In this document: positions 1 to 64,000 of the stretch, piece after piece
Numbering within the stretch: position 1 is the stretch's first letter
How the letters are laid out: each line of letters starts with the position of its first letter
NCBI RefSeq assembly: GCF_016735495.2
Contig: NZ_JAERQY020000004.1
Coordinates: forward strand, 124,001-188,000
Source of the DNA: Lysobacter sp. MMG2
GTDB taxonomy: Bacteria > Pseudomonadota > Gammaproteobacteria > Xanthomonadales > Xanthomonadaceae
Reading direction: 5' to 3'
Length of the DNA stretch: 64,000 bases
Program-made: the position numbers and the translations under genes
Notes under the pieces: model-generated
Database searches by the model: none
The model's input: the letters and a program-made list of their open reading frames with translations, nothing else
What the model was told of the DNA's origin: nothing

Positions 1-1407
<1,407 letters not shown>

Positions 1408-1562
1408 GGATGTCCCGGGGAAAGTGCGGCTCGTAACCTTCGCACCGTAGCCGCGGCGGCGGCGGGATGCCAACCCTGACGATGGTCATGGCGCTCGGGA
1501 TTGGAGATTCGAGATTCCGGATTGGTGAATGCGGTCACGGAGGCGCACCTGCATCCTGACGC

Positions 1563-1588
1563 GCAGGCAGACGGCTACCTCTGCCTGC
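1563..1588. promoter_or_regulatory. Inverted repeat in the leader of the AMP nucleosidase gene
   Basis: GCAGGCAG and CTGCCTGC form perfect 8-base arms around a 10-base spacer, 46 bases before the start of the AMP nucleosidase gene. It may be a leader hairpin or an operator. Nothing ties it to a known regulator. Confidence 0.25.
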
Positions 1589-1634
1589 ATTCGCGGCCGT
1601 ATGCTTCTGCGAATCCCCATTCCCGAATCCCGCC

Positions 1635-2411
1635 ATGAAAGACAAGGAACAGATCGTCGACAACTGGCTGCCGCGCTACACCGGCGTGCCGCTGGACCAG
1701 TTCGGCGAACACATCCTGCTGACCAACTTCGGCGGCTACGTCGGCAAGTTCGCCAGCATGACCGGCGCGCCCGTGGTCGGCATGGACCGCCCGATGCCCA
1801 GCTGCACGCACGACGGCATCACGATGATCAACTTCGGCATGGGCAGTCCCAATGCCGCGACCATCATGGACCTGCTCAGCGCGATCTCGCCCAAGGCCGT
1901 GCTGTTCCTGGGCAAGTGCGGCGGACTGAAGAAGAAGAACCTGCTGGGCGACCTGATCCTGCCGATCGCGGCGATCCGCGGCGAAGGCACCAGCGACGAC
2001 TACCTGCCGCCGCAGGTGCCGGCACTGCCGGCGTTCGCGTTGCAGCGCGCGGTGTCGACGATGATTCGCGACCTCGGCCACGACTACTGGACCGGCACGG
2101 TCTACACGACCAACCGCCGCGTCTGGGAGCACGACGAAGCCTTCAAGGAGCGTCTGCGCGCGATGCGCTGCATGGCCATCGACATGGAGACTGCGACGAT
2201 CTTCGCCGCCGGCTTCGCCAACCGTATTCCGTGCGGCGCGCTGCTGTTGGTGTCGGACCAGCCGATGATTCCCGAGGGCGTGAAGACCGAAGCGTCGGAT
2301 GCGCGCGTCAGCGCCGACTATGTCGACAACCACATCAACGTCGGCATCGAAGCGCTGCGGCTGATCCGTCGCAATGGCAAGTCGGTGCGACACCTGCGCT
2401 TCGACGAATGA
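1635..2411 (+). CDS. amn: AMP nucleosidase, short form
   Basis: Hydrolyses AMP to adenine and ribose 5-phosphate in the cytoplasm, in purine salvage and adenylate control. At 258 residues it covers only the catalytic nucleoside-phosphorylase-like domain; the E. coli enzyme is nearly twice as long with an extra N-terminal domain. Family marks are GMGSPNAATIMDLL, LFLGKCGGLKKK and the substrate loop AIDMETAT. The stretch CTHDGITMINFG matches short-form AMP nucleosidases rather than purine nucleoside phosphorylases. No strong ribosome binding site precedes the ATG, but there is no better start. It converges on the next gene across a shared hairpin terminator. Confidence 0.9.
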   Translation: MKDKEQIVDNWLPRYTGVPLDQFGEHILLTNFGGYVGKFASMTGAPVVGMDRPMPSCTHDGITMINFGMGSPNAATIMDLLSAISPKAVLFLGKCGGLKKKNLLGDLILPIAAIRGEGTSDDYLPPQVPALPAFALQRAVSTMIRDLGHDYWTGTVYTTNRRVWEHDEAFKERLRAMRCMAIDMETATIFAAGFANRIPCGALLLVSDQPMIPEGVKTEASDARVSADYVDNHINVGIEALRLIRRNGKSVRHLRFDE

Positions 2412-2414
2412 CGC

Positions 2415-2446
2415 AAAAAGCGAAGGCCGGCGGATGCCGGCCTTCG
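2415..2446. terminator. Intrinsic terminator between convergent genes
   Basis: A perfect 11-bp stem (CGAAGGCCGGC / GCCGGCCTTCG) with a GGAT loop lies just after the AMP nucleosidase stop. An AAAAA run on its left gives a U-run for the leftward transcript of the small secreted protein gene, and the hairpin can also stop the rightward transcript. Confidence 0.75.
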
Positions 2447-2468
2447 CGACGAGCCGCGGCGTTGCGGG

Positions 2469-2768
2469 TCAATCGCACGCCATCTGCCATTCGGTGGTCT
2501 GGGTGTCTTCGTTGAACACCTGCTCTGCCACGCAGGCCGGTGGCGGTGCCGATGCGGCCGGCTGCAGCGAAGCACTCAGGGACTGCGTGTCGGGCGTTCC
2601 CGAGGATGGGCCGCAGATCTTGTAGATCGGCGGCAACGGCTGTCCGGCGGGCACGCAGTACACCCGTGGCGGGCTGCAGACCAGATAACAGTTGTAAGCC
2701 TGCGCGGTGGCGGAAACGGGAATGAACAGGGCCGCCAGCGGGAGGGCGGCGAGGAGCATGTGCTTCAT
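2469..2768 (-). CDS. Small secreted cysteine-containing protein of unknown function
   Basis: A 99-residue protein with a clear signal peptide (MKHMLLAALPLAALF..., cleavage near SATAQA). The mature part has five cysteines (CYLVCSPP, YCVP, ICGP, PACV, MACD) and a proline/serine-rich middle, so it is probably exported and disulfide-linked. The start at MKHML is chosen because it opens the signal peptide; an upstream in-frame start would add basic non-signal sequence. No family is recognised. It ends at the hairpin terminator shared with the AMP nucleosidase gene. Confidence 0.65.
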   Translation of the reverse strand: MKHMLLAALPLAALFIPVSATAQAYNCYLVCSPPRVYCVPAGQPLPPIYKICGPSSGTPDTQSLSASLQPAASAPPPACVAEQVFNEDTQTTEWQMACD

Positions 2769-3076
2769 GGGATTTCCCTCAGGATGGGAAGCGGAGCGGG
2801 GGAATCGGCGCGGCTCCAGGTGAGGGTATCGAAGGCCCGGTGGGCCTTCCACGAAGGGCGCGGATTCAGTCTTGTGCAGCCGACGTCAAGGTCGCGTGGA
2901 CGAGGGTCACACTCAGTGGGAACGTTTCGCGTTCATCCGGGCCGGCCACGCCTGGGCCCCAGCCAGCTCGGCCACCGCCACCTGAATACCCTGGCGCGGC
3001 CCGCGGGCCCGGGGTCGCATCGCCTGCGACCTCCTCCGGGCACACTGGGCACCTGGACGAGAGAGGGGGCGTGATC
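2769..3076. other. Gene-free divergent intergenic region
   Basis: About 300 bases between two divergent genes. It should hold both promoters, but I see no clear -35/-10 pair, repeat or small coding frame. Confidence 0.4.
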
Positions 3077-3643
3077 ATGGAGAAGCTGGTGTACCTGGCG
3101 CTGGGCGCCGCACTGACCTGGATGTTCTATTTCATCCAGCGCCGGGTGGAGAGGCGCGGCGCGGTGGAGGCGATCGAGCGCAACCAGAAGCTCCTCGACC
3201 TCAAGACGGGCCTGGACGAATCCAACACCAACCTCGACGACCTGCGCCGCCTGGAGCAGCGCCTGATCGGCAAGGCCGAGACCGCCGCGCGCATCGCCGA
3301 CAACTACTTCAGCAAGGCCGAGGAAGTCGCGCGCCAAAGCGACGACATCGCAGTGACCCAGCACGACATGAACCAGCAGGCGCTGGACGAATTCCAGCGC
3401 GCCGACGCGCGCCTGGGCACGGTGGTGGCGCATCTTCGCCGCCAGCTCGACGAGGAAACGCTCGCCATCTTCGACGATGCGCACCGCAGCTGGCTGCAGT
3501 TCCGCGATCGCTATGCGCGCTTCGTTTCGCAGTCCTACGCAGGCGGTTCGATCCGTCCGCTGATCCACGCCGTCACGCTGGAAAGCGTCACCGAACTGTG
3601 GACGAACGAGCTGGAGACGCAGCTGGGCGACGAGTCGGTGTGA
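3077..3643 (+). CDS. Membrane-anchored coiled-coil protein with LprI-like C-terminal region
   Basis: A 188-residue protein with one N-terminal transmembrane helix (EKLVYLALGAALTWMFYFI), a charged, coiled-coil-prone stretch (about residues 25-125), and a C-terminal part with the WLQFRDRYA...GGS...T..LWTNELETQL pattern seen in LprI/DUF1311 domains. The cysteines usual in that domain are absent. By topology the helical part may lie on either side of the membrane. The start is the ATG of MEKLV; a GTG two codons earlier is an alternative. Function unknown; LprI-like domains in other bacteria include lysozyme inhibitors, but that role is only a possibility here. Confidence 0.65.
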   Translation: MEKLVYLALGAALTWMFYFIQRRVERRGAVEAIERNQKLLDLKTGLDESNTNLDDLRRLEQRLIGKAETAARIADNYFSKAEEVARQSDDIAVTQHDMNQQALDEFQRADARLGTVVAHLRRQLDEETLAIFDDAHRSWLQFRDRYARFVSQSYAGGSIRPLIHAVTLESVTELWTNELETQLGDESV

Positions 3644-3709
3644 CGGCGTTGCGGGCGTGTCGCCCGCGCGTGTCCGTTACCCTACGGGCCCCACTTCGAC
3701 GAGCCGCGC

Positions 3710-4258
3710 ATGTCCATCGCACCGCACGACGTCCTCGCCTTCTGGCACGAGGCCGGATACGACCGCTGGTTCTCGCGCGACGACGGTTTCGACGCGCGCT
3801 GCCGCCGTGATTTTCTCGACGCGCATTTCGCCGCCGCGCAGCGCGAACACGAACACTGGATGGACACCGCCGAAGGTGCGCTGGCGCTGGTGATCCTGCT
3901 CGACCAGATACCGCGCAATGTCTTCCGCAACAGCGGGCACGCGTTCGCCACCGACTCGCTCGCGCGCCACTACGCCGCGCGTGCGATCGATCGCGGCGAC
4001 GATGTCGTCGTCGATCCGGCGCTGCGGCCGTTCTTCTACATGCCCTTCGAGCATTCCGAGGCGATGGCCGACCAGGAACGCTCGGTCGCGCTGACCTCGA
4101 CGCTGGGGGGCGAGTCGGGCGCGAGCTATCTCGACTATGCGCGCCGGCATCGCGACGTGATCGCGCGTTTCGGCCGCTTCCCGCATCGCAATCGCGTGCT
4201 CGGCCGCGACTCTACGGCCGAGGAGCGCGAATGGCTGGATGCGGGCGGGGGGTTCTGA
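3710..4258 (+). CDS. DUF924 family protein
   Basis: 182-residue soluble protein with family signatures: DVLAFWHEAG at the N-terminus, LALVILLDQIPRNVFR in the middle, RPFFYMPFEHSE, and RFGRFPHRNRVLGR followed by a TAEE..WL end. DUF924 proteins are all-helical, TPR-like and of unknown function. It stands alone, 66 bases after the LprI-like gene, and is followed by a repeat-rich intergenic region. Length is normal for the family. Confidence 0.85.
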   Translation: MSIAPHDVLAFWHEAGYDRWFSRDDGFDARCRRDFLDAHFAAAQREHEHWMDTAEGALALVILLDQIPRNVFRNSGHAFATDSLARHYAARAIDRGDDVVVDPALRPFFYMPFEHSEAMADQERSVALTSTLGGESGASYLDYARRHRDVIARFGRFPHRNRVLGRDSTAEEREWLDAGGGF

Positions 4259-4277
4259 GGGATTGGAACCTCGATGA

Positions 4278-4440
4278 GCCATGCGGTCATCCCCGCGAAG
4301 GCGGGGATGCAGCGCGCAGGCCGATCGCACTCGACGGAGGGCGTGAGGGATCGGACAGTTGGATCCCCGCCTTCGCGGGGATGACGATCGGACGACTGAG
4401 AGGGTGCGGGCCTGGGTCCCGGCCTTCGCCGGGATGACGG
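4278..4440. repeat. Cluster of GGGGATGAC-type intergenic repeats
   Basis: Three related pieces: TCATCCCCGCGAAGGCGGGGA (4284 on), GGATCCCCGCCTTCGCGGGG (4359 on) and the unit ending in CCTTCGCCGGGATGACGG (to 4440). They form short palindromes. A related unit recurs at 51045-51102 in this window. Confidence 0.7.
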
Positions 4441-4455
4441 CTTCTGAAACGCTTT

Positions 4456-4581
4456 CCCGATTCCCGATTCCCGATTCCCGATTCCCGAATCCCGAATCCC
4501 GAATCCCGAATCCCGAATCCCGAATCCCGAATCCCGAATCCCGAATCCCGAATCCCGAATCCCGAATCCCGAATCCCGAAT
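4456..4581. repeat. 18-copy heptamer tandem repeat (CCCGATT x4, CCCGAAT x14)
   Basis: Perfect 7-bp tandem array of 126 bases: four CCCGATT units followed by fourteen CCCGAAT units without interruption. Its last base is the first base of the complemented stop codon of the glutaredoxin gene, so the array abuts that gene exactly. The period is not a multiple of three. Confidence 0.97.
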
Positions 4582-5507
4582 CAGTACTTCGGAATCCCCG
4601 CGTCGAAGTCGGCCCATGCGTCGATGCCGCCGACGATGTTGTAGACCTCGCGGAAACCCAGGCCGCGGAAGTGTTCCGCCGCCTGCTGGCTGCGACCGCC
4701 GTGGTGGCACAGGAACGCCAGCGGCGTGTCCTTCGGCAACGCCTGCAGGGCGTCGGTGCCGTGGTCGAGCGTGTCGAAGGCGACCGGCGCGGTGGCGAAG
4801 GCGCGTTCCGCCGCCGGGCGCACGTCGACCAGGCGCAGCGCACCGGCGCGCACGCGCGCGTCGACCTCGTGCGGGGTGATCTCGCGCACCGGCGGCGCGG
4901 CGAGCGGGTGATGCACCGACAGGCCGCGACCGCGCTGGTCGTCGACCCAGTCGATGGTGATGCCGTCGGCGCGACGCGCCTGCAGCGGATCGGTCTGCAG
5001 GCGCACGCCCTCGACTTCGACCGCCACCGCGTTGGCATCCGTCGGCGCCAGTTGCAGGCGCACGGTATGGCGCGCATCGACGTCGATCTGCACCGCATAG
5101 CCGCCACCGGCGTTGGCGATGGCGCTGCGCAGCATCTCCAGCGCGGCGGGGGTGATGCTCAGCTCGGGCGGGCTGCGGTCCGGCGGCGGCAGGCCGAGCG
5201 CGCTGTGCAGCTCGCCGCTGCCGGCCATCTGCTCGACGATGTCGCTGCCGCCGACCAGTTCGCCGTCGATGTACAGCTGCGGGATCGTCGGCCAGTTGCC
5301 GTACTGCTTGATGCCCTCGCGGATCTCCGCGTCGGCCAGCACGTTCACGTGCGCGTAGCCCTGCGGCAGCAGCGCGTTGAGCACGCCGACGGCCTTGGCC
5401 GAGAAACCGCACTGCGGTGCCTCGGGCGCGCCCTTCATGAACAGGACGACGCGGTTGGACTGCAGCAGGGTTTCGATGCGCGAACGCAGCGCGGGGTCGA
5501 GCGACAT
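4581..5507 (-). CDS. Three-domain monothiol glutaredoxin / IscA-like / rhodanese protein
   Basis: 308-residue fusion. Residues 1-105 are a Grx4-type monothiol glutaredoxin with the CGFS centre and the WPTIPQLYI and GGSDIV glutathione-binding motifs. Residues about 115-205 follow the A-type (HesB/IscA) carrier fold (LSITPAALEML...), but the cluster-ligand cysteines are missing: the GCSG position reads ARHT and the end reads HHPLAAP. Residues about 210-308 are a rhodanese domain with the catalytic loop CHHGGRS. Grx4 proteins carry [2Fe-2S] clusters, so a role in iron-sulfur or persulfide transfer is likely but inferred. The start MSLDPALR is chosen because an upstream in-frame start would add low-complexity basic residues. 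Confidence 0.88.
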   Translation of the reverse strand: MSLDPALRSRIETLLQSNRVVLFMKGAPEAPQCGFSAKAVGVLNALLPQGYAHVNVLADAEIREGIKQYGNWPTIPQLYIDGELVGGSDIVEQMAGSGELHSALGLPPPDRSPPELSITPAALEMLRSAIANAGGGYAVQIDVDARHTVRLQLAPTDANAVAVEVEGVRLQTDPLQARRADGITIDWVDDQRGRGLSVHHPLAAPPVREITPHEVDARVRAGALRLVDVRPAAERAFATAPVAFDTLDHGTDALQALPKDTPLAFLCHHGGRSQQAAEHFRGLGFREVYNIVGGIDAWADFDAGIPKY

Positions 5508-5581
5508 GGGCGGGCTACCGGATGCGGTGGGAATGGGGTGCATGTGGGGGCGAGGCGGGCGTTTGGCAAGCGCACGACGCT

Positions 5582-5607
5582 CCCTCCCCTGCAAGCAGGG
5601 GGAGGGG
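5582..5607. repeat. Palindromic intergenic repeat (CTCCCCTGC...GCAGGGG type)
   Basis: CCCTCCCCTGC-AA-GCAGGGGGAGGG hairpin between divergent genes. The same palindrome recurs at 10441-10556 (twice, inverted) and 41765-41790. Confidence 0.7.
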
Positions 5608-5649
5608 CGAAAGCAGAAGAGATCGGAAGTCGTCCCGTACCATCCCCCC

Positions 5650-6450
5650 ATGCCTCCCGTTTCGTTCCATCAGCCTCCCCGCCACCCGCACGCCTGGGCC
5701 TGGGTCTTCATCGCCTCGCAATTAGCGGTGATCGCGATCTGGTGGGCCTGGGGCTGGAAGGCCGGCCTGCCGACGCTCGCCGTCACGCACCTGGCGCTGG
5801 TCTGGGCCACGCTGCGCCCGCAGTCGCGCGTGCTCAGTCCAGTCCTGAACCGGCTGCCGACCGGCGACCGCGCCGTCTGGCTCACCATCGACGATGGCCC
5901 CTCCGACGACACCCGCGCCATCCTCGACCTGCTCGACGCCCACCGCGCGCGGGCCACGTTCTTCCTGGTCGGCGCGCGTGCGCAGGCGCGGCCGGAGCTG
6001 GTGGCGGAGATCGTCCGCCGCGGCCACGGCATCGGCCAACACAGCCACACCCATCCGCAGGCCTGGTTCTGGGCGTTGCCGCCGCATGCGATGCGCGCGC
6101 AGATCGACCAGGCGCAGTCCGTGCTGACCTTCCTCACCGGCACGCGTCCGCGCTGGTTCCGTGCGGTGGTGGGAATGGCGAATCCGTTCGTGGCCGCGCA
6201 GCTCAAGCGCCACGGGCTGGCGCGCGTGGCGTGGTCGGCGCGCGGGTACGACGCCGTGCTGCGCGATCCGGCCGGCGTGGTGGCGCGCATCGAGCGCGAT
6301 CTCGCCCCCGGCGCGATCGTCCTGCTGCACGAAGGCGCCGCACACGGGCGCAATGTCGAAACCCTGGCCGCGCTGCTGGGCCGGCTCGACGCGCTGGGTT
6401 ACCGCACCGTGTTGCCCGAAGACATCGAAACCCTGCCCGCCGCCGCCTAA
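5650..6450 (+). CDS. Polysaccharide deacetylase (NodB-type) membrane protein
   Basis: 266 residues. One or two N-terminal transmembrane helices (about residues 13-55) precede a NodB homology domain. Motif 1 is LTIDDGPSDDTR (catalytic base and metal Asp), motif 2 is GIGQHSHTHP (metal-binding His pair), and later motifs include RPRWFRAVVG and LLHEG. Likely removes N- or O-acetyl groups from an extracytoplasmic glycan; the exact polymer is not evident. The ATG is the first in frame after a palindromic repeat. The stop overlaps the stop of the convergent methyltransferase gene by two bases. Confidence 0.85.
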   Translation: MPPVSFHQPPRHPHAWAWVFIASQLAVIAIWWAWGWKAGLPTLAVTHLALVWATLRPQSRVLSPVLNRLPTGDRAVWLTIDDGPSDDTRAILDLLDAHRARATFFLVGARAQARPELVAEIVRRGHGIGQHSHTHPQAWFWALPPHAMRAQIDQAQSVLTFLTGTRPRWFRAVVGMANPFVAAQLKRHGLARVAWSARGYDAVLRDPAGVVARIERDLAPGAIVLLHEGAAHGRNVETLAALLGRLDALGYRTVLPEDIETLPAAA

Positions 6451-7142
6451 CCCGCACGCGTGGCGACGATGCGCCAGTTGTTGAACGGCGTGTTGCCGCG
6501 CAGCGGTATGAACTCGGAATGCAGGCCGGCGGCGAGGAAGCGCGCGCGCAGCATCTCCGCATCCGGGTAGTGGATCGGCGCGGCATTCATCCAGCCCACC
6601 ACTTTGGCGAAGATGTCGACGGCACGCGTGACCTGCGCACGGTGGCTGCCGTCGGCCAGGCCGGTGCGGATCACCAGCTTCGCGCCGGGTTCGAGCATGC
6701 CGATGAACGTATCGATGGCGCGCATCTGCGCGTCGGCGGGCACGAACTGCATCACGTCCAGCAGCGCGACGCTGCCGCGATGCGTCGGCAGTTCGGCGCC
6801 GAGGTCGGCGGTGCCGAACTCGACGTCCGCCAGTTCCCGCCGCTGCGACGCCCGACGCGCGCGTTCGACCTTGCTGGCATCGTTGTCGTAGCCGCGGTAG
6901 GGCATCGTCTGTCCGTCCGCGCGCAGCGCGTGGGCGAGCAGGCCCAGCCCGCAGCCGATGTCGAGCAGCGGCGCGCGCGTGCCGCGCAGGACATCGCACA
7001 CGCCGGGATACAGCGGATCGGTGCCGAGCTTGGTGCGCGCGTAGTAGTAGTCGTAGCGAACGTTCCAGCGCGGCATGAAGGCGCGCGCGATGTCCTCGGC
7101 GCGTTGCGCGGGCAGCGGGCGGATCAGGCCATCGACACGCAT
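6447..7142 (-). CDS. Class I SAM-dependent methyltransferase
   Basis: 231 residues. SAM-binding motif I is LLDIGCGLGLLAHAL (about residues 60-74), followed by an acidic loop (YRGYDND) and motif IV-like ALLDVMQFVP. Pattern and length fit small-molecule or lipid methyltransferases; the substrate is unknown. ATG at 7140-7142. Ten bases separate it from the stop of the upstream GDSL hydrolase gene, and that gene from the aminotransferase by only about ten more, so the three leftward genes are probably one transcript. Its stop overlaps the convergent deacetylase stop. Confidence 0.82.
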   Translation of the reverse strand: MRVDGLIRPLPAQRAEDIARAFMPRWNVRYDYYYARTKLGTDPLYPGVCDVLRGTRAPLLDIGCGLGLLAHALRADGQTMPYRGYDNDASKVERARRASQRRELADVEFGTADLGAELPTHRGSVALLDVMQFVPADAQMRAIDTFIGMLEPGAKLVIRTGLADGSHRAQVTRAVDIFAKVVGWMNAAPIHYPDAEMLRARFLAAGLHSEFIPLRGNTPFNNWRIVATRAG

Positions 7143-7152
7143 GTCCCGGTCC

Positions 7153-7788
7153 TCAGCGCTGCAGCAACGCGCGGGCGGCCGGCAACGCCAGCGCGGTCCA
7201 CAGCGTGTACATCGCGGCCGAAGGATGCAGGCCGTCCTCGGCGAGCATCTCAGGCTCCGCGCCACGCTCGCGCGACACCGGCGTGACGTCGACGAAGGTC
7301 ACGCCGTGCGCCTCGCACACCACCTGCGCGGCGGCGTTGAAGGCGTCCAGTTCGGTGGCGATGGTCTGCGGCGTGGCCTTCGTGGTCTTTACGAAAGGTG
7401 TGACGCCCCAGTCCGGGATCGACAACACGAGCACGCGGTCGCCGCGACCACGCGCGTAGCGGATCGCGCGTTGCAACAGCGCTTCGAAGTCGCCGCGGTA
7501 GTCCGTGGCGCTGCGGCCGCGGTACTGGTTGTTCACGCCGATCAGCAGCGTGACGAAATCCCATTCGCCCAGAGGCTCCGCACCGTCGATGCCCCAGGCG
7601 AGCTCGTCGGTGGTCCAGCCGGTGGTGGCGATGATGCGCGGATCGGCCAGGGCGATGCCTTCTTCACGCAGCGCGGTCGCCAGCTGCACCGGCCAGCGGC
7701 CGGCTTCCGCGACGCCTTCGCCGATGGTGTAGCTGTCGCCCAGGGCGAGGAAGGACAGCGCGGGCGCAGGCGGGCTCGACATCGGCAT
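7153..7788 (-). CDS. SGNH/GDSL hydrolase
   Basis: 211 residues, no signal peptide, so cytoplasmic as seen. Block I is FLALGDSYTIGEG (nucleophile Ser), block III is LIGVNNQYRG (Asn), and block V is DGLHPSAAMY (catalytic Asp/His). This is the lysophospholipase/thioesterase-like esterase fold acting on acyl or acetyl esters. Start ATG at 7788; a second ATG two codons in is equally possible. It lies between the aminotransferase (10 bases upstream) and the methyltransferase (10 bases downstream). Confidence 0.85.
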   Translation of the reverse strand: MPMSSPPAPALSFLALGDSYTIGEGVAEAGRWPVQLATALREEGIALADPRIIATTGWTTDELAWGIDGAEPLGEWDFVTLLIGVNNQYRGRSATDYRGDFEALLQRAIRYARGRGDRVLVLSIPDWGVTPFVKTTKATPQTIATELDAFNAAAQVVCEAHGVTFVDVTPVSRERGAEPEMLAEDGLHPSAAMYTLWTALALPAARALLQR

Positions 7789-7798
7789 GTCCGGTCGC

Positions 7799-9043
7799 TC
7801 AGGCCACCGCCGCCTGCGCGTCGGATTGCGCGTAGCGGTCGAGCAGGCATTCGATGCGGCGGAACACCTCGCGCAGATCGTCCGGCTGCGGCAGCAGCGT
7901 CACGCGGAAATGGTTGCGATAGGGCACGTTGAAGCTCGAACCCGGGACGACGAGCACGTCCTGCGTTTCCAGCAATTCCAGCGCGAAGCGGTGGTCGTCG
8001 AAGCCCTGCGCGGCGTCGCCGGTCACGGCCGGGAACGCGTACAGCGCACCGGCCGGCGAGACCAGTTGCAGGTGTTTGCTCTGCGCGATGCTTTCGATCA
8101 CCGCGCGGCGCGCTTCGAACAGGCGACCGCCCGGCGCGCACAGCGGCGCGATGGTGTCTTCGCCGTGCAGCGCGGCTTCGATGGCGAACTGCCCCGGCAC
8201 GTTGGCGCACAGGCGCAGCGCGCCGAGCAGGTCCATCGCATGGTGCAGGTTGCCGCTGGCGACCGGATCGCCCGACAGCACCGCCCAGCCCACGCGCCAG
8301 CCACAGGCGCGATGCACCTTGCTCAGGCCGCCGAAGGACAGGCACGGCAGGTCGCCGGCGATCGGCGCGATCGGCGTGAAGTTGGCTTCGCCGTACAGGA
8401 TCGAGTCGTAGATCTCGTCGCACATCAGCAGCAGCTTGTGGCGCTGGGCGATGGCGACGATCTGCTCCAGCAGCTCGCGCGGGTACGCCGCGCCAGTGGG
8501 ATTGTTCGGGTTGATCAGCACGATCGCGCGCGTGCGGCTGGAGACCAGCGAGGCGATCTCGTCCGGATCGGGCAGGAAGCCGTTCTCCGGCAGGCAGCGG
8601 TAATAGACCGGGCGGCCGTCGTTGAGGATGGTCGCGGCCGACCACAGCGGGTAGTCGGGCGAGGGCAGCAGCACTTCGTCGCCCGGGTTCAGCAGGGCGC
8701 GCAGCGACAGGTCGATCAGCTCACTCACGCCGTTGCCGACGAACACGCGCTCCGGGCTGGCATTGGGCGTGCCGCGCTGCTTGTGGAAGGCGGCGATGGC
8801 CTCGCGGGCCTGCGGCAGGCCCTGCTGGTGGGTGTAGGGGTCGGTGTCGCTGATGCGGTCGGCGATCGCGCGCTGCAGGTGTTCCGGCGCCCGGAAGCCG
8901 AACGCGCCCGGATTGCCGATGTTGAGCTTGATCAGCTTGCGGCCCTGGGCCTCCAGCTCGCGGGCTCGCCGTGCCAGTTCGCCGCGGATTTCGTAACGGA
9001 CTTCGGAGAGGCGTTCGCGGGTCTTCACGGGGGGCAGGGACAT
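7799..9043 (-). CDS. alaA: Alanine transaminase-type PLP aminotransferase
   Basis: 414 residues, fold type I class I/II aminotransferase. It tracks E. coli AlaA closely: VRYEIRG, KLNIGNPGAFGF, GNGVSELIDLSLRALL, PSPDYPLW, VLINPNNPTGA (substrate/PLP Asn), MCDEIYDSILY (PLP Asp) and the Schiff-base lysine in FGGLSKVHRACGWRVGW, then ALRLCANVP and PGGRLFEAR. Predicted to make alanine from pyruvate and glutamate in the cytoplasm. Start at MSLPPVKTRERL; a longer upstream open frame is antisense shadow. First gene of a probable leftward three-gene transcript. Confidence 0.88.
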   Translation of the reverse strand: MSLPPVKTRERLSEVRYEIRGELARRARELEAQGRKLIKLNIGNPGAFGFRAPEHLQRAIADRISDTDPYTHQQGLPQAREAIAAFHKQRGTPNASPERVFVGNGVSELIDLSLRALLNPGDEVLLPSPDYPLWSAATILNDGRPVYYRCLPENGFLPDPDEIASLVSSRTRAIVLINPNNPTGAAYPRELLEQIVAIAQRHKLLLMCDEIYDSILYGEANFTPIAPIAGDLPCLSFGGLSKVHRACGWRVGWAVLSGDPVASGNLHHAMDLLGALRLCANVPGQFAIEAALHGEDTIAPLCAPGGRLFEARRAVIESIAQSKHLQLVSPAGALYAFPAVTGDAAQGFDDHRFALELLETQDVLVVPGSSFNVPYRNHFRVTLLPQPDDLREVFRRIECLLDRYAQSDAQAAVA

Positions 9044-9234
9044 TGCTGCGGGATGTATGGGGGTTCGGAGGCCCAGACTAGCCGAAACCGCGGCCGGGTA
9101 CAGCGATGAAAGCCGCGGGAATGGTGCCGAAGCCGCCGCCGAAATCGCTGCAGTGCCGGCGATCTCCTTCGAAACTTCCAACGCAGTGAACAACGCGATG
9201 CGTCCGCGAATCCCCACCCGCCGCGCGGCCGCAC

Positions 9235-9240
9235 TAGAAT
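9235..9240 (+). promoter_or_regulatory. TAGAAT box upstream of rsgA (possible -10)
   Basis: TAGAAT lies 34 bases before the rsgA start. The same hexamer occurs 28 bases before the malic enzyme start and 54 bases before aceE. No clear -35 partner is visible, so this is a tentative -10 element. Confidence 0.35.
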
Positions 9241-9274
9241 CCCGGGCCATGACCCCCTCATTGCGCCGCGCTTG

Positions 9275-10414
9275 ATGTCCACCTTCGATGCCCTCCGGGC
9301 GATCGGCTGGCCGCTCCCCGCGGACGCGCCGGCGCCGGACGGCGCATCGCAGGCCGACTCGCAGTGGCACGCGCTGATCGCGCAGCACCCGCAGGCCCGG
9401 CCGGCGCGGGTGATCGAGCAGCATCGCAGCGGCTACGTGGTGGCCGACGGGCCGGACAGCGGGTTCCCGGTCGAGTCCCTGCCCGAATGGCAGCGCCCGC
9501 CCGGCTATCGCAAGGGCACGGTCACCATCGACCAGCGCCCCGGCGTGGGCGACTGGCTGCTCATCGAGGGACGCAAGGCCGTGGCCCTGCTGCCGCGGCG
9601 CAGCGCGATCAAGCGCGGCGCCGCAGGCGAGCACTACCAGCAGCAGCTGATTGCCGCCAACGTCGACACGGTGTTCGTGGTCTGCGGCCTGGATGCCGAT
9701 TTCAATCCGCGTCGCATCGAGCGCTACCTGCTGCTCGTGCGCGGCGGCGGCGTGGAGCCCGTGGTCGTGCTGACCAAGGCCGACCAGGCGACGGCGACCG
9801 ATGCCGAGGCCCTGCCCGAAGCGATGGCGGCGCTGGTCGAACTGGCTGCGCAGGGCGTGGCGGTGCGCGCGGTCAACGCCAAGGACCCCGACAGCGTCGC
9901 GGCGCTGGGCGAGTGGCTCGGGCCGGGCCGCACGGCGGTGCTGATCGGCAGTTCCGGCGCGGGCAAATCCACGCTCACCAACACCTTGCTCGGCATCGAG
10001 AAGATGAAGACCAGCGCCGTTCGCCAGAGCGACTCGCGCGGCCGCCACACCACCACGCACCGCGCGCTGATCCCGCTGCCGACCGGCGCCTGCCTGATCG
10101 ACACGCCCGGCATGCGCGAACTCAAGCCGACGGGCGAGGAAGACGTCGCGGAGAATTTCAGCGATGTCGAGGCGCTGGCCGAGCAGTGCCGCTTCCGCGA
10201 CTGCAAGCACGCCAAGGAGCCCGGCTGCGCGGTGCGCGCGGCGATCGAGGCCGGCAAGCTCGATCCGCAGCGCTTCGCCAACTACCTCAAGCTCAGCGAC
10301 GAGGTCGCCGGCGCGGCGAACAAGCTCGCCAACCGCCGCGCCCAGAAGGCCGAGGAAAAGGTGGTCGGCAAGGCGCTCAACAAGCGTCTCGACGAAAAAT
10401 ATGGGCGGCATTAG
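9275..10414 (+). CDS. rsgA: Ribosome small-subunit maturation GTPase RsgA
   Basis: 379 residues. N-terminal OB-like domain, then circularly permuted GTPase motifs in order: G4 LTKAD, G1 GSSGAGKST, G3 DTPGMREL, followed by the C-terminal zinc-binding region CRFRDCKHAKEPGC. RsgA helps late 30S subunit maturation and hydrolyses GTP when bound to the subunit. The N-terminal extension is typical of Xanthomonad homologues. The start is the ATG at 9275; a TTG one codon earlier is possible. A composite palindromic repeat follows. Confidence 0.93.
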   Translation: MSTFDALRAIGWPLPADAPAPDGASQADSQWHALIAQHPQARPARVIEQHRSGYVVADGPDSGFPVESLPEWQRPPGYRKGTVTIDQRPGVGDWLLIEGRKAVALLPRRSAIKRGAAGEHYQQQLIAANVDTVFVVCGLDADFNPRRIERYLLLVRGGGVEPVVVLTKADQATATDAEALPEAMAALVELAAQGVAVRAVNAKDPDSVAALGEWLGPGRTAVLIGSSGAGKSTLTNTLLGIEKMKTSAVRQSDSRGRHTTTHRALIPLPTGACLIDTPGMRELKPTGEEDVAENFSDVEALAEQCRFRDCKHAKEPGCAVRAAIEAGKLDPQRFANYLKLSDEVAGAANKLANRRAQKAEEKVVGKALNKRLDEKYGRH

Positions 10415-10440
10415 GCGCGCGCGAGTTCGTGAGGTTCTGC

Positions 10441-10556
10441 TCCCTCCCCTGCTTGCAGGGGAGGGTTGGGGAGGGGGCGCGAAGCCGCATCGCGGCGAGC
10501 TCGGCGCCGACGCGCCTCACGTCCCCTCCCAACCTCTCCCTGCAAGCAGGAAGAGA
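10441..10556. repeat. Large composite inverted repeat made of two CTCCCCTGC palindromes
   Basis: The left arm (about 10447-10479, CCTGCTTGCAGGGGAGGGTT...) and the right arm (about 10522-10550, CCCCTCCCAACCTCTCCCTG...) are near-perfect reverse complements. Each arm also holds its own small palindrome. Together they can fold into one long hairpin between rsgA and the next gene, and may act as terminator or mRNA stabiliser. Confidence 0.75.
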
Positions 10557-10561
10557 TAGAT

Positions 10562-11824
10562 ATGGACACCCTCGCCCCCGACATCGCCCACCACGCCGCC
10601 CTCGACGCGCGCATGGTTGCCGCCGCGCGGGACATCCGCCTGCTGGCGCGGGTGAGCTGGCCGGCCGGGCAGGAGGCGAACTTCCTCGCCGAGTACGAAC
10701 GCGGCGCGGTGAAGCTGCCCCAGCCGGAGTACCCCAGGCTCGACTTCAGCCAGACCCGCGCCGAACTCGACGCGATCATCGCCGCGGCCGATCCCGCGCA
10801 CCCGCTGGGCGAATACCTGATCGAATCCGCACGCAGCTGGTCGATCGCCGCCGCGCTGTGCGAACGCCTGGGCACGCGCGAGGTGACCGACCTGTCGGTG
10901 CAGCTGTTCGGCCGCCCCGACGAAGCGCTTCCCGGCGACGGCCCGACCACGCGCGAGGCCGCGCGTCATTTCATCTCCATCGCCGACGAACTCGACCACC
11001 AACTCATGGCCCCGGCCGAGCACGTCACCATCTCCGCCACCGCGCTGCAGCTGCAATTGCAGCGCGAACTCGACGACTACTTCGACGGACGCGTGATCGA
11101 GGTGGTGCTCGATCCGGACCTCATCGCCAAGGCCGCGGCCGGCGCCACGCGCATCCGCCTGCGTCACGGCGCGGCGTTCAGCGATTACGACCGCCACCAG
11201 TTGCTGCAACACGAAGCCTTCGTGCATTCGCTGACCGCGCTCAACGGCCGCGAACAGCCGGTGCTGGCGAGCATGGCGCTGTCCTCGCCGCGCATCACCG
11301 CCACGCAGGAAGGGCTGGCGACGTTCGCCGAGCAGATCACCGGCAGCATCGACATCGGCCGCATGAAGCGCATCAGCCTGCGCATCGAGGCCGTGGCGAT
11401 GGCGCTGGGCGGTGCGGATTTCATCGAGGTGTTCCGTTATTTCCTCGATGCCGGGCAGTCACCGGAAGACAGCTTCTCCTCGGCCCAGCGCGTGTTCCGT
11501 GGCGTGCCGACCACGGGCGGCAGCGCGTTCACCAAGGACACCGTGTACCTGCGCGGGCTGGTCGGCGTGCACACCTTCTTCCGCTGGGCGCTGCGCGAGC
11601 AGAAGCTGCAACTGTGCCGCTGGCTCTTCGCCGGCAAGATGACGCTGGCCGACGTGCAGCGCTTCGAGCCGCTGTTCGCCGACAACGTCCTCAAACCCGC
11701 GCGCTGGTTGCCGCAATGGGTGGCCCGCGCCAACGGGCTGGCGGGCATGCTGGCCTTCTCGCTGTTCGCCAACCGGATCCAGATGGACCGGATCATGGCG
11801 GACGGCCACGTTCCGGACCTGTGA
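10562..11824 (+). CDS. DUF1704 QEGLA-motif metallopeptidase-like protein
   Basis: 420 residues, named in databases flavohemoglobin expression-modulating QEGLA motif protein. It has HEAFVH at residues 217-222 (an HExxxH arrangement) and QEGLA with Glu 250. In the eukaryotic MATCAP/TCP relatives of DUF1704, HExxxH plus a downstream Glu bind zinc and remove C-terminal tyrosine. The bacterial substrate is unknown, so peptidase activity is an inference from conserved residues. No signal peptide, so cytoplasmic. The ATG follows an AGGAAGAGATAG purine stretch acting as ribosome binding site just after the repeat arm. Confidence 0.85.
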   Translation: MDTLAPDIAHHAALDARMVAAARDIRLLARVSWPAGQEANFLAEYERGAVKLPQPEYPRLDFSQTRAELDAIIAAADPAHPLGEYLIESARSWSIAAALCERLGTREVTDLSVQLFGRPDEALPGDGPTTREAARHFISIADELDHQLMAPAEHVTISATALQLQLQRELDDYFDGRVIEVVLDPDLIAKAAAGATRIRLRHGAAFSDYDRHQLLQHEAFVHSLTALNGREQPVLASMALSSPRITATQEGLATFAEQITGSIDIGRMKRISLRIEAVAMALGGADFIEVFRYFLDAGQSPEDSFSSAQRVFRGVPTTGGSAFTKDTVYLRGLVGVHTFFRWALREQKLQLCRWLFAGKMTLADVQRFEPLFADNVLKPARWLPQWVARANGLAGMLAFSLFANRIQMDRIMADGHVPDL

Positions 11825-11828
11825 ATCC

Positions 11829-13166
11829 TCAGCGCGCCGGTGTCAGCGCGCCGTCCTTGCCGATCACGTAGTCGGCCGGCGCGTCGCTGGCGACCAACTG
11901 CACGCGATCGCCGATGGCCACGCCGTGGTAGCTGTGGATCTGGTGGGACAGGCGCAGGTAGATCCAGTGCTGGCCCGGATCCAGCGCACGCAGGCGCACC
12001 GGATAGTGGTCCGCGGCGGACACCGCCTGCGCCATCGCCGGCGAGAACCGCGACTGCAGCTCACCCACCTCGTGCATGCGCCGCATGACGTTGACGCCGT
12101 GCCACACGCTGAGCAGCGCTGCCAGCACCAGCACGATGCGACCGGTGCGATCGGTACGCGACCACAGCGCCGCGCCCAGACCGGCGATGGCCGCGGCGAA
12201 GCCGTAGCCGTACTGGTTCGCCGACTCGGCCAGGATCAGCACCGGCCCGAGCGCCGCCGCGCCGATCAACACGAAAGCCAGCAACCAGCGTGCGCCGGCC
12301 CGCCAGAACGTCCAGGCCATCGCGAGCCACACCAGGCCCGCGAACCACACCCGCGGGGATGCGAAGCCCTCCGGCAGCAGCCCGGTGATGCCCGCCCGCG
12401 TCGCCATCGGCGGGAACAGCTGGTACTCGGCCCAGCGCAGCGGCACGAACCAGGCGCTCCATTCGTAATTGGTGGTGGTGCGCGGGGTGAACAGGATGGC
12501 GTCCAGGCGCAGCCCCAGGTACAGCGCCGCGACCACGCCGCTGCCCAGCGTCGCCCAGGCCCAGGCCGGGCGACGGCCGAGCATCAGCCAGCCCAGGGCG
12601 GTCAACGCCGGAATGACGATGCCCGCTTCCTTCGAAAGCAGCGCGATGGCGGTCAGCGCCCCCGAGCCGGCGACCAGGGCCCAGCGCGCGCCGTCGCGCT
12701 GGGCCAGCAGGCCGACCAGCAGGGCGCAGCTGACCCATGACAGATCGCCGATGGTCCCGATCCAGCCGTGGGTCTGCACCGCGAACGCGCTCATGGCGAA
12801 CACCAGCGCAGCCGCGACCGCCGGGCGGGTCGCGAGGCCGAAGCGGCACAGCAGGCAGGTCAGCATCGCCGCGTTGAGCGCCCCCCACGCCACCAGGACG
12901 GCATGGAACGCGAACGGCTGGTCGAACAACAGGCGCGACAGCCAGATCCACAGCGAGAAGGTGAGGGGCCGGTACTGGAAGATCTGCGTGTCCCGCCAGA
13001 TGCCTTCCACCGACATCGCGAACGCCGGATCGGTGGCGTGCGCCGCCCATTGCAGCTCGTCGTGGCTGAAATAGCCCGGGTTGAGGATCAACGGCAACTG
13101 GAACAGGGCGACCGCCAGCGCAACGGCAATCGCGGGCCACCCACCCGCTTGGCCTTTCCTGTCCAT
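11829..13166 (-). CDS. Polytopic membrane protein, GT-C glycosyltransferase-like
   Basis: 445 residues with about ten predicted transmembrane helices. After the first helix comes FSHDELQWAAHA, resembling the first extracytoplasmic loop with an acidic pair (DE) found in dolichyl-phosphate-mannose-type (GT-C) transferases, followed by FQYRPLTFSLWIWL. The C-terminus is soluble and probably periplasmic (about residues 380-445). Likely transfers a sugar from a polyprenyl-phosphate donor, but this rests on topology and one motif. Start at MDRKGQAGG; an upstream ATG in frame would add a basic leader. Convergent with the QEGLA gene, four bases apart. Confidence 0.7.
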   Translation of the reverse strand: MDRKGQAGGWPAIAVALAVALFQLPLILNPGYFSHDELQWAAHATDPAFAMSVEGIWRDTQIFQYRPLTFSLWIWLSRLLFDQPFAFHAVLVAWGALNAAMLTCLLCRFGLATRPAVAAALVFAMSAFAVQTHGWIGTIGDLSWVSCALLVGLLAQRDGARWALVAGSGALTAIALLSKEAGIVIPALTALGWLMLGRRPAWAWATLGSGVVAALYLGLRLDAILFTPRTTTNYEWSAWFVPLRWAEYQLFPPMATRAGITGLLPEGFASPRVWFAGLVWLAMAWTFWRAGARWLLAFVLIGAAALGPVLILAESANQYGYGFAAAIAGLGAALWSRTDRTGRIVLVLAALLSVWHGVNVMRRMHEVGELQSRFSPAMAQAVSAADHYPVRLRALDPGQHWIYLRLSHQIHSYHGVAIGDRVQLVASDAPADYVIGKDGALTPAR

Positions 13167-13257
13167 TGCGCCCCGACTCCGTGAAGAAGGTCGAATTCTG
13201 GGCAATGCCGCGCACCTGCGCCATACCCCGCCGTCCTCGCGCCCCGCGCGAAGCGGC

Positions 13258-13263
13258 TAGAAT
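13258..13263 (+). promoter_or_regulatory. TAGAAT box upstream of the malic enzyme gene (possible -10)
   Basis: TAGAAT 28 bases before the ATG, the same hexamer as before rsgA and aceE. No convincing -35. Confidence 0.35.
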
Positions 13264-13291
13264 CGGCGGCCCGACCGTGGTTTCCGCCCTG

Positions 13292-15604
13292 ATGTCCGAA
13301 CAATCGTCGTCCGCCAACGAGCTCAAGCACGCCGCGCTGGAGTACCACCGCCTCGCGCCCCACGGCAAGATCAAGGTCTCCGCCACCAAGCCGATGGTGA
13401 CCCAGCGCGACCTCGCCCTGGCGTACTCGCCCGGCGTGGCCTACGCCTGCGAGGCGATCGTGGAGGACCCGGGCCTGGCCAGCGAGCTCACCGCGCGCGG
13501 CAACCTGGTGGCGGTCATCAGCAACGGCACGGCCGTGCTGGGCCTGGGCGACATCGGCCCGCTGGCCGGCAAGCCGGTGATGGAAGGCAAGGGCGTGCTG
13601 TTCCAGAAGTTCGCCGGCATCGACGTGTTCGACATCGAGATCGACGAGCGCGATCCGGACAAGCTGGTCGACATCATCGCCAGCCTGGAGCCGACCTTCG
13701 GCGGCATCAACCTGGAAGACATCAAGGCGCCGGAGTGCTTCATCGTCGAGCGCAAGCTGCGCGAGCGGATGAAGATCCCGGTCTTCCACGACGACCAGCA
13801 CGGCACCGCGATCATCGTCGGCTCCGCGGTGCTCAACGCATTGGAAGTGGTGGGCAAGGACATCGGCCAGATCAAGCTGGCCACCACCGGCGCGGGCGCG
13901 GCGGGCATCGCCTGCCTGGACATGCTGGTCGCGCTGGGCGTGAAGAAGGAGAACATCACCGCCTTCGATCGCGACGGCGTGATCTATGCCGGCCGCCCGC
14001 ACCTGGACCCCGACAAGGCGCGCTACGCCAGCGATACGAATGCGCGCACGCTGGCCGAGATCGTCGCCGGTGCGGACGTGTTCCTGGGCCTGTCGGCCGG
14101 CGGCATCCTCAAGCCGGAGATGGTCGCGACGATGGCGGACAAGCCGATCATCCTCGCGCTCGCCAACCCCTATCCGGAAATCCTGCCGGAAGACGCGAAG
14201 AAGGTCCGTCCGGACTGCATCATCGCCACTGGCCGTTCGGACTACCCGAACCAGGTCAACAACGCGCTGTGCTTCCCGTACATCTTCCGCGGCGCGCTCG
14301 ACGTGGGCGCCACCGGCATCAACGAGGCGATGAAGCTCGCCTGCGTGCGCGCCATCGCGGAACTGGCGCGCATGGAATCGGCCGACCTGGGCGCGGCCTA
14401 CGGCGGTGAAGTGCCGGAGTTCGGCGCCGAATACCTGATCCCGCGTCCGTTCGACCCGCGCCTGCTGGTGAAGCTGGCGCCGGCCGTCGCGCGTGCGGCG
14501 ATGGAGTCGGGCGTGGCGACGCGCCCGATGGAAGACATGGAGGCGTACGAGGAAAAGCTCGGCACGTTCATCTACCGCACGGGCCTGGTGATGAAGCCCG
14601 TGTACGACCGCGCGCGCAGCGACCGCAAGCGCGTGGTCTACGCCGAGGGCGAAGAGGAAACCGTGCTGCGCGCCGTGCAGACGGTGATCGACGAGAAGCT
14701 CGCCCATCCCATCCTCATCGGCCGTCCGGACGTCATCGACACGCGCATCAAGCGCCTGGGCCTGCGCATGCGCGCGGGCATCGATTTCGAACTGACCAAC
14801 ATCAACGACGACCCGCGCTTCAACGACTACTGGCAGCAGTACCACGCGCTGACCGAACGTCGAGGCGTGTCGCCGGCCGCGGCGAAGAACCTGCTGCGCT
14901 CGCGTCCGACGCTGATCGCCGCGCTGATGGTCGAGCGCGGCGAAGCCGACGCGATGATCTGCGGCCTGGTCGGCCGCTTCCACAAGAAGCTGGGCTACCT
15001 GCGCAGCGTGTTCGATTTCGACCGCGGCGTGACCGGCACGGCGGCGATGACCGGCGTCATCAACGACCAGGGCGTGTGGTTCTTCCTGGACACGCACGTG
15101 CAGTGCGACCCGACGGCCGAGCAGATCGCCGAGGCCGCGCTGCAGGCGTCCTTCCGCCTGAAGCTGTTCGGCATCGAGCCCAAGGTCGCGCTGCTGTCGC
15201 ACAGCAACTACGGCAGCCACGACAACCCGTCGGCGGCGAAGATGCGCAAGGTGTTCCAGCTCATCAAGCAGCGCTACCCGAAGCTGGAAGTCGACGGCGA
15301 GATGCAGGCCGACACCGCGTGGGACGAAGAACTGCGCCACCGCATCTTCCCCAACACGCTGCTCAAGGGCCGCGCCAACCTGTTCGTGATGCCCAACCTC
15401 GATGCGGCCAACATCACCTACAACATGGTGCGCGTGATGACCGAGGGCGTGGCGATCGGCCCGATCCTCATGGGCCTGGACAAGCCCGCGCACATCCTCA
15501 CGCCGGCTTCGACGCCGCGCCGCGTGGTGAACATGACCGCGATCGCCGCAGTGGATGCGCAGATCCGCGCGGCGTTGGGGCAGGGCGGCGCGCAGATGCC
15601 GTGA
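13292..15604 (+). CDS. maeB: NADP-dependent malic enzyme with phosphotransacetylase-like domain
   Basis: 770 residues, matching MaeB-type hybrid enzymes. The N-terminal malic domain has [11 protein letters not shown] and FHDDQHGTA, and the NAD(P)-binding domain has the dinucleotide motif [11 protein letters not shown]. From about residue 440 ([17 protein letters not shown]) a phosphate acetyl/butaryltransferase-like domain extends to the C-terminus; in MaeB proteins it is usually regulatory and binds acetyl-CoA. It decarboxylates malate to pyruvate with NADPH formation in the cytoplasm. Cofactor choice is inferred from the hybrid architecture. ATG at 13292. Confidence 0.93.
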
Positions 15605-15652
15605 CGATGCCGGTGCCGCGCGGCTTTCTGTCGCGCGGCACGCAGCGGGGCT

Positions 15653-16129
15653 TCACGGTTTCTTCCCCTTCTTCTTCGGCACCGCCTGGCGCGCGCGGAC
15701 GCGCTCGACTTCCGCCGGCAGTTCGCGTTGCAGCATGCCGAGCAGCTCGGCCGTCGCGTCGTTGTCGATGCGCTTGCCCGCCGATGTCGTCGCGGTGACG
15801 CGCGTGAGCGTGCGATTGCCCGTCTCCGCAGCGGTCATCGCCTTGGTCAGCACCAGGAACTCCACGCCTCGGTAGCGCAGCGAATACAGGTCGAGCATCT
15901 GCGCTCGCCCGAGGTATTCGACACCGCGCATGTTCACGACGATCTGGCCGACCGCATTCCACACGTCCAGCTTGTCGGCGGGCACGGTGAACTCGCCTCG
16001 TGTCACCGTGACGGCGGGCGGCGTGGTGGTCGCGGTTCCGGCGTCGGGCACCGCGGCCTCGTGCGGGGGCGCCGTGCGGCATCCCGCCACCAGCATCACC
16101 AGCCCCGATATCAGCAGCGCGCGGCGCAT
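15653..16129 (-). CDS. Putative lipoprotein of unknown function
   Basis: 158 residues. The signal sequence MRRALLISGLVMLVAGC ends in a lipobox (LVAGC), so it is probably a lipoprotein. The mature part starts with an Ala/Thr/Pro linker, then a folded region (FTVPADKLDVWNAVGQIVV...RYRGVEFLVLTKAM...TRVTATT) and a lysine-rich tail (PKKKGKKP). I recognise no family. A start ten codons upstream (MRALPIAPLS) is possible but gives a poorer signal. Convergent with maeB. Confidence 0.65.
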   Translation of the reverse strand: MRRALLISGLVMLVAGCRTAPPHEAAVPDAGTATTTPPAVTVTRGEFTVPADKLDVWNAVGQIVVNMRGVEYLGRAQMLDLYSLRYRGVEFLVLTKAMTAAETGNRTLTRVTATTSAGKRIDNDATAELLGMLQRELPAEVERVRARQAVPKKKGKKP

Positions 16130-16394
16130 CGACAGCGGGGCGATCGGCAGCGCACGCATGGGCGGCCTCCGTGCGGATCGGACAGCAGTGCGGGCGAGCG
16201 TAGCGGGCTGCCCGTCATTGCCGTGCGATTTGCACGGTCCCCGCGCCTTGCAATGCATGGAGGGGGGCGGGTGGCTCAATGCCGGGCCGATAGTCAATCG
16301 GGAAAAGTCCCTTCCGCTTTGCGAATCGTCTGATGTCCCGTGCAAGCGGCCGCTTCTAGCCTCGGGGCTCCCCAAACGCAGAGGCAGCAAGCTT

Positions 16395-16739
16395 ATGGAA
16401 TGGTTCCTGAAGGTCGTGCGCAATCACTACTTCGACTTCAACGGTCGGGCGCGCAGGAAGGAGTACTGGATGTTCGTGCTGGTGAACGTGATCCTGGCCG
16501 TGGTGGTCAGCATCATCGCCAACATGATCAAGCAGCCGTGGATCTCCAGCGTCCTCGCGCTGGCACTGCTGCTGCCTGGCCTGGGCGTGGCGGCGCGCCG
16601 CTTGCACGACATCGGCAAGAGCGGCTGGTTCATCCTGATCGCCCTGATCCCGGTGGTGGGCCTCTACCTCATCTACCTGCTGGCGCAGGAAGGTAATCGC
16701 GGTCCGAACGCCTACGGCCCCGATCCGAAGCGGGCGTGA
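16395..16739 (+). CDS. DUF805 family inner-membrane protein
   Basis: 114 residues. Family signature at the N-terminus: WFLKVVRNHYFDFNGRARRKEYW, then two to three transmembrane helices (VLVNVILAVVVSIIA, SVLALALLLPGLGVAARRLHDIGKSGW, LIALIPVVGLYLIYLLA) and the ending GPNAYGPDP. Its function is not established in any species I can name. A possible -10 (TAGCCT near 16358) lies about 30 bases before the ATG. Confidence 0.88.
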   Translation: MEWFLKVVRNHYFDFNGRARRKEYWMFVLVNVILAVVVSIIANMIKQPWISSVLALALLLPGLGVAARRLHDIGKSGWFILIALIPVVGLYLIYLLAQEGNRGPNAYGPDPKRA

Positions 16740-16814
16740 TGCGCCGCATGGCCGGCCTGCGATGAATTCGCCGGCCGGTCGCACCTCGCATTCACGCGCG
16801 ACGCCGGCGCGCGC

Positions 16815-18932
16815 TCAACCGCCGGCCTTCCATCCCAGGCCCAGCGTGAAACCGCGCCCTGGTGCCGGTTCGAAATACCGCGCATTGCCTTCGTTGACGA
16901 TCACCGATCCCGCGTAGTCGCGGTCGAACAGGTTGTCCACGCGCGCGAAGCCATACCACCCTGATGCCGCCGCGCGCCATTGCAGGCGCAGCGCGAAGGT
17001 GGCGTAACCGTTGGAGGCGTCGGTGTTGCGGTCGTCGGTAGGCATGCCGTCGCTGGCGCGCATTTCCATTGCGGCGACGGTGCGGCCATCGCGCGTGTTC
17101 CAGGCCAGTTCCGCGTAGCCGTTCGCGCGCGGGATGCCGGGGATGCGGTTGCCCGCCTCGACGATCTGCACCGCACCGCTCGCCACGCGGTACGAGAAGT
17201 CTTCGGTGAAGCGCGCGCGCAGCCAGTTGGCCGTCAGGGCGTACGACCATTGCCGATGGAGGCGGCCCTCGATGCCTGCTTCCACGCCCTCGCGGCGCGT
17301 GCGTCCCGCATTGGCGAAGCTCGCGCGGCCGCCGCTGTTGGTCGCCGGCACGATCTCGTCCTCGCCGTCGATGCGGTACGCCGACACGCTCGCCTCCACC
17401 GAGTCCGCGCGCCAACGCGTGCCGATCTCCGCCGTATCGAAGTGAGCCGGTTGCAGATCGGTATTGAAGCCGGCGCTGCCGTCGGGCCGGTAGGCAAGTT
17501 CCGTCACCGTCGGCGTTTCGAAACCCCGACCGACGCTGGCGAACACCTCACCCGAACCGAACGCGCGCGACACACCCAGCGCCGCGGCCGTCTCGCCGTA
17601 ATCCAGCGATCCGCTGTCGTCGCCGTTGCCGGGCGCGATGTAGTGGTCGTCGGATTCGAACCGCAGTTCAGAACGACGCACCGCGCCGAGCAGCGTCCAC
17701 GCATCGGCCGGGCGCAATTCGCCGAGCACGAAGGCATCCAGGCTGCGGATGCGATTGTCTTCGTCGCGACGCAGTGCGCCGCGAACGCCGAGTTGCGTCC
17801 CGACGAAGTTCTCGTAGCCGCGCCGCGCTTCGTCCAGCCAGCCGGACTCGATGCCCACCGTCAGCGCGCCGCGATCGAAACTCCAGCGATGCCCCGCGTC
17901 GATGCCGGCCGAGGTGCGCCCCAGGTCGATCACGCCGCCGGCGCTGCCGGGCGCGCGCTGTGCCGCGATCGGAACGGCGAGGAACTGCACCACGTCGCGC
18001 TTCACGCCATAACCGCCGATCCAGTATTCGCGACCCGGCGCGTACGCGTCTTCCCATCGCGCGCCGATCTGCGCGTTGTCGATCTTCTTGCGCGTGTCGA
18101 ACTGCTCCGCGACGGGATCGGTGCCGTGCGGATCGCGCTCCCATTGCGCCCGCGTGAGGCCCAGCGGGTCGTCCGTGTACGGCTGGCTCAGGCCTCCGGC
18201 CACCAGGCGCAGGCGCGAATCGTCATCGGGCGTGTACTGCGCGACGGCGTCCACCTGCGTGCGTTGCGCCGCGCTGTGCGGTCGATCGCCGTCGGTGGTG
18301 AAGTAACTGCCGAGCGCGCGCCATTGCCATGCGTTGTCGCCGGTCGCGCCTTCGAATCCCGCTGCGCCGCGTGCACTGGAATCAGAACCGACCCAGCCTT
18401 CGGCCTCCGCCGAAGGCCCGTCGAACGCCGTCTCGCCGACGATCGCCCCGCCTGCGGCGTTGCCGTATTGCAGCGCGAGCGGACCGCGCAGCACCTGGAT
18501 GCGGTCGAGTGCGCTCAGCGGGAAGCTCGCCGCCTGGCCTTGTCCGTCGAGCGCGGACGAAGGGATGCCGTCGACGATCAGCTTGATCCCGCGAATGCCG
18601 AACGTGGAGCGCGCACCGAAGCCACGGCTCTGCACCTGCAAGTCCTGCGCGTAGTTCTGTCGATCCAGCACGGTGATGCCCGGTGCGCGCACCAGCGCTT
18701 CCGACAGCGACACCTGGCGCTGACCCGAGCGCAGCGTGTCGCCGTCGATGACGCTGATCGAACCGGGGAAGTCCGACAGCGCGTGGCGCGCGCCGAGCAC
18801 CTGCACGGTGTCGAGCGTGGTCGCCGAATCGCGCGACTGCGCGTGTGCCGGCACAACGAGCGCGACGGACAGCGCCAACGCCAGCGGCGCAGCGGCCGGC
18901 CGTCGGTGCGCGCGCCGTGAAGGTTTGCACAC
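16815..18932 (-). CDS. TonB-dependent outer-membrane receptor
   Basis: 705 residues. Signal peptide ending ...VVPAHAQ, a plug domain (VQVLGARHALSDFPGSISVIDGDTL, RSFGFGARSTFGIRGI-like segment, then RIQVLRGPLALQYGNAAGGAI), and a beta-barrel ending GRGFTLGLGWKAGG. The position of the Phe usual at receptor C-termini is occupied by KAGG. The start is a GTG at 18930-18932 (then CKPSRRAHRR), supported by a GAGGGGG purine run five to ten bases upstream; no ATG gives a proper signal peptide. Likely imports a metal chelate using TonB energy; substrate unknown. Divergent from the EF-hand gene. Confidence 0.88.
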   Translation of the reverse strand: MCKPSRRAHRRPAAAPLALALSVALVVPAHAQSRDSATTLDTVQVLGARHALSDFPGSISVIDGDTLRSGQRQVSLSEALVRAPGITVLDRQNYAQDLQVQSRGFGARSTFGIRGIKLIVDGIPSSALDGQGQAASFPLSALDRIQVLRGPLALQYGNAAGGAIVGETAFDGPSAEAEGWVGSDSSARGAAGFEGATGDNAWQWRALGSYFTTDGDRPHSAAQRTQVDAVAQYTPDDDSRLRLVAGGLSQPYTDDPLGLTRAQWERDPHGTDPVAEQFDTRKKIDNAQIGARWEDAYAPGREYWIGGYGVKRDVVQFLAVPIAAQRAPGSAGGVIDLGRTSAGIDAGHRWSFDRGALTVGIESGWLDEARRGYENFVGTQLGVRGALRRDEDNRIRSLDAFVLGELRPADAWTLLGAVRRSELRFESDDHYIAPGNGDDSGSLDYGETAAALGVSRAFGSGEVFASVGRGFETPTVTELAYRPDGSAGFNTDLQPAHFDTAEIGTRWRADSVEASVSAYRIDGEDEIVPATNSGGRASFANAGRTRREGVEAGIEGRLHRQWSYALTANWLRARFTEDFSYRVASGAVQIVEAGNRIPGIPRANGYAELAWNTRDGRTVAAMEMRASDGMPTDDRNTDASNGYATFALRLQWRAAASGWYGFARVDNLFDRDYAGSVIVNEGNARYFEPAPGRGFTLGLGWKAGG

Positions 18933-18981
18933 GGCCCCCTCGTTAACGTGGCGGCCGGAATCGTCCTGCAGGGGTGGGGTC

Positions 18982-19317
18982 ATGAAGGTCGCAATCCGAG
19001 CAATGCTGCTGTTGGCCATTGTGGCCGTGCCCATCGCGATCTGGGCACAGACCACGCCGACCGCGCCCGTGCCGCCCGTTCCGGCAACGCAACCCGTGCC
19101 CGTTCCGACGCCGTCGGCACCGCCTGAGCCGCCGGCCGGCGACCCGATGCCGATGGACCTGGACGGCGACGGCGTGGTCACCGCCGCCGAACACGCTGCC
19201 GGTGCGCGCGCGCTGTTCGAACACATGGACGCCGACCACGACGGCCGCGTGACGCGGGCGGAAATGGCGGCATTCCAGCGGCAGGTGCTGGGGATGCCGG
19301 TGGCGCCGCCGCGCTAG
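18982..19317 (+). CDS. Secreted EF-hand protein
   Basis: 111 residues. Signal peptide (MKVAIRAMLLLAIVAVPIAIWAQ), a proline-rich linker, and two EF-hand calcium loops, DLDGDGVVTAAE and DADHDGRVTRAE, with the expected Asp/Gly/Glu spacing. Probably a periplasmic or extracellular calcium-binding protein. It is transcribed away from the TonB receptor with 49 bases between the two start codons, so their promoters must overlap. The partner is unknown. Confidence 0.8.
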   Translation: MKVAIRAMLLLAIVAVPIAIWAQTTPTAPVPPVPATQPVPVPTPSAPPEPPAGDPMPMDLDGDGVVTAAEHAAGARALFEHMDADHDGRVTRAEMAAFQRQVLGMPVAPPR

Positions 19318-19358
19318 TGGCGGCGTTGCGGCGGCCTGCCGCGCGAGGCGACTGCGCT

Positions 19359-19503
19359 TCCTTCTCCTCTTGCGGGAGAAGGTGCCCGAAGGGCGGAAGA
19401 GGGGAGCGTCGGCGCGGCCGACGCGCCTTTGCGTCACTGCAACCCGGCCCCCTCTCCCTGGCCGCCTCCGGCGGCCTGTCCCTCTCCCGCAAGGGGAGAG
19501 GGC
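19359..19503. repeat. Composite palindromic repeat (CTTCTCCTCTTGCGGGAGAAGG type)
   Basis: Two arms, CCTTCTCCTCTTGCGGGAGAAGG...GGAAGAGGGG and CCCCCTCTCCCTGGCCGCC...CCCTCTCCCGCAAGGGGAGAGGG, carry small palindromes and are partly complementary to each other. It fills most of the EF-hand to aceE gap. Relatives occur at 38632, 48313, 49702, 51122 and 59926. Confidence 0.7.
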
Positions 19504-19610
19504 GCGTGCCTCCCCACGCCATCCGCCCCCGTACGCAAACCCGCGCCGCAATTCGCCTTTCGTAGCAACGCTGCGGCCCGTTCACGGGGTCCGGCGGCCC
19601 GGATCGCCCT

Positions 19611-19630
19611 GTTAGAATCGATGCTCTAAC
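19611..19630 (+). promoter_or_regulatory. Promoter/operator-like site before aceE
   Basis: GTTAGA and TCTAAC are perfect inverted 6-mers eight bases apart, and the left arm contains a TAGAAT box, 54 bases before the aceE ATG. It could be a -10 overlapped by an operator. It does not resemble the E. coli PdhR site. Confidence 0.35.
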
Positions 19631-19672
19631 CCGTCCCCACACGAGGCGCGGCCAATAGGGGCCGCGATACGC

Positions 19673-22372
19673 ATGACGTCTCTCCACGCTGTCATCTCCG
19701 ACATCCTCCAGAACGACCCGGATCCGACCGAAACCCGCGAGTGGATCGAGTCCGTCCAGGCCGTCATCGAGCGCGACGGCGCCGAACGCGCCCACCAGCT
19801 GCTCGAAGGCATGGTCGAAGTGACCCGCCGCGCCGGCGCGCACCTGCCGTTCTCGCCGACCACCGAATACATCAACACCATTCCCGCGCACCTGGAGGTC
19901 AAGAGCCCCGGCGACCACGCGATGGAATGGCGCATCCGTTCGATCCTGCGCTGGAACGCACTGGCCATGGTCGTGCGCGCCAACCGCAAGCCGGGCGACC
20001 TGGGCGGCCACATCGCGTCGTTCGCGTCGGCCGCCACGCTCTATGACGTGGGCTTCAACCACTTCTGGCGTGGTCCGGACGGCGACCATCCGGGCGACGT
20101 CATCGGCGTGCAGGGCCACAGCTCGCCGGGCATCTACGCCCGCTCGTTCCTGGAAGGCCGCATCAGCGAATCCCAGCTCGACAACTTCCGCATGGAAGTC
20201 GACGGCCGCGGCATCTCGTCGTATCCGCACCCGTGGTTGATGCCGGACTACTGGCAGGTGCCGACCGTGTCGATGGGCCTGGGCCCGCTGGCCGCCATCT
20301 ACCAGGCGCGCAACTGGAAGTATCTGGAAGGCCGCGGCCTGCTGCCCAAGACCGACCGCAAGGTGTGGGCGTTCCTCGGCGACGGCGAGACGGACGAACC
20401 CGAATCCCTCGGCGCCATTTCGGTGGCCGGTCGCGAAGGCCTGGACAACCTCGTCTTCGTCATCAACTGCAATCTGCAGCGCCTGGACGGCCCGGTGCGC
20501 GGCAACGGCAAGATCATCCAGGAACTGGAAGGCCAGTTCCGCGGTGCCGGCTGGAACGTCATCAAGACCATCTGGGGCAGCTACTGGGATCCGCTCCTGG
20601 CGCGCGACACCACCGGCAAGCTGCGTCAGCTGATGATGGAAACCGTCGACGGCGAATACCAGAATTGCAAGGCGTTCGGCGGCAAGTATACGCGCGAGAA
20701 CTTCTTCGGCAAGTACCCGGAGACCGCGCAGCTGGTCGCCAACCTCAGCGACGACGACATCTGGCGCCTCAACCGCGGCGGCCACGACCCGCACAAGGTC
20801 TACGCCGCGTACCACGAAGCGGTGAACACCAAGGGCATGCCCACCGTCATCCTCGCCAAGACGGTGAAGGGTTACGGCATGGGCGCGGCGGGCGAATCGC
20901 TCAACCCCACGCACCAGACCAAGAAGCTCGACGACGAAGCCGTGCGCGTGTTCCGCGACCGCTTCAACATCCCGGTGACCGACGCGCAGCTGGCCGACGG
21001 CAAGGTGCCGTTCTTCCACCCGGGCGAGAAGTCGCCGGAAGTGGAGTACATGCACGAGCGCCGCAAGGCCCTGGGCGGTTACCTGCCGCAGCGCCGTCGC
21101 AAGGCCACCGAATCGCTGGAAGTGCCCAAGCTGGAAGCCTTCGACCGCCTGCTCAAGAGCAGCGGCGACCGCGAGATCAGCACCACGATGTCGTTCGTGC
21201 AGTCGCTCAACATCATCCTGCGCGACAAGCAGGTGGGCCCGCGCTGCGTGCCGATCGTCGCCGATGAGGCGCGCACGTTCGGCATGGAAGGCCTGTTCCG
21301 CCAGATCGGCATCTACGCCCAGCACGGCCAGAAGTACAAGCCGGTCGATCGCGACCAGCTGATGTACTACCGCGAAGACGAGGCCGGCCAGGTGCTGGAA
21401 GAAGGCATCACCGAAGCAGGTGCGTTCTCCAGCTGGATGGCCGCCGCCACCAGCTACAGCACCAACAACCTGCAGATGTTGCCGTTCTACATCTACTACT
21501 CGATGTTCGGCTTCCAGCGCATCGGCGACAGCGCGTGGCAGGCCGCGGACATGCGTGCGCGCGGCTTCCTGCTGGGCGCCACCGCCGGCCGCACCACCAT
21601 CAACGGCGAAGGCCTGCAGCACGAAGACGGCCACAGCCACCTGCTGGCCAGCGCCATCCCGAACTGCCGCAGCTACGACCCCACGTTCGGTTTCGAAGTC
21701 GCGGTGATCCTGCAGCACGGCATGCAGCGCATGCTCACCGAGCAGCAGGACGAGTACTACTACATCACCCTGATGAACGAGAACTACGCCCACCCGGACA
21801 TGCCGGAGGGCGCAAGCGAGGGCATCATCAGGGGCATGTACCTGCTGCAGGACGCCGGCAAGCCCAAGAAGGGCGAACTGCGCGTGCAGCTGATGGGCAG
21901 CGGCACCATCCTTCGCGAAGCCATTGCCGCGGCGGAACTGCTGGACAAGGACTTCGGCGTCACCGCCGACATCTGGTCCTGCCCCAGCTTCACCGAACTG
22001 GCGCGCGACGGCGAAGACGCCATCCGCCTCAACCGCCTCAACCCGGAAGGCACCCAGCGCAAGCCGTACGTCACCACGTTGCTGGAAGGCCGCCAGGGCC
22101 CGGCGATTGCCGCCACGGACTACGTGCGCAACTTCGCGAACCAGATCCGCGAATTCGTGCCGATGAAGTACACCGTCCTGGGCACCGACGGCTTCGGCCG
22201 CAGCGACACCCGCGCCAACCTGCGCCGTCACTTCGAAGTGGACCGCTACTACATCGCCCACGCCGCCATCGCGGCGCTGGCAGCGGAAGGGAAGATGACG
22301 GCGAAGGATGTGGCCCGCGCGATCAAGCAGTACAAGCTCGACGGTGAGAAGCCGAATCCGCTGGGCGTCTGA
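19673..22372 (+). CDS. aceE: Pyruvate dehydrogenase E1 component, homodimeric type
   Basis: 899 residues, close to the usual 885-900. It decarboxylates pyruvate with thiamine diphosphate and passes the acetyl group to E2. The N-terminus (NDPDPTETREWIESVQAV) and the TPP motif GDGETDEPES...NCNLQRLDGPVRGNGKI (about residues 236-285) are diagnostic for AceE rather than the alpha/beta type. The transketolase C-terminal domain follows (DGEGLQHEDGHSH-like segment). No aceF or lpd follows; a strong terminator sits directly after the stop, so aceE is monocistronic here, as in other Xanthomonads by my recollection. Confidence 0.96.
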   Translation: MTSLHAVISDILQNDPDPTETREWIESVQAVIERDGAERAHQLLEGMVEVTRRAGAHLPFSPTTEYINTIPAHLEVKSPGDHAMEWRIRSILRWNALAMVVRANRKPGDLGGHIASFASAATLYDVGFNHFWRGPDGDHPGDVIGVQGHSSPGIYARSFLEGRISESQLDNFRMEVDGRGISSYPHPWLMPDYWQVPTVSMGLGPLAAIYQARNWKYLEGRGLLPKTDRKVWAFLGDGETDEPESLGAISVAGREGLDNLVFVINCNLQRLDGPVRGNGKIIQELEGQFRGAGWNVIKTIWGSYWDPLLARDTTGKLRQLMMETVDGEYQNCKAFGGKYTRENFFGKYPETAQLVANLSDDDIWRLNRGGHDPHKVYAAYHEAVNTKGMPTVILAKTVKGYGMGAAGESLNPTHQTKKLDDEAVRVFRDRFNIPVTDAQLADGKVPFFHPGEKSPEVEYMHERRKALGGYLPQRRRKATESLEVPKLEAFDRLLKSSGDREISTTMSFVQSLNIILRDKQVGPRCVPIVADEARTFGMEGLFRQIGIYAQHGQKYKPVDRDQLMYYREDEAGQVLEEGITEAGAFSSWMAAATSYSTNNLQMLPFYIYYSMFGFQRIGDSAWQAADMRARGFLLGATAGRTTINGEGLQHEDGHSHLLASAIPNCRSYDPTFGFEVAVILQHGMQRMLTEQQDEYYYITLMNENYAHPDMPEGASEGIIRGMYLLQDAGKPKKGELRVQLMGSGTILREAIAAAELLDKDFGVTADIWSCPSFTELARDGEDAIRLNRLNPEGTQRKPYVTTLLEGRQGPAIAATDYVRNFANQIREFVPMKYTVLGTDGFGRSDTRANLRRHFEVDRYYIAHAAIAALAAEGKMTAKDVARAIKQYKLDGEKPNPLGV

Positions 22373-22395
22373 AGCAAGCGCGATCTGCAACACCG

Positions 22396-22428
22396 GAAGG
22401 GCGGCCGTGAGGCCGCCCTTCTTCATTT
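22396..22428 (+). terminator. Intrinsic terminator of aceE
   Basis: Perfect 11-bp stem GAAGGGCGGCC / GGCCGCCCTTC with a GTGA loop, followed by TTCATTT, 24 bases after the aceE stop. It also sits over the 3' end of the convergent SGNH gene. Confidence 0.85.
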
Positions 22429-23292
22429 CACGGGGCGGGAACGAATGATCGGTCGCGCACCGATCGCGCGCTTGATCTCCGGAACCCAATGCTTCTTGGA
22501 AAGGTATGCGAACCCGCGCTGCGACGGATGGATCTCGTTGTCCCACCATCCCTCATAGTCGGGCAGTTCCTCGCGCGTATCGAGTACGTTGGTGGTGTTG
22601 TTGGTTGCAACGTCCCGCAGCAGCGCCGCAAACGACGCAAGCAGCCAGCGTGAGAGCACGCGCTGTTCGTCCTTGTCGGTGAGCTCGAACTCGCGCATCG
22701 GCTTCCACAGCCACGGTCCGGCCTTGAAGCCGAAGAACTCGTACTTCTCGTTGCACGGCGTGACGTCGGCATAGGAGTGGCAGATGATCGGCGCCCCTGG
22801 CGCGTGCGCGTTGCGCAGGTCGATCAACGCCTGGTAAGCCGCGCGCACCTCGGCGAACGTCTTCTTGAGCGATGTGAACTTGATGTGCCGTCGCGCCACG
22901 TCAGGAACGGGTTGCCACGGCCACGGCTTCACATCCGGCGGGTCGCTGGCCTTCTTCAAATGCGTGGCGAAGTCCTTGCCGATGACGTCGTTGCCGCCCA
23001 GCGACACCAGGATCGCCTGGAAGGGACGGTGCATGTCCTGCATGAACGCCGCCCACGAGGTCACCTCCGACACCACATCGCTGACCAGGTTCTTCGCATC
23101 CCGCCCGGGCTTGCTGCTGTCGAGCATCAGCGCCTTCCCATCCAGATCCAGCTCGATCCGGCGCTGCAGGTCCGGGAACGGGCGCAGCGCGTACTGGAAC
23201 CACGAATCGCCGATGGAAAGAACGCAGGCGCGTCTGCGGTTGTCCCTGACGTCCTTCACGTACTTCTGAAACTGATACCCGCTGCCGGCCAT
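22423..23292 (-). CDS. SGNH-fold hydrolase, cytoplasmic, island gene
   Basis: 289 residues without a signal peptide. Block I LSIGDSWFQY (Ser 30), block III SLGGND (Gly 100, Asn 101) and block V DNEIHPSQRG (Asp 251, His 255) are present, so an active esterase/lipase fold is likely. GDSWFQY and the WDNEIHPS end mark a subgroup different from the GDSL hydrolase at 7.1 kb. ATG at 23290-23292. It is transcribed away from the patatin gene; if that gene uses its GTG at 23468, the two share a 175-base divergent promoter region. Substrate unknown; the pairing suggests both act on lipids. Confidence 0.78.
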   Translation of the reverse strand: MAGSGYQFQKYVKDVRDNRRRACVLSIGDSWFQYALRPFPDLQRRIELDLDGKALMLDSSKPGRDAKNLVSDVVSEVTSWAAFMQDMHRPFQAILVSLGGNDVIGKDFATHLKKASDPPDVKPWPWQPVPDVARRHIKFTSLKKTFAEVRAAYQALIDLRNAHAPGAPIICHSYADVTPCNEKYEFFGFKAGPWLWKPMREFELTDKDEQRVLSRWLLASFAALLRDVATNNTTNVLDTREELPDYEGWWDNEIHPSQRGFAYLSKKHWVPEIKRAIGARPIIRSRPVK

Positions 23293-23455
23293 GACGGACT
23301 CCTCCGTGTCGATCGTCCTATCGCCCCGAACGCCCACCGCCGGCGCCGCCGGCCAACCGGATGCAAGCCCGCTGTCCTTCGCCGCAGCGGTTCCGCGTAG
23401 TCCGAGGGAAAAGGAGCGGGTTGGCGGCGTCGAAGCGGTCGGCGACTGCGGCCCT

Positions 23456-23462
23456 CAGGAGG
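23456..23462 (+). promoter_or_regulatory. Strong ribosome binding site deciding the patatin start
   Basis: AGGAGGT ends five bases before the GTG at 23468-23470. It fixes this GTG as the start rather than the in-frame ATG at 23291, which would overlap the start codon of the divergent SGNH gene and add 59 residues with no domain. Confidence 0.7.
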
Positions 23463-23467
23463 TCCAG

Positions 23468-25417
23468 GTGACGGACGAAACAGGGACGGGCCCGGCCGCC
23501 GGCCGCGTGTACGCGACGCAATGCGATCTGGTCATGAAGGGCGGCATCACCAGCGGCATCGTGTATCCGCTGGCCGTGGTGGAGATCGCCAAGGCATTCA
23601 CCCTGCGCAGCATCGGCGGGACCAGTGCCGGCGCGATAGCCGCAGCGGCTGCAGCGGCGGCGGAGCTGGGGCGGCAGCGGCTGAAAAAGCGGAAGGCCCA
23701 GAACGACTTCAAAGGGTTCGAGCTACTGCAAGCCCTGCCGACGCATCTGGTGAAGCCATCCACCGACGGACGCGGCACCAAGCTGATGGCCTTCTTCAAA
23801 CCCGCGCCCGCGCTGCGGCCGCTGTTCGACGTGTTCCTCGCCGTCATGGGCACGCGTGGGAGCTGGCGCCGCGCATGGGCCGGCATCAAAGCGTTGCTCC
23901 CGCACTTTGGCCTGGACATCGTGCTGGGAATGGCTATCGGCGGCGTTCCCATCGGTTGGGCCGTCGCCCGCAGCGGTGCCGCGCTGGTGTGGCCATGGGC
24001 GCTGGCAGGTGCCGTCATCGGCGGGATGCTGGTGCTGCTGTTCCATGCGCTGCGCCTGGCGCTACGCGAGCTGCCCGCCAACAAGTTCGGAGCATGCTCG
24101 GGAATGCCCGCCGACGGCGACAACACGGGCGAAGCGCTGACGGTCTGGCTGACGGACTATCTGGATGAGTTGTGCGGCCAGGCCGAGGTCCACGGCGGAG
24201 CGGACGGCAAACCGCTTACCTTCGGCGACTTGCGCGCGCATGACATCGACCTGCAGATGATGACCACCTGCCTCACATTGGGGCGGCCGTTCCGCCTGCC
24301 GTTCCGCGACGACCCGCAGGTGCGCGAGAACAAGCAGTTCTATTACAAGGAGACGGAGTTCGCCTCGCTCTTTCCCGAACGCGTCATGGCCTGGATGCAC
24401 GCGCACGAGCGTCCCGCCGGAGCGCCGGGACCGTACCCGCCCGGATACCGTCGCCTGACGATGCCCGATGACATGCCGGTCGTCGTCGCGGTACGCATGA
24501 GCCTGAGCTTTCCGCTGCTGCTGAGCGCGATCCCGTTGCATTCGGTGGACTACAACCGCCGTCCCGACAAGAAGGACGCCGCAGACGCCGAACCCATCCA
24601 CGAACTGGAAACGTGCTGGTTCACCGACGGCGGCGTGGGATCGAACTTCCCCATCCACTTCTTCGACAGCGCGCTGCCGTGCCGTCCGACGTTCGGCCTG
24701 GACCTGGGGCGAGCGGAGGAGGGCCAGGAAGAGCGCGTGCTGTTCCCGAAAGACAACGGCGATGCGCGGCTGTGCTGGTGGCGCCGCTTCGGTGGCAGCG
24801 GCTTCGCCGCGCTCGCCGACTTCCTCGGCGCCGTCATCCATGTGGCGAAAGACTGGAACCACGAAACCCTGTCGCATTTGCCGGGCTTCCGCGACCGCAT
24901 CGGCCTGATCCAGCTGACCAAGAAGGAAGGCGGACTCAACCTTTCGATGGACGAGGACCTGATCGGGAAGCTGACCGGATACGGACGCAAGGCGGGCATC
25001 GAGTTCGTGGAGCGCTTCGGTGATCCGCAATTCCTGCCGGCGGGAAAGACGCCGCACGAGATGGGATGGGGCAACCACCAGATCATCCGCCTGCGCCTGT
25101 TGCTGGCAAGCATGGCCGAACTGCTGGGCTCGCTGGAGGGCACGTGTTCCGAGCTCGATTCCAAGCCTGCGGACTATGCGCGGTTCTTCTGCCCAACGCC
25201 GGGCTCGTACAGCTACCGGTTCAAAGGCCTGAACAACCTCAAACGCGACGCGCAAGGTTGCTACTACACGCAGGGCGGATTGGCGCTTGGCGTATTCAAG
25301 CGCCTACGCAGGCTGGCGCGACTGATCGAGAAGACGAACGTGGCCAGGCCCGACACCCGCCTGGACCTCGGTGCGCCCCGCCCGACACCGGAGCTGAAGA
25401 CACGTCCGCGGGTTTGA
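23468..25417 (+). CDS. Patatin-like phospholipase with embedded membrane segments
   Basis: 649 residues from the GTG. Patatin catalytic parts: oxyanion loop KGGITSGI (residues 24-31), nucleophile elbow GGTSAGA (Ser 53), and the Asp of the dyad in FTDGGVGSNFP (Asp 387). Between elbow and dyad Asp lie two hydrophobic segments (about residues 149-200, LDIVLGMAIGGVPIGWAVA and VWPWALAGAVIGGMLVLLF) that look like a transmembrane hairpin, unusual inside a patatin domain. Expected activity is phospholipase A or lysophospholipase at a membrane. The C-terminal 200 residues have no recognised domain. Start chosen from an AGGAGGT ribosome binding site. Possible roles: antibacterial effector, defence phospholipase, or lipid remodelling. 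Confidence 0.8.
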   Translation: MTDETGTGPAAGRVYATQCDLVMKGGITSGIVYPLAVVEIAKAFTLRSIGGTSAGAIAAAAAAAAELGRQRLKKRKAQNDFKGFELLQALPTHLVKPSTDGRGTKLMAFFKPAPALRPLFDVFLAVMGTRGSWRRAWAGIKALLPHFGLDIVLGMAIGGVPIGWAVARSGAALVWPWALAGAVIGGMLVLLFHALRLALRELPANKFGACSGMPADGDNTGEALTVWLTDYLDELCGQAEVHGGADGKPLTFGDLRAHDIDLQMMTTCLTLGRPFRLPFRDDPQVRENKQFYYKETEFASLFPERVMAWMHAHERPAGAPGPYPPGYRRLTMPDDMPVVVAVRMSLSFPLLLSAIPLHSVDYNRRPDKKDAADAEPIHELETCWFTDGGVGSNFPIHFFDSALPCRPTFGLDLGRAEEGQEERVLFPKDNGDARLCWWRRFGGSGFAALADFLGAVIHVAKDWNHETLSHLPGFRDRIGLIQLTKKEGGLNLSMDEDLIGKLTGYGRKAGIEFVERFGDPQFLPAGKTPHEMGWGNHQIIRLRLLLASMAELLGSLEGTCSELDSKPADYARFFCPTPGSYSYRFKGLNNLKRDAQGCYYTQGGLALGVFKRLRRLARLIEKTNVARPDTRLDLGAPRPTPELKTRPRV

Positions 25418-25450
25418 AGCGCACGCGACCGCAAGACAGGGAGAAACGAC

Positions 25451-25705
25451 ATGCCGATCACGGGCACAGGATGGGAGTTCCACATCGTCCGCCAGAGCGA
25501 ACAGCGTCGCGACAGCGATGGAAAGCGCAGGACGGTGGGGCGGTATCAGGTCTATCACGACGGCGTGGCACAAACCGGCCCCGGATTGTCCGGCACCGTC
25601 GCGGAAACACGCGGCCCAGGAGCGAACCGGCCACGCGGAAACAACCGACGCATCGAGCCGGGGCGCTACACGCTCGCCACGCAGGGTGGCAGCAAGCCAG
25701 CGTAG
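25451..25705 (+). CDS. Truncated small protein, stop codon supplied by a REP palindrome
   Basis: 84 residues, beginning 33 bases after the patatin stop with GGGAGAAACG as ribosome binding site, so co-transcribed. It contains GRYQVYHDGV, ETRGPGANRPRGNNRR and IEPGRYTLATQGG. The GPG.N...RI..GRY.L pattern resembles the N-terminal half of small L,D-transpeptidase-like or DUF2778/DUF5675-like proteins, whose catalytic His and Cys would follow. Here the frame ends at a TAG that is part of the inserted repeat at 25702, so the C-terminal half is missing. Family assignment is tentative. Confidence 0.55.
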   Translation: MPITGTGWEFHIVRQSEQRRDSDGKRRTVGRYQVYHDGVAQTGPGLSGTVAETRGPGANRPRGNNRRIEPGRYTLATQGGSKPA

Positions 25706-25732
25706 CCCGGGTAAGCGAAGCGCACCCGGGTG
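25702..25732. repeat. REP-like palindrome, copy 1
   Basis: GTAGCCCGGGTAAGCG...CGCACCCGGGTG: CCCGGGT and ACCCGGG arms around an AAGCGAAGCGC loop. Nearly identical copies lie at 27715, 27821 (inverted) and 35737. Confidence 0.85.
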
Positions 25733-25789
25733 TTGTCACGGAACCATTGTCAGATGCGCCCTGATCGCGAGGCCAAGACATGCGCAGGT

Positions 25790-26122
25790 TCATCTCTGCG
25801 ACGGCGCCTCGATCAACTCCTCATACTCTGCGAGCTTCGCTGAAATCTGTGGATCTGTTGCGTACTTCGAGCGCAGGTGAGCGAGGCTTTCATCTGTGCC
25901 GGTGCAGTACTCCTTTAGGCCTTCTTCCACTTCGCGTGCGCGATCCGACTGGCCGGGGTCAGGGATCTCCCCGCGGAAGTAGTCGCACGTATCGCGGCGG
26001 TCGATGAAGGTGCTTACGTCCTTCGGGATTTCGTCGGCATGCTTCGGCGGAGAACCAACCCGTGGGCTGCAAGCGGAGAGTATTGCTGCGAGCAGTGCAG
26101 GAACTGCGTTGGAGGGCTTCAT
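25790..26122 (-). CDS. Small lipoprotein downstream of the M15-type peptidase
   Basis: 110 residues. Signal sequence MKPSNAVPALLAAILSAC ends in a lipobox (LSAC). The mature part is charged, with IDRRDTCDYFRGE and EEGLKEYCTGTDESLAHLRSKY; two cysteines could pair. Its ATG lies two bases after the stop of the peptidase gene, so the pair is translationally coupled. A small exported lipoprotein coupled to a peptidoglycan-peptidase-like gene is the usual layout of an immunity protein, but that role is inferred from position and size only. Confidence 0.65.
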   Translation of the reverse strand: MKPSNAVPALLAAILSACSPRVGSPPKHADEIPKDVSTFIDRRDTCDYFRGEIPDPGQSDRAREVEEGLKEYCTGTDESLAHLRSKYATDPQISAKLAEYEELIEAPSQR

Positions 26123-26124
26123 GG

Positions 26125-26835
26125 TCAGCGCCCATCGTTGGACCAATGAGGGCGGTCTCTATCGCCGCCACGGAACTTGACGACGCCATAGCTGGCGCCT
26201 ACTGAGCGCAGGTCGTGGTTCATGCCATCGCGCGGAGTCGTTGCGATAGCCTCTTGGAGTCCAGACGGGACCTGGATGTCTAGCGTGCCTTGCCAGCCAA
26301 TGGTCATGTCGATCGCGTTTCCTTCGATATGTCGGGAGTTGAGCGCGGGTGCCGTGCGCAGGTTCTGCATGCCGTATGCATTCACCATCGCCGTAGCCGC
26401 GGCACGGGAAGCGCGTTCCGAGTATTCGCCGTTGTCATCGGTATGCTTCCACTCAATGTCCACTCCTTCATGGGCGGGGACGTTCCGAGGATCGACGTTG
26501 TCATTGACGATTTTCCACGACCAGTGCATGAGAAAGGCGCGCTCACGGGGTCTTAGCGTCGCCGATATGGTCACGCCTGCACCGGCTCTGCGGAGTGCTG
26601 CGATAAAGGCGGCTGCGTTCTCCCGAAACGGAGAGGTCAGGTCGTCCGTGCTCGTGCTTGTGGGGAACTCGGACACCCAGGATGCGCCGCTCAGCCGTCT
26701 TGCTGGGATCTGGATGACCGCCGGGTTGCGGTCACCTGCGGGCGTGAGGATTCGCTGGCAGCGTAGCGCCAGGTTGGCGCCGTTAACACCCGCAGGAATC
26801 CGTACGGGCCGCGGGTCCGGTTGATTCCTCGGCAT
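26125..26835 (-). CDS. Peptidase M15/DD-peptidase-fold protein, effector-like
   Basis: 236 residues, no signal peptide. The C-terminal half has SRHIEGNAIDMTIGW (H...G.A.D zinc-ligand motif) and RDRPHWSNDGR (the distal HW), the layout of LAS-type M15 / D-Ala-D-Ala carboxypeptidases that cut peptidoglycan peptides. The N-terminal 90 residues are of unknown type. Lack of its own export signal, with a coupled lipoprotein gene downstream, fits a contact-delivered toxin. The start ATG at 26835 overlaps the end of the upstream small gene, so the three leftward genes (27031 to 25790) form one operon. Catalytic Glu and exact cleavage site are not assigned. Confidence 0.65.
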   Translation of the reverse strand: MPRNQPDPRPVRIPAGVNGANLALRCQRILTPAGDRNPAVIQIPARRLSGASWVSEFPTSTSTDDLTSPFRENAAAFIAALRRAGAGVTISATLRPRERAFLMHWSWKIVNDNVDPRNVPAHEGVDIEWKHTDDNGEYSERASRAAATAMVNAYGMQNLRTAPALNSRHIEGNAIDMTIGWQGTLDIQVPSGLQEAIATTPRDGMNHDLRSVGASYGVVKFRGGDRDRPHWSNDGR

Positions 26836-27031
26836 AGATCACCTCAATTGTTGCGGTTTCGGGAAGGTCGGAATGGGCTGACTGGGTCAAGCCGAAGGCG
26901 TCCGTAGTTCCCTCGAAGACCTTTCCGGATTCCAACGTGATCCGATACCGAAGGCCTGCAATGGGTCCACCGGACTTCGCGCTGTTCAGGAGGAAGCGAA
27001 GGTCGAACGCGGACGAGTGAGTTCTCGACAT
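26783..27031 (-). CDS. Small beta-domain protein or gene remnant (TDAFGLT motif)
   Basis: 82 residues from the ATG at 27029-27031. It contains FDLRFLLNSAKSGGPIAGLRYRI, SGKVFEGTTDAFGLTQ and a final CGC. The pattern 'YRI..SG...G.TDA.G.T' occurs in adapter or linker domains of many type VI secretion cargo proteins, as far as I recall. Its 3' end overlaps the M15 gene start by 53 bases. The open frame continues upstream without a good start or ribosome binding site, so it may be the 3' part of a larger, truncated gene. Confidence 0.5.
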   Translation of the reverse strand: MSRTHSSAFDLRFLLNSAKSGGPIAGLRYRITLESGKVFEGTTDAFGLTQSAHSDLPETATIEVIYAEESTGPAARTDSCGC

Positions 27032-27054
27032 CAGCGCGGACGACAGATTGGTGT

Positions 27055-27645
27055 ATGCATCCGATACGCCGCTGCGATTGGCAAGCTCAACCGAAACGTT
27101 GGTACTGCACGCAGCAAGTCGATGCCTTGGCGGACTGTCCGAAACCCAAGGTCGAACTGGCCTCGACGATGATCTTCGTGCTTCGCCGCGAAGGCGGCGC
27201 ACTCAAGGCGCTCCCGCTGGGCTACGAGTTCAACCGCTTCGTTCCGCGCCACTCCAAGGGCCGCCTCGCGTTCTCGGCGGGACTGGCCGTGCAGGCCATC
27301 GGCGCAAAAGACGGCGCCGGCTACTACTGGACGAGCGAGCGCGACGGCAAGGAAGCGGTGCTCATCGATGACGACTGCGACGCCGACGGCAAGCGGCTCC
27401 CCACAGGGAACTGCATGGACGTGGAGACGCCCGACTGGTCGAAGGCGGCCGTCCTGCCGATGCCGCCGCGCTTGCCGGAAGGGGCCGAATCCTCGATGGC
27501 CGCACTGGAAGTGACCGTCGCCGAAGTGGGGCGACCGGACGCATGGACCAAGGCGTGGGCATCCTTCACTGCGGCCAGCGAGGGCGATGTCTCCGAGGCC
27601 ATGAGCAGCGCGCTGAAGAAGCAATGGAAGCTGGGCACGGAGTAA
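27055..27645 (+). CDS. Probable 5'-truncated gene fragment, unknown function
   Basis: 196 codons from the first ATG. From about 27105 the product looks like real protein (CPKPKVELASTMIFVLRREGGALKALPLGYEFNRF, GYYWTSERDGKEAVLIDDDCDADGKRLPTGNCMDVETPDW), ending SALKKQWKLGTE. The first 17 codons are antisense to the neighbouring leftward frame and look non-native; there is no ribosome binding site or signal. I read it as the 3' part of a gene that lost its start when sequences were joined near 27050-27100. No family recognised. Internal ATG at 27169 is an alternative start. Confidence 0.5.
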   Translation: MHPIRRCDWQAQPKRWYCTQQVDALADCPKPKVELASTMIFVLRREGGALKALPLGYEFNRFVPRHSKGRLAFSAGLAVQAIGAKDGAGYYWTSERDGKEAVLIDDDCDADGKRLPTGNCMDVETPDWSKAAVLPMPPRLPEGAESSMAALEVTVAEVGRPDAWTKAWASFTAASEGDVSEAMSSALKKQWKLGTE

Positions 27646-27714
27646 TCGAGCCTCCGGTCGCCGCTGCGCTTTCGCTTCACGGTCTGAGAGCGGTGCGCAC
27701 GGTTGAGCAACCTC

Positions 27715-27742
27715 GTAGCCCGAAGCGAAGCGCACCCGGGTG
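27715..27742. repeat. REP-like palindrome, copy 2 (4-base deletion)
   Basis: GTAGCCCGAAGCGAAGCGCACCCGGGTG; it lacks the GGTA of the other copies so one arm is damaged. With the inverted copy at 27821 it makes a paired element about 135 bases long. Confidence 0.8.
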
Positions 27743-27820
27743 CGAGCGCGCCGGAGTCGATTTGCGGACGAGACCGACAGCGTCGCAACGACACGAGGAA
27801 AGGTGGAGGGGCACGGTGGA

Positions 27821-27850
27821 ACCCGGGTGCGCTTCGCTTACCCGGGCTAC
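27821..27850. repeat. REP-like palindrome, copy 3 (inverted)
   Basis: ACCCGGGTGCGC...TTACCCGGGCTAC, the exact reverse complement of the copy-1 sequence, facing copy 2. Confidence 0.85.
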
Positions 27851-27882
27851 GTTGGCCTTGACGAGAAGCCGTCGCAACCAGA

Positions 27883-28398
27883 TCACACGTTCACCGCCGG
27901 CAACCGCCACCCAGGAGGAAGGTGACGGCATGCATGCTGCATCGGGTGGTGTTCGAAGTAGTCCTGGTGCTCCACTTCCGCCTCCCAGAAGCGCCCCGCA
28001 GGTTCGATCGCGGTGACGATTCGGCGCGGAAGCAGGCCGGACGCTTCCAGCTCCGCAACGGTGGCTTCGGCGGTTACTCGCTGCGCATCGGTCAGATAGA
28101 AGATCGCCGAGCGATAGCGCGTGCCGATATCGCGCCCCTGGCGATTCCACAGCGTCGGATCGTGGATCTGGAAGAAGAACTCGAGAATCTGCCGGTACGA
28201 AAGCAGCGCGGGATCGAACACGATCTCGATCGCCTCGGCATGCGTGCCGTGGTGGTCGTACGTGGGATGCAGTACATCGCCGCCGGTGTAGCCAACGCGC
28301 GTGGACATCACCGTGGGCACGCGACGCAGCAGCGCCTGCATGCCCCAGAAGCAACCGCCGGCGAGGATCGCGGTTTCGGTCTTGATCACCATGGACAT
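27883..28398 (-). CDS. msrA: Peptide methionine sulfoxide reductase MsrA
   Basis: 171 residues. The catalytic loop GGCFWG follows the first strand, and the family marks [51 protein letters not shown] and [16 protein letters not shown] are all present. It reduces the S-form of methionine sulfoxide in proteins, with thioredoxin recycling. No MsrB domain or gene is adjacent. Start at MSMVIK; a second ATG two codons in is equally plausible. A REP pair lies just downstream. Confidence 0.93.
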
Positions 28399-28449
28399 CC
28401 CATCCCCGATCGATAACGGTCCCCGGTCCGGACCTTAGCACTGCGGTGG

Positions 28450-29313
28450 CTATCGAACTTCGAACATCACCGTCGCCGCCGTTTGCTCGTTCACACGAAG
28501 CTCGACGCAATACGCGCCCACCGGCCACGTCGGCGTGGGACGCACGAGGAAGGTTTCGGTGAACGGCGCCTGCTCCAGCAACCGGTCCGCGCGTCCGACG
28601 GAGATGGCCTCGCTCCCGCCCGCGGCGAACCAGTGCGCGGTGATGGTCGCCGGGCCCGGCAGTTCGGGCGTGATCGTCGCCGTCGCCTCCAGCACGTCGG
28701 ACGGTTTGAACACACGGCCTGGACGGGCGGACGATTCGCGTCCCACCGTGGCAACGACGCGCGCGGTGCCATCGGCCAGTGGCAATTCGCGCATCAGACG
28801 CTGCTGCTCCATCGCAGCCAGGAACCCGCCCTGCGGCGAGACGACGGCCATGCCCGCGCCCGGCTGCCGCGCGCGCGTCTGCGCGGCGTCCAGCGCCCAC
28901 GGCTCGGCGCGCATGTAAGCGCAGGCGAAGTCCAGCGAGGCCGCCTGGTCGGTGTTCGGCTCGACGGCGTCCAGCGTGTCCAGCGCGTAGGTGTCGCGGC
29001 GCGAGAGTTCCGTGCCGCGATCGGTGCTGGCGTAAGTCACGACCGAAAGCGTGCCGAACCGCCGCGCCGCGCAGTCGAAACGCACGCGCAGGACGTGATG
29101 GCGTGCGCGCACGCGCTGCTCGCCGTCGTACTGCGCATCGGCCGCCACGGTCTCGTCGATCAACGCCCACGCCTCCACGATGTCGCCGTTGCGGCGCATC
29201 GTGTTGGCGTCCACATAAATGCCTGAACCGTCGTCGATACCGGTCTCGACCCAACGATGGGCCATGGCCGGCGCGCTCAACAGCAACGCCGGCAGAAGCA
29301 GTGCGATTCGCAT
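28450..29313 (-). CDS. Secreted protein with surface-adhesin-E-like N-terminal domain
   Basis: 287 residues with signal peptide (MRIALLLPALLLSAPAMA). Residues about 20-130 match the CNP1/surface-adhesin E pattern: HRWVETGIDDGSGIYVDANTMRRNGDIVEAW and two cysteines (FDCAARRF, FACAYMR). The C-terminal 90 residues (SDVLEATATITPELPGPATITAHWF...YCVELRVN) look like an immunoglobulin-like beta domain. Probably periplasmic or surface-exposed; function unknown. 51 bases upstream of msrA on the same strand, so possibly co-transcribed. Confidence 0.7.
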   Translation of the reverse strand: MRIALLLPALLLSAPAMAHRWVETGIDDGSGIYVDANTMRRNGDIVEAWALIDETVAADAQYDGEQRVRARHHVLRVRFDCAARRFGTLSVVTYASTDRGTELSRRDTYALDTLDAVEPNTDQAASLDFACAYMRAEPWALDAAQTRARQPGAGMAVVSPQGGFLAAMEQQRLMRELPLADGTARVVATVGRESSARPGRVFKPSDVLEATATITPELPGPATITAHWFAAGGSEAISVGRADRLLEQAPFTETFLVRPTPTWPVGAYCVELRVNEQTAATVMFEVR

Positions 29314-29569
29314 GGATGGATCCCCCTGCGCGCGAGTCTAGCGTTTCGTCCGGGGCGCGCGCTGCGTGGTCAGTGGCGTTCGTTCGCGCACTATCCACGG
29401 ACGCTTCCTGCTGCGGCACAGGGACAAACCATTCCCGACCCCCTCCTGATCCGCTCCACGCCAATCGTCACGCGCTGATGATCGGGCCAGCAGAAGAATC
29501 TGCGCTTGCTTCGGCCCGCTCCGGAGCGGGATTTCCAGTCGCGTAGACCGCCCTTGTGTTGGGGGAGCC

Positions 29570-31833
29570 ATGCGCAAGCCGATCAGTCGCGACATTGCCC
29601 TGGCATCCGATCAGGCCATCTCCACGGCGGCTCGTCTCGTCCATCGCCCATTGCCGATGGCCCTGCTGCTGGGCCTCGCGTGGCTGGTCGCACCCGATGC
29701 GGCTCTCGCGCAGCAGTGCAAAGACCGCGCGGCCTGGCGTACCTGGGCATCACGGCCAACGAGGCCCGCTCGGTGTGGTTGTCCGCCACCGGGGCCGGCT
29801 CGTTCCAACTGGAATCGGCGCAGGGCAGTCAGACGGTCGACCAGTGGCAGCGCAGTCGACGCGGCCTGCGCGTGACGCTGTCGCCCGTCGTGTCCAACGG
29901 CAATGGCGGCGTGCACCAGTTGCTCGTGATCGAAGGCAATCGGCCGTGCATGATCGATTCGCAGAACCAGAAGGGTGGCATCACCTTTCCGTCGTTCATC
30001 CGGTTGCCCGAACTTCGCCCGCCCGGCGGAATCCGCCCGCCCGGCGGATCTTCGATCGGCGACCTCACGCCACTCACGCCCTCGGTGCCTGGCGGCATTA
30101 CCGCCCCCATCGCCACGCTGCCACCCACCGGCGCGATGCCCACGCTGCCCGGTCGCCCCGCCGCGCCGCCTTCCGGTGTGATGCCCACGCGTCCCGGTGG
30201 TGTCGCGCCGCCGATGGCAACACGTCCGCCCACCGGCGCGATGCCCGCGCGTCCAGCGCTGCCTGCAGCGCCGCCTTCCGGCGCGATGCCCACGATTCCC
30301 GGCCGTGTTGCGCCCCCGATCGCGACGTTGCCGCCTTCCGGCGTGATGCCCACCGTACCGGGCGGTGTCGCGCCACCCATTGCAACGCTTCCACCGCGCG
30401 GTGTGATGCCCACGATGCCAGGCGGTGTCGCGCCACCGATCGCCATGCTGCCGCCTTCCGGCGTGCCGGGCGGTGTCGCGCCGCCTGTCGCAACGCTTCC
30501 ACCTGGCGGTGCGATGCCCGCGCGTCCCGCGCTTCCTTCGGCACCGCCTTCCGGTGTGATGCCTGCGCTGCCGGGCGGTGTCGCGCCACCAGTCGCAACA
30601 CTTCCACCCACCGGCGCGATGCCCACGATGCCCGGCGGTGTCGCGCCGCCGATCGCGACGCTGCCGCCTTCCGGCCTTACGCCCGGCGTGCCCACGACAT
30701 CGCCGCCTGCGGTGACACCCACGTTGCCCGGCGGCGTGACGCCTCCTGTCGCAACACTTCCGCCGACAGGGCTCTCGCCCGCAGCCCCGGTCCCACCGAC
30801 CGGCACCATTCCCTCCGTGCCGACCGCACCGATGACGCCTGTGCCTGCGATCGACGACACCACGCTCGCGCGCCGCGAAGCCCTGGACGAAGCCGCAGCG
30901 ACCTGCGCGCAGTGGACACGCGATGGCCGCGAACGGGACGTCGAGGACTATTGCGATCGCATCACCGCGGAGCAGGCGCAATCGGGCTTCGGCCAATCCG
31001 TCCCGATCACGCCGGGTCGTGAATTTGCAACGCCCACGCGCTGGAACCTGTGGTTCGACGGCCGCGCGCTCGACACCTCCGACGAGCGCCACGGACTGGA
31101 CACGGACGGCAGCGGCAGCTACTTCACCCTCGGTGCCGACCGCCGCTACGACAACGACGTCGTCGCCGGCTTGCTGGTGTCGTACGAAACCAACGAGAGC
31201 AACGGATTCGACGGCAACCTGCGCCAGGAAACGGACGGCTACGGCATCGGCGCCTACATTGCACAGGCGCTGTCGCCGCGATGGGCGATGGATGCCTCGG
31301 CCGTGCATGCATGGTTGTCCAACGACACCCGCATTGCCGTGCTGGACGGCAGCTACGACTCCACGCGCGTGTCGCTGGCGTTGAACACCACGGGGCAGTA
31401 CCAGGCAGGCGAATTCACGCTCCGCCCGAAGTTCACCCTCAGCTACAGCCACTACGACAACGACGCCCACCCGCTCTCCGGCGTCGTCTTCGACACGCCC
31501 ATCGCGCTGCAAGTCGCCCAGGACAGCTTCGACAACGGCACGATCGAAGGACATCTGGAAGTCAGCAGGACCGTCCACACCGCCAGCAGCATCGTGATTC
31601 CCTATGGCGAGCTCGGCGCGAGCTACGCCTTCATTCGCCCGCAGGACGGCGGCATCCTCACATCGGACCTGCGCCTGGCCTCCACATCGGCGTGGCTGGG
31701 ATCGATGCGCGTGGGTGCGCGCGCCCTCGTGTCGCAGGCGATGTTCGTGGAAGCGAGCGCGGGCTACCTCAGCCTCGGCCAGAGCGACAACGACGTCTGG
31801 GAGTTCCGCCTGTTCCTGTCGTGGGCGTTCTGA
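29570..31833 (+). CDS. Autotransporter with proline-rich repeat passenger; apparent frameshift near 29730
   Basis: The ATG at 29570 opens a long signal peptide (MRKPISRDIALAS...LLLGLAWLVAPDAALA) in one frame, but the rest (GLAYLGITANEARSVWLSATG onward) is in the -1 frame, so one base seems missing around 29726-29733 (GCGCGG). The passenger has a small beta domain, about 270 residues of degenerate 20-21-residue repeats of the PGGVAPPIATLPPSGVMPTM type (30010-30850), a two-cysteine linker (TCAQWTRDG, DYCDRI) and a C-terminal autotransporter beta-domain (31020-31833) ending FRLFLSWAF. The barrel would export the passenger to the cell surface. The frame with the passenger also has an ATG at 29506, but its N-terminus is basic and not a signal. 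Broken gene, sequencing error or phase switch remain possible. Confidence 0.75.
30010..30850 (+). repeat. Proline-rich coding repeats in the autotransporter passenger
   Basis: About a dozen imperfect units of roughly 60 bases encoding PGGVAPP-IATLPP-SGVMPT variants. Copies differ by substitutions and some short deletions (one unit lacks the VMPT part near 30460), typical of a slipping repeat. Confidence 0.75.
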
Positions 31834-31848
31834 TCGGCGCAGAGACCC

Positions 31849-33696
31849 TCACGCCCACAGGCGCAGCGGCAGCAGCCCGCCGAAGGCCAGCACCACGGTC
31901 AACTGCAACACGGCCACCATCGCGACGACGTCCACGATGTCGAGCGCGGACCACGGCCGGCGACGCAGGCCGAAGATCAGACCCAGCACCATCGTCAACG
32001 GCAGCAGCGCCGTGACCGCGGCGAGCGTGCCGCTGGCCGGCGTGAGATCACCCAATTGCAGGAACGACTGGCGCAGGAACAAGGGCACCGGCAGCAACAG
32101 CGCCGCGATGCCGAGGAAGGGAATCACCCCTGGTCGCTTCCAGCGATCCCGGCCATCCAGCACGAACCGCACGGCGCCCATGACCAGAAGCCATGCAACG
32201 CCCAGCAATCCCGCGGCAAGGCTCACCCAGCGTGCGGCAATGACGGGCAGCGCCACACGTTCGTAGGTTTGCAGGCCGGTGGTGATCGCGCGCGTGCCCT
32301 CTGCAGTGATCACGAACGCATGCGATGCGAGAGCGCGATCGTCCGCGCGCAGCAGGTTGCCGCCTACGGGCGTCAGCATCAGCGCACTCGACTGGAGCGG
32401 CGCGAAGCGAACGCCTTCGCCCTCGCGCGTGATGCGAACGAAGCCCAACGTAGCGTCGAGCCATTCGAAGCGGGCGAACCGGTTGGGCGAGGGGATGTAA
32501 TAACCCTCCATCGCATCGCCGGCTTCGCCCATGCGAGGCAGCGCTTCGGCCATCGGCAAGCCGAGCGATTCGATCAGCAGCCGGTCGAACCGTCCGTAGT
32601 CGGCGGTTTCGTGATCGGCATTGAGGGCGATGAAGAACGCACGCTGGTGCTGCGGAAAGACGCAGAGCATCGCGCGGTATCCGACCGTACTCCCGCCGTG
32701 GCATTTGCCTACGGCGCCATGGCGGTCGCGCGTCGCCATTCCCAGGCCGTAGCCGACGCGCAGCCCGGCCTGGACCGCTTCGGTGCCTTCCGGTTGGCCC
32801 ATGGCGCGCAGCAGCGTGGGGTCGATGAAGGCCGTTCCATCGATGCGTCCGTCGCTCATCAGGAAACGCGCGAAACGCCCCATGTCTTCCGCCGTGGTGG
32901 TGAACTGCCCGGCGGGGCGCAGGAACATCGGCACCGCCGCATGCGCAACGCCGTTCTCGAAATGCCCCATCGCCACGCGCGGATTCGCGCCCGCGCCTTC
33001 CTGCGTGGTGAAGGCGAACGTGCTGTCGTGCATGCGCAGCGGACGCAGCAGGTTTGCGTCGAGCCACGCCTCGTAACGCGCGCCCGTCACCGCCTCGATC
33101 ACCATGCCCAGCAGCGTGTAGCCCGTGTTGGAGTACGAATGCCGGCTGCCCGGACGGCTGCGCACACGCAGCGTGCGGCCATCGAGGAACGCCGACAGCG
33201 GCGCATCCGCACGCGCCATCAGGCTGAACATGTCGGCAAGGCGCGCATCGTCCAGGCCGGCCGTGTGATCCAGCAGGTGACGCACGCGCACGGGGCTGTC
33301 CGACGCCCACGGGTTGTCGAACGCGACGCCGGGCAGCAATTCCGACACGGGCGTGTCCAGCGACAGACGCCGCTGGCTGACCAATCGCAGCACGCCCGTC
33401 GCCAGCACGGTCTTGGCGACCGAGCCGACGTGCACCTGATCCTGCGGGTGCAGTGCCGCACCCGTTCGCGCATCCCGCGTTCCCGCGGCATCGACGGCGA
33501 TGCCGCCATCGTCCGCGACGGTCGACCACACGGCGCCTTGCAAGCCCTGCGCGGCGAGCAGATCGGTCATCGCCTTGTGCAGCGCTGCGTCCGTCACCGG
33601 CTGTGCCCCTCCGGCCAGCGGGATGCACAGCAGCGTCGCGAACGCCATGCGCTGCAACCACCGGAACCGGGGCCGTGCAGTGTGAGCAGCCAGCAT
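31849..33696 (-). CDS. Beta-lactamase-family serine hydrolase with C-terminal membrane domain
   Basis: 615 residues. Signal peptide around MAFATLLCIPLAGGAQP, then a class C/DD-peptidase-like domain: SVAK (Ser 92, Lys 95), YSN (188-190) and HGG in KCHGGSTVGY. Residues about 490-615 hold three to four transmembrane helices, anchoring the catalytic domain in the periplasm. Substrate could be peptides, esters or cell-wall stems. Start at MLAAHTARPRF; the inner ATG at 33648 gives a shorter, tighter signal peptide. Converges on the autotransporter gene with 15 bases between. Confidence 0.82.
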   Translation of the reverse strand: MLAAHTARPRFRWLQRMAFATLLCIPLAGGAQPVTDAALHKAMTDLLAAQGLQGAVWSTVADDGGIAVDAAGTRDARTGAALHPQDQVHVGSVAKTVLATGVLRLVSQRRLSLDTPVSELLPGVAFDNPWASDSPVRVRHLLDHTAGLDDARLADMFSLMARADAPLSAFLDGRTLRVRSRPGSRHSYSNTGYTLLGMVIEAVTGARYEAWLDANLLRPLRMHDSTFAFTTQEGAGANPRVAMGHFENGVAHAAVPMFLRPAGQFTTTAEDMGRFARFLMSDGRIDGTAFIDPTLLRAMGQPEGTEAVQAGLRVGYGLGMATRDRHGAVGKCHGGSTVGYRAMLCVFPQHQRAFFIALNADHETADYGRFDRLLIESLGLPMAEALPRMGEAGDAMEGYYIPSPNRFARFEWLDATLGFVRITREGEGVRFAPLQSSALMLTPVGGNLLRADDRALASHAFVITAEGTRAITTGLQTYERVALPVIAARWVSLAAGLLGVAWLLVMGAVRFVLDGRDRWKRPGVIPFLGIAALLLPVPLFLRQSFLQLGDLTPASGTLAAVTALLPLTMVLGLIFGLRRRPWSALDIVDVVAMVAVLQLTVVLAFGGLLPLRLWA

Positions 33697-33763
33697 CGCG
33701 ACGGTCCTTGTGCGGAGATCGAGGCCGAGTATCGAAGCGGCTCGACGGAGGCGTCGCGTGTCG

Positions 33764-34132
33764 TTAGTCACCGACGGGAACGCGCGCAGCCCCATCCGGC
33801 AAGGAGAACGCATACCGCCACAGCGCGAAGAACCACGGCAACATCAGCAACGCCGCGAACGCCACGCCTGCAAACAGCAAGTCCGACTGGCGGTCCATCA
33901 CGGCCTTCGCCACCAGAGCTACGTTGACGGCGAGCAACCCCGCAAACACGGCTTGCCACAGCAGGCGCGGACCGTACTGCGTGTTGGCGATATAACCGGC
34001 CAACCCCACCAACCCCAACGCGCCAAGCGCCGCATACACCCAGCTGCCGATTTGCGAAGGTTCCGACACCAGCAGCCACACGATGTTCAACGCCATCACG
34101 GCGAGATAGAGCCACCACAGGACCTTGCGCAT
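33764..34132 (-). CDS. Small polytopic membrane protein
   Basis: 122 residues with four predicted transmembrane helices (VLWWLYLAVMALNIVWLL, SWVYAALGALGLVGLAGYI, LLWQAVFAGLLAVNVALVA, LLFAGVAFAALLMLPWFFALWRY). No motif suggesting a function. It follows the next gene on this strand by one base, so the two small membrane proteins are coupled. Confidence 0.65.
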   Translation of the reverse strand: MRKVLWWLYLAVMALNIVWLLVSEPSQIGSWVYAALGALGLVGLAGYIANTQYGPRLLWQAVFAGLLAVNVALVAKAVMDRQSDLLFAGVAFAALLMLPWFFALWRYAFSLPDGAARVPVGD

Positions 34133-34133
34133 C

Positions 34134-34433
34134 TCACGCCTCCGGTGGTGCAGACGACGAATCGGCGGCAGCCGGGGCAGCGCGTCCCTTGAGCTTCTTC
34201 AACCCATACAGCACCAGATACGCCGAGGCGGCCGCGATGAGAACGCTTGCGATCATGCCGCCGCGCGCTTCGTCGGCGTTCTGGTGCGGCACGGTGCTTC
34301 CACCCAACAACTGGCCGATGCTCGACAGGAAGAGTAGCCCGCCGAAGACAACACACCCCAGGCCGATAACCGTCGAGGCAAACGTACGTTTCTTCTGCGC
34401 GACCTTCGCCGATGGCGGCTGATACGGATTCAT
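34134..34433 (-). CDS. Small two-helix membrane protein
   Basis: 99 residues, N-terminal MNPYQPPSA followed by helices VIGLGCVVFGGLLFLSSIGQLLG and GGMIASVLIAAASAYLVLYGL, then an Ala/Ser-rich tail. The NPYQPP start is common in small membrane proteins of unknown function. Ribosome binding site GGAGGAAGGG lies about five bases before the ATG. Coupled to the downstream four-helix protein gene (one base gap). Confidence 0.65.
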   Translation of the reverse strand: MNPYQPPSAKVAQKKRTFASTVIGLGCVVFGGLLFLSSIGQLLGGSTVPHQNADEARGGMIASVLIAAASAYLVLYGLKKLKGRAAPAAADSSSAPPEA

Positions 34434-34633
34434 CCCTTCCTCCTAACGATGTGAAAACCTGCTTGCCGAAGTACGGATACTGCGTTGGTTGCATCGTCCC
34501 CAAGATGCCACGCAATGTGCTCCCCGCGACGCGAATCAATCCTGCGTCCCGCCAACGCCGAGCATCGACATTACTCCAACGTTGCAACCCCTAGGCCGGG
34601 ACGCAGCCGATACGGCCCCGTCTTCCATTGCGT

Positions 34634-35641
34634 TCACGTCGGCTCGCCGAGTTCCCGCAGCATAAAGCGGCCGCGAGCGGCCACGTGAGGGGATCGATCC
34701 GACGCCAGCTTCCTTGCCGCCCAAAGCGCTTCCTCGCCCATCGAATGCAGATGCTTGAGGAGAAACTCGCCGCCGACGTAACGGACCAACGGCGACCTAT
34801 CCTCTAGCGTGCACTTCAAAGTGTCCGCGAAAGGAAACTCAAGGGTGAGTAGCCGCTCTTCCAGCACCGGTTCGAACTTTCCCTTGGCCCACTTCAGGTC
34901 GCTCCATGCCCACTTTCTTCCGGCGAACCAGACCATGCGGCCTTCCAGTTGCGCGCGGCATGCCCGTGCACGCACGGACGGCTGCATCGCATCGCGTGCG
35001 ATCTCCGTCAGCCAGCGGTCGAAAACGGGCGAGCGCCCGACTTGCGCAAGCATGGATGCTGCCGGCCCCGCCGTTGCCGTCACGATCCGTTTCTTGAGCG
35101 CGATGGCGACTGGCTCCACGGTGACCATCGCGTCGAGGACTTCACGGTCCGCATGCTCCATCCGGCCCCAGGAGATCTGATGCACCAGCGTCTCCCACAG
35201 CGCGTCGGCCACGTGGTCAGGATTGGAGCGCCCCGCGATGAGCGGAAGGTGTTCGCGCGCGGCTTGGCGCACCTGTGGCACCCAATCGTTGAGCCGACGC
35301 ATCGCCAGCGCCAGAAGGAGCGCGTTCGGCGCTCCGGTGGAAAGGCACCGCAGCGTCTTTTCTCGGGCGTGGCCATCCCTGCTGCATAGGTCGAGCCAGG
35401 AGAGGGGGCGCTTCCGCGGCTCGCGACGCCACCATGGAACCGGTGAGCGCTCCACTTCGATCGTGTAGAGCTCGCTGCGAATCGAGCGTTCCCACCCATC
35501 CAGATGGGCCAGCGGGACACGGTCTGTCTGCGCGACCAGGCGGGCCGTCGCTTCAGCGGTGCCACGGCCGGACGTGGACGCACGCAGGAACTCGCGAATT
35601 GCGTCCAACGTGGTGCTATCGAGTTCCAACGGCTTTGACAC
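34634..35641 (-). CDS. HEAT-like helical-repeat protein of unknown function
   Basis: 335 residues from a GTG (FV-SKPLELD); GAGGGG lies six bases before it and no suitable ATG exists. The product is soluble and helical. Recurrent pieces such as LAMRRLNDWVPQVRQAAREHLPLI and LVRYVGGEFLLKHLHSMGEEALWAARKLASDRSPHVAARGRFML look like HEAT/Armadillo-type repeats used for binding partners. Family assignment is by repeat appearance. It sits at the edge of an accessory stretch, bounded by a REP copy upstream at 35737. Confidence 0.6.
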   Translation of the reverse strand: MSKPLELDSTTLDAIREFLRASTSGRGTAEATARLVAQTDRVPLAHLDGWERSIRSELYTIEVERSPVPWWRREPRKRPLSWLDLCSRDGHAREKTLRCLSTGAPNALLLALAMRRLNDWVPQVRQAAREHLPLIAGRSNPDHVADALWETLVHQISWGRMEHADREVLDAMVTVEPVAIALKKRIVTATAGPAASMLAQVGRSPVFDRWLTEIARDAMQPSVRARACRAQLEGRMVWFAGRKWAWSDLKWAKGKFEPVLEERLLTLEFPFADTLKCTLEDRSPLVRYVGGEFLLKHLHSMGEEALWAARKLASDRSPHVAARGRFMLRELGEPT

Positions 35642-35736
35642 GAAACCCCTCGCAGTGACGGTTGTTCTGCCCCGGCGAATGCGCCGGTCGCCGAACCATG
35701 ATCCGCGACCGAGGTTCCTCTGGCCAGAGAGCCTAA

Positions 35737-35765
35737 GTAGCCCGGGTAAGCGAAGCGCACCCGGG
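35737..35765. repeat. REP-like palindrome, copy 4
   Basis: GTAGCCCGGGTAAGCG...CGCACCCGGG, same orientation as copy 1, in the divergent region before the chimeric gene. Confidence 0.85.
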
Positions 35766-35909
35766 ACACCCCACCCGCACCGACGCGACCGGCCAAGGCA
35801 AACGCTAAAACCCCGGTCGAATGCCAAAGCGCCCCGCCGTCGCCCACCTGGCCGCCGCCGCGCACCGCCTGCGTAAGCAAGCAGTGCACCGCCCAAGGAG
35901 TGCAGTGGA

Positions 35910-36401
35910 ATGGAAGCCAAGCTGGACAGCCTCGCCAAACTCATCGCCGCCGCCGCGTCGTTCGCCTGGCCGGTGGTCTTCGCGGTCCTGCTCTACAAGC
36001 TGTACGAGCCCATCCGCAACCTCGTCGACTCCGCGCGCGGACGCAAGTTCAGCATCAAGGTGGCCGGCAACGAGCTGAGCATGGAGGAAGCCTCCGAGCA
36101 GCAGCGCCAGGTCATGAGCGACGTCCAGGCCAAGCTGGCCGAACTGGAGCAGCGCCTGGCCGCCAGCCCCGTGCCCGTGGCCGCCGCCGCGCCCGCACCG
36201 CAACCGCTGACCACCGGCAAGCGCATCCTCTGGGTGGACGACAACCCCCGCAACAACAGCTTTCGTTCAATCAAACTAGAGATGGACGCACTTAAGGGTC
36301 GCGTCCGCCAATTGATTGATGACAAACATTGGTTGACAGATGGCGAGTGGAAGGAAACGGTCCTTCGGACAGTACCTCAAGAGCCATTCGATCCCATATG
36401 A
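35910..36401 (+). CDS. Chimeric protein: membrane coiled-coil plus start of a receiver-like domain, truncated
   Basis: 163 residues. Residues 1-30 include a transmembrane helix (LIAAAASFAWPVVFAVLLYKLY), followed by a coiled coil (about 50-90) and an Ala/Pro linker. Then GKRILWVDDNPRNNS begins a receiver-like domain (strand 1 and acidic pocket DD) but breaks off within its first helix. From about 36263 the sequence drops in GC and encodes FRSIKLEMDALKGRVRQLID... to the stop, which does not continue the receiver fold. I read this as a recombination junction that replaced most of the receiver domain. ATG preceded by AAGGAG. Function of the remnant is doubtful. Confidence 0.6.
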   Translation: MEAKLDSLAKLIAAAASFAWPVVFAVLLYKLYEPIRNLVDSARGRKFSIKVAGNELSMEEASEQQRQVMSDVQAKLAELEQRLAASPVPVAAAAPAPQPLTTGKRILWVDDNPRNNSFRSIKLEMDALKGRVRQLIDDKHWLTDGEWKETVLRTVPQEPFDPI

Positions 36402-36705
36402 CAGCTGGGCTTGCTGATCGTTGCGGCGCGACCTCCTCACGGGATCAGCCCCCTCACCGCAACGGATCACCCCGCGCCGGCGTGGCTGGTTGAACCTCCG
36501 CCGCGGCGTCGGTGGCCGGCCCATTGGACTCGAAGTTCCAGGGGGAGTCTTTCGGCGCGGGTTCGACGGGCGTCGTCGGTACCGCGTTGCCGCGTCTCCA
36601 GGGCAATTCATTGCTTCGCAATTGCATTGCAGCCCTCGCGCCTTGAATACCCAATACTCAGATCAGCCTGTCGAGGGCGACCGAGCAGCGCGGTATTGCA
36701 TGCCG
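36402..36705. other. Gene-poor stretch after the chimeric gene
   Basis: About 300 bases without a convincing gene. It holds the continuation of the lower-GC segment, then GC-rich sequence with a 66-codon leftward frame (36454-36654) that lacks a ribosome binding site and which I do not accept. Possibly remnants of a deleted gene. Confidence 0.4.
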
Positions 36706-37011
36706 TCAGGCCGTTGCGGAACGCGGATGCACCTCGCGCAGGATGGCGTCGCGGTTGGGCAGTGTTTTCAGCTCGTACTCCGCCTGGAGGGCCATCCAGC
36801 TCGCGGCGTCGCCGCCGAAGTAGACGGCCAGGCGCTCGGCGGTGTCGGCGGTGATGGCGCGCTCACCGTTGACGATGGCGTGGATGCGCGTGGCCGGCAC
36901 GCGCAATGCCGTCGCCAGCGCGTTGGGCGTCATGTTCAACGGGGCGAGGTAGTCCTCGCGCAGGATCTCGCCCGGGTGGATCGGGCGCATGCGGTTATGG
37001 GGTCGGCTCAT
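36706..37011 (-). CDS. higA: HigA-type antitoxin
   Basis: 101 residues. Family marks: HPGEILREDYLAPLNMTPNALATALRVPATRIHAIVNGERAITADTAERLAVYFG, a Cro/C1-type helix-turn-helix. It neutralises the toxin encoded just upstream and represses their shared promoter. Toxin-first order (nine bases between toxin stop and this ATG) is characteristic of higBA. A palindrome at 37315 is the probable operator. Confidence 0.92.
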   Translation of the reverse strand: MSRPHNRMRPIHPGEILREDYLAPLNMTPNALATALRVPATRIHAIVNGERAITADTAERLAVYFGGDAASWMALQAEYELKTLPNRDAILREVHPRSATA

Positions 37012-37020
37012 GGGCGCACC

Positions 37021-37302
37021 TCAGTGGTAGTCGACAATCGCAACGTCGGTGGGGCCTGCGTCGGTCCATCGAAAGCAGAGGCGGAACTGGTCGTTGATGC
37101 GAATGCTGTAGTGGCCGACGCGGTCGCCGCGCAGCGCTTCCAGGCGGTTGCCCGGCGGCGAACGCAGGAAGTCCAGGGTGTGTGCCGAGTCCAACATTTG
37201 CAGCTTGCGCGTGGCCGCATCCACGATGCCCCGAAAGGGGCGGGGCGTTTCTCCTTCGAACAGTGCCTGGGTGTGCTTGCAGGTGAAGGATTGGATCGCC
37301 AC
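37021..37302 (-). CDS. higB: HigB-type RelE-family toxin
   Basis: 93 residues, starting at a GTG (VAIQSFTCKHTQALFEG). Family features: IQSF..K....LFE, ATRKLQMLDSA, PPGNRLEALRGDRVGHYSIRINDQFRLCFRW and the ending VAIVDYH. RelE/HigB toxins cut mRNA on the ribosome. No ATG gives the family N-terminus, so the GTG is chosen. First gene of a two-gene leftward operon with the antitoxin, preceded by a palindromic operator 13 bases upstream. Confidence 0.9.
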   Translation of the reverse strand: MAIQSFTCKHTQALFEGETPRPFRGIVDAATRKLQMLDSAHTLDFLRSPPGNRLEALRGDRVGHYSIRINDQFRLCFRWTDAGPTDVAIVDYH

Positions 37303-37314
37303 GGCGCGGATGAT

Positions 37315-37331
37315 ATTACGCGTCGCGTAAT
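37315..37331 (-). promoter_or_regulatory. Palindromic operator of the higBA promoter
   Basis: ATTACGC-GTC-GCGTAAT is a perfect 7+7 inverted repeat with a 3-base spacer, beginning 13 bases before the higB GTG. Its position and TTACGCG...CGCGTAA form fit a HigA binding site for autorepression. Confidence 0.7.
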
Positions 37332-37370
37332 ACGGCAAGCGTAACGGACTTTCATCGAGGGCCGCCGTGC

Positions 37371-37688
37371 CTACTCGCACCCCACGCCATCTCCGTCCCG
37401 ATCCAGATGAGGGCCGTAGCCCGGGTCGCCGCGTCGCACCGGCGCGGCGCCGGCCGCACGGGCTTGGCTGCAATTGCTGAAGGCGGTGCTGCGCGCGCCG
37501 TCGGGCTGGAAGGCGTTCGATACGGAGGCGGGACGTGCGACGGGGGCCGAGGCTTGCGGGCCGCGATGGCAGTGGTAGCCGCCGTTCTTCCTGTCGTGGT
37601 GGCAACCCTCGGCATTGAGGCCGCCGCCGTGCGACCACGCGGCGCTGGCGGCCGCCCACAGGCAGACACAGATCAGAACGCGTTGCAT
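37371..37688 (-). CDS. Secreted YHYH-type plus excalibur calcium-binding protein
   Basis: 105 residues. Signal peptide (MQRVLICVCLWAAASAAWS), then GGGLNAEGCHHDRKNGGYHCHRG, a short His/Cys motif of the YHYH type, a linker, and a C-terminal excalibur motif DRDGDGVGCE with upstream FSNCSQARAAGAAPVRRGDPGYGPHLD. Excalibur domains are proposed extracellular calcium binders; the N-terminal motif may bind another metal. Function unknown. It ends 40 bases before the higBA operator, same strand. Confidence 0.78.
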   Translation of the reverse strand: MQRVLICVCLWAAASAAWSHGGGLNAEGCHHDRKNGGYHCHRGPQASAPVARPASVSNAFQPDGARSTAFSNCSQARAAGAAPVRRGDPGYGPHLDRDGDGVGCE

Positions 37689-37769
37689 CGGTGCGGCTCC
37701 CCATTGCCGGTAGGGGGAAGGTAGCAGATCGCCCATGCGAGGCTTTGTGCGCAACGGCCGCAGGCGCAT

Positions 37770-37791
37770 GGCGCTTGGAATGGGAAGCGCC
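37770..37791. terminator. Hairpin after the 26-codon small ORF
   Basis: GGCGCTT and AAGCGCC form a perfect 7-bp stem with an 8-base loop, starting six bases after the stop of the small leftward ORF. No U-run follows, so it may stabilise or only partly terminate the transcript. Confidence 0.4.
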
Positions 37792-37796
37792 GACGA

Positions 37797-37877
37797 TCAG
37801 TGCGACGAGCCGCCCACGTCGTCCAGTTGCGGCGAATCGATCAGCACATGTTCGAGCGCAGTGGTCGGGTCGGCCAT
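37797..37877 (-). CDS. 26-residue small ORF with a strong ribosome binding site
   Basis: ATG at 37875-37877 preceded by AAGGAGG five bases upstream, the best ribosome binding site nearby, followed by 26 codons and TGA. The product starts MADPTTALEH and ends QLDDVGGSSH, acidic with a GG near the end. It is too short for usual gene calling. It lies alone in a 370-base gap between the YHYH protein and a divergent lipoprotein gene. It could be a small regulatory protein, a leader peptide or a peptide precursor; no modifying enzyme is visible nearby. Confidence 0.5.
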   Translation of the reverse strand: MADPTTALEHVLIDSPQLDDVGGSSH

Positions 37878-38062
37878 CGTCGCCTCCTTGCGGTATACGG
37901 CGCGCGTGCGGTCACGTGCCTCTCACCGCCCCCAACGCATGCTCGCGTCGTGAGCGGACAGAAGTGCAGGGCCGTTCGTCCGGCGAGCACGGCGGCAACT
38001 TTCGGATTATTCCGATTCCAATACGCCCGGCCGCCAAGCCGAATGGAACCCTGGATTGGGGC

Positions 38063-38602
38063 ATGGGGATGGACATGAAGGGCAAGCAGAAGGTGGCGTT
38101 CGCGCGGGTGGCGGTGTGCATGCCGTGGTTGCTCGTGGCGGCGTGCAGCGTCGGTTCGCGCGTGGAAGGGCGGATGGCGACGGGGCAGGAAGTGGAACCG
38201 CCCATGCCGGTGCCGCATGTCGTGGCATATGAAGGCGATGCGCCGCTGCCGGAATTCGCCGGCGAGCCGGACACCGGGGGCGAGAACGAGACGGTCGTGC
38301 TGTCGATCGATCCGGCGCGTATCGACGCCACCGCCGCGGCGGTCGAGGCCGTGGACGAGTGCAAGGCGTGGCAGCTGTCCGAGGACGAGGCGGAAGAGCT
38401 GTTCGCGATGAGCCATGCGGTGGATGCCGGAACGTACCTGGGCTACGGCGAAGCGCCGTGCACCATCACCGGCACCGTGCGCAGCGGCGGCGTGGACTGG
38501 CAGTTCACGATCAACGGCACCGCGAAGGCGACGTGGAAGCATGGCAGCGACGTGCGCTTCCTCGGGTGCGATGAACGGGCATGCGAGGGGTTCGGCGCGT
38601 AA
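38063..38602 (+). CDS. Putative lipoprotein of unknown function
   Basis: 179 residues. N-terminus MGMDMKGKQKVAFARVAVCMPWLLVAAC with a lipobox (LVAAC); later ATGs at 38069 and 38075 are equally good starts. The mature protein has an acidic linker (EVEPPMPVPHVVAYEGDAPLPEFAGE) and a folded part with paired cysteines (DECKAW, APCTITGTVRSGGVDWQFTINGTAKATW, FLGCDERACEGFG). The 'TI.GTVRSGG..W.F.ING...A.W' strand pattern suggests a small beta domain. No family recognised. Confidence 0.65.
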   Translation: MGMDMKGKQKVAFARVAVCMPWLLVAACSVGSRVEGRMATGQEVEPPMPVPHVVAYEGDAPLPEFAGEPDTGGENETVVLSIDPARIDATAAAVEAVDECKAWQLSEDEAEELFAMSHAVDAGTYLGYGEAPCTITGTVRSGGVDWQFTINGTAKATWKHGSDVRFLGCDERACEGFGA

Positions 38603-38920
38603 TTCGCTGGATCGCGCGCGCCAATGCAAAGCCCCTCTCCCACCGGGAGAGGGGTTGGGGTGAGGGGCGGCGAAGCGAGGACGCTCGCACTTGCGGTGCA
38701 TTCGGCACGCTGCCGCGCTTTCCTTGGGTCTCCTCATCTGCCTGATGCCATTCCCGCCCGCATCAGCGCCAATATCCGTGCCACCTTCACACCGCTCGTC
38801 GCCCATCGCGTAACGCGCGACACGCGGGGCGCCGTTTGCCGCGTGGATTGCGTTTGATCCCAATGCGCCGGTTCGAGCGCCGCGGACGGACGCGATCCCC
38901 TTCCCCCACAGGACATCGCC
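38603..38920. other. Intergenic region with one palindromic repeat
   Basis: About 320 bases before the haloperoxidase-like gene. It holds a CCCCTCTCCC-ACC-GGGAGAGGGG hairpin at 38632-38654, continuing as GGTTGGGGTGAGGGG. No coding frame or clear promoter is seen in the rest. Confidence 0.5.
38632..38668. repeat. Palindromic intergenic repeat (CCCCTCTCCC...GGGAGAGGGG type)
   Basis: Perfect 10-bp stem with a 3-base loop, followed by GGTTGGGGTGAGGGG. Relatives at 19359, 48313, 49702, 51122 and 59926. Confidence 0.7.
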
Positions 38921-40315
38921 ATGAACTCCCCACGCTCGCACTCGCGGCGCGCTCTGCGCCGCCTGCGGCTATTTGCCGCGCTCGCCCTTTCCATCGCGCT
39001 GCCCGTGCAGGCCGATTCGGTCACCGACTGGAACGCGCTCGCCAGCGGGCCGGTCGTCGGGCCGCGGTTCGGAGGACCGCAACAGCAGGCGCGCGCGGTC
39101 GCGATCGCCGCGCTGTCGGTGCACGACGCGCTCAACTCCATCCAGTCGCGCTTCAACACCTATCGCCCGGTGGCGAGTGCGCCCGGCAACGCGTCGCCCG
39201 ATGCCGCCGTCGCCGCCGCCAATCGCACGGCATTGCTGGCGATGATCGGCGCATTGCCTGCTCCGCCCACGCCGGCGGAAGCCACGGCACGCGCGAACGC
39301 GATCGCGGCGATCAACGCGATGTACGACGCCGCCATCGGGCCGGGCGCGCCGGATGCACCCGAAGCGGCGGGCATCGCCGCGGGTGAATCGGCCGCGGAC
39401 ACGATCATCGCGTTGCGCTACGCCGACAATGGCTCCGGCGGGCTCACGCCCACCGACGGTTCCGGCACGCCGAATGCACCGGCGTATTCGCAGCCCGCCG
39501 CCGTGGGCGTGTACCAGGCGACGCCGGCACCGGAATTCCCGGCCGCGATCGTGCCGCAGTTCATGGGCTGGGCCTTCGTCACGCCGTTCGGCGTGGACAG
39601 CGCCACGCAGTTCCGCCAACCGCCGGGCGCGATCTTCAAAGTGAAGGCGGCCAAGTACGCATCCGAATACAACCTGGTGAAGTCGATAGGCGATGCGCGC
39701 GTGCGCGGGGCGCAGCCGAACTCGCCGCTGAGCGACATCGCGCGCTTCTGGGCGGGCGGTGGACTGGAGTGGAACGCGAACGTGCGCAACGCCGCCGCGA
39801 GTCGCGGGCTGGATCGCTGGCAGAACGCGCGGTTGCTGGCGCTGGCCAACATGTCGATCGCCGATGCGTTCATCACGAACATGTCGGACAAGTACTTCTA
39901 CAACTTCTGGCGGCCGGTCACCGCGATCCGCTGGCCCGACGACGGCAACCCGTTCACCAAGAGCGATCCGACGTGGCGGCCGTTCCTGCAGACGCCGCCG
40001 TATCCGGATTATCCGTGCGCATCGACGTCGGCCACCGGCGCGGCCGCGCAGACGATGCGGCGCTACTTCAAGAGCGATGCGGTTCCCTTCACGCGCATGG
40101 TCAACGCACCGGTGGCGCCGCTGCCGGCGCCGCTGGTGGATCTGCCGGCCAAGCCGATCACGCGCTCGTATCCGTCGCTGTCCACCGCCGAGCAGGAGCA
40201 GGTGATGGCGCGCGTGTACGCGGGCATCCACTTCACCGAAGGCTGCCTGGCCGGGTTGAAGACGGGCAACAAGGTGGCGGACTGGGTGTTTGCGCGGTAT
40301 TTGCAGCCGAAGTGA
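38921..40315 (+). CDS. Secreted vanadium haloperoxidase/PAP2-family-like protein lacking the usual PSGH His
   Basis: 464 residues with signal peptide (RLFAALALSIALPVQA). It follows the bacterial vanadium-dependent haloperoxidase-like layout: FNTYRPVA, KYFYNFWRPVTAIRW (Lys and Arg of the phosphate/vanadate pocket, about residues 323-336), then the loop that normally reads YPSGH or YPCGH, and finally ARVYAGIHFTEGCLAGLKTG with the third-motif His. In this protein the middle loop reads YPCASTSATGA, so the acid-base His is missing. It may be inactive or a different hydrolase. The similar length and GIHF motif support the family assignment. Confidence 0.78.
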   Translation: MNSPRSHSRRALRRLRLFAALALSIALPVQADSVTDWNALASGPVVGPRFGGPQQQARAVAIAALSVHDALNSIQSRFNTYRPVASAPGNASPDAAVAAANRTALLAMIGALPAPPTPAEATARANAIAAINAMYDAAIGPGAPDAPEAAGIAAGESAADTIIALRYADNGSGGLTPTDGSGTPNAPAYSQPAAVGVYQATPAPEFPAAIVPQFMGWAFVTPFGVDSATQFRQPPGAIFKVKAAKYASEYNLVKSIGDARVRGAQPNSPLSDIARFWAGGGLEWNANVRNAAASRGLDRWQNARLLALANMSIADAFITNMSDKYFYNFWRPVTAIRWPDDGNPFTKSDPTWRPFLQTPPYPDYPCASTSATGAAAQTMRRYFKSDAVPFTRMVNAPVAPLPAPLVDLPAKPITRSYPSLSTAEQEQVMARVYAGIHFTEGCLAGLKTGNKVADWVFARYLQPK

Positions 40316-40374
40316 GGCTGCAGGTGGCGATGGCGTCGATTACGCTAGCTCCTTCGCGTAGTCGGCGCCCTGCC

Positions 40375-40824
40375 ATGGACGATAAGCAGCTTCGGTTCGA
40401 GATTGCCCGCGCGTTCGCCGACGTTCCGCAGCCCGCGAAGTCGGCCATCGCCCCGCACGATTGCCTGGAATGCGACGAGCTGCGCGTGGCATTGGCGCCG
40501 TACGCCTGGCACGACGTGCCCGGGAAGGTCCTCGACGCCTGTCGATTTGGCATGCCGCTGTTGTCGGCCGATGCCAAGCAGCACTACCTGCCGGCCTGGC
40601 TGCTGCGCTCCCTGGACGAACACGAGGTCGCCGGCGACTATCGTTCCATCGTCGTATTTGCGCTCGACCGCGATCATCGCTGGGATCCAACGCGCCCGTA
40701 TACCGCCGAGCAGCGCGCGGCGATCCTGCGCTACCTGGACTTCGTGTGCGCGCAGGAAACATCCGAATGGGAAGCGCAGGACATCGAGCGGGCACGCGCC
40801 AGCCTGTACGTGCGGCTGCGCTGA
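40375..40824 (+). CDS. DUF6714-like conserved hypothetical protein
   Basis: 149 residues, soluble. IARAFADVPQPAKSAIAPHDCLECDELRVAL at the N-terminus, then CRFGMPLLSADAKQHYLPAWLLRSLDEH and LDFVCAQE. The 'EC.E......YLPA.L' pattern resembles DUF6714, a small family of unknown function found near immunity and toxin genes in some genomes; the assignment is from memory and moderate. Start ATG at 40375, 60 bases after the haloperoxidase-like gene. Confidence 0.65.
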   Translation: MDDKQLRFEIARAFADVPQPAKSAIAPHDCLECDELRVALAPYAWHDVPGKVLDACRFGMPLLSADAKQHYLPAWLLRSLDEHEVAGDYRSIVVFALDRDHRWDPTRPYTAEQRAAILRYLDFVCAQETSEWEAQDIERARASLYVRLR

Positions 40825-40958
40825 GGAACATCCCAACGGCGGGATTCTGACTCCCCCGTATCCCGTCTTTTGCCCCGGCACCGCGGGACCAAGCTCATTG
40901 GGGGGCGGAGCGCCGATACCCGGCGCCTTCGCGTTCTCTCTCCCATCAGGAATTCGAA

Positions 40959-41705
40959 ATGAGCAAGCTCGCAGGAAAAGTGGCCATCGTGACCGGTGCG
41001 TCCAAGGGCATCGGTGCCGGCATCGCGCAGGCGCTGGCCGCGGAAGGCGCGTCCGTCGTCGTCAATTACGCCTCCAGCCAGGCAGGCGCCGACGCCGTGG
41101 TCGAGCGCATCACGCAGGCCGGCGGCCAGGCCATCGCCGTGAAGGCCGACGTATCGAAGGCCGACGAGGCGCAGGCGTTGATCGACGCCACCGCAAAGGC
41201 GTTCGGCCGGATCGACGTGCTGGTCAACAATTCCGGCGTGTATCAGTTCGCGCCGCTGGAGGAGATCACGCAGGAGCAGTTCCATCGCCAGTTCGGCATC
41301 AACGTGCTCGGACTGCTGCAGACCACGCAGGCGGCCTCCAAGCACCTGGGCGACGGCGCCAGCGTGATCAACATCGGTTCGGTCGTGTCGCACATCACCT
41401 TGCCCGGCACTGCGGTGTACACCGCCACCAAGGGTGCGGTGGATGCCATCACCGGCGTGCTGTCGCGCGAGCTGGGTCCGCGCGGCATCCGCGTGAATTC
41501 GATCAATCCGGGCATGGTGGAAACCGAGGGCGCGCACGATGCGGGCGTCATCGGCTCGGATTTCCACGCCGATACGGCGGCGCAGACGCCGCTGGGGCGC
41601 ATCGGGCAGCCGGAGGACATCGCGCGCGTGGCGGTGTTCCTGGCGTCGGATGACTCGCGCTGGGTCAGCGGTGAGCTGATCAAGACGGCGGGTGGGTTCC
41701 GCTGA
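40959..41705 (+). CDS. Short-chain dehydrogenase/reductase
   Basis: 248 residues, classical SDR. Cofactor motif TGASKGIG (residues 12-19), NNSGVY (NNAG equivalent), catalytic Ser in NIGSVVSH, Tyr 154 and Lys 158 in YTATK, and the PGMVETEG loop. The KVAIVTG start and length match the glucose-1-dehydrogenase/3-oxoacyl-ACP-reductase-like group that often uses NADP. Substrate unknown. AGGAAT lies before the ATG. Single gene between the hypothetical and a repeat. Confidence 0.9.
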   Translation: MSKLAGKVAIVTGASKGIGAGIAQALAAEGASVVVNYASSQAGADAVVERITQAGGQAIAVKADVSKADEAQALIDATAKAFGRIDVLVNNSGVYQFAPLEEITQEQFHRQFGINVLGLLQTTQAASKHLGDGASVINIGSVVSHITLPGTAVYTATKGAVDAITGVLSRELGPRGIRVNSINPGMVETEGAHDAGVIGSDFHADTAAQTPLGRIGQPEDIARVAVFLASDDSRWVSGELIKTAGGFR

Positions 41706-41764
41706 GTTTCGGCTGCACGGAGCTCGTCGCTGACGCGGCTTCCGTTCCTGCTTCTGCCGTTTGC

Positions 41765-41790
41765 CCCTCCCCTGCAAGCAGGGGAGGGAG
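41765..41790. repeat. Palindromic intergenic repeat (CCCCTGCAAGCAGGGG type)
   Basis: CCCCTCCCCTGC-AA-GCAGGGGAGGG between convergent genes; same family as 5582 and 10441, possibly acting as terminator. Confidence 0.7.
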
Positions 41791-41836
41791 TTCTCCCGCG
41801 GCGGGGCAAGCAGTTCCCGCGACGAAGAAGGCAGCT

Positions 41837-43372
41837 TCAATCCATCGAGTCGTCAAGATAAAGCTCGTAGTGCGCGATCCGACCCACCGGCGCCAGCGCC
41901 TCGCGCACATCGGCGCGGGCCAGCAGCGTGTCGCGTGCCGCGCGCGCCGCGACGTCGCCGGGCAACGGCGCCGGGCGCAGGAAGTCCTGGATCCATCCCA
42001 GCACCGCGCCGCGGTCTTCGGGTGAAGCGAGCAACGCGCGCACGCGCTGCGCCGCCTGGTCGACGTCGCCTTCCCGAAGCAGCGCCGAGACATAGAGCAG
42101 TTCACCGTCCTTGCGGTGATCGCGCAAATAGGCCAGTGCCCTGCGGGCGCCGCGCCGGTCCTGTTTCTGCAGCGCCGCGCAGTGGCGCACGCTCTGCTCC
42201 ACCATGCGGCCGTAGCCGCTGATGTCGTCGCCCAGCACGTCGATCGCGCGCAGCGCATCGACGGGACGTTCCAGGCTGCAATGGAACACGCCCAGGTTCA
42301 GCGCCTGGCTGATGTTCTGCTCGCCGCCCTCGGTGAGCTGCGCGGCGCGCTGCAATTCGGCCAGCGCTTCGTCGGTGCGGCCCAGGCGCCGCAGCGCGGT
42401 GGCGCGGTAGTTCATCAGCCAGACCTGCGGGTCGAGGTCCTCGAAGGCGGGCGAACCCGACGGCGCCGCGGCGATCTCATCGAGCGTACGCGTGGTCATC
42501 TCGATGGCCTGCTCGTTCTGGCCCGCAGTTAGCAGCGCACTGGCGAGATACGAGCGCACCCGCAGGTCGTCGGGCGTGGCGCCCATCTGTTGCGTGAGCG
42601 CATCGACCTGCCTCTGCGCGGCGCGCTCGGCGTTCGTCGACCAGCTGTCGGCGGCCATCGCGCCGTCGAAACGTTTGTCGCTGCGCAGGCGAATCAGCGG
42701 CTTGGCGGCTTCGATGCGGCGGATCACCGCGCGTGCCGTTTCCGTGTCGCCGCGGTCCATCGCTTCGACGGCCAACTCGTACCACGCCTCGGCCTCGCCG
42801 CCGAGGCGGCTGCGCCAGTTGGCGTTGAGCAGCGCCTGCAGCAGCGCGAGCCGCTCGGGCGACCCGGTGGTGGAGCGGTACACCAGTTGCAGGATGTACT
42901 GCTCGCGCACGTTGGGCAGCGCGTCGGGCCAGCGCTCGACGACTTCGATGAAGGCGACGGCGCCCGCGTCCGGACGGCCCAGGTCCATTTCCAGCATGGC
43001 GACGCGGTACCAGTCGTCCGGATCGGAATCGTCCTGCGCGAGCGCGCGCCGGTACAACGCCAGCGCCTGTGCGCCCTGGTCCTGCTGGATCGCCATCCAG
43101 CCCGCCTTCGACAGCGCGGCGCGTTGCTGTGCCGGTTCCAGCGAAGAGAACTGCGGATCGTCGAACACGCGCGCGAACGCCTGCTGCGCACTGGCGGCCT
43201 GGTTGGTCCGGGCCAGCGCGTGCGCGGCGGCGAGTTGCTGCCGGAACCATTGCTGCTGCGGATCGGTGGCGCCGACGGACGGCGGCGGAGTGTCCGCGGC
43301 GGCCGTCGCCATGCCGGCGTGGTTCGACAGGGCCAGCCCCACGGCCAGCAGAAGACTGCGCTTGACGTGCAT
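41837..43372 (-). CDS. Secreted tetratricopeptide-repeat protein
   Basis: 511 residues with signal peptide (MHVKRSLLLAVGLALSNHAGMATA). Many helical-pair repeats fit TPR: KAGWMAIQQDQGAQALALYRRALAQDD, WYRVAMLEMDLGRPDAGAVAFIEVVERWPD, YELAVEAMDRGDTETARAVIRRIEAAKP, RATALRRLGRTDEALAELQRAAQL. Probably a periplasmic scaffold. The layout resembles the TPR region of BcsC/PgaA-like proteins but no barrel is present. Start at MHVKRS, the ATG that opens the signal peptide. 64 bases downstream of the barrel-protein gene on the same strand, so possibly an operon with it. Confidence 0.75.
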   Translation of the reverse strand: MHVKRSLLLAVGLALSNHAGMATAAADTPPPSVGATDPQQQWFRQQLAAAHALARTNQAASAQQAFARVFDDPQFSSLEPAQQRAALSKAGWMAIQQDQGAQALALYRRALAQDDSDPDDWYRVAMLEMDLGRPDAGAVAFIEVVERWPDALPNVREQYILQLVYRSTTGSPERLALLQALLNANWRSRLGGEAEAWYELAVEAMDRGDTETARAVIRRIEAAKPLIRLRSDKRFDGAMAADSWSTNAERAAQRQVDALTQQMGATPDDLRVRSYLASALLTAGQNEQAIEMTTRTLDEIAAAPSGSPAFEDLDPQVWLMNYRATALRRLGRTDEALAELQRAAQLTEGGEQNISQALNLGVFHCSLERPVDALRAIDVLGDDISGYGRMVEQSVRHCAALQKQDRRGARRALAYLRDHRKDGELLYVSALLREGDVDQAAQRVRALLASPEDRGAVLGWIQDFLRPAPLPGDVAARAARDTLLARADVREALAPVGRIAHYELYLDDSMD

Positions 43373-43436
43373 CGCTCCACCTCCCCAGGCGTGGGGGCGA
43401 GTGTAGCCACATCCCGACCGGCCCGGTCGAGCGCGG

Positions 43437-44288
43437 TCAGAACGTGAAGCGCAGCGCGATGGCCGCGAACGCCGTCGATTCGGCATCCACGTCGATGCGC
43501 GCGCCGGTGTCGTCCTCGAAGTCGTGGTGGCGGTCGAACTCGCTGCCGATCTTTGCGGCGATTCCCCAATGCGATGCGAAACGCCAGTCGGCGGTGAGCG
43601 CAGCGCGCCAGGCTTCGACGGTGTAGTCGAAGTCCGCGCCGTCGCGTTCGTCGCTCACGACATGCCAGCGCGCGCCGGCGGGCGCGACTTCGATGCCCAG
43701 ACGCCACGCGTCGTTGGGCCGCCAGTGCGCGTGCGCGCGCGGCCAGCCGAGTTCGAGCGCGAACGACGCAGCGGAGTAAGTCACTGCCGCGATGGGATAC
43801 AGCTCCGGATCGCCGAAACTGTCGTCGTACGCCGCGCCCAGTCGCCAGCCCCAGCCTTGGTCCTCACCGCGCTCAACGGTCGCACGTGCGTAGAGATTGA
43901 AATCATCGCCGGTGCTGCGCGAGAACAGGTCCTTGAAGATGTTCGACGAGGTGGCGACGGTGGGAATCGCCGCGAGGGTCACGGAGGTCGCGCCCCGCGA
44001 GGTCCATTCGATTGGAATGGCGAGGCGATGCAGGTCGCGGTCGCGCGTGGGCAGGCCTTCGTAGGAGTAATGCGTGTAGAGATAGTCCGCGCCGATAGCG
44101 AATCCGTGGCCGAACGTCGGCGTCCACGCGCGCAGTCCCGTTTCGAAGCCCTCCATGCGCGCCGTGCCCAGGCGCGCATCGTCCAGGTGCAGGTAATGCG
44201 CCTGGACTTCGCCCTCGCGCGGCTGCGCGAACGCGTCCGGCGCGAGGCCGAGCGCGGCGAAGAGCGTCAGGATCCCGGAGCGGGCCAT
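43437..44288 (-). CDS. Outer-membrane beta-barrel protein
   Basis: 283 residues with signal peptide (MARSGILTLFAALGLAPDAFA). The rest alternates in the manner of barrel strands (HGFAIGADYLYTHYSY, TSVTLAAIPTVAT, FNLYARATVERGEDQGWGWRLGAAYDD, AWRAALTADWRFASHWGIAAKIGSEFDR) and ends in Phe after AAIALRFTF, the outer-membrane assembly signal. Function unknown. The TPR gene follows 64 bases downstream, suggesting a pair such as a pore and a periplasmic partner. Confidence 0.72.
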   Translation of the reverse strand: MARSGILTLFAALGLAPDAFAQPREGEVQAHYLHLDDARLGTARMEGFETGLRAWTPTFGHGFAIGADYLYTHYSYEGLPTRDRDLHRLAIPIEWTSRGATSVTLAAIPTVATSSNIFKDLFSRSTGDDFNLYARATVERGEDQGWGWRLGAAYDDSFGDPELYPIAAVTYSAASFALELGWPRAHAHWRPNDAWRLGIEVAPAGARWHVVSDERDGADFDYTVEAWRAALTADWRFASHWGIAAKIGSEFDRHHDFEDDTGARIDVDAESTAFAAIALRFTF

Positions 44289-44345
44289 GGAGACGATCCC
44301 GTGCGATGCCGGCGGAGGATAACGCCGCAGGGCTTCAGGCGATGT

Positions 44346-44753
44346 CTACGTCGCGCGGCGACGCGTCGGCGGCACGATGAACCACGCCAGCAGCACCAGC
44401 GCCGCGAACGCGCTGTACGCGGCGACGAAGCTCCACCACGGCGCGTCGAAGAAGATCAGCCGCGAGAGCCAGTGTTCGATGAAGGATTCGCCGTACGCAG
44501 CCTGCCCCGCGCGTCGGCGCAACGCCTGTTCCCACACGGTGAGCGGGCACAGCGCGCCCAGCCACGCCTGCAGTGCGATGAACACCATCAACAGCACGTG
44601 CGTGAGGCGCCATCGGAAGCCGCGCACCCACGGCCAGCGCGTGCGGCCGACGAAGATGGCGATGGCGCCCAGGATCACGAACGCGACGATGCCCACATGC
44701 ACGACGAGGATCGCATCGGCCAGCAGGGCGGCGAGGGCGGGCGTGGGCTGCAT
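44346..44753 (-). CDS. DUF2784 family membrane protein
   Basis: 135 residues with four transmembrane helices. DUF2784 marks: LADAILVVHVGIVAFVILGAI, FRWRLTHVLLMVFIALQAWLGALCPLTVWE and the FIEHWLSRLIFFDAP region near the third helix. Function unknown. Start at MQPTPALAALLAD. Leftward, opposite in direction to the HAD gene. Confidence 0.85.
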   Translation of the reverse strand: MQPTPALAALLADAILVVHVGIVAFVILGAIAIFVGRTRWPWVRGFRWRLTHVLLMVFIALQAWLGALCPLTVWEQALRRRAGQAAYGESFIEHWLSRLIFFDAPWWSFVAAYSAFAALVLLAWFIVPPTRRRAT

Positions 44754-44816
44754 GCGCGCACTGTAGCCATCTTCAGGCGCATGGGCGCTCACACGCGCTC
44801 GTGCACAATCGCCGGC

Positions 44817-45440
44817 ATGCGCTATCCCCTGGTGATCTTCGATTTCGACGGCACGCTGGCCGACTCGTTCCCGTTCTTCGTGGAGGCGCAGCATGTGCTG
44901 GCGCGGCGGCATGGGTTCGACGCGATCCCCGAAGACCGCATCGACGAGATGCGCCGGCTGGGCACGCGCGAATTGCTGGACCGGCTCGGCTTTCCGAAGT
45001 GGAAGCTGCCCATCGTCGCGGCGGATTTCATACGCACCATGCGCGATGCGCCGCCGGTGCCGTTGTTCCCGGGCGTGGCGGACGTGCTGCGGCACCTGCG
45101 TGAGGGTGGCGCGCGGCTGGCGATCCTCACGTCCAACTCCGTCGACAACGTGCGGCGCGTGCTCGACGCGGATGTGATGGCGGCGATCGAGCGGATCGAC
45201 GGCGGCGCGCACATGCTCGGCAAGCATCGGCGCATCGCGCGGATGCTGAAGGACGCCAGGACCGACGCTTCGCAGGCGATCTACGTCGGCGACCAGGTCA
45301 GCGACGGCGAGGCCGCACGCCGCGCGGGTGTGGCCTTCGGTGCGGTCGGCTGGGGCTATGCGCACGCCGACGCGCTGCGCGCGGCGGGCGCGGAGGAGTT
45401 CTTCGAGTCGGTGGCGGATTTGCGGCGGTTGGCGGGATAG
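44817..45440 (+). CDS. HAD-superfamily phosphatase (phosphoglycolate-phosphatase-like)
   Basis: 207 residues. HAD motif I FDFDGTLADS (nucleophile Asp and acid Asp), a helical cap, motif II LAILTSNS, motif III lysine around LGKHRR and motif IV YVGDQVSDGEAA. Likely hydrolyses a small phosphate ester in the cytoplasm; phosphoglycolate phosphatase or beta-phosphoglucomutase-like members share this pattern, so substrate is open. ATG at 44817. Confidence 0.88.
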   Translation: MRYPLVIFDFDGTLADSFPFFVEAQHVLARRHGFDAIPEDRIDEMRRLGTRELLDRLGFPKWKLPIVAADFIRTMRDAPPVPLFPGVADVLRHLREGGARLAILTSNSVDNVRRVLDADVMAAIERIDGGAHMLGKHRRIARMLKDARTDASQAIYVGDQVSDGEAARRAGVAFGAVGWGYAHADALRAAGAEEFFESVADLRRLAG

Positions 45441-45495
45441 GGGCATGAGGCATGGCGATCGCTGTCTTGAGCGCATCGCGCCTGGTCATACGTCA

Positions 45496-45549
45496 CCCCG
45501 TTCGTCCTGAGCGCAGGCGCGCAGCGCAGAAGTCGAAGGATGAACGGGG
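45496..45549. repeat. Dispersed inverted repeat (CCCCGTTCGTCC...GAACGGGG), copy 1
   Basis: Ends are inverted (CCCCGTTC / GAACGGGG) and the centre holds GGCGCGCAGCGC and AAGTCGAAGGA. A closely related copy in inverse orientation lies at 56638. Confidence 0.75.
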
Positions 45550-45648
45550 TACGCGAGCGGCGGGGAGCAGCTCCCGCGCCCGCCTGTGAAGGGACCCCCA
45601 TTCAGCCCCGGGGTCGCATCCCCTGCTGCAATGCAACATAATTCCCCC

Positions 45649-46866
45649 ATGACCCCCGCACTCTCCCCCGCGCCGGCGACGCTCTCGTCGCGGCAGGTCA
45701 CCCTGATCCTGTTCGCCCTCGCGATGGGCGGCTTCGCCATCGGCACGAGCGAATTCGTGGTGATGGGCCTGATCAGCGACATCGCCCGCAGCCTGGGCGT
45801 CAACGAGCCGCAGGTCGGCCACGTCATCAGCGCCTACGCGCTGGGCGTGGTGGTCGGTGCGCCGACGTTGGCGATCCTCGGCAACCGGATGTCGCGGCGC
45901 AGCCTGCTGCTGTGCCTGATGGGGTTCTATGCGTTCGGCAACCTCGCCAGCGCGCTCGCGCCGGGCTACTACACGCTCATGTTCGCGCGCTTCGTCGCGG
46001 GTCTGCCACACGGCGCGTACTTCGGCATCGCCGCGCTGGTGGCCGCACGCATCAGCCCGCCGGAGCAGCGCGGCCTCGCCGTCGGCCGCGTGATGCTGGG
46101 TCTGTCGATCGCGCTGCTGGTGGGCAATCCGCTGGCGACGTGGCTGGGGCAGGCGTTCGGCTGGCGCTGGGCGTTCGCGCTGGTGTCGGTGCTGGCGCTG
46201 GCGACGGTGGCGATGACGATGCGCGTGCTCCCGCGTGGCATGAACGCACCGCGCCCGGACGCGCTGGCCGAGCTGCGCGACTTCAACCGCAAGCCGGTGT
46301 GGCTGGCGCTGGGCATCGGCGCGATTGGCTTTGCCGGCATGTTCTGCGTCTTCAGTTACCTGGCGCCGACGCTGGTGCACGTCACCGGCGTGCGCGAGTC
46401 GTTCGTGCCGTTCGGCCTGGTCGCCTTCGGCATCGGCGGAATTCTCGGCACGCTGGGCGGCGGCTGGTTGTTCGATCGCTACGGCTTCCGCGCGGTGCCC
46501 AAGGTGCTGCTGTGGTCGATCGGCGTGCTGCTGGCGTTCCCGCTGGCCGCGCATTCACCGTGGTCGGTGCTGCCGGCGGTGCTTGCCGTGGGCACGATGG
46601 GCGCGCTCGCCACCGTGCTGCAGGCGCATCTGATGGACGTGGCGCGCTCGGCGCAGACGCTGGCCGCCGCATCGAACCATTCCGCGTTCAACTTCGCCAA
46701 CGCGCTCGGCCCGTGGCTGGGCGGCATGGCGATCACCGCCGGTTACGGCTGGACGTCGACCGGTGTGGTCGGCGCAGCGACGGCGGTGGCGGGACTGTTG
46801 ATCTATGCGTGGGCGCGTGCGGATCTGCGCCGCGGTGAAGTGATTGCGGTGGACGAGGCGGCGTAA
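45649..46866 (+). CDS. MFS transporter, DHA1/AraJ-like exporter
   Basis: 405 residues with 12 predicted transmembrane helices. MFS marks: LALAMGGFAIGTSEFVVMGLI in helix 1 (the G.SEFV.MGL pattern of the AraJ/NepI/YdhP group), DIARSLGV, GNRMSRRSLLL in the helix 2-3 loop and GLPHGAYFG in helix 5. These are proton-driven exporters of drugs, sugars or nucleosides; substrate unknown. Start at MTPALSP; an upstream in-frame ATG (MQHNSP) six codons earlier is possible. Confidence 0.9.
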   Translation: MTPALSPAPATLSSRQVTLILFALAMGGFAIGTSEFVVMGLISDIARSLGVNEPQVGHVISAYALGVVVGAPTLAILGNRMSRRSLLLCLMGFYAFGNLASALAPGYYTLMFARFVAGLPHGAYFGIAALVAARISPPEQRGLAVGRVMLGLSIALLVGNPLATWLGQAFGWRWAFALVSVLALATVAMTMRVLPRGMNAPRPDALAELRDFNRKPVWLALGIGAIGFAGMFCVFSYLAPTLVHVTGVRESFVPFGLVAFGIGGILGTLGGGWLFDRYGFRAVPKVLLWSIGVLLAFPLAAHSPWSVLPAVLAVGTMGALATVLQAHLMDVARSAQTLAAASNHSAFNFANALGPWLGGMAITAGYGWTSTGVVGAATAVAGLLIYAWARADLRRGEVIAVDEAA

Positions 46867-47023
46867 GGTCGCAGGCGCTTGCGGAGCTTTCGTCGCGAAC
46901 AAAACCGTCATTCCCTGGACGCTGCAAGTTCGGGCTGCCGATCAGAGTTGATGCGCCGGAGGGTTGGATGGTGCCGCCGTTCGGCGGCCCAAAAGACCCC
47001 GCCTGCGCGGGAATGGCAGCTAT

Positions 47024-48247
47024 TCAAGGCACTGCACGCGCCAAGCCTTCCTCCACTTCCGTAAACGCAGAACGCGCGCCGCGCGGCGCATCGGGAACAC
47101 CGGTCGCGAAATACGCCACGCCCGTACCCGACGCGCGATCCACCCACACGCCCGACAGCAATCCGTAAGCCGCTCCCGCGTGGCCCACGCGCGCGACGCC
47201 GTCGCCGAAGGGATCGTCGCGACAGCCTTCCTGCTTTGTCGCCAGCGTCTGCACGGCCAGTCCGTAGCGGCAATAGAAGCCGCGCTGCGACTGGCTGCTG
47301 TCGTCTTCTTCCACGGTCAGGCCGTTGCCGGGCGCGTAGGTCCACAGCGGCTGTTCCATCGCGCGGACGGATGCAGCGGAAAGCAGCCGCACGCCATCGA
47401 CCTCGCCCTCGTTCAACAGCAATCGGCCGATCTTCGCCAGCCCGTTCGCCGAGATCCGCAGCCCGCCCTGCGGCGAGAACAGCGCGCCGTTGCGTCCGAC
47501 CTTCCACAACGACAAGTCGCAGCCACCGTCGCGGGAACGGTTGACCGCACACGCCGGCTTGCGCCCGCCGTTGTCGTCGCGCACCGGCTGGCGTTGCGCG
47601 TCGTACAGCACCACCGCGCGCGCGGCCGTCGCTTCGTCGCAGCTGTCCCAGTTGAAGCACGCGTCCAGGTGCAGCGGTGCGAACACCAGGCGTTGCATCA
47701 GCCGGTCGAAGCGCTCGCCCGTCGCCTGTTCCATCGCCGAGGCGACGACGGCGAAGTTGAGGTTCGCGTAACGGAAGAACGCGCCCGGCGCGTGCGTCGC
47801 GTCCCATGCGCGCGGGTCGTCGGTGACCGCGTGCAGCGCGCCGTCGAGCGGCACGGCGTAGTAGCCGGCGGCGTCGGTCAGGCCCGCGCGGTGCGAGAGC
47901 AGCAGGCGCAGCGTGATCGGCGCATCGGGAAAGGCCGGGTGGCGCAATCGCCAGCCCAGGAGCGGGGAGAGGTCGGCGTCGAGGTCGAGCTTGCCCTGTT
48001 CCACCAGCCGCATCGCGCCGATGGCGGTGACGAGCTTGGAGATCGACGCGACGCGGACGGGGTCGTCGGCGCCCACGGCCCGCGCGGCCGCAACGTCCGC
48101 CAGCCCCCGCGCCTGCGTGGACACCACGCCGTCGCGGTCGAAGGCGATGCGCACGCTGGCCACGGGCTCGGCGGCACCGGCGACGGACGGTGCGAGTGCG
48201 GCCAGCGTGAGGAGCAGTGCGAGCGTGCGGAAGCGAATCGGCGTCAT
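47024..48247 (-). CDS. Secreted beta-lactamase-family serine hydrolase
   Basis: 407 residues with signal peptide (MTPIRFRTLALLLTLAALAPSVAGA). Active-site motifs: SISK (Ser 68, Lys 71), a YAN triad element in FFRYANLNFAVV, and HAG in RVGHAGAAYGLLSG. Three-cysteine insert (CFNWDSC, KPACAV, GGCDLS) suggests disulfides in the periplasm. Probably an esterase or peptidase of the class C beta-lactamase fold rather than a true beta-lactamase. Second member of this fold in the window; unlike the first, no C-terminal membrane domain. Confidence 0.84.
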   Translation of the reverse strand: MTPIRFRTLALLLTLAALAPSVAGAAEPVASVRIAFDRDGVVSTQARGLADVAAARAVGADDPVRVASISKLVTAIGAMRLVEQGKLDLDADLSPLLGWRLRHPAFPDAPITLRLLLSHRAGLTDAAGYYAVPLDGALHAVTDDPRAWDATHAPGAFFRYANLNFAVVASAMEQATGERFDRLMQRLVFAPLHLDACFNWDSCDEATAARAVVLYDAQRQPVRDDNGGRKPACAVNRSRDGGCDLSLWKVGRNGALFSPQGGLRISANGLAKIGRLLLNEGEVDGVRLLSAASVRAMEQPLWTYAPGNGLTVEEDDSSQSQRGFYCRYGLAVQTLATKQEGCRDDPFGDGVARVGHAGAAYGLLSGVWVDRASGTGVAYFATGVPDAPRGARSAFTEVEEGLARAVP

Positions 48248-48312
48248 GGAAGGAGCCGTGGGAGCCGGAGGCCCGCAGCGTAGCCGCTTCGCCGTGGGCG
48301 GATGGCGGAATG

Positions 48313-48436
48313 ACCCTTCTCCCGTTCACGGGAGAAGGTGCCGGCAGGCGGATGAGGGCGAGGGTGGCGGGATCGTCCGGACACTCGCTTTGCCCAGCCC
48401 TCACCCCAATCCCTCTCCCGCAGGCGGGAGAGGGGC
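48313..48436. repeat. Two palindromic repeats of the CTTCTCCC...GGGAGAAGG and CCTCTCCCG...CGGGAGAGG types
   Basis: CCCTTCTCCCGTTCACGGGAGAAGG at the left and CCTCTCCCGCAGGCGGGAGAGG at the right form hairpins in the divergent region before the histidine kinase gene. Confidence 0.7.
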
Positions 48437-48538
48437 TATGCGGGGGACTCGCAGACACTGAACGCCCAGGCGTCCGCCTTCACGGGGCCGCGAGTCGTCC
48501 CGGGCGCACACTCCCGGAACCTTCCGGGGAGATAGCGA

Positions 48539-49666
48539 ATGGACACCCATGCGCTGCGCCCGATGGTCGACGAACAAGTCATCAAGGACATGCTGTGGGC
48601 GTTCGCCGTGCGTTCGCCCGAGCACGCCGCGCTGCTGCTCAGCGAGGAAGGCGAGGTGAGCTGGACCAACGCGGGCGCGGAGATCATCCTCGGCGCCGCG
48701 CCGGGCGGGCTGGTGGGCATGAACATGGCGCGCTTCTTCCTGCGGCGCGATGCCAACGCCGGCATTCCCGAACACGAACGCGTCGAGGCACGGCATCGCG
48801 GCACCGCATCGGACGACCGCTGGATGGCGCGTCTGGACCGTTCGCGCTTCTGGGCCTCCGGCGTGACGGTGCACCTGGGCGGCGAAGTGCCGAGCTGCAC
48901 CTTCCTCAAACTCTTCCGCGATCTCACCGAAGTGAAGATGCAGATGGAGAGCAGCCGCGAGCGTTGCCGCGCGGCGACCGAAGCCAGCGAGGGCAAGAGC
49001 GCCGCCATCGCCCTGCTCGCGCACGAGCTGCGCAATCCGCTGTCGGGCATCAGCCTGGGGATGGGCGTGCTGCAGCGCCGCTGCGAGGGCGTGGCGAACA
49101 TCAACGGCGCCATGGAGGCGATCGAGCGCAACGTCACTCTGGCCGCGCGGCTCATCGATGACCTCATGCACCACAGCAAGGTGCACGCCGACGGCTTCTG
49201 CCTGGAGCGCAGTCGCTGCAACCTGCGCGAGCTGCTGGAGGCGTCCTCGGACATCGCGCGCCGGCAGATGGAGCAGGACGACCGCACGCTGCGCGTGCTG
49301 GTTCCGCGTGGCGACATCGAAGTGCGCGTGGACCGGATGCGCATGCAGCAGGTGTTCGTGAACCTCATCGCCAACGCATTGCGTTACACGCCTGTGCCGG
49401 GAAGGATCTGGGTGAGCGGCACGCTGGAAGGGTCGGAGGTGATCGTGCGCGTGTCCGACGAAGGCGTGGGCATCGCGTCGGAACGGCTGGAGCGCTTGTT
49501 CGAGATGTTCACGCTGTCGCGCATGGAGACGTCCAAGCTCGGCCTGGGGTTGGGCCTGGCGCTGGTGAAGAAGATCGTGGAGCTGCACGGCGGCAGCGTG
49601 CAGGCGCGCAGCGAGGGGCCGGGGAAGGGCAGCCAGTTTGTCGTGCGCTTTCCTGCGCATGATTGA
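48539..49666 (+). CDS. PAS-domain sensor histidine kinase
   Basis: 375 residues, cytoplasmic (no transmembrane helix). Residues about 20-135 form a PAS domain (LLLSEEGEVSWTNAGAEIILG...FLKLFRDLTEVK), then HisKA with the phospho-acceptor His 162 in AHELRNPLSG, and an HATPase domain with N box NLIANALRY, G1 VSDEGVGI, and G2 LGLGLGLALVKKIVELHGG. It autophosphorylates and would donate to a response regulator encoded elsewhere; none is nearby, so it is an orphan kinase. ATG at 48539 after GGGAGATAGCGA. Confidence 0.9.
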   Translation: MDTHALRPMVDEQVIKDMLWAFAVRSPEHAALLLSEEGEVSWTNAGAEIILGAAPGGLVGMNMARFFLRRDANAGIPEHERVEARHRGTASDDRWMARLDRSRFWASGVTVHLGGEVPSCTFLKLFRDLTEVKMQMESSRERCRAATEASEGKSAAIALLAHELRNPLSGISLGMGVLQRRCEGVANINGAMEAIERNVTLAARLIDDLMHHSKVHADGFCLERSRCNLRELLEASSDIARRQMEQDDRTLRVLVPRGDIEVRVDRMRMQQVFVNLIANALRYTPVPGRIWVSGTLEGSEVIVRVSDEGVGIASERLERLFEMFTLSRMETSKLGLGLGLALVKKIVELHGGSVQARSEGPGKGSQFVVRFPAHD

Positions 49667-49701
49667 GCGGCAGGAAGGCGATCGGTGCTGCTTTTTGCTT
49701 T

Positions 49702-49750
49702 TCCTTCTCCCCTTGAGGGAGAAGGCGGCGCGAAGCGCCGGAAGAGGGGA
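49702..49750. repeat. Palindromic intergenic repeat (CCTTCTCCCCTTGAGGGAGAAGG type)
   Basis: Stem-loop with TTCTCCC / GGGAGAA arms, then GCGCGAAGCGC and GGAAGAGGGG. Lies between convergent genes; same family as 19359. Confidence 0.7.
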
Positions 49751-49768
49751 CGCGCGCGGCGCGCTGCC

Positions 49769-50299
49769 CTACAACGCACCCGTCCGAACGTGGAACCCCA
49801 GTGCCCCAGCCACCATGCGCAGCGCCTCGTCGTCGCGCTGGCGGGTGATGAAGCCGGCCTGTGCACTTTCGCCGGTCTCGTAGGTCCACAGCGTGTAGTG
49901 GTGCTCGCGCAGGCGGTCGAAGGCGACGTTCACCAGCGCCGGCACTTCGGCATGAGCGAGGAATTCATCCTCGTCGGTGTCCTCGCCCCAGTCGATGCGC
50001 AGTCCCAGGCGCGAGGCGAGCTCGTCGAGCACATCGACCAGGCCCGCCGGATCGGTGTCGTCGATGTAGAAACCCGAGCGCCAGTCGATCACGTCGCGCA
50101 GCACGGCGACCGGGTCGGCGCCGTCGGCCAGGGCTTCCCGGCAGGCGTTGAACTGCTCCATCGCGGCCTCGTCGTCGCCGGGGTTGATGAGCAGCAGGAA
50201 CTGCCAGGCGACCGCTTCCATCGCGGCCTCGTCGTCGATGTCGGCTTCGTTGTGGAAGGCGCGGGCGAAGTTGTCGTCGGGGTCGTATTCGGAATGCAT
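49769..50299 (-). CDS. DUF6630-like acidic protein
   Basis: 176 residues, strongly acidic, soluble. MHSEYDPDDNFARAFHNEADIDDEAAMEAVAWQFLLLINPGDDEAAMEQF, then a middle with VIDWRSGFYIDDTDPAGLVDVLDELASRLGLRIDW and a C-terminal VNVAFDRLREHHYTLWTYETG. I recall this as the DUF6630 family, with unknown function. ATG at 50297-50299. A terminator hairpin stands upstream of it on the same strand (50378-50412), so transcription from further upstream is likely limited. Confidence 0.7.
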   Translation of the reverse strand: MHSEYDPDDNFARAFHNEADIDDEAAMEAVAWQFLLLINPGDDEAAMEQFNACREALADGADPVAVLRDVIDWRSGFYIDDTDPAGLVDVLDELASRLGLRIDWGEDTDEDEFLAHAEVPALVNVAFDRLREHHYTLWTYETGESAQAGFITRQRDDEALRMVAGALGFHVRTGAL

Positions 50300-50377
50300 G
50301 GCCGCGGCGCCGGGCGTGGGGCGCACAGGATACGGCGCGGCAAGTGCAGGCACCGAGGCGACGCTGCGTGAGGCGGC

Positions 50378-50412
50378 AAAAAAGAAGGGCTGCGGCAAAC
50401 GCCGGCAGCCCT
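50378..50412 (-). terminator. Strong intrinsic terminator on the minus strand
   Basis: Read leftward: AGGGCTGC - 11-base loop - GCAGCCCT followed by TCTTTTTT (plus strand A-run at 50378-50383). No gene upstream on this strand accounts for it; it would end a leftward transcript arising between 50413 and the SRPBCC gene. Confidence 0.8.
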
Positions 50413-50536
50413 GAAAGGAGTGGACGCCTGGGGGAAGGGGAGGCGTCCGGCCGACTCGCACGGCCGCGGCCAGAGTCGCCGCGGGCGCACATCGGAACCA
50501 TCGGACGATTCCGAAACCGACGCGGCCTTTCGTCGG
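50378..50536 (-). ncRNA. Candidate structured small RNA: tandem hairpins ending in a terminator
   Basis: Reading leftward from about 50536 there are several hairpins: CCGACG/CGTCGG (50517-50536), an imperfect GGAATCG...GGTTCC stem (around 50493-50511), CCGCGG/CCGCGG (50464-50484), GGACGCCT/AGGCGTCC with a C-rich loop CCCCTTCCCCC (50422-50448), and the terminator (50386-50412). A C-rich loop is the seed type of known Xanthomonad and alphaproteobacterial sRNAs that bind ribosome binding sites. No promoter is evident; high GC makes some stems likely by chance, but two 8-bp perfect stems plus a U-run are less so. Confidence 0.4.
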
Positions 50537-50614
50537 AAGGCGCAGGGCGGGCGTGGCGGTCGCGCGGCGGCGGCGTCAGGCTGTGCGCACCGTCCGATCG
50601 TCGGGAGCCTGCGC

Positions 50615-51016
50615 ATGGCCTCGATTCAACGCGACATCGACGTGGAAGTCCCGCTGCCCACTGCGTGGGATGCGCTGCGCGACGTCGGCCGTATTCACGA
50701 ACGGCTGGTGCCCGGCTTCGTCGCCGATTGCCGAATGGAAGGCCGCGTGCGCGTGGTGACCTTCGGCGACGGCACGGTGGTGCGCGAGCCGATCCTCGAC
50801 ATCGACGAAGCGCGACACCGCGTCGCCTGGGCGGCGGTCGGTTCGTTCGAGCACTACAACGCGTCGGTGCAGGCGTTCGAACGCGACGGCGGCGGGACGC
50901 GCCTGCGCTGGATCGCCGACCTGCTGCCTGACGAAGCCGCGCCGAAGGTGGCCGGCATGATCGAAGAGGGGCTGCGCACGATGAAGCGAACGCTGGAGGC
51001 GGCGACGCGCGCTTGA
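50615..51016 (+). CDS. SRPBCC family protein (START-like fold)
   Basis: 133 residues. ASIQRDIDVEVPLPTAWDALRDVGRIHERLVPGFVADCRMEG is the opening beta-strand plus helices of polyketide-cyclase/START-like SRPBCC proteins. The rest follows the strands (RVVTFGDGTVVREPILDID, HRVAWAAVGSFEHYNAS, TRLRWIADLLPDE) and a long final helix (MIEEGLRTMKRTLEAA). The fold binds hydrophobic ligands; the ligand is unknown. ATG at 50615. Confidence 0.85.
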   Translation: MASIQRDIDVEVPLPTAWDALRDVGRIHERLVPGFVADCRMEGRVRVVTFGDGTVVREPILDIDEARHRVAWAAVGSFEHYNASVQAFERDGGGTRLRWIADLLPDEAAPKVAGMIEEGLRTMKRTLEAATRA

Positions 51017-51044
51017 TGAGCGAGGTGGTGAACCTGATGCGCTG

Positions 51045-51160
51045 CGGGCCTGGGTCCCGGCCCTTCGACAAGCTCAGGACAGGCCTTCGCCGGGATGACG
51101 GGTTTGAGGGGGCGGTTCGGAGCCCCTCTCCCGCACGCGGGAGACGGGTTGGGGTGAGGG
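51045..51160. repeat. Intergenic repeats: GGGATGAC-type unit and CCCCTCTCCC-type palindrome
   Basis: GCGGGCCTGGGTCCCGGCCC...CCTTCGCCGGGATGACGGG is the unit seen at 4407-4440, here interrupted by about 20 bases (CTTCGACAAGCTCAGGACA). It is followed by a CCCCTCTCCCG...CGGGAGAC palindrome (51122-51144) and GGTTGGGGTGAGGG. Confidence 0.65.
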
Positions 51161-51210
51161 CGGCGGAGTACCGAAGCTCGCACTCGCGGCTCGCCCAGCA
51201 TCACCTCGGA

Positions 51211-51255
51211 AATAAAAAGCAGGCCCGACCGCATCGACACCGACGCGGCCGGACC
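51211..51255 (-). terminator. Intrinsic terminator of the SnoaL-like gene
   Basis: Read leftward: an 11-bp stem GGTCCGGCCGC / GCGGTCGGGCC with two G-U pairs, followed by TGCTTTTTATTT, 11 bases after the stop at 51266. Confidence 0.75.
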
Positions 51256-51265
51256 CAACCGGAGG

Positions 51266-51760
51266 TCACGGCAGCGCGGTGCCCTGGTCGGCGATCGCGA
51301 GCCAGCGGCGCCCGTCGTGGCTGTACGTCACGCCCGTCAGCGCGCGCTGGCGGAAGCCGATGCGCGGGATCTCGTACACGGTCTCGTACAGGATGAAGGC
51401 GGAGTTGCAGCCGTCGACGACGCGGTAGAGCTCGGTCCAGCTCCACTGCGCTTCGCGGTTGGCGAAGTGGCCGGCCAGCGCGGTCATGATCGCGTCGATG
51501 CCGGTGAACTTCGCACCGCTGCCGAACACGGTGATGGCGCGGTCGTCGTGCACGGCGCGGAAGGTGTCGGCGTCGTAGTCGCGGAAGGATTCCATGTCCA
51601 TGCGCTGGGCCAGTTCGAACTGGCGCGCGCAACCGCGGGCGCCGTGGTCGCCGCCGTGACCGCCGGCGAACGCGGGGGAGAACGCCGCCAGCGACAGCAG
51701 GGAAACGGCCGCGAGCACGCCGCGGCGCAGGATCGACGGGGAGTGCATCGTCATCGTCAT
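51266..51760 (-). CDS. Secreted SnoaL/NTF2-like protein
   Basis: 164 residues. Signal peptide (LRRGVLAAVSLLSLAAFSPAFA), then GCARQFELAQRMDMESFRDYDADTFRAVHDDRAITVFGSGAKFTGIDAIMTALAGHFANREAQWSW, a typical SnoaL-like alpha/beta cone-fold sequence, with the closing strands (YETVYEIPRIGFRQRALTGVTYSHDGRRWLAIADQGT). Periplasmic; function unknown. ATG repeats at 51760, 51754 and 51748 are equally possible starts. A terminator follows. Confidence 0.75.
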   Translation of the reverse strand: MTMTMHSPSILRRGVLAAVSLLSLAAFSPAFAGGHGGDHGARGCARQFELAQRMDMESFRDYDADTFRAVHDDRAITVFGSGAKFTGIDAIMTALAGHFANREAQWSWTELYRVVDGCNSAFILYETVYEIPRIGFRQRALTGVTYSHDGRRWLAIADQGTALP

Positions 51761-51881
51761 GTCCTCGAGTGGGGAAGGCAGGGCGACGTTAGGCGTGCAA
51801 GCGGTCCCTTTCGAGAGCCAATGAAACGCGTATCCGTTGGGCCAATCTGCCCGGTGCAGGCACCCATCGGCGATGACGCCG

Positions 51882-52301
51882 TCAGGCGGGTTCGGGCGCC
51901 ATCGGCGGGAACTCGCGATGGCGCGGCAGGCCGTCGGCGATGCCGAGCCAGGGCAGGCGCTCGGCCTCCCAGTAGTGGAACTGCGGGGGCAGCCGCGCCG
52001 GTTCGTCGAGGCTGCCCAGGGTGAGGTCGATCAGGCCGGGCAGGTAGTCGGCGGTGAAGCTGAGCGAGGTGCCGCATCGGGCGCAGAAGCCGCGGCGCGC
52101 GTCGGGGGAGGACGCGTACTCGGCGGGGCGATCGTGCATGAACTCGACGAGATCGGCGTCGAACATCGCCCAACCCACCGCCGGAGCGCCGGTCGCGCGG
52201 CGGCACATCGTGCAGTGGCACAGCGCCACCATCGTCGGTTCGCCCTGCACGCGGTAGCGCACCGCGCCGCATTGGCAGCCGCCTTCGTAGGCGATGGACA
52301 T
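51882..52301 (-). CDS. GFA (glutathione-dependent formaldehyde-activating) family protein
   Basis: 139 residues with the zinc ligands of the GFA fold: GGCQCGAVRY, CHCTMCRR and CARCGTSL. Contains EGGCQCGAVRYRVQGEP and FHYWEAERLPWL. GFA members include S-hydroxymethylglutathione synthase, but most paralogues have unassigned reactions. Divergent from the TetR gene: 137 bases separate the start codons, with an 18-base palindrome at 52408 between them. Confidence 0.88.
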   Translation of the reverse strand: MSIAYEGGCQCGAVRYRVQGEPTMVALCHCTMCRRATGAPAVGWAMFDADLVEFMHDRPAEYASSPDARRGFCARCGTSLSFTADYLPGLIDLTLGSLDEPARLPPQFHYWEAERLPWLGIADGLPRHREFPPMAPEPA

Positions 52302-52407
52302 GGGCGTGCTCCTGTCGGGGATGAGAGAACACAGCGTCGCAGCGGCGCGTTGATCGCAGTTGCTGAATGCGCGGCTCTGGCACTGGCACGGGCGGGTCGC
52401 CTGAGTA

Positions 52408-52425
52408 ATATGACGTTCGTCATAT
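52408..52425. promoter_or_regulatory. TetR-type palindromic operator
   Basis: ATATGACG-TT-CGTCATAT: perfect 8-bp arms with a 2-base spacer, 13 bases before the TetR start. It could control both the TetR operon and the divergent GFA gene. Confidence 0.75.
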
Positions 52426-52438
52426 AAGCCACTCCGCC

Positions 52439-53047
52439 ATGCGCTACGACGCCGACCACAAGCACCAGACCCGCCAGCGCGTCCTGCGCGCCGCCGCGCG
52501 TGCGCTCCGTGCCGACGGCCCGCACCGCATCGGCGTGGCCGGGGTGATGCGCGATGCCGGGCTCACGCACGGCGGCTTCTACGCGCACTTCGCGTCGAAG
52601 GACGAACTGGTCGCCGCGGCGATCGCGCAGATGTTCGACGACGCACTGGCGTACTGGGCGCGTTGCCGCGAAGGCCGCGACGACGCGCATGCGCTCGCCG
52701 CCTACTTCGGCCTGTACCTGTCGATGGCCCATCGCGACGCGCCCGGCAAGGGTTGCCCGATCGCCGCGCTCGCCAGCGATCTGCCGCGTCTGGACGCGCC
52801 ATCGCGTGCGGCGTTCGCCGCAGGCGTGGAACGACTGGCGGACGCCATCGCGCAGCCGCTGGCGAGATTGGGCCAAGGCGATGCGCATGCACTCGCGAGT
52901 TCGGTGCTGGCCGAACTGGTCGGCGCGATCACGCTGGCGCGTTGTGAGGTCGAACCCGCCCGCGCCGAGGCCCACCTGCACGCCACGCGCCAGCAGTTGG
53001 GGCGACGCCTCTCTCTCGACATTCCCCCGCTGGAGAAACCCGCATGA
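52439..53047 (+). CDS. TetR-family transcriptional regulator
   Basis: 202 residues. N-terminal helix-turn-helix (RVLRAAARALRADGPHRIGVAGVMRDAGLTHGGFYAHFASKDELVAAAI) and a NemR/AcrR-like ligand-binding C-terminal part with a cysteine in GKGCPIAALASDLPR, a position where related electrophile-sensing regulators have a reactive Cys (inference). It overlaps the thioesterase start (ATGA, 4 bases), so it leads an operon of thioesterase, thiolase and SDR. Likely autorepressed at the 52408 palindrome. Confidence 0.88.
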   Translation: MRYDADHKHQTRQRVLRAAARALRADGPHRIGVAGVMRDAGLTHGGFYAHFASKDELVAAAIAQMFDDALAYWARCREGRDDAHALAAYFGLYLSMAHRDAPGKGCPIAALASDLPRLDAPSRAAFAAGVERLADAIAQPLARLGQGDAHALASSVLAELVGAITLARCEVEPARAEAHLHATRQQLGRRLSLDIPPLEKPA

Positions 53048-53502
53048 GCCTGGTCGATGACGTTGCCGCCGGACAGGACGGCCTGTCGCAACTGCGCGCG
53101 CTGATCGCCTCCGGACGCAAGCCCGGCATCCTGAAGTCGCTCGACTTCGATTTCATCGAGGTCGAGCCCGGCTTGGCCGTGTTCGCCGGAACCCCCGGCG
53201 ACCACGCCTACAACCCCATCGGCATGGTCCACGGCGGCTATGCGGCGACGCTGCTGGATTCGGCCTGCGGCTGCGCCGTGCATTCGCGCCTGAGCGCGCA
53301 GCAGGCGTACACCACGCTGGAATTGAAGATCGCCTACCACAAGGCGATCACGCGCGAGACCGGCCCGCTGCGTGCCGAAGGTCGCGTGATGTCCATCGGC
53401 CGCCGCGCCGCGTTCGCCGAGGCGCGTCTGATCGACGGCGAAGGCCGCCTGCACGCCTCGGCCACCTCGACGCTGCTGGTCTTCGATCGCCCCGTCGCCT
53501 GA
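53044..53502 (+). CDS. PaaI-type hotdog thioesterase
   Basis: 152 residues. Hotdog motif HGGYAATLLDSACGCAVHS with Asp and Gly in the family positions, then TLELKIAYHKAI and VMSIGRRAAFAEARLIDGEGRL. It hydrolyses acyl- or aryl-CoA thioesters. The start ATG overlaps the TetR stop by four bases, a sign of translational coupling. In the operon it may trim CoA esters made or used by the thiolase. Confidence 0.87.
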   Translation: MSLVDDVAAGQDGLSQLRALIASGRKPGILKSLDFDFIEVEPGLAVFAGTPGDHAYNPIGMVHGGYAATLLDSACGCAVHSRLSAQQAYTTLELKIAYHKAITRETGPLRAEGRVMSIGRRAAFAEARLIDGEGRLHASATSTLLVFDRPVA

Positions 53503-53551
53503 GTTCGCTTCCCCCACCGCATCGCCCCGCGATGCCCGCACGAGTTTCGCC

Positions 53552-54742
<1,191 letters not shown>

Positions 54743-54801
54743 AAATCGCCGTCGCGCAGATCCCGAACATCCGGTCTTTCCTTCCCGAAACGAGGTGACG
54801 C

Positions 54802-55512
54802 ATGGACATCCGCAACGCCGTGGTCCTGGTGACCGGAGCCAACCGCGGGCTCGGCCGCGCGCTGGTCGAAGCCTTCCAGAAAGCGGGCGCGAAGAAGGTC
54901 TACGCCGCCGCGCGTGATCCGGCGTCGGTGAACGTGCCCGGCGCGGTGCCGATCGCGATGGACGTGGCCTCGCCCGACAGCATCAGCGTCGCCGCGCGGC
55001 AGTGCTGCGACGTCAACGTGCTGGTCAACAACGCCGGCATCGCCAAGAGCGGGCAGCTGTTCTCCGAAGACGGCGAGGCGAAGCTGCGCGAGGAAATGGA
55101 AGTGAACCTGTTCGGCCCCTGGCGCGTGGCGCGCGCGTTCGCGCCGACGTTGCAGGTGAACGGCGGCGGCACGGTGGTCAACGTGCTGTCGGTGCTCAGC
55201 TGGCTGAGCATGCCGGGCAGCGCGACCTACTGCGTGTCAAAATCCGCCGCGTGGTCGCTCACCAACGGTTTGCGCAACGACCTGGCGCCGCAGGGCACGA
55301 AGGTCACCGCCGTGCACGTGGGCCTGATGGACACCGACATGACCGCCGGCGTGGACGCGCCCAAGGCCTCGCCGCGCGACGTGGCCGAGCAGATCGTGCG
55401 CGCGGTGGCGGAAGACGCGCCGGAAGTCCTCGCCGACGAAACCAGCCGCCAGGTGAAGGCCTCGCTGGCGTCGAACCGGGCGGCATACCTTGGGCCCGCG
55501 TCGGCGGCATGA
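54802..55512 (+). CDS. Short-chain dehydrogenase/reductase of the TetR-led operon
   Basis: 236 residues. TGANRGLG cofactor motif, NNAGIAKSG, Ser in VLSVLSW and catalytic YCVSK (Tyr/Lys). It resembles small SDRs reducing ketones or 3-ketoacyl esters. 59 bases after the thiolase with GAGGTG as ribosome binding site. The order thioesterase-thiolase-SDR suggests a short acyl-CoA conversion branch repressed by TetR. Confidence 0.88.
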   Translation: MDIRNAVVLVTGANRGLGRALVEAFQKAGAKKVYAAARDPASVNVPGAVPIAMDVASPDSISVAARQCCDVNVLVNNAGIAKSGQLFSEDGEAKLREEMEVNLFGPWRVARAFAPTLQVNGGGTVVNVLSVLSWLSMPGSATYCVSKSAAWSLTNGLRNDLAPQGTKVTAVHVGLMDTDMTAGVDAPKASPRDVAEQIVRAVAEDAPEVLADETSRQVKASLASNRAAYLGPASAA

Positions 55513-55604
55513 CCGTTCCGTGCGAAGGCTTCGCGCGGCGGTGAGGCGGTAAGGACACAAAACGCCGGCATAATCGAAGTCCCCACGTCATCGGAACCGC
55601 CTCC

Positions 55605-56591
55605 ATGACCCTCCTCGTGACCGGCAGTGCCGGCCATCTGGGCGAAGGCTTGATGCGCCAGCTGCGCGCCACCGGCCGCGACGCGGTCGGCATCGACCTC
55701 AAGCCGTCCGCGTTCACCGACCACGTCGGCTCCATCACCGACCGCGAGTTCGTGCGTCGCCACATGAAGGGCGTGCGCGCGGTGATCCACGCGGCCACGC
55801 TGCACAAGCCGCACGTGGCCACGCATCCGCACCAGGATTTCATCGACACCAACATCAGCGGCACGCTGGTGTTGCTGGAAGAAGCCGTCGCGGCGGGCGT
55901 GGACGCGTTCGTGTTCACCAGCACGACCAGCACCTTCGGCGCCGCGCTCACGCCCGCGCCGGGCGAGCCGGCGGCGTGGATCGACGAGGACGTCTCGCCG
56001 ATCCCGAAGAACATCTACGGCGTGACCAAGCTGTCGGCCGAGCAGCTGTGCGAGCTGTTCTACCGCAAGCGACGCCTGCCGGTGCTGGTGCTGCGCACAT
56101 CGCGCTTCTTCCCCGAGCCCGACGACAGCATCGACGTGCGCAACGGATTCTCCACGCTCAATGCGCAGGCGAACGAACTGCTGTACCGGCGCGTGGACAT
56201 CGCCGACGCGGTGGACGCGCACCTGCTGGCGGTCGAGCGGGCGAAGGCGATCGGCTTCGGGCGCTACATCATTTCGGCGACGACGCCGTTCACGCGCGAG
56301 GATCTGCCGGACCTGCGCCGCGACGCACCGACGGTGCTGGCGCGGCGTTTCCCCGAGGCCGGGGCGCTGTACGCCTCGCACGGCTGGCGCATGTTCCCGC
56401 AGCTGGACCGCGTGTACGTCAATGCGCGTGCGCGCGAGCAGCTGGGCTGGCGCCCGCGTTACGACTTCGCGTTCGTGCTCGATGCGCTGCGTCGCGGCGA
56501 GGACTTCCGCAGCCCGCTGGCCGAGGCCGTGGGCAGCAAGGGCTACCACGACGTGGTGTTCGAGGAAGGGCCGTATCCGGTGGCGTCGTAG
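55605..56591 (+). CDS. NAD-dependent epimerase/dehydratase family protein
   Basis: 328 residues, extended SDR. TGSAGHLG near the N-terminus binds the dinucleotide, catalytic Ser/Thr in FTSTTSTFG and YGVTK (Tyr/Lys). The C-terminal region (FPEPDDS...VYVNARAREQLGWRPRYDFAFVLDAL) is the substrate-binding part as in UDP-glucose 4-epimerase-like enzymes. The substrate may be a nucleotide sugar or other. Follows the SDR gene with a 92-base gap, so perhaps a separate promoter. Confidence 0.87.
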   Translation: MTLLVTGSAGHLGEGLMRQLRATGRDAVGIDLKPSAFTDHVGSITDREFVRRHMKGVRAVIHAATLHKPHVATHPHQDFIDTNISGTLVLLEEAVAAGVDAFVFTSTTSTFGAALTPAPGEPAAWIDEDVSPIPKNIYGVTKLSAEQLCELFYRKRRLPVLVLRTSRFFPEPDDSIDVRNGFSTLNAQANELLYRRVDIADAVDAHLLAVERAKAIGFGRYIISATTPFTREDLPDLRRDAPTVLARRFPEAGALYASHGWRMFPQLDRVYVNARAREQLGWRPRYDFAFVLDALRRGEDFRSPLAEAVGSKGYHDVVFEEGPYPVAS

Positions 56592-56637
56592 GGACCGAGC
56601 GTTCTGCCTCGGAGCTGCTGCCGTCAGCGCGGTGTCA

Positions 56638-56688
56638 CCGTTCGTCCTTCGACTTCGGCGCTGCGCGCCTACGTTCAGGACGAACGGG
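56638..56688. repeat. Dispersed inverted repeat (CCGTTCGTCC...GGACGAACGG), copy 2
   Basis: CCGTTCGTCCTTCGACTTC...GTTCAGGACGAACGGG; ends are a perfect inverted CCGTTCGTCC / GGACGAACGG. Inverse-orientation relative of the 45496 element. Confidence 0.8.
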
Positions 56689-56709
56689 TCGCAGGGGGAA
56701 TCCGCTTCG

Positions 56710-57324
56710 TCACTTCCCCTTCGGCCGCACCGACACCGCCGCCGCCTCGGTGAAGGCGATGCGCAGCATGTCGCCGACCTTGAGCTCCGGCAGTCGCGCG
56801 CGGTGTTCCGGCCTCTGCACGTCGAGCGTGACCACGTTGCCGCGCGGGCCTTCCACCGTAATGGTGTTGTTGGCCAGGTCGATCGCGCGGATCGGCGCCA
56901 GCACCGTCACCACTTCCGCCGTGCCCAGGCGCGGTCGCTCGCCGGTCTTGGCGACGTCCTTGCCCTGCTTGATGAAGGCGCCCGGTTCGGCGCTGCCGGC
57001 GGGCTGGATGTCGACGGTGACCGCGCGCAGGTAGTCCAGCGCCACGATGTCGCCCACGCGGACCTGCTCGAAGTTGCGCACCGTGTCGTCGGCATGCACT
57101 TCCACTTCGTTGCCATCGGGGCCGCGCACGGTGATGAGGCGGTTCGGAGTGTCGATATCGGTGACCTGGCCTTCCACGCTCAACGTCACCGCTGCAATCG
57201 CGGTGGGGCTGGGCGCGCGGGCGGCGGTCTCGGCCGGCGGATGGCTGCTGCAACCGGCGGCGAGGGCGAGGGCCAGGACGGCGGCCAGCGGAACGGGGCG
57301 AAGCGGGAGCGGGGAATTCTTCAC
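56710..57324 (-). CDS. Putative lipoprotein with repeated beta-barrel-like domain
   Basis: 204 residues from a GTG (VKNSPLPLRP); GGAGG five bases before it supports the start. Signal sequence PLAAVLALALAAGCSSHPP has a lipobox (LAAGC). Two similar halves contain the same strand pattern: GQVTDIDTPNRLITVRGPDGNEVEVHADDTVRNFEQVRVGDIVAL and IRAIDLANNTITVEGPRGNVVTLDVQ...LPELKVGDMLRI, suggesting a duplicated small beta domain. Lipoprotein of unknown function; the repeats resemble OB/SH3-like domains in copper-binding or colicin-like periplasmic proteins, but I do not assign one. Confidence 0.72.
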   Translation of the reverse strand: MKNSPLPLRPVPLAAVLALALAAGCSSHPPAETAARAPSPTAIAAVTLSVEGQVTDIDTPNRLITVRGPDGNEVEVHADDTVRNFEQVRVGDIVALDYLRAVTVDIQPAGSAEPGAFIKQGKDVAKTGERPRLGTAEVVTVLAPIRAIDLANNTITVEGPRGNVVTLDVQRPEHRARLPELKVGDMLRIAFTEAAAVSVRPKGK

Positions 57325-57509
57325 TGCATCCTCCGTGCGTTGCGAGTGAATGCGCACCGCGCGGGGGGCGCGATGGTGGGCCATGCGGCTCAGGCCGCGC
57401 GGGCTCGATTCAGTCTGTGCACGGAAAAGTGAAGGCAGCGTGTGGCCGCGCGCCCGCGACGGCGCGGCGGCGCCGTGCCAGCGGCTCATCTTCGCGGGCG
57501 TGGAAACAG

Positions 57510-57533
57510 CGAAGGCCCCTTCCGGGGCCTTCG
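57510..57533. terminator. Hairpin terminator after the RcnB-like gene
   Basis: CGAAGGCCCC - TTCC - GGGGCCTTCG, a perfect 10-bp stem, 22 bases downstream of the RcnB-like gene stop. Read leftward it is followed by CTGTTTCC, a weak U-run. Confidence 0.6.
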
Positions 57534-57555
57534 TCGTGTCGCGGCGGGTGCGCGA

Positions 57556-57897
57556 TCAGTGGTGCAGCAGCACGTCGGCGATGATGCCGGTGGCCACGGC
57601 GATCAGCACGTAGCGGCCGTCGTCGCTGCGCACCCAGCGGTGGCCGCGGGGCGGTTCGCGCAGCTCGTAGCGCGGGTAGTCGTCCACGTAGACGCGGCGT
57701 TCGACGTAGACCACGCCACGGCGGTAGTCGTGCTTGTAGTGGCCGCGCTTGCGGCCGCGGTCGTGGTGGTCGTCGTGATCGTGGCGGTCGTGGTGGTCGT
57801 GGCGATCCCGGTCGTGATGGTGCTTGTCATGGGCGGACGCGGCCACCGGTGAGAGCAGCAGGAAGCCGATCGCGAGGGTCGACAGCAGGTGCTTCAT
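57556..57897 (-). CDS. RcnB-like secreted protein with His-rich segment
   Basis: 113 residues. Signal peptide (MKHLLSTLAIGFLLLSPVAASA) followed by a His/Asp/Arg-rich segment (HDKHHHDRDRHDHHDR...) that may bind metal, then YVERRVYVDDYPRYELREPPRGHRWVRSDDGRYVLIAVATGIIADVL, matching the GYRWV...VLIA.ATG.I pattern of the RcnB family (periplasmic factor linked to nickel/cobalt export in E. coli). The metal here is unknown. ATG preceded by CAGGGGATTCC. Confidence 0.78.
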   Translation of the reverse strand: MKHLLSTLAIGFLLLSPVAASAHDKHHHDRDRHDHHDRHDHDDHHDRGRKRGHYKHDYRRGVVYVERRVYVDDYPRYELREPPRGHRWVRSDDGRYVLIAVATGIIADVLLHH

Positions 57898-58253
57898 GGA
57901 ATCCCCTGTTTGCATGCGAGTGAGTCGTTGTTGTTCTGGACTGCGATGCGATCCTGACTGGGCTGCATGCAGTGGCAAGTGGGGACGACGCGGAACCATG
58001 ACGCAGTTCGCTGTTCTGCACCGAAATGCTTCACGCGGCCTTTAGGTAAGCGCTTACAACGCCCCCGACGGACCCGCATGCCGCGCGAGAAAAAGAAACC
58101 GGGGCGGCGCGAAGGGCCCAGTCCGCGCGCCGCCCCGGGGATCTCCCTGACGAGGAGAGCGCGCAGTCTGGCCGCCGGCCGTCGCAGCAGGCGAGACGAC
58201 CGGCGGCGGCCCTCCTACACTCGGCCGAACGTGCATCCACCAAGGGGAAGGGA

Positions 58254-59564
58254 ATGATGAAGCGTCGCGCCGCCGCGGCCCTGACGGGCCTGACCGTTGC
58301 TCTCTCGCTGGCTTCCGCCGCTCCGGCGCAGGCCCCGGCGGCCGCGGGACCGGTCGTGCTGAAGGCGGCGCACCTGTTCGACGGGCGCAGCGGGCGGCTG
58401 GTCTCGCCGGGCGTGGTGGTGGTGCAGGGCACGCGAATCGCCGCCGTGGGCGAGGCCGCCGTGCCGGCCGGTGCCAAGGTCATCGACCTGGGCGATGCCA
58501 CGCTGATGCCCGGTTTCATCGACGCCCATACCCACATCGCCTCCAACCACGACGACAACTGGGCGCAGGGCTTCTACGAGAACATGCTGCGCTTTCCCGC
58601 CGAGCAGTCCTTCCACGCCGCGCACAACGCGAAGCTGACGCTGGAGGCCGGCTTCACCACGGTGCGCGAAGTCGGCGCGCCGGACTTCGTCGACATCGCG
58701 CTGCGTAACGCGATCCGCGACGGCCTCACCGAAGGCCCGCGCATGCTGGTCGCCGGCCATGCGATCGGCTCCACCGGCGGGCATTGCGACATCGCGCCGT
58801 TCCCGCCCGAGCGCGTGGCGCCGCTGGGCCCGCGCGACGGCGTGTGCAACGGCGCCGAACAATGCCGCCTCGCCACCCGCGAACAAATGAAGTACGGCGC
58901 GGACGTGATCAAGATCTGCGCTTCCGGCGGCGTGCTGTCGGAGGCCGATCCGGTGGACGTGCCGCAGCTCACGCCGGACGAACTGCGCGCGATCGTGACC
59001 GAGGCCCACACCTGGGGCCGCAAGGTCGCCGCGCACAGCCACGGCGATCTGGCCGCGAAGCTGGCCGTGGAGGCGGGCGTGGACTCGATCGAACACGGCA
59101 GCTTCCTCACCGAACCCACGCTGCAGCTGATGAAGCGCAAGGGCACGTACCTGGTGCCCACGCGCATGACCCAGGTCTGGGTGGTGGAGAAGGCCGACAC
59201 CTACCCGCCGCAGATCGGCGCCAAAGCGCGCGCGGCCGGCGCCGCGCACCAGGTGATGTTCAAGGAAGCGCTGCGCGTGGGCGTGCCGATCGCGCTGGGC
59301 ACGGACGCCGCGGTGTATCCGCACGGCCTCAACGCGCAGGAGTTCGGCGACATGGTCGAGTTGGGCATGACGCCGGTCGCGGCGCTGCTCACCAGCAGCC
59401 AGGGCTCGGCGAAGCTGCTGGGGATCGACGGTGAGACCGGCACGCTGGAAGCGGGCAAGTTCGCCGACGTCGTCGCCGTGCCCGGCAACGTGCTGGAGAA
59501 CATCCGCGCCACGGAAAAGCCGCTGCTGGTGATGAAGCAGGGCACGGTGGTGCGCGCGCCGTAA
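58254..59564 (+). CDS. Secreted amidohydrolase, prolidase/Xaa-Pro-like
   Basis: 436 residues. Signal peptide (MMKRRAAAALTGLTVALSLASAAPAQA). Metal ligands HTH in GFIDAHTHI, a probable carboxylated Lys in DVIKICASGG, His in KVAAHSH and in SIEHGSFL, and the Asp in LGTDAAVYPHG. This layout is that of Sgx9260/prolidase-like amidohydrolases cutting N-acyl or Xaa-Pro dipeptides. With the partial gene at the left edge it is the second secreted member in this window. GGGAAGGGA ribosome binding site before ATGATG. Confidence 0.88.
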   Translation: MMKRRAAAALTGLTVALSLASAAPAQAPAAAGPVVLKAAHLFDGRSGRLVSPGVVVVQGTRIAAVGEAAVPAGAKVIDLGDATLMPGFIDAHTHIASNHDDNWAQGFYENMLRFPAEQSFHAAHNAKLTLEAGFTTVREVGAPDFVDIALRNAIRDGLTEGPRMLVAGHAIGSTGGHCDIAPFPPERVAPLGPRDGVCNGAEQCRLATREQMKYGADVIKICASGGVLSEADPVDVPQLTPDELRAIVTEAHTWGRKVAAHSHGDLAAKLAVEAGVDSIEHGSFLTEPTLQLMKRKGTYLVPTRMTQVWVVEKADTYPPQIGAKARAAGAAHQVMFKEALRVGVPIALGTDAAVYPHGLNAQEFGDMVELGMTPVAALLTSSQGSAKLLGIDGETGTLEAGKFADVVAVPGNVLENIRATEKPLLVMKQGTVVRAP

Positions 59565-59688
59565 CGGCGTCGTCCGTCGGCACGCCTTCACCTGGTCAGT
59601 TTTCGAGAAGCGGCCGCCGTGCGCGGCCCCTAGCATGGCCCCCGAACCCGAGCAGTGCCGTCCCGTCACGCCGTTCAAGGAGGCTCCA

Positions 59689-59913
59689 ATGAACTGGAAC
59701 AAGTGGATTCGCCAGATCCATCGCTGGCTCTCGATCGCCTTCACGTTGTTCGTGATCGCCAACTTCGTGGTGATGGGGCGCGGCGACATCGCCCTGTACG
59801 TGGGCTTCGCCACGCTGCTGCCGCTGGCGCTGTTGCTGCTGACGGGGCTGTACCTGTTCGCGCTGCCGTACCTTGCGCGCGGGCGTCGCGGGGCGCAGCA
59901 GGAAGGCGCCTAG
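59689..59913 (+). CDS. Small two-helix membrane protein
   Basis: 74 residues: MNWNKWIRQIHRWLSIAFTLFVIANFVVMG, a charged turn, then YVGFATLLPLALLLLTGLYLFALPYL and an Arg-rich end. AAGGAGG ribosome binding site seven bases before the ATG. WNKWIRQIHRWLS resembles the first helix of PepSY/DUF4405-like membrane proteins. A TAGCAT box lies about 50 bases upstream. Function unknown. Confidence 0.68.
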   Translation: MNWNKWIRQIHRWLSIAFTLFVIANFVVMGRGDIALYVGFATLLPLALLLLTGLYLFALPYLARGRRGAQQEGA

Positions 59914-59925
59914 CAAACACGGTCG

Positions 59926-59954
59926 TTCCCTTCTCCCCTTGCGGGAGAAGGGAA
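59926..59954. repeat. Palindromic intergenic repeat (TTCCCTTCTCCCC...GGGAGAAGGGAA)
   Basis: Stem-loop TTCCCTTCTCCC-CTTGC-GGGAGAAGGGAA, 12-bp perfect arms, downstream of the small membrane protein gene; may terminate it. Confidence 0.75.
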
Positions 59955-59982
59955 GCGCGGGCGCCTTGCATCGATCCAATTA

Positions 59983-59998
59983 CCTGACTAAAGTCAGG
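59983..59998. promoter_or_regulatory. Operator-like palindrome abutting the MarR-GNAT start codon
   Basis: CCTGACT-AA-AGTCAGG, perfect 7-bp arms with a 2-base spacer, ending two bases before the ATG at 60001. It occupies the ribosome binding site position, so bound regulator would block translation or transcription start. Confidence 0.65.
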
Positions 59999-60000
59999 CA

Positions 60001-60885
60001 ATGGACGAGCGCCAGATCCAGCAGGTCCGCAGCTTCAACCGGTCGGTGACGCGCCGGATCGGCGTGCTGTCGGACGACTACCTGGGCCGCGGCCGGCCGC
60101 TGGCCGAGTCGCGGCTGCTGTTCGAAATCGGACGCGACGGCGCCAACGTGCGCGACCTGCGCGCGCGGCTGGCGCTGGATTCGGGCTACGTCAGCCGGCT
60201 GCTGCGCTCGCTGGAGGCGCAGGGCCTGGCGAAATCGCAGCCCGCGCCCGGTGACGCGCGCGTACGCCGCGTCACGCTCACCGCCAAGGGCCGTCGCGAA
60301 GTCGAGGCGCTGGACCGTCGTTCGCAGGATTTCGCCACCTCGCTGCTGGCGTCGCTGGGCGAAAGGCAGCGCGAACGACTGACCACGGCGATGGCCGAGG
60401 TCGAGCGGCTGATGCGTGCCGCTTCGGTGGTGGTCGAGCCGGTCGACCCTGCCAGCGACGACGCGCAAGCGTGCATCGACGCCTATCTGCGCGAACTGGC
60501 CGAACGCTTCGAATCCGGCTTCGATCCCGCGCGCGGGCCGTCCGCCGATCCGGACGAACTCGTGCCGCCCTCGGGCGTGCTGCTGCTCGCGCGCCTGGAC
60601 GGTGAAGCGCTGGGTTGCGGCGCGCTGAAGGTGATCGGCGAGGGCGTCGGCGAGATCAAGCGCATGTGGGTCGCGCCGAACGCGCGCGGCCTGGGCATCG
60701 CCCAGCGCCTGCTGGACGCGCTGGAAGCCCAGGCCCGCGCGATGGCCCTGCACACGCTGCGGCTGGACACCAACCGCACGCTGCTGGAAGCGCGCGCGCT
60801 GTATGCGCGCAACGGCTATCTCGAAATTCCCGCGTACAACGACAACCCGTACGCGGACCACTGGTTCGAGAAGCGGCTGGGCTGA
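60001..60885 (+). CDS. Bifunctional MarR-type regulator / GNAT acetyltransferase
   Basis: 294 residues. N-terminal 150: winged-helix MarR domain (IQQVRSFNRSVTRRIGVLSDDYL...LLFEIGRDGANVRDLRARLALDSGYVSRLLRSLEAQGLAKSQPAPGDARVRRVTLTAKGR). C-terminal 140: GNAT fold with the acetyl-CoA loop VAPNARGLGIAQRLLDALE and YARNGYLEIPAYND. Fusions of this kind are recognised in databases; a palindrome at the start codon suggests autoregulation. Acetyl acceptor unknown. No canonical ribosome binding site is visible, since the palindrome takes that place. Confidence 0.9.
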   Translation: MDERQIQQVRSFNRSVTRRIGVLSDDYLGRGRPLAESRLLFEIGRDGANVRDLRARLALDSGYVSRLLRSLEAQGLAKSQPAPGDARVRRVTLTAKGRREVEALDRRSQDFATSLLASLGERQRERLTTAMAEVERLMRAASVVVEPVDPASDDAQACIDAYLRELAERFESGFDPARGPSADPDELVPPSGVLLLARLDGEALGCGALKVIGEGVGEIKRMWVAPNARGLGIAQRLLDALEAQARAMALHTLRLDTNRTLLEARALYARNGYLEIPAYNDNPYADHWFEKRLG

Positions 60886-60938
60886 GGCGCCCGCTCGCCT
60901 GCCCCGCTAGGATGGGGGCCGGGCACACGGAGCGCGCG

Positions 60939-61271
60939 ATGGTCACTCCCGGGGAGAAGTGGACGCTGCGACGGGCGCAATGGCGCCGCTACCGCGTGGG
61001 GCGGGTGCTGATGTACGCCGGCCTCGGGCTCTACCTGCCGGTCATGATCGCCTTCAATCTCGTCTTCAAGGCGCTCGGATGGGCCGACGACGCGATGTTG
61101 TGGATCGCGGTGCCGTGGATGGCGGCCTGCGTGGTCAACGGCCTCTGGTTCACCTGGTTCGTCTGCCCCGAATGCGGCAAGCGGTTCTTCACCCGGGGCG
61201 GCAACTGGATCGGACCGTCGAACGCGTGGGGCAGCAAATGCTGCCATTGCGGCGCGCGCCCGCCGGCCTGA
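60939..61271 (+). CDS. Membrane protein with C-terminal zinc-ribbon-like cysteines
   Basis: 110 residues. Two transmembrane helices (MYAGLGLYLPVMIAFNLVFKAL and MLWIAVPWMAACVVNGLWFTWFV) followed by CPECGKRFF...SKCCHCGARPP, two CxxC pairs about 25 residues apart, expected to bind zinc. MVTPGEKWTLRRAQWRRYR is the basic N-terminal tail. ATG at 60939, 25 bases after a TAGGAT box. Function unknown. Confidence 0.65.
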   Translation: MVTPGEKWTLRRAQWRRYRVGRVLMYAGLGLYLPVMIAFNLVFKALGWADDAMLWIAVPWMAACVVNGLWFTWFVCPECGKRFFTRGGNWIGPSNAWGSKCCHCGARPPA

Positions 61272-61289
61272 CGCGCGACCCGACCCGCG

Positions 61290-61664
61290 TCAGGCTCCCA
61301 CGCGCTCGCGCACCGCTTCCAGGTCGCGCACCGGCCGCACTTCGATCGAGCCCGTGCGCGTCCACGGAAAACTGTGGGCGATGCGCACGGCTTCCTCGAT
61401 GTTGGGCGCTTCGATCAGGTTGAAACCGGCGAAGACTTCCTTCGCTTCGGCGAACGGGCCGTCCAGGACGTGCGTGCTGTCGTTGCGCGTGCGCACCGAG
61501 CGCGCGGTCGCGGGCAGTTCCAGTTGCTGCGAATCCAGCAGGATGCCGGCCGCGCGCAGTTCATCGGCCTTGTGCAGGCAGCCCTTCATGAGGCGGTCGA
61601 ACTCGCCTTCGGGAAGCGCGTCGAGCAGGACGGGATCGGTGTAGACCATCAGCAGGAATTTCAT
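61290..61664 (-). CDS. YCII/DGPF-family protein
   Basis: 124 residues. [28 protein letters not shown] at the N-terminus, the signature [30 protein letters not shown], and the final [12 protein letters not shown]-related (DGPF) proteins have a ferredoxin-like fold and are often encoded near ECF sigma factors; none is visible here. Enzymatic role unclear. Confidence 0.88.
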
Positions 61665-61847
61665 GGCGCTCCAGCAGTGGGGTCGTCGGAGCGCGCATTG
61701 TGGCCCATGCCGGCGACCGCACCGTGTACCGAAAGGCACCCTTCGCCCATTCGCCCGCTGACGGGACGGTTCTTCCCCTCGTGGCGGGCTTATCGCGCGC
61801 GGCGCGCCTGCCTACGCTGTCGATCCCCCGACCGCACGGAACGCCCC

Positions 61848-62114
61848 ATGCTCACGCCCCGACTGGCCCGGTTCGCCTTCGTCCCGCTCGTGGTCACGCT
61901 GATGTCGGGCGTGATGAGTTTCGCCATGACCGCCTTGCACCACGGCCTCGCCCCGGGGCTCGTGACGGCATGGCTGCGCGGATGGCCCGTGGCCTTCGCC
62001 GTCGCGCTGCCCGCGGCCTGGGTGATCCTGCCCGGCGTGCGCACGCTGCTGGCGCGCTTCACCCGCGCCTGCACCGAAGCCGCACCGAAACAACGCCTGG
62101 GACGGATGGGATGA
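61848..62114 (+). CDS. DUF2798 family small membrane protein
   Basis: 88 residues with two transmembrane helices: [22 protein letters not shown] and [18 protein letters not shown], joined by a short HHGLAPGL loop and a basic tail ([11 protein letters not shown]). This matches the two-helix DUF2798 pattern. Function unknown. The stop overlaps an upstream in-frame start of the ABC ATPase (ATGAGC), so the genes may be coupled. Confidence 0.8.
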
Positions 62115-62179
62115 GCGGCGTGCAGGGCGTGCCGCTCCGGTACGATGCCGCCGATACATCGCAGGAAAAGGAACGCGGC

Positions 62180-63141
<962 letters not shown>

Positions 63142-63145
<4 letters not shown>

Positions 63146-63903
63146 ACCTGCACGCGATCCGCGCCATCTATCGCTTCGAGATGGCCCGCACCTTCCGCAC
63201 GCTGATGGAGAGCATCGTCTCGCCGGTGCTGTCCACCTCGCTGTACTTCATCGTCTTCGGCGCGGCCATCGGCGGGCGCATGGGCGAGGTCGACGGCGTC
63301 AGCTACGGCGCCTTCATCATCCCGGGCCTGATCATGCTGTCGCTGCTGAGCGAGAGCATCTCCAACGCGTCCTTCGGCATCTACATGCCCAAGTGGGCCG
63401 GCACGATCTACGAACTGCTGTCGGCGCCGGTGTCGGCGATGGAGATCGTCATCGGCTACGTCGGCGCGGCGGCCACCAAGTCGCTGATGCTGGGCACGCT
63501 GATCCTGCTCACCGCGCGCTTCTTCGTGCCGTACGAGATCCAGCATCCGTTCTGGATGCTGTGCTTCCTCGTACTGACCGCGCTGACCTTCAGCCTGTTC
63601 GGCTTCATCATCGGCCTGTGGGCCGACAGCTTCCAGCGCCTGCAGTTGGTGCCGCTGATGATCATCACGCCGCTGACCTTCCTGGGCGGCGCGTTCTATT
63701 CGATCAGCATGCTGCCGCCGCTGTGGCAGAAGATCGCGCTGTTCAATCCGGTCGTGTATCTGATCAGCGGCTTCCGCTGGAGTTTCTTCGGCATCGCCGA
63801 CGTCAACGTTGCCGTCAGTGCGACGGCGATCGTCGGCTTCCTGCTGCTGTGCTTGGGCGTGGTGTGGTGGATCTTCCGCACCGGCTGGAAGCTCAAGCAG
63901 TAA
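63142..63903 (+). CDS. ABC-2-type transporter permease
   Basis: 253 residues with six predicted transmembrane helices (among them [117 protein letters not shown]). TFLGGAFYS is the typical ABC-2 motif and SGFRW follows. Pairs with the ATPase (overlapping start ATGA). A homodimer would form the channel. Confidence 0.92.
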
Positions 63904-63906
63904 CGC

Positions 63907-64000
63907 TCACGCGTCGGGCTTCGTCGCCGTGAGTTCGCGGCTGATCCAGCGGTCGATCAGCCGTTTCTCGAAGCGCAGCGGATCGCTGTTGAGCGAGGAG
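63907..64000 (-). CDS. 3' end of a leftward gene cut by the window edge
   Basis: About 31 codons ending in TGA at 63907-63909; the C-terminus reads SSLNSDPLRFEKRLIDRWIS...ATKPDA. It converges on the permease gene, three bases apart. Too little is visible for a family. Confidence 0.5.
   Translation of the reverse strand, partial: SSLNSDPLRFEKRLIDRWISRELTATKPDA

Follow-up and report, generated by a model that had tools for sequence, protein, structure and literature searches.

A small RNA (sRNA) predicted on the minus strand between genes for a DUF6630 protein and an SRPBCC protein in Lysobacter sp. MMG2 represents, as far as sequence comparison can tell, a new sRNA family of known type, whose members are conserved in one group of Lysobacter. 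The hairpins first noted at this place are very probably the 3' part of a stand-alone sRNA gene with its own promoter. Taken as a whole, the reading that we moderately favour is that of a trans-acting, C-rich anti-Shine-Dalgarno sRNA activated by a response regulator, here named P0001, that resembles RcsB, a regulator of envelope stress. In a literature search, judged by titles and abstract openings with partial coverage of the results, no description of this sRNA was found. Here we present the anatomy and conservation of the locus, the promoter box and its candidate regulator, and a comparison with known sRNAs.

Anatomy, fold and conservation of the sRNA locus

The window, i.e. the whole stretch of 64,000 nucleotides that was analysed, contains the following features of the locus; all positions are those of the window.

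50615-51016, plus strand: divergent SRPBCC gene (open reading frame and Pfam match to Polyketide_cyc2, 51 bits)
50515-50498, minus strand: box TTCGGAATCGTCCGATGG with palindromic core TCGGANNCGTCCGA, a proposed RcsB-type response-regulator site overlapping the -35 region, found at 8/8 distinct sRNA loci and again at other places of these genomes
50477-50472, minus strand: -10-like hexamer GACTCT, exactly 20 nt past the box
50465-50378, minus strand: predicted sRNA of about 88 nt, its start placed 7 nt past the -10 hexamer and its end at the T-run
50465-50449, minus strand: hairpin 1, GGCCG-UGCGAGU-CGGCC, with UGCGAGUC identical in 8/8 distinct loci
50448-50422, minus strand: hairpin 2, an 8-bp stem with the C-rich loop CCCCUUCCCCC (from the minus-strand sequence, single folds and paired changes)
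50421-50413, minus strand: unpaired linker ACUCCUUUC, with CTCCTTTC identical in 6/6 core sequences and diverged in genomes G006 and G011
50412-50378, minus strand: hairpin 3 and T-run, a predicted intrinsic terminator (from inspection and conservation)
50332-50327, minus strand: TATCCT within the block CGCCGTATCCTGTGCGCCCC, a candidate promoter of the DUF6630 gene's own
49769-50299, minus strand: DUF6630 gene, downstream of and outside the RNA (open reading frame and domain match)

On the minus strand, the stem of hairpin 2 is formed by GGACGCCU and AGGCGUCC (50448-50441 with 50429-50422), which enclose the C-rich loop at 50440-50430. The linker includes CUCCUUUC, which resembles the anti-Shine-Dalgarno tail of 16S rRNA. 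Hairpin 3 has the stem AGGGCUGC/GCAGCCCU, starting at 50412, and after it comes UCUUUUUU, which ends at 50378. The built-in terminator scan called no terminator at the 3' end of the sRNA, probably because a bulge makes the loop longer than the 8 nt allowed.

The run of hairpins that the first-pass annotation had described between the DUF6630 and SRPBCC genes (a stem, a C-rich loop and a second stem with a T-run on the minus strand) is real: the fold of 50540-50372 has z = -3.69, that of the predicted sRNA alone (taken as 89 nt) z = -4.87, and in either case 0/200 shuffles were as stable. The observation that no coding gene upstream explains the terminator was likewise correct, the next gene in that direction being the divergent SRPBCC gene. 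Hairpin 1 and the promoter were absent from that description, and the interval it gave, 50378-50536, holds only in part: the sRNA occupies about 50465-50378, whereas 50515-50498 is the promoter box and 50536-50516 lies outside.

All eight distinct sRNAs, folded singly, adopt the same three-hairpin shape, in which hairpin 2 has 7-9 bp and a linker leads to the terminator hairpin and its T-run. The number of shuffles as stable (200 each) was 0 in six sRNAs, 1 in G006 and 4 in G011. The C-rich segment is located in the loop in six sRNAs and in the linker in G006 (CUCUUUCCCCCA); it is absent in G011.

Two further explanations of the conserved block were ruled out by eye. A small coding frame across it would be thrown out of phase, since relatives carry 0-2 additional nt in the loop of hairpin 1; a sigma-54 promoter (CTGGC...TTGCGA) does not agree with a GG-to-GC distance that differs by 0-2 nt.

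A DNA search detected the sRNA region in 8 of the 12 genus genomes, and a covariance model of the full element matched in 9 of the 12 with 105.6-146.6 bits; the eight sequences from which the model was built account for eight of the nine matches, and the remaining match, in G009, is identical to the window. Under the more stringent filters meant for large sets, the model gave no match elsewhere in the family (383 genomes). Named genomes scanned with an exact pattern yielded four loci, in Lysobacter soli KCTC 22011, L. changpingensis CM-3-T8, L. arvi UC and 'Lysobacteraceae bacterium P', which are not to be added to the count of nine. Alignment of the loci revealed conserved blocks also upstream of the hairpins noted first.

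In the covariation analysis that the first-pass annotation had proposed, two pairs of the C-loop stem showed compensatory C-G/U-A changes: five core sequences have C-G at pair 4 of hairpin 2, where G002 has U-A, and five have C-G at pair 8, where U-A is found in G000, the genome of the window. This hand count covers the six core sequences, with a shifted stem for G008 and with G006 and G011 left out. A MAFFT alignment of the six core sequences also has two pairs changed on both sides, a result reached by 13/500 shuffles and 0/6 slid controls, in a count in which G008 is off by two columns and its unpaired cells are included. The terminator stem is nearly invariant among the loci and says little on covariation. 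With all eight sequences, RNAalifold gave a poor consensus (covariation term +2.23), and in G006 and G011 hairpin 2 was badly aligned. An independent sRNA with a C-rich loop and its own terminator, one of the two possibilities raised at first, is supported by its presence in 9/12 genomes of the genus, by the two compensatory pairs and by the conserved promoter described below.

Promoter box and candidate regulator

The 18-bp box follows the pattern TTCGGANNCGTCCNATGG and lies 20 nt upstream of the -10-like element. Among the sRNA sites, NANNNT is found at this offset in 7/8 and at 21 in G004, and the gap between the hexamer and the GGCCG of hairpin 1 is exactly 6 nt in 8/8 loci, which fits a transcription start at GGCCG. 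The conserved box, the fixed -10 spacing and the constant gap together indicate that the sRNA has a promoter of its own.

A search with TTCGGANNCGTCCNATGG, allowing two mismatches at most, in the 12 genomes of the genus, with the reversed pattern as control, gave 124 matches vs 32 reversed in the nine RNA-bearing genomes (the sRNA sites and the G009 copy counted) and 22 vs 17 in the three RNA-less ones; G001, which has neither the sRNA nor a P0001 orthologue, accounts for 13 box matches vs 6 in the control. Apart from the sRNA places and G009 (a copy of G000), the RNA-bearing genomes hold 101 distinct sites, from 102 places, of which 41 carry NANNNT exactly 20 nt past the box, while the other 49 offsets have a mean of 2.2 and the next-highest counts are 11 at offset 45 and 9 at offset 21. 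The stricter TANNNT has 8 occurrences at offset 20, against 4 at the remaining offsets taken together. The peak is clear, yet its formal probability of 5e-41 is overstated because many box sites are orthologues of each other. In the RNA-less genomes, where 20 of the 22 box places were covered, NANNNT stands at offset 20 in 2/20 sites. The remaining 60/101 sites lack a -10 at 20 nt; many of these lie inside reading frames and are perhaps due to chance.

The promoter recurs before envelope and adhesion genes, among others. Box sites are located 55-111 nt ahead of frames for a fimbrial protein (PF00419, L105), an adhesin with a TPS domain (PF05860, L162) and a receiver-only protein (PF00072, L070). 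At the same range of distances, a box precedes a frame with a weak outer-membrane barrel match (PF13505, below cut-off, L115), where the -10-like sequence TTTACT falls outside the NANNNT rule. Lipoprotein-like frames were recognized by eye among the box contexts.

Some individual sites are listed here in their own right. In the genome of the window, the fimbrial gene (PF00419) at L105:1501-2190 (C5:70215) has the box TTAGGAACTGTCCGATGG with CAACAT 20 nt on and is a candidate co-regulated gene. At L070 and L235 (region of G002:C11:478294) and at L135 and L232 (G004), a box and then a receiver-only response regulator come after a second RcsB-like gene; on the other side, G002 and G003 have a long frame that by eye resembles a hybrid kinase with solute-binding sensor domains. 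At L062 (G003, C1:2891153) a perfect box just past a gene end is followed by a hairpin and a T-run, with no -10 at 20 nt, and is perhaps only the terminator region of that gene.

The candidate regulator P0001 (G000:C1:79433-80089) is one of 18 proteins with a GerE (LuxR-type HTH) match in its genome. Among the matches listed, the NCBIfam RcsB model is its best with 165.8 bits, followed by one with 100.4, and this score lies under the cut-off of 235 of the RcsB equivalog NF008098; identity to E. coli RcsB is 40% over 204 positions. Orthologues at 74-100% identity are present in exactly the nine RNA-bearing genomes of the 12, and the best relatives in the RNA-less G001, G010 and G005 reach 57, 55 and 33%. 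This co-occurrence may reflect ancestry alone, because presence and absence follow one clade. In G009, two further RcsB-like genes (41%) were observed which, at the cut-off of this comparison, are absent from G000, a genome of the same species.

Sites of NarL/FixJ-type regulators usually have twofold symmetry, and so has the core TCGGANNCGTCCGA. E. coli RcsB binds the half-site TTAGGAA, whose bases are read by K180 and S184 (PMC5829831). Both residues are kept in 8/8 distinct P0001 orthologues, and position 184 is R or N in all 15 RcsB-like paralogues read (41-57% identity; one G001 paralogue with 48% was left out).

A weight matrix was derived from the 41 Lysobacter box sites in a sharp and a softened version and applied to E. 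coli, where osmB and bdm as well as rprA served for comparison, the first two being RcsB targets in this organism. Of 29,968 positions, the site in the rprA promoter took rank 5 with the sharp matrix and rank 6 with the softened one; as judged by eye, it lies on the other strand at a distance of 22 nt from the -10. When orientation and the 20-nt register are kept as in Lysobacter, rprA scores poorly, its value of -10.0 being reached by 107 of 13,968 background positions. The regions upstream of osmB and bdm were not in the top 6 of their 15-kb stretches. The best match in one such 15-kb stretch, L247:77-94 of E. coli K-12 upstream of ymiA, reads TTAGGATTTGTCTCATCG.

Judged by its symmetry, the recognition helix and the mixed outcome in E. 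coli, the box is a candidate RcsB site, and control of the RcsB type seems somewhat more probable than not. That P0001 is the activator of the sRNA is moderately probable.

Relation to known sRNAs and alternative readings

At gathering scores, no Rfam family matched in the 64-kb window, so that the Rfam search proposed in the first-pass annotation, with sX13 included, returned nothing at that level. The closest model is RF00519, mmgR/suhB (alpha-r8, clan CL00108), with 25.7 bits against a cut-off of 41. It is also the best Rfam match in 6/8 homologues, over the whole 77-position model, with up to 31.9 bits and always below 41. The aligned model positions 1-77 place a hairpin, a C/U-rich segment and a terminator hairpin in the same order as in the Lysobacter sRNA, which differs from MmgR by an extra 5' hairpin and by the RcsB-type box. 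MmgR is known from rhizobia and is induced by NtrC, and both MmgR and the AbcR RNAs carry predicted anti-Shine-Dalgarno motifs (PMC7143759).

Transcription of RprA is activated by the RcsB homodimer and is considered strictly RcsB-dependent (PMC6298664). The Lysobacter sRNA would resemble RprA in its control, given the candidate RcsB-type operator in its promoter, but orientation and spacing of the operator differ, and the Rfam search of this stretch, carried to E = 10, did not list RprA. sX9 and sX12, searched by accession in the genome of the window, gave no match; for sX9 this negative is weak because none of the control genomes has an sX9 match either. The RcsB-like regulator of L. enzymogenes is 39.52% identical to E. 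coli RcsB (PMC13101495) and can be likened to P0001 (40%) by identity to the E. coli protein alone; it did not bind the HSAF promoter. No RcsB DNA site was noticed in that paper, and the terms 'sRNA' and 'consensus' occur 0 times in its main text (PMC13101495).

Two readings would attach the RNA to something already known. In its own genome the sRNA is on the DUF6630 strand, 78 nt upstream of the start codon of that gene, so that the first-pass annotation had considered a leader attenuator, i.e. a 5' UTR element that terminates transcription conditionally. This reading is very unlikely; it fails because more than 1 kb separates the sRNA from the DUF6630 gene in G006 and G011 and because G001 has the SRPBCC and DUF6630 genes as an adjacent pair without the sRNA. 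In G011, a response-regulator-like frame stands between the two. The block GTATCCTGT before the DUF6630 gene is retained in the RNA-free G001, and the block CGCCGTATCCTGTGCGCCCC is kept in 6/6 comparable aligned rows (the G006 row left out). The likeness to sX13 (RF02232), also raised at the outset, is sound as an analogy: sX13 has C-rich loops and three hairpins, too, and represses mRNAs with G-rich motifs near their translation starts via these loops (PMC3771888). As an identity it is virtually excluded, since sX13 gave no match in the window at its gathering score (50 bits), nor on this stretch up to E = 10, and the only sX13 match in the genome, with 78.7 bits (cut-off 50), is at G000:C4:123476-123584 beside polA (copy at L048:1501-1609; polA recognized by eye from the translation). 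The Lysobacter sRNA, in contrast, has SRPBCC and DUF6630 genes as neighbours.

The other two readings accept the sRNA and differ in how it is controlled or how it acts. With 18 GerE matches in the genome, the same promoter could be served by a NarL/FixJ-type regulator other than P0001, and a second RcsB-like gene (49-50%) does adjoin the receiver-protein gene in G002, G003, G004 and G007, with a box there in G002 and G004. This second gene, however, was not found in the genome of the window and encodes R at position 184 in all four genomes, whereas P0001 is the RcsB-like protein that every RNA-bearing genome shares; we regard a different regulator as rather unlikely. A similarly low probability is given to a function as a sponge or as a protein-binding RNA, in which the loop of hairpin 1 would be the active part. 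The invariant UGCGAGUC, kept in 8/8, could indeed be the functional core instead, the C-rich loop being lost in G011 and shifted to the linker in G006. Against this, a C-rich loop or C-run is present in 7/8 sRNAs, the linker CUCCUUUC is identical in 6/8, and the best Rfam similarity spans C-loop, linker and terminator.

Proposed mode of action and significance

The favoured reading, a P0001-activated anti-Shine-Dalgarno sRNA, comprises the following steps. P0001 most likely binds the box at 50515-50498 and, when bound, would activate the promoter with the -10 at 50477-50472. The resulting transcript, predicted to be about 88 nt long with three hairpins, would be closed by the intrinsic terminator. 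Its C-rich loop in hairpin 2 and the CUCCUUUC linker most likely pair with, and thereby mask, purine-rich ribosome-binding sites of target mRNAs, by analogy with MmgR/AbcR and sX13, and this pairing would lower the translation of these mRNAs. Such an anti-Shine-Dalgarno action is considered reasonably likely.

The genes behind the box include those for fimbriae, for lipoprotein-like and receiver proteins and for a two-partner-secretion adhesin. The Lysobacter group may possess an RcsB-like cell-surface regulon that has the previously undescribed sRNA as its post-transcriptional arm, and this sRNA would then be an equivalent of E. coli RprA with an origin outside the enteric bacteria; for this wider proposal we see the chances as evenly balanced. 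The finding adds to Lysobacter a new sRNA family with predicted start and end, tied to a candidate operator and a candidate regulator, and from the operator one obtains a set of promoters that are candidate RcsB-type targets in a biocontrol genus, for which a link between an RcsB/C system and antifungal activity was recently reported (PMC13101495). If the proposal is true, sRNA output from an RcsB-type regulator exists outside the enteric bacteria.
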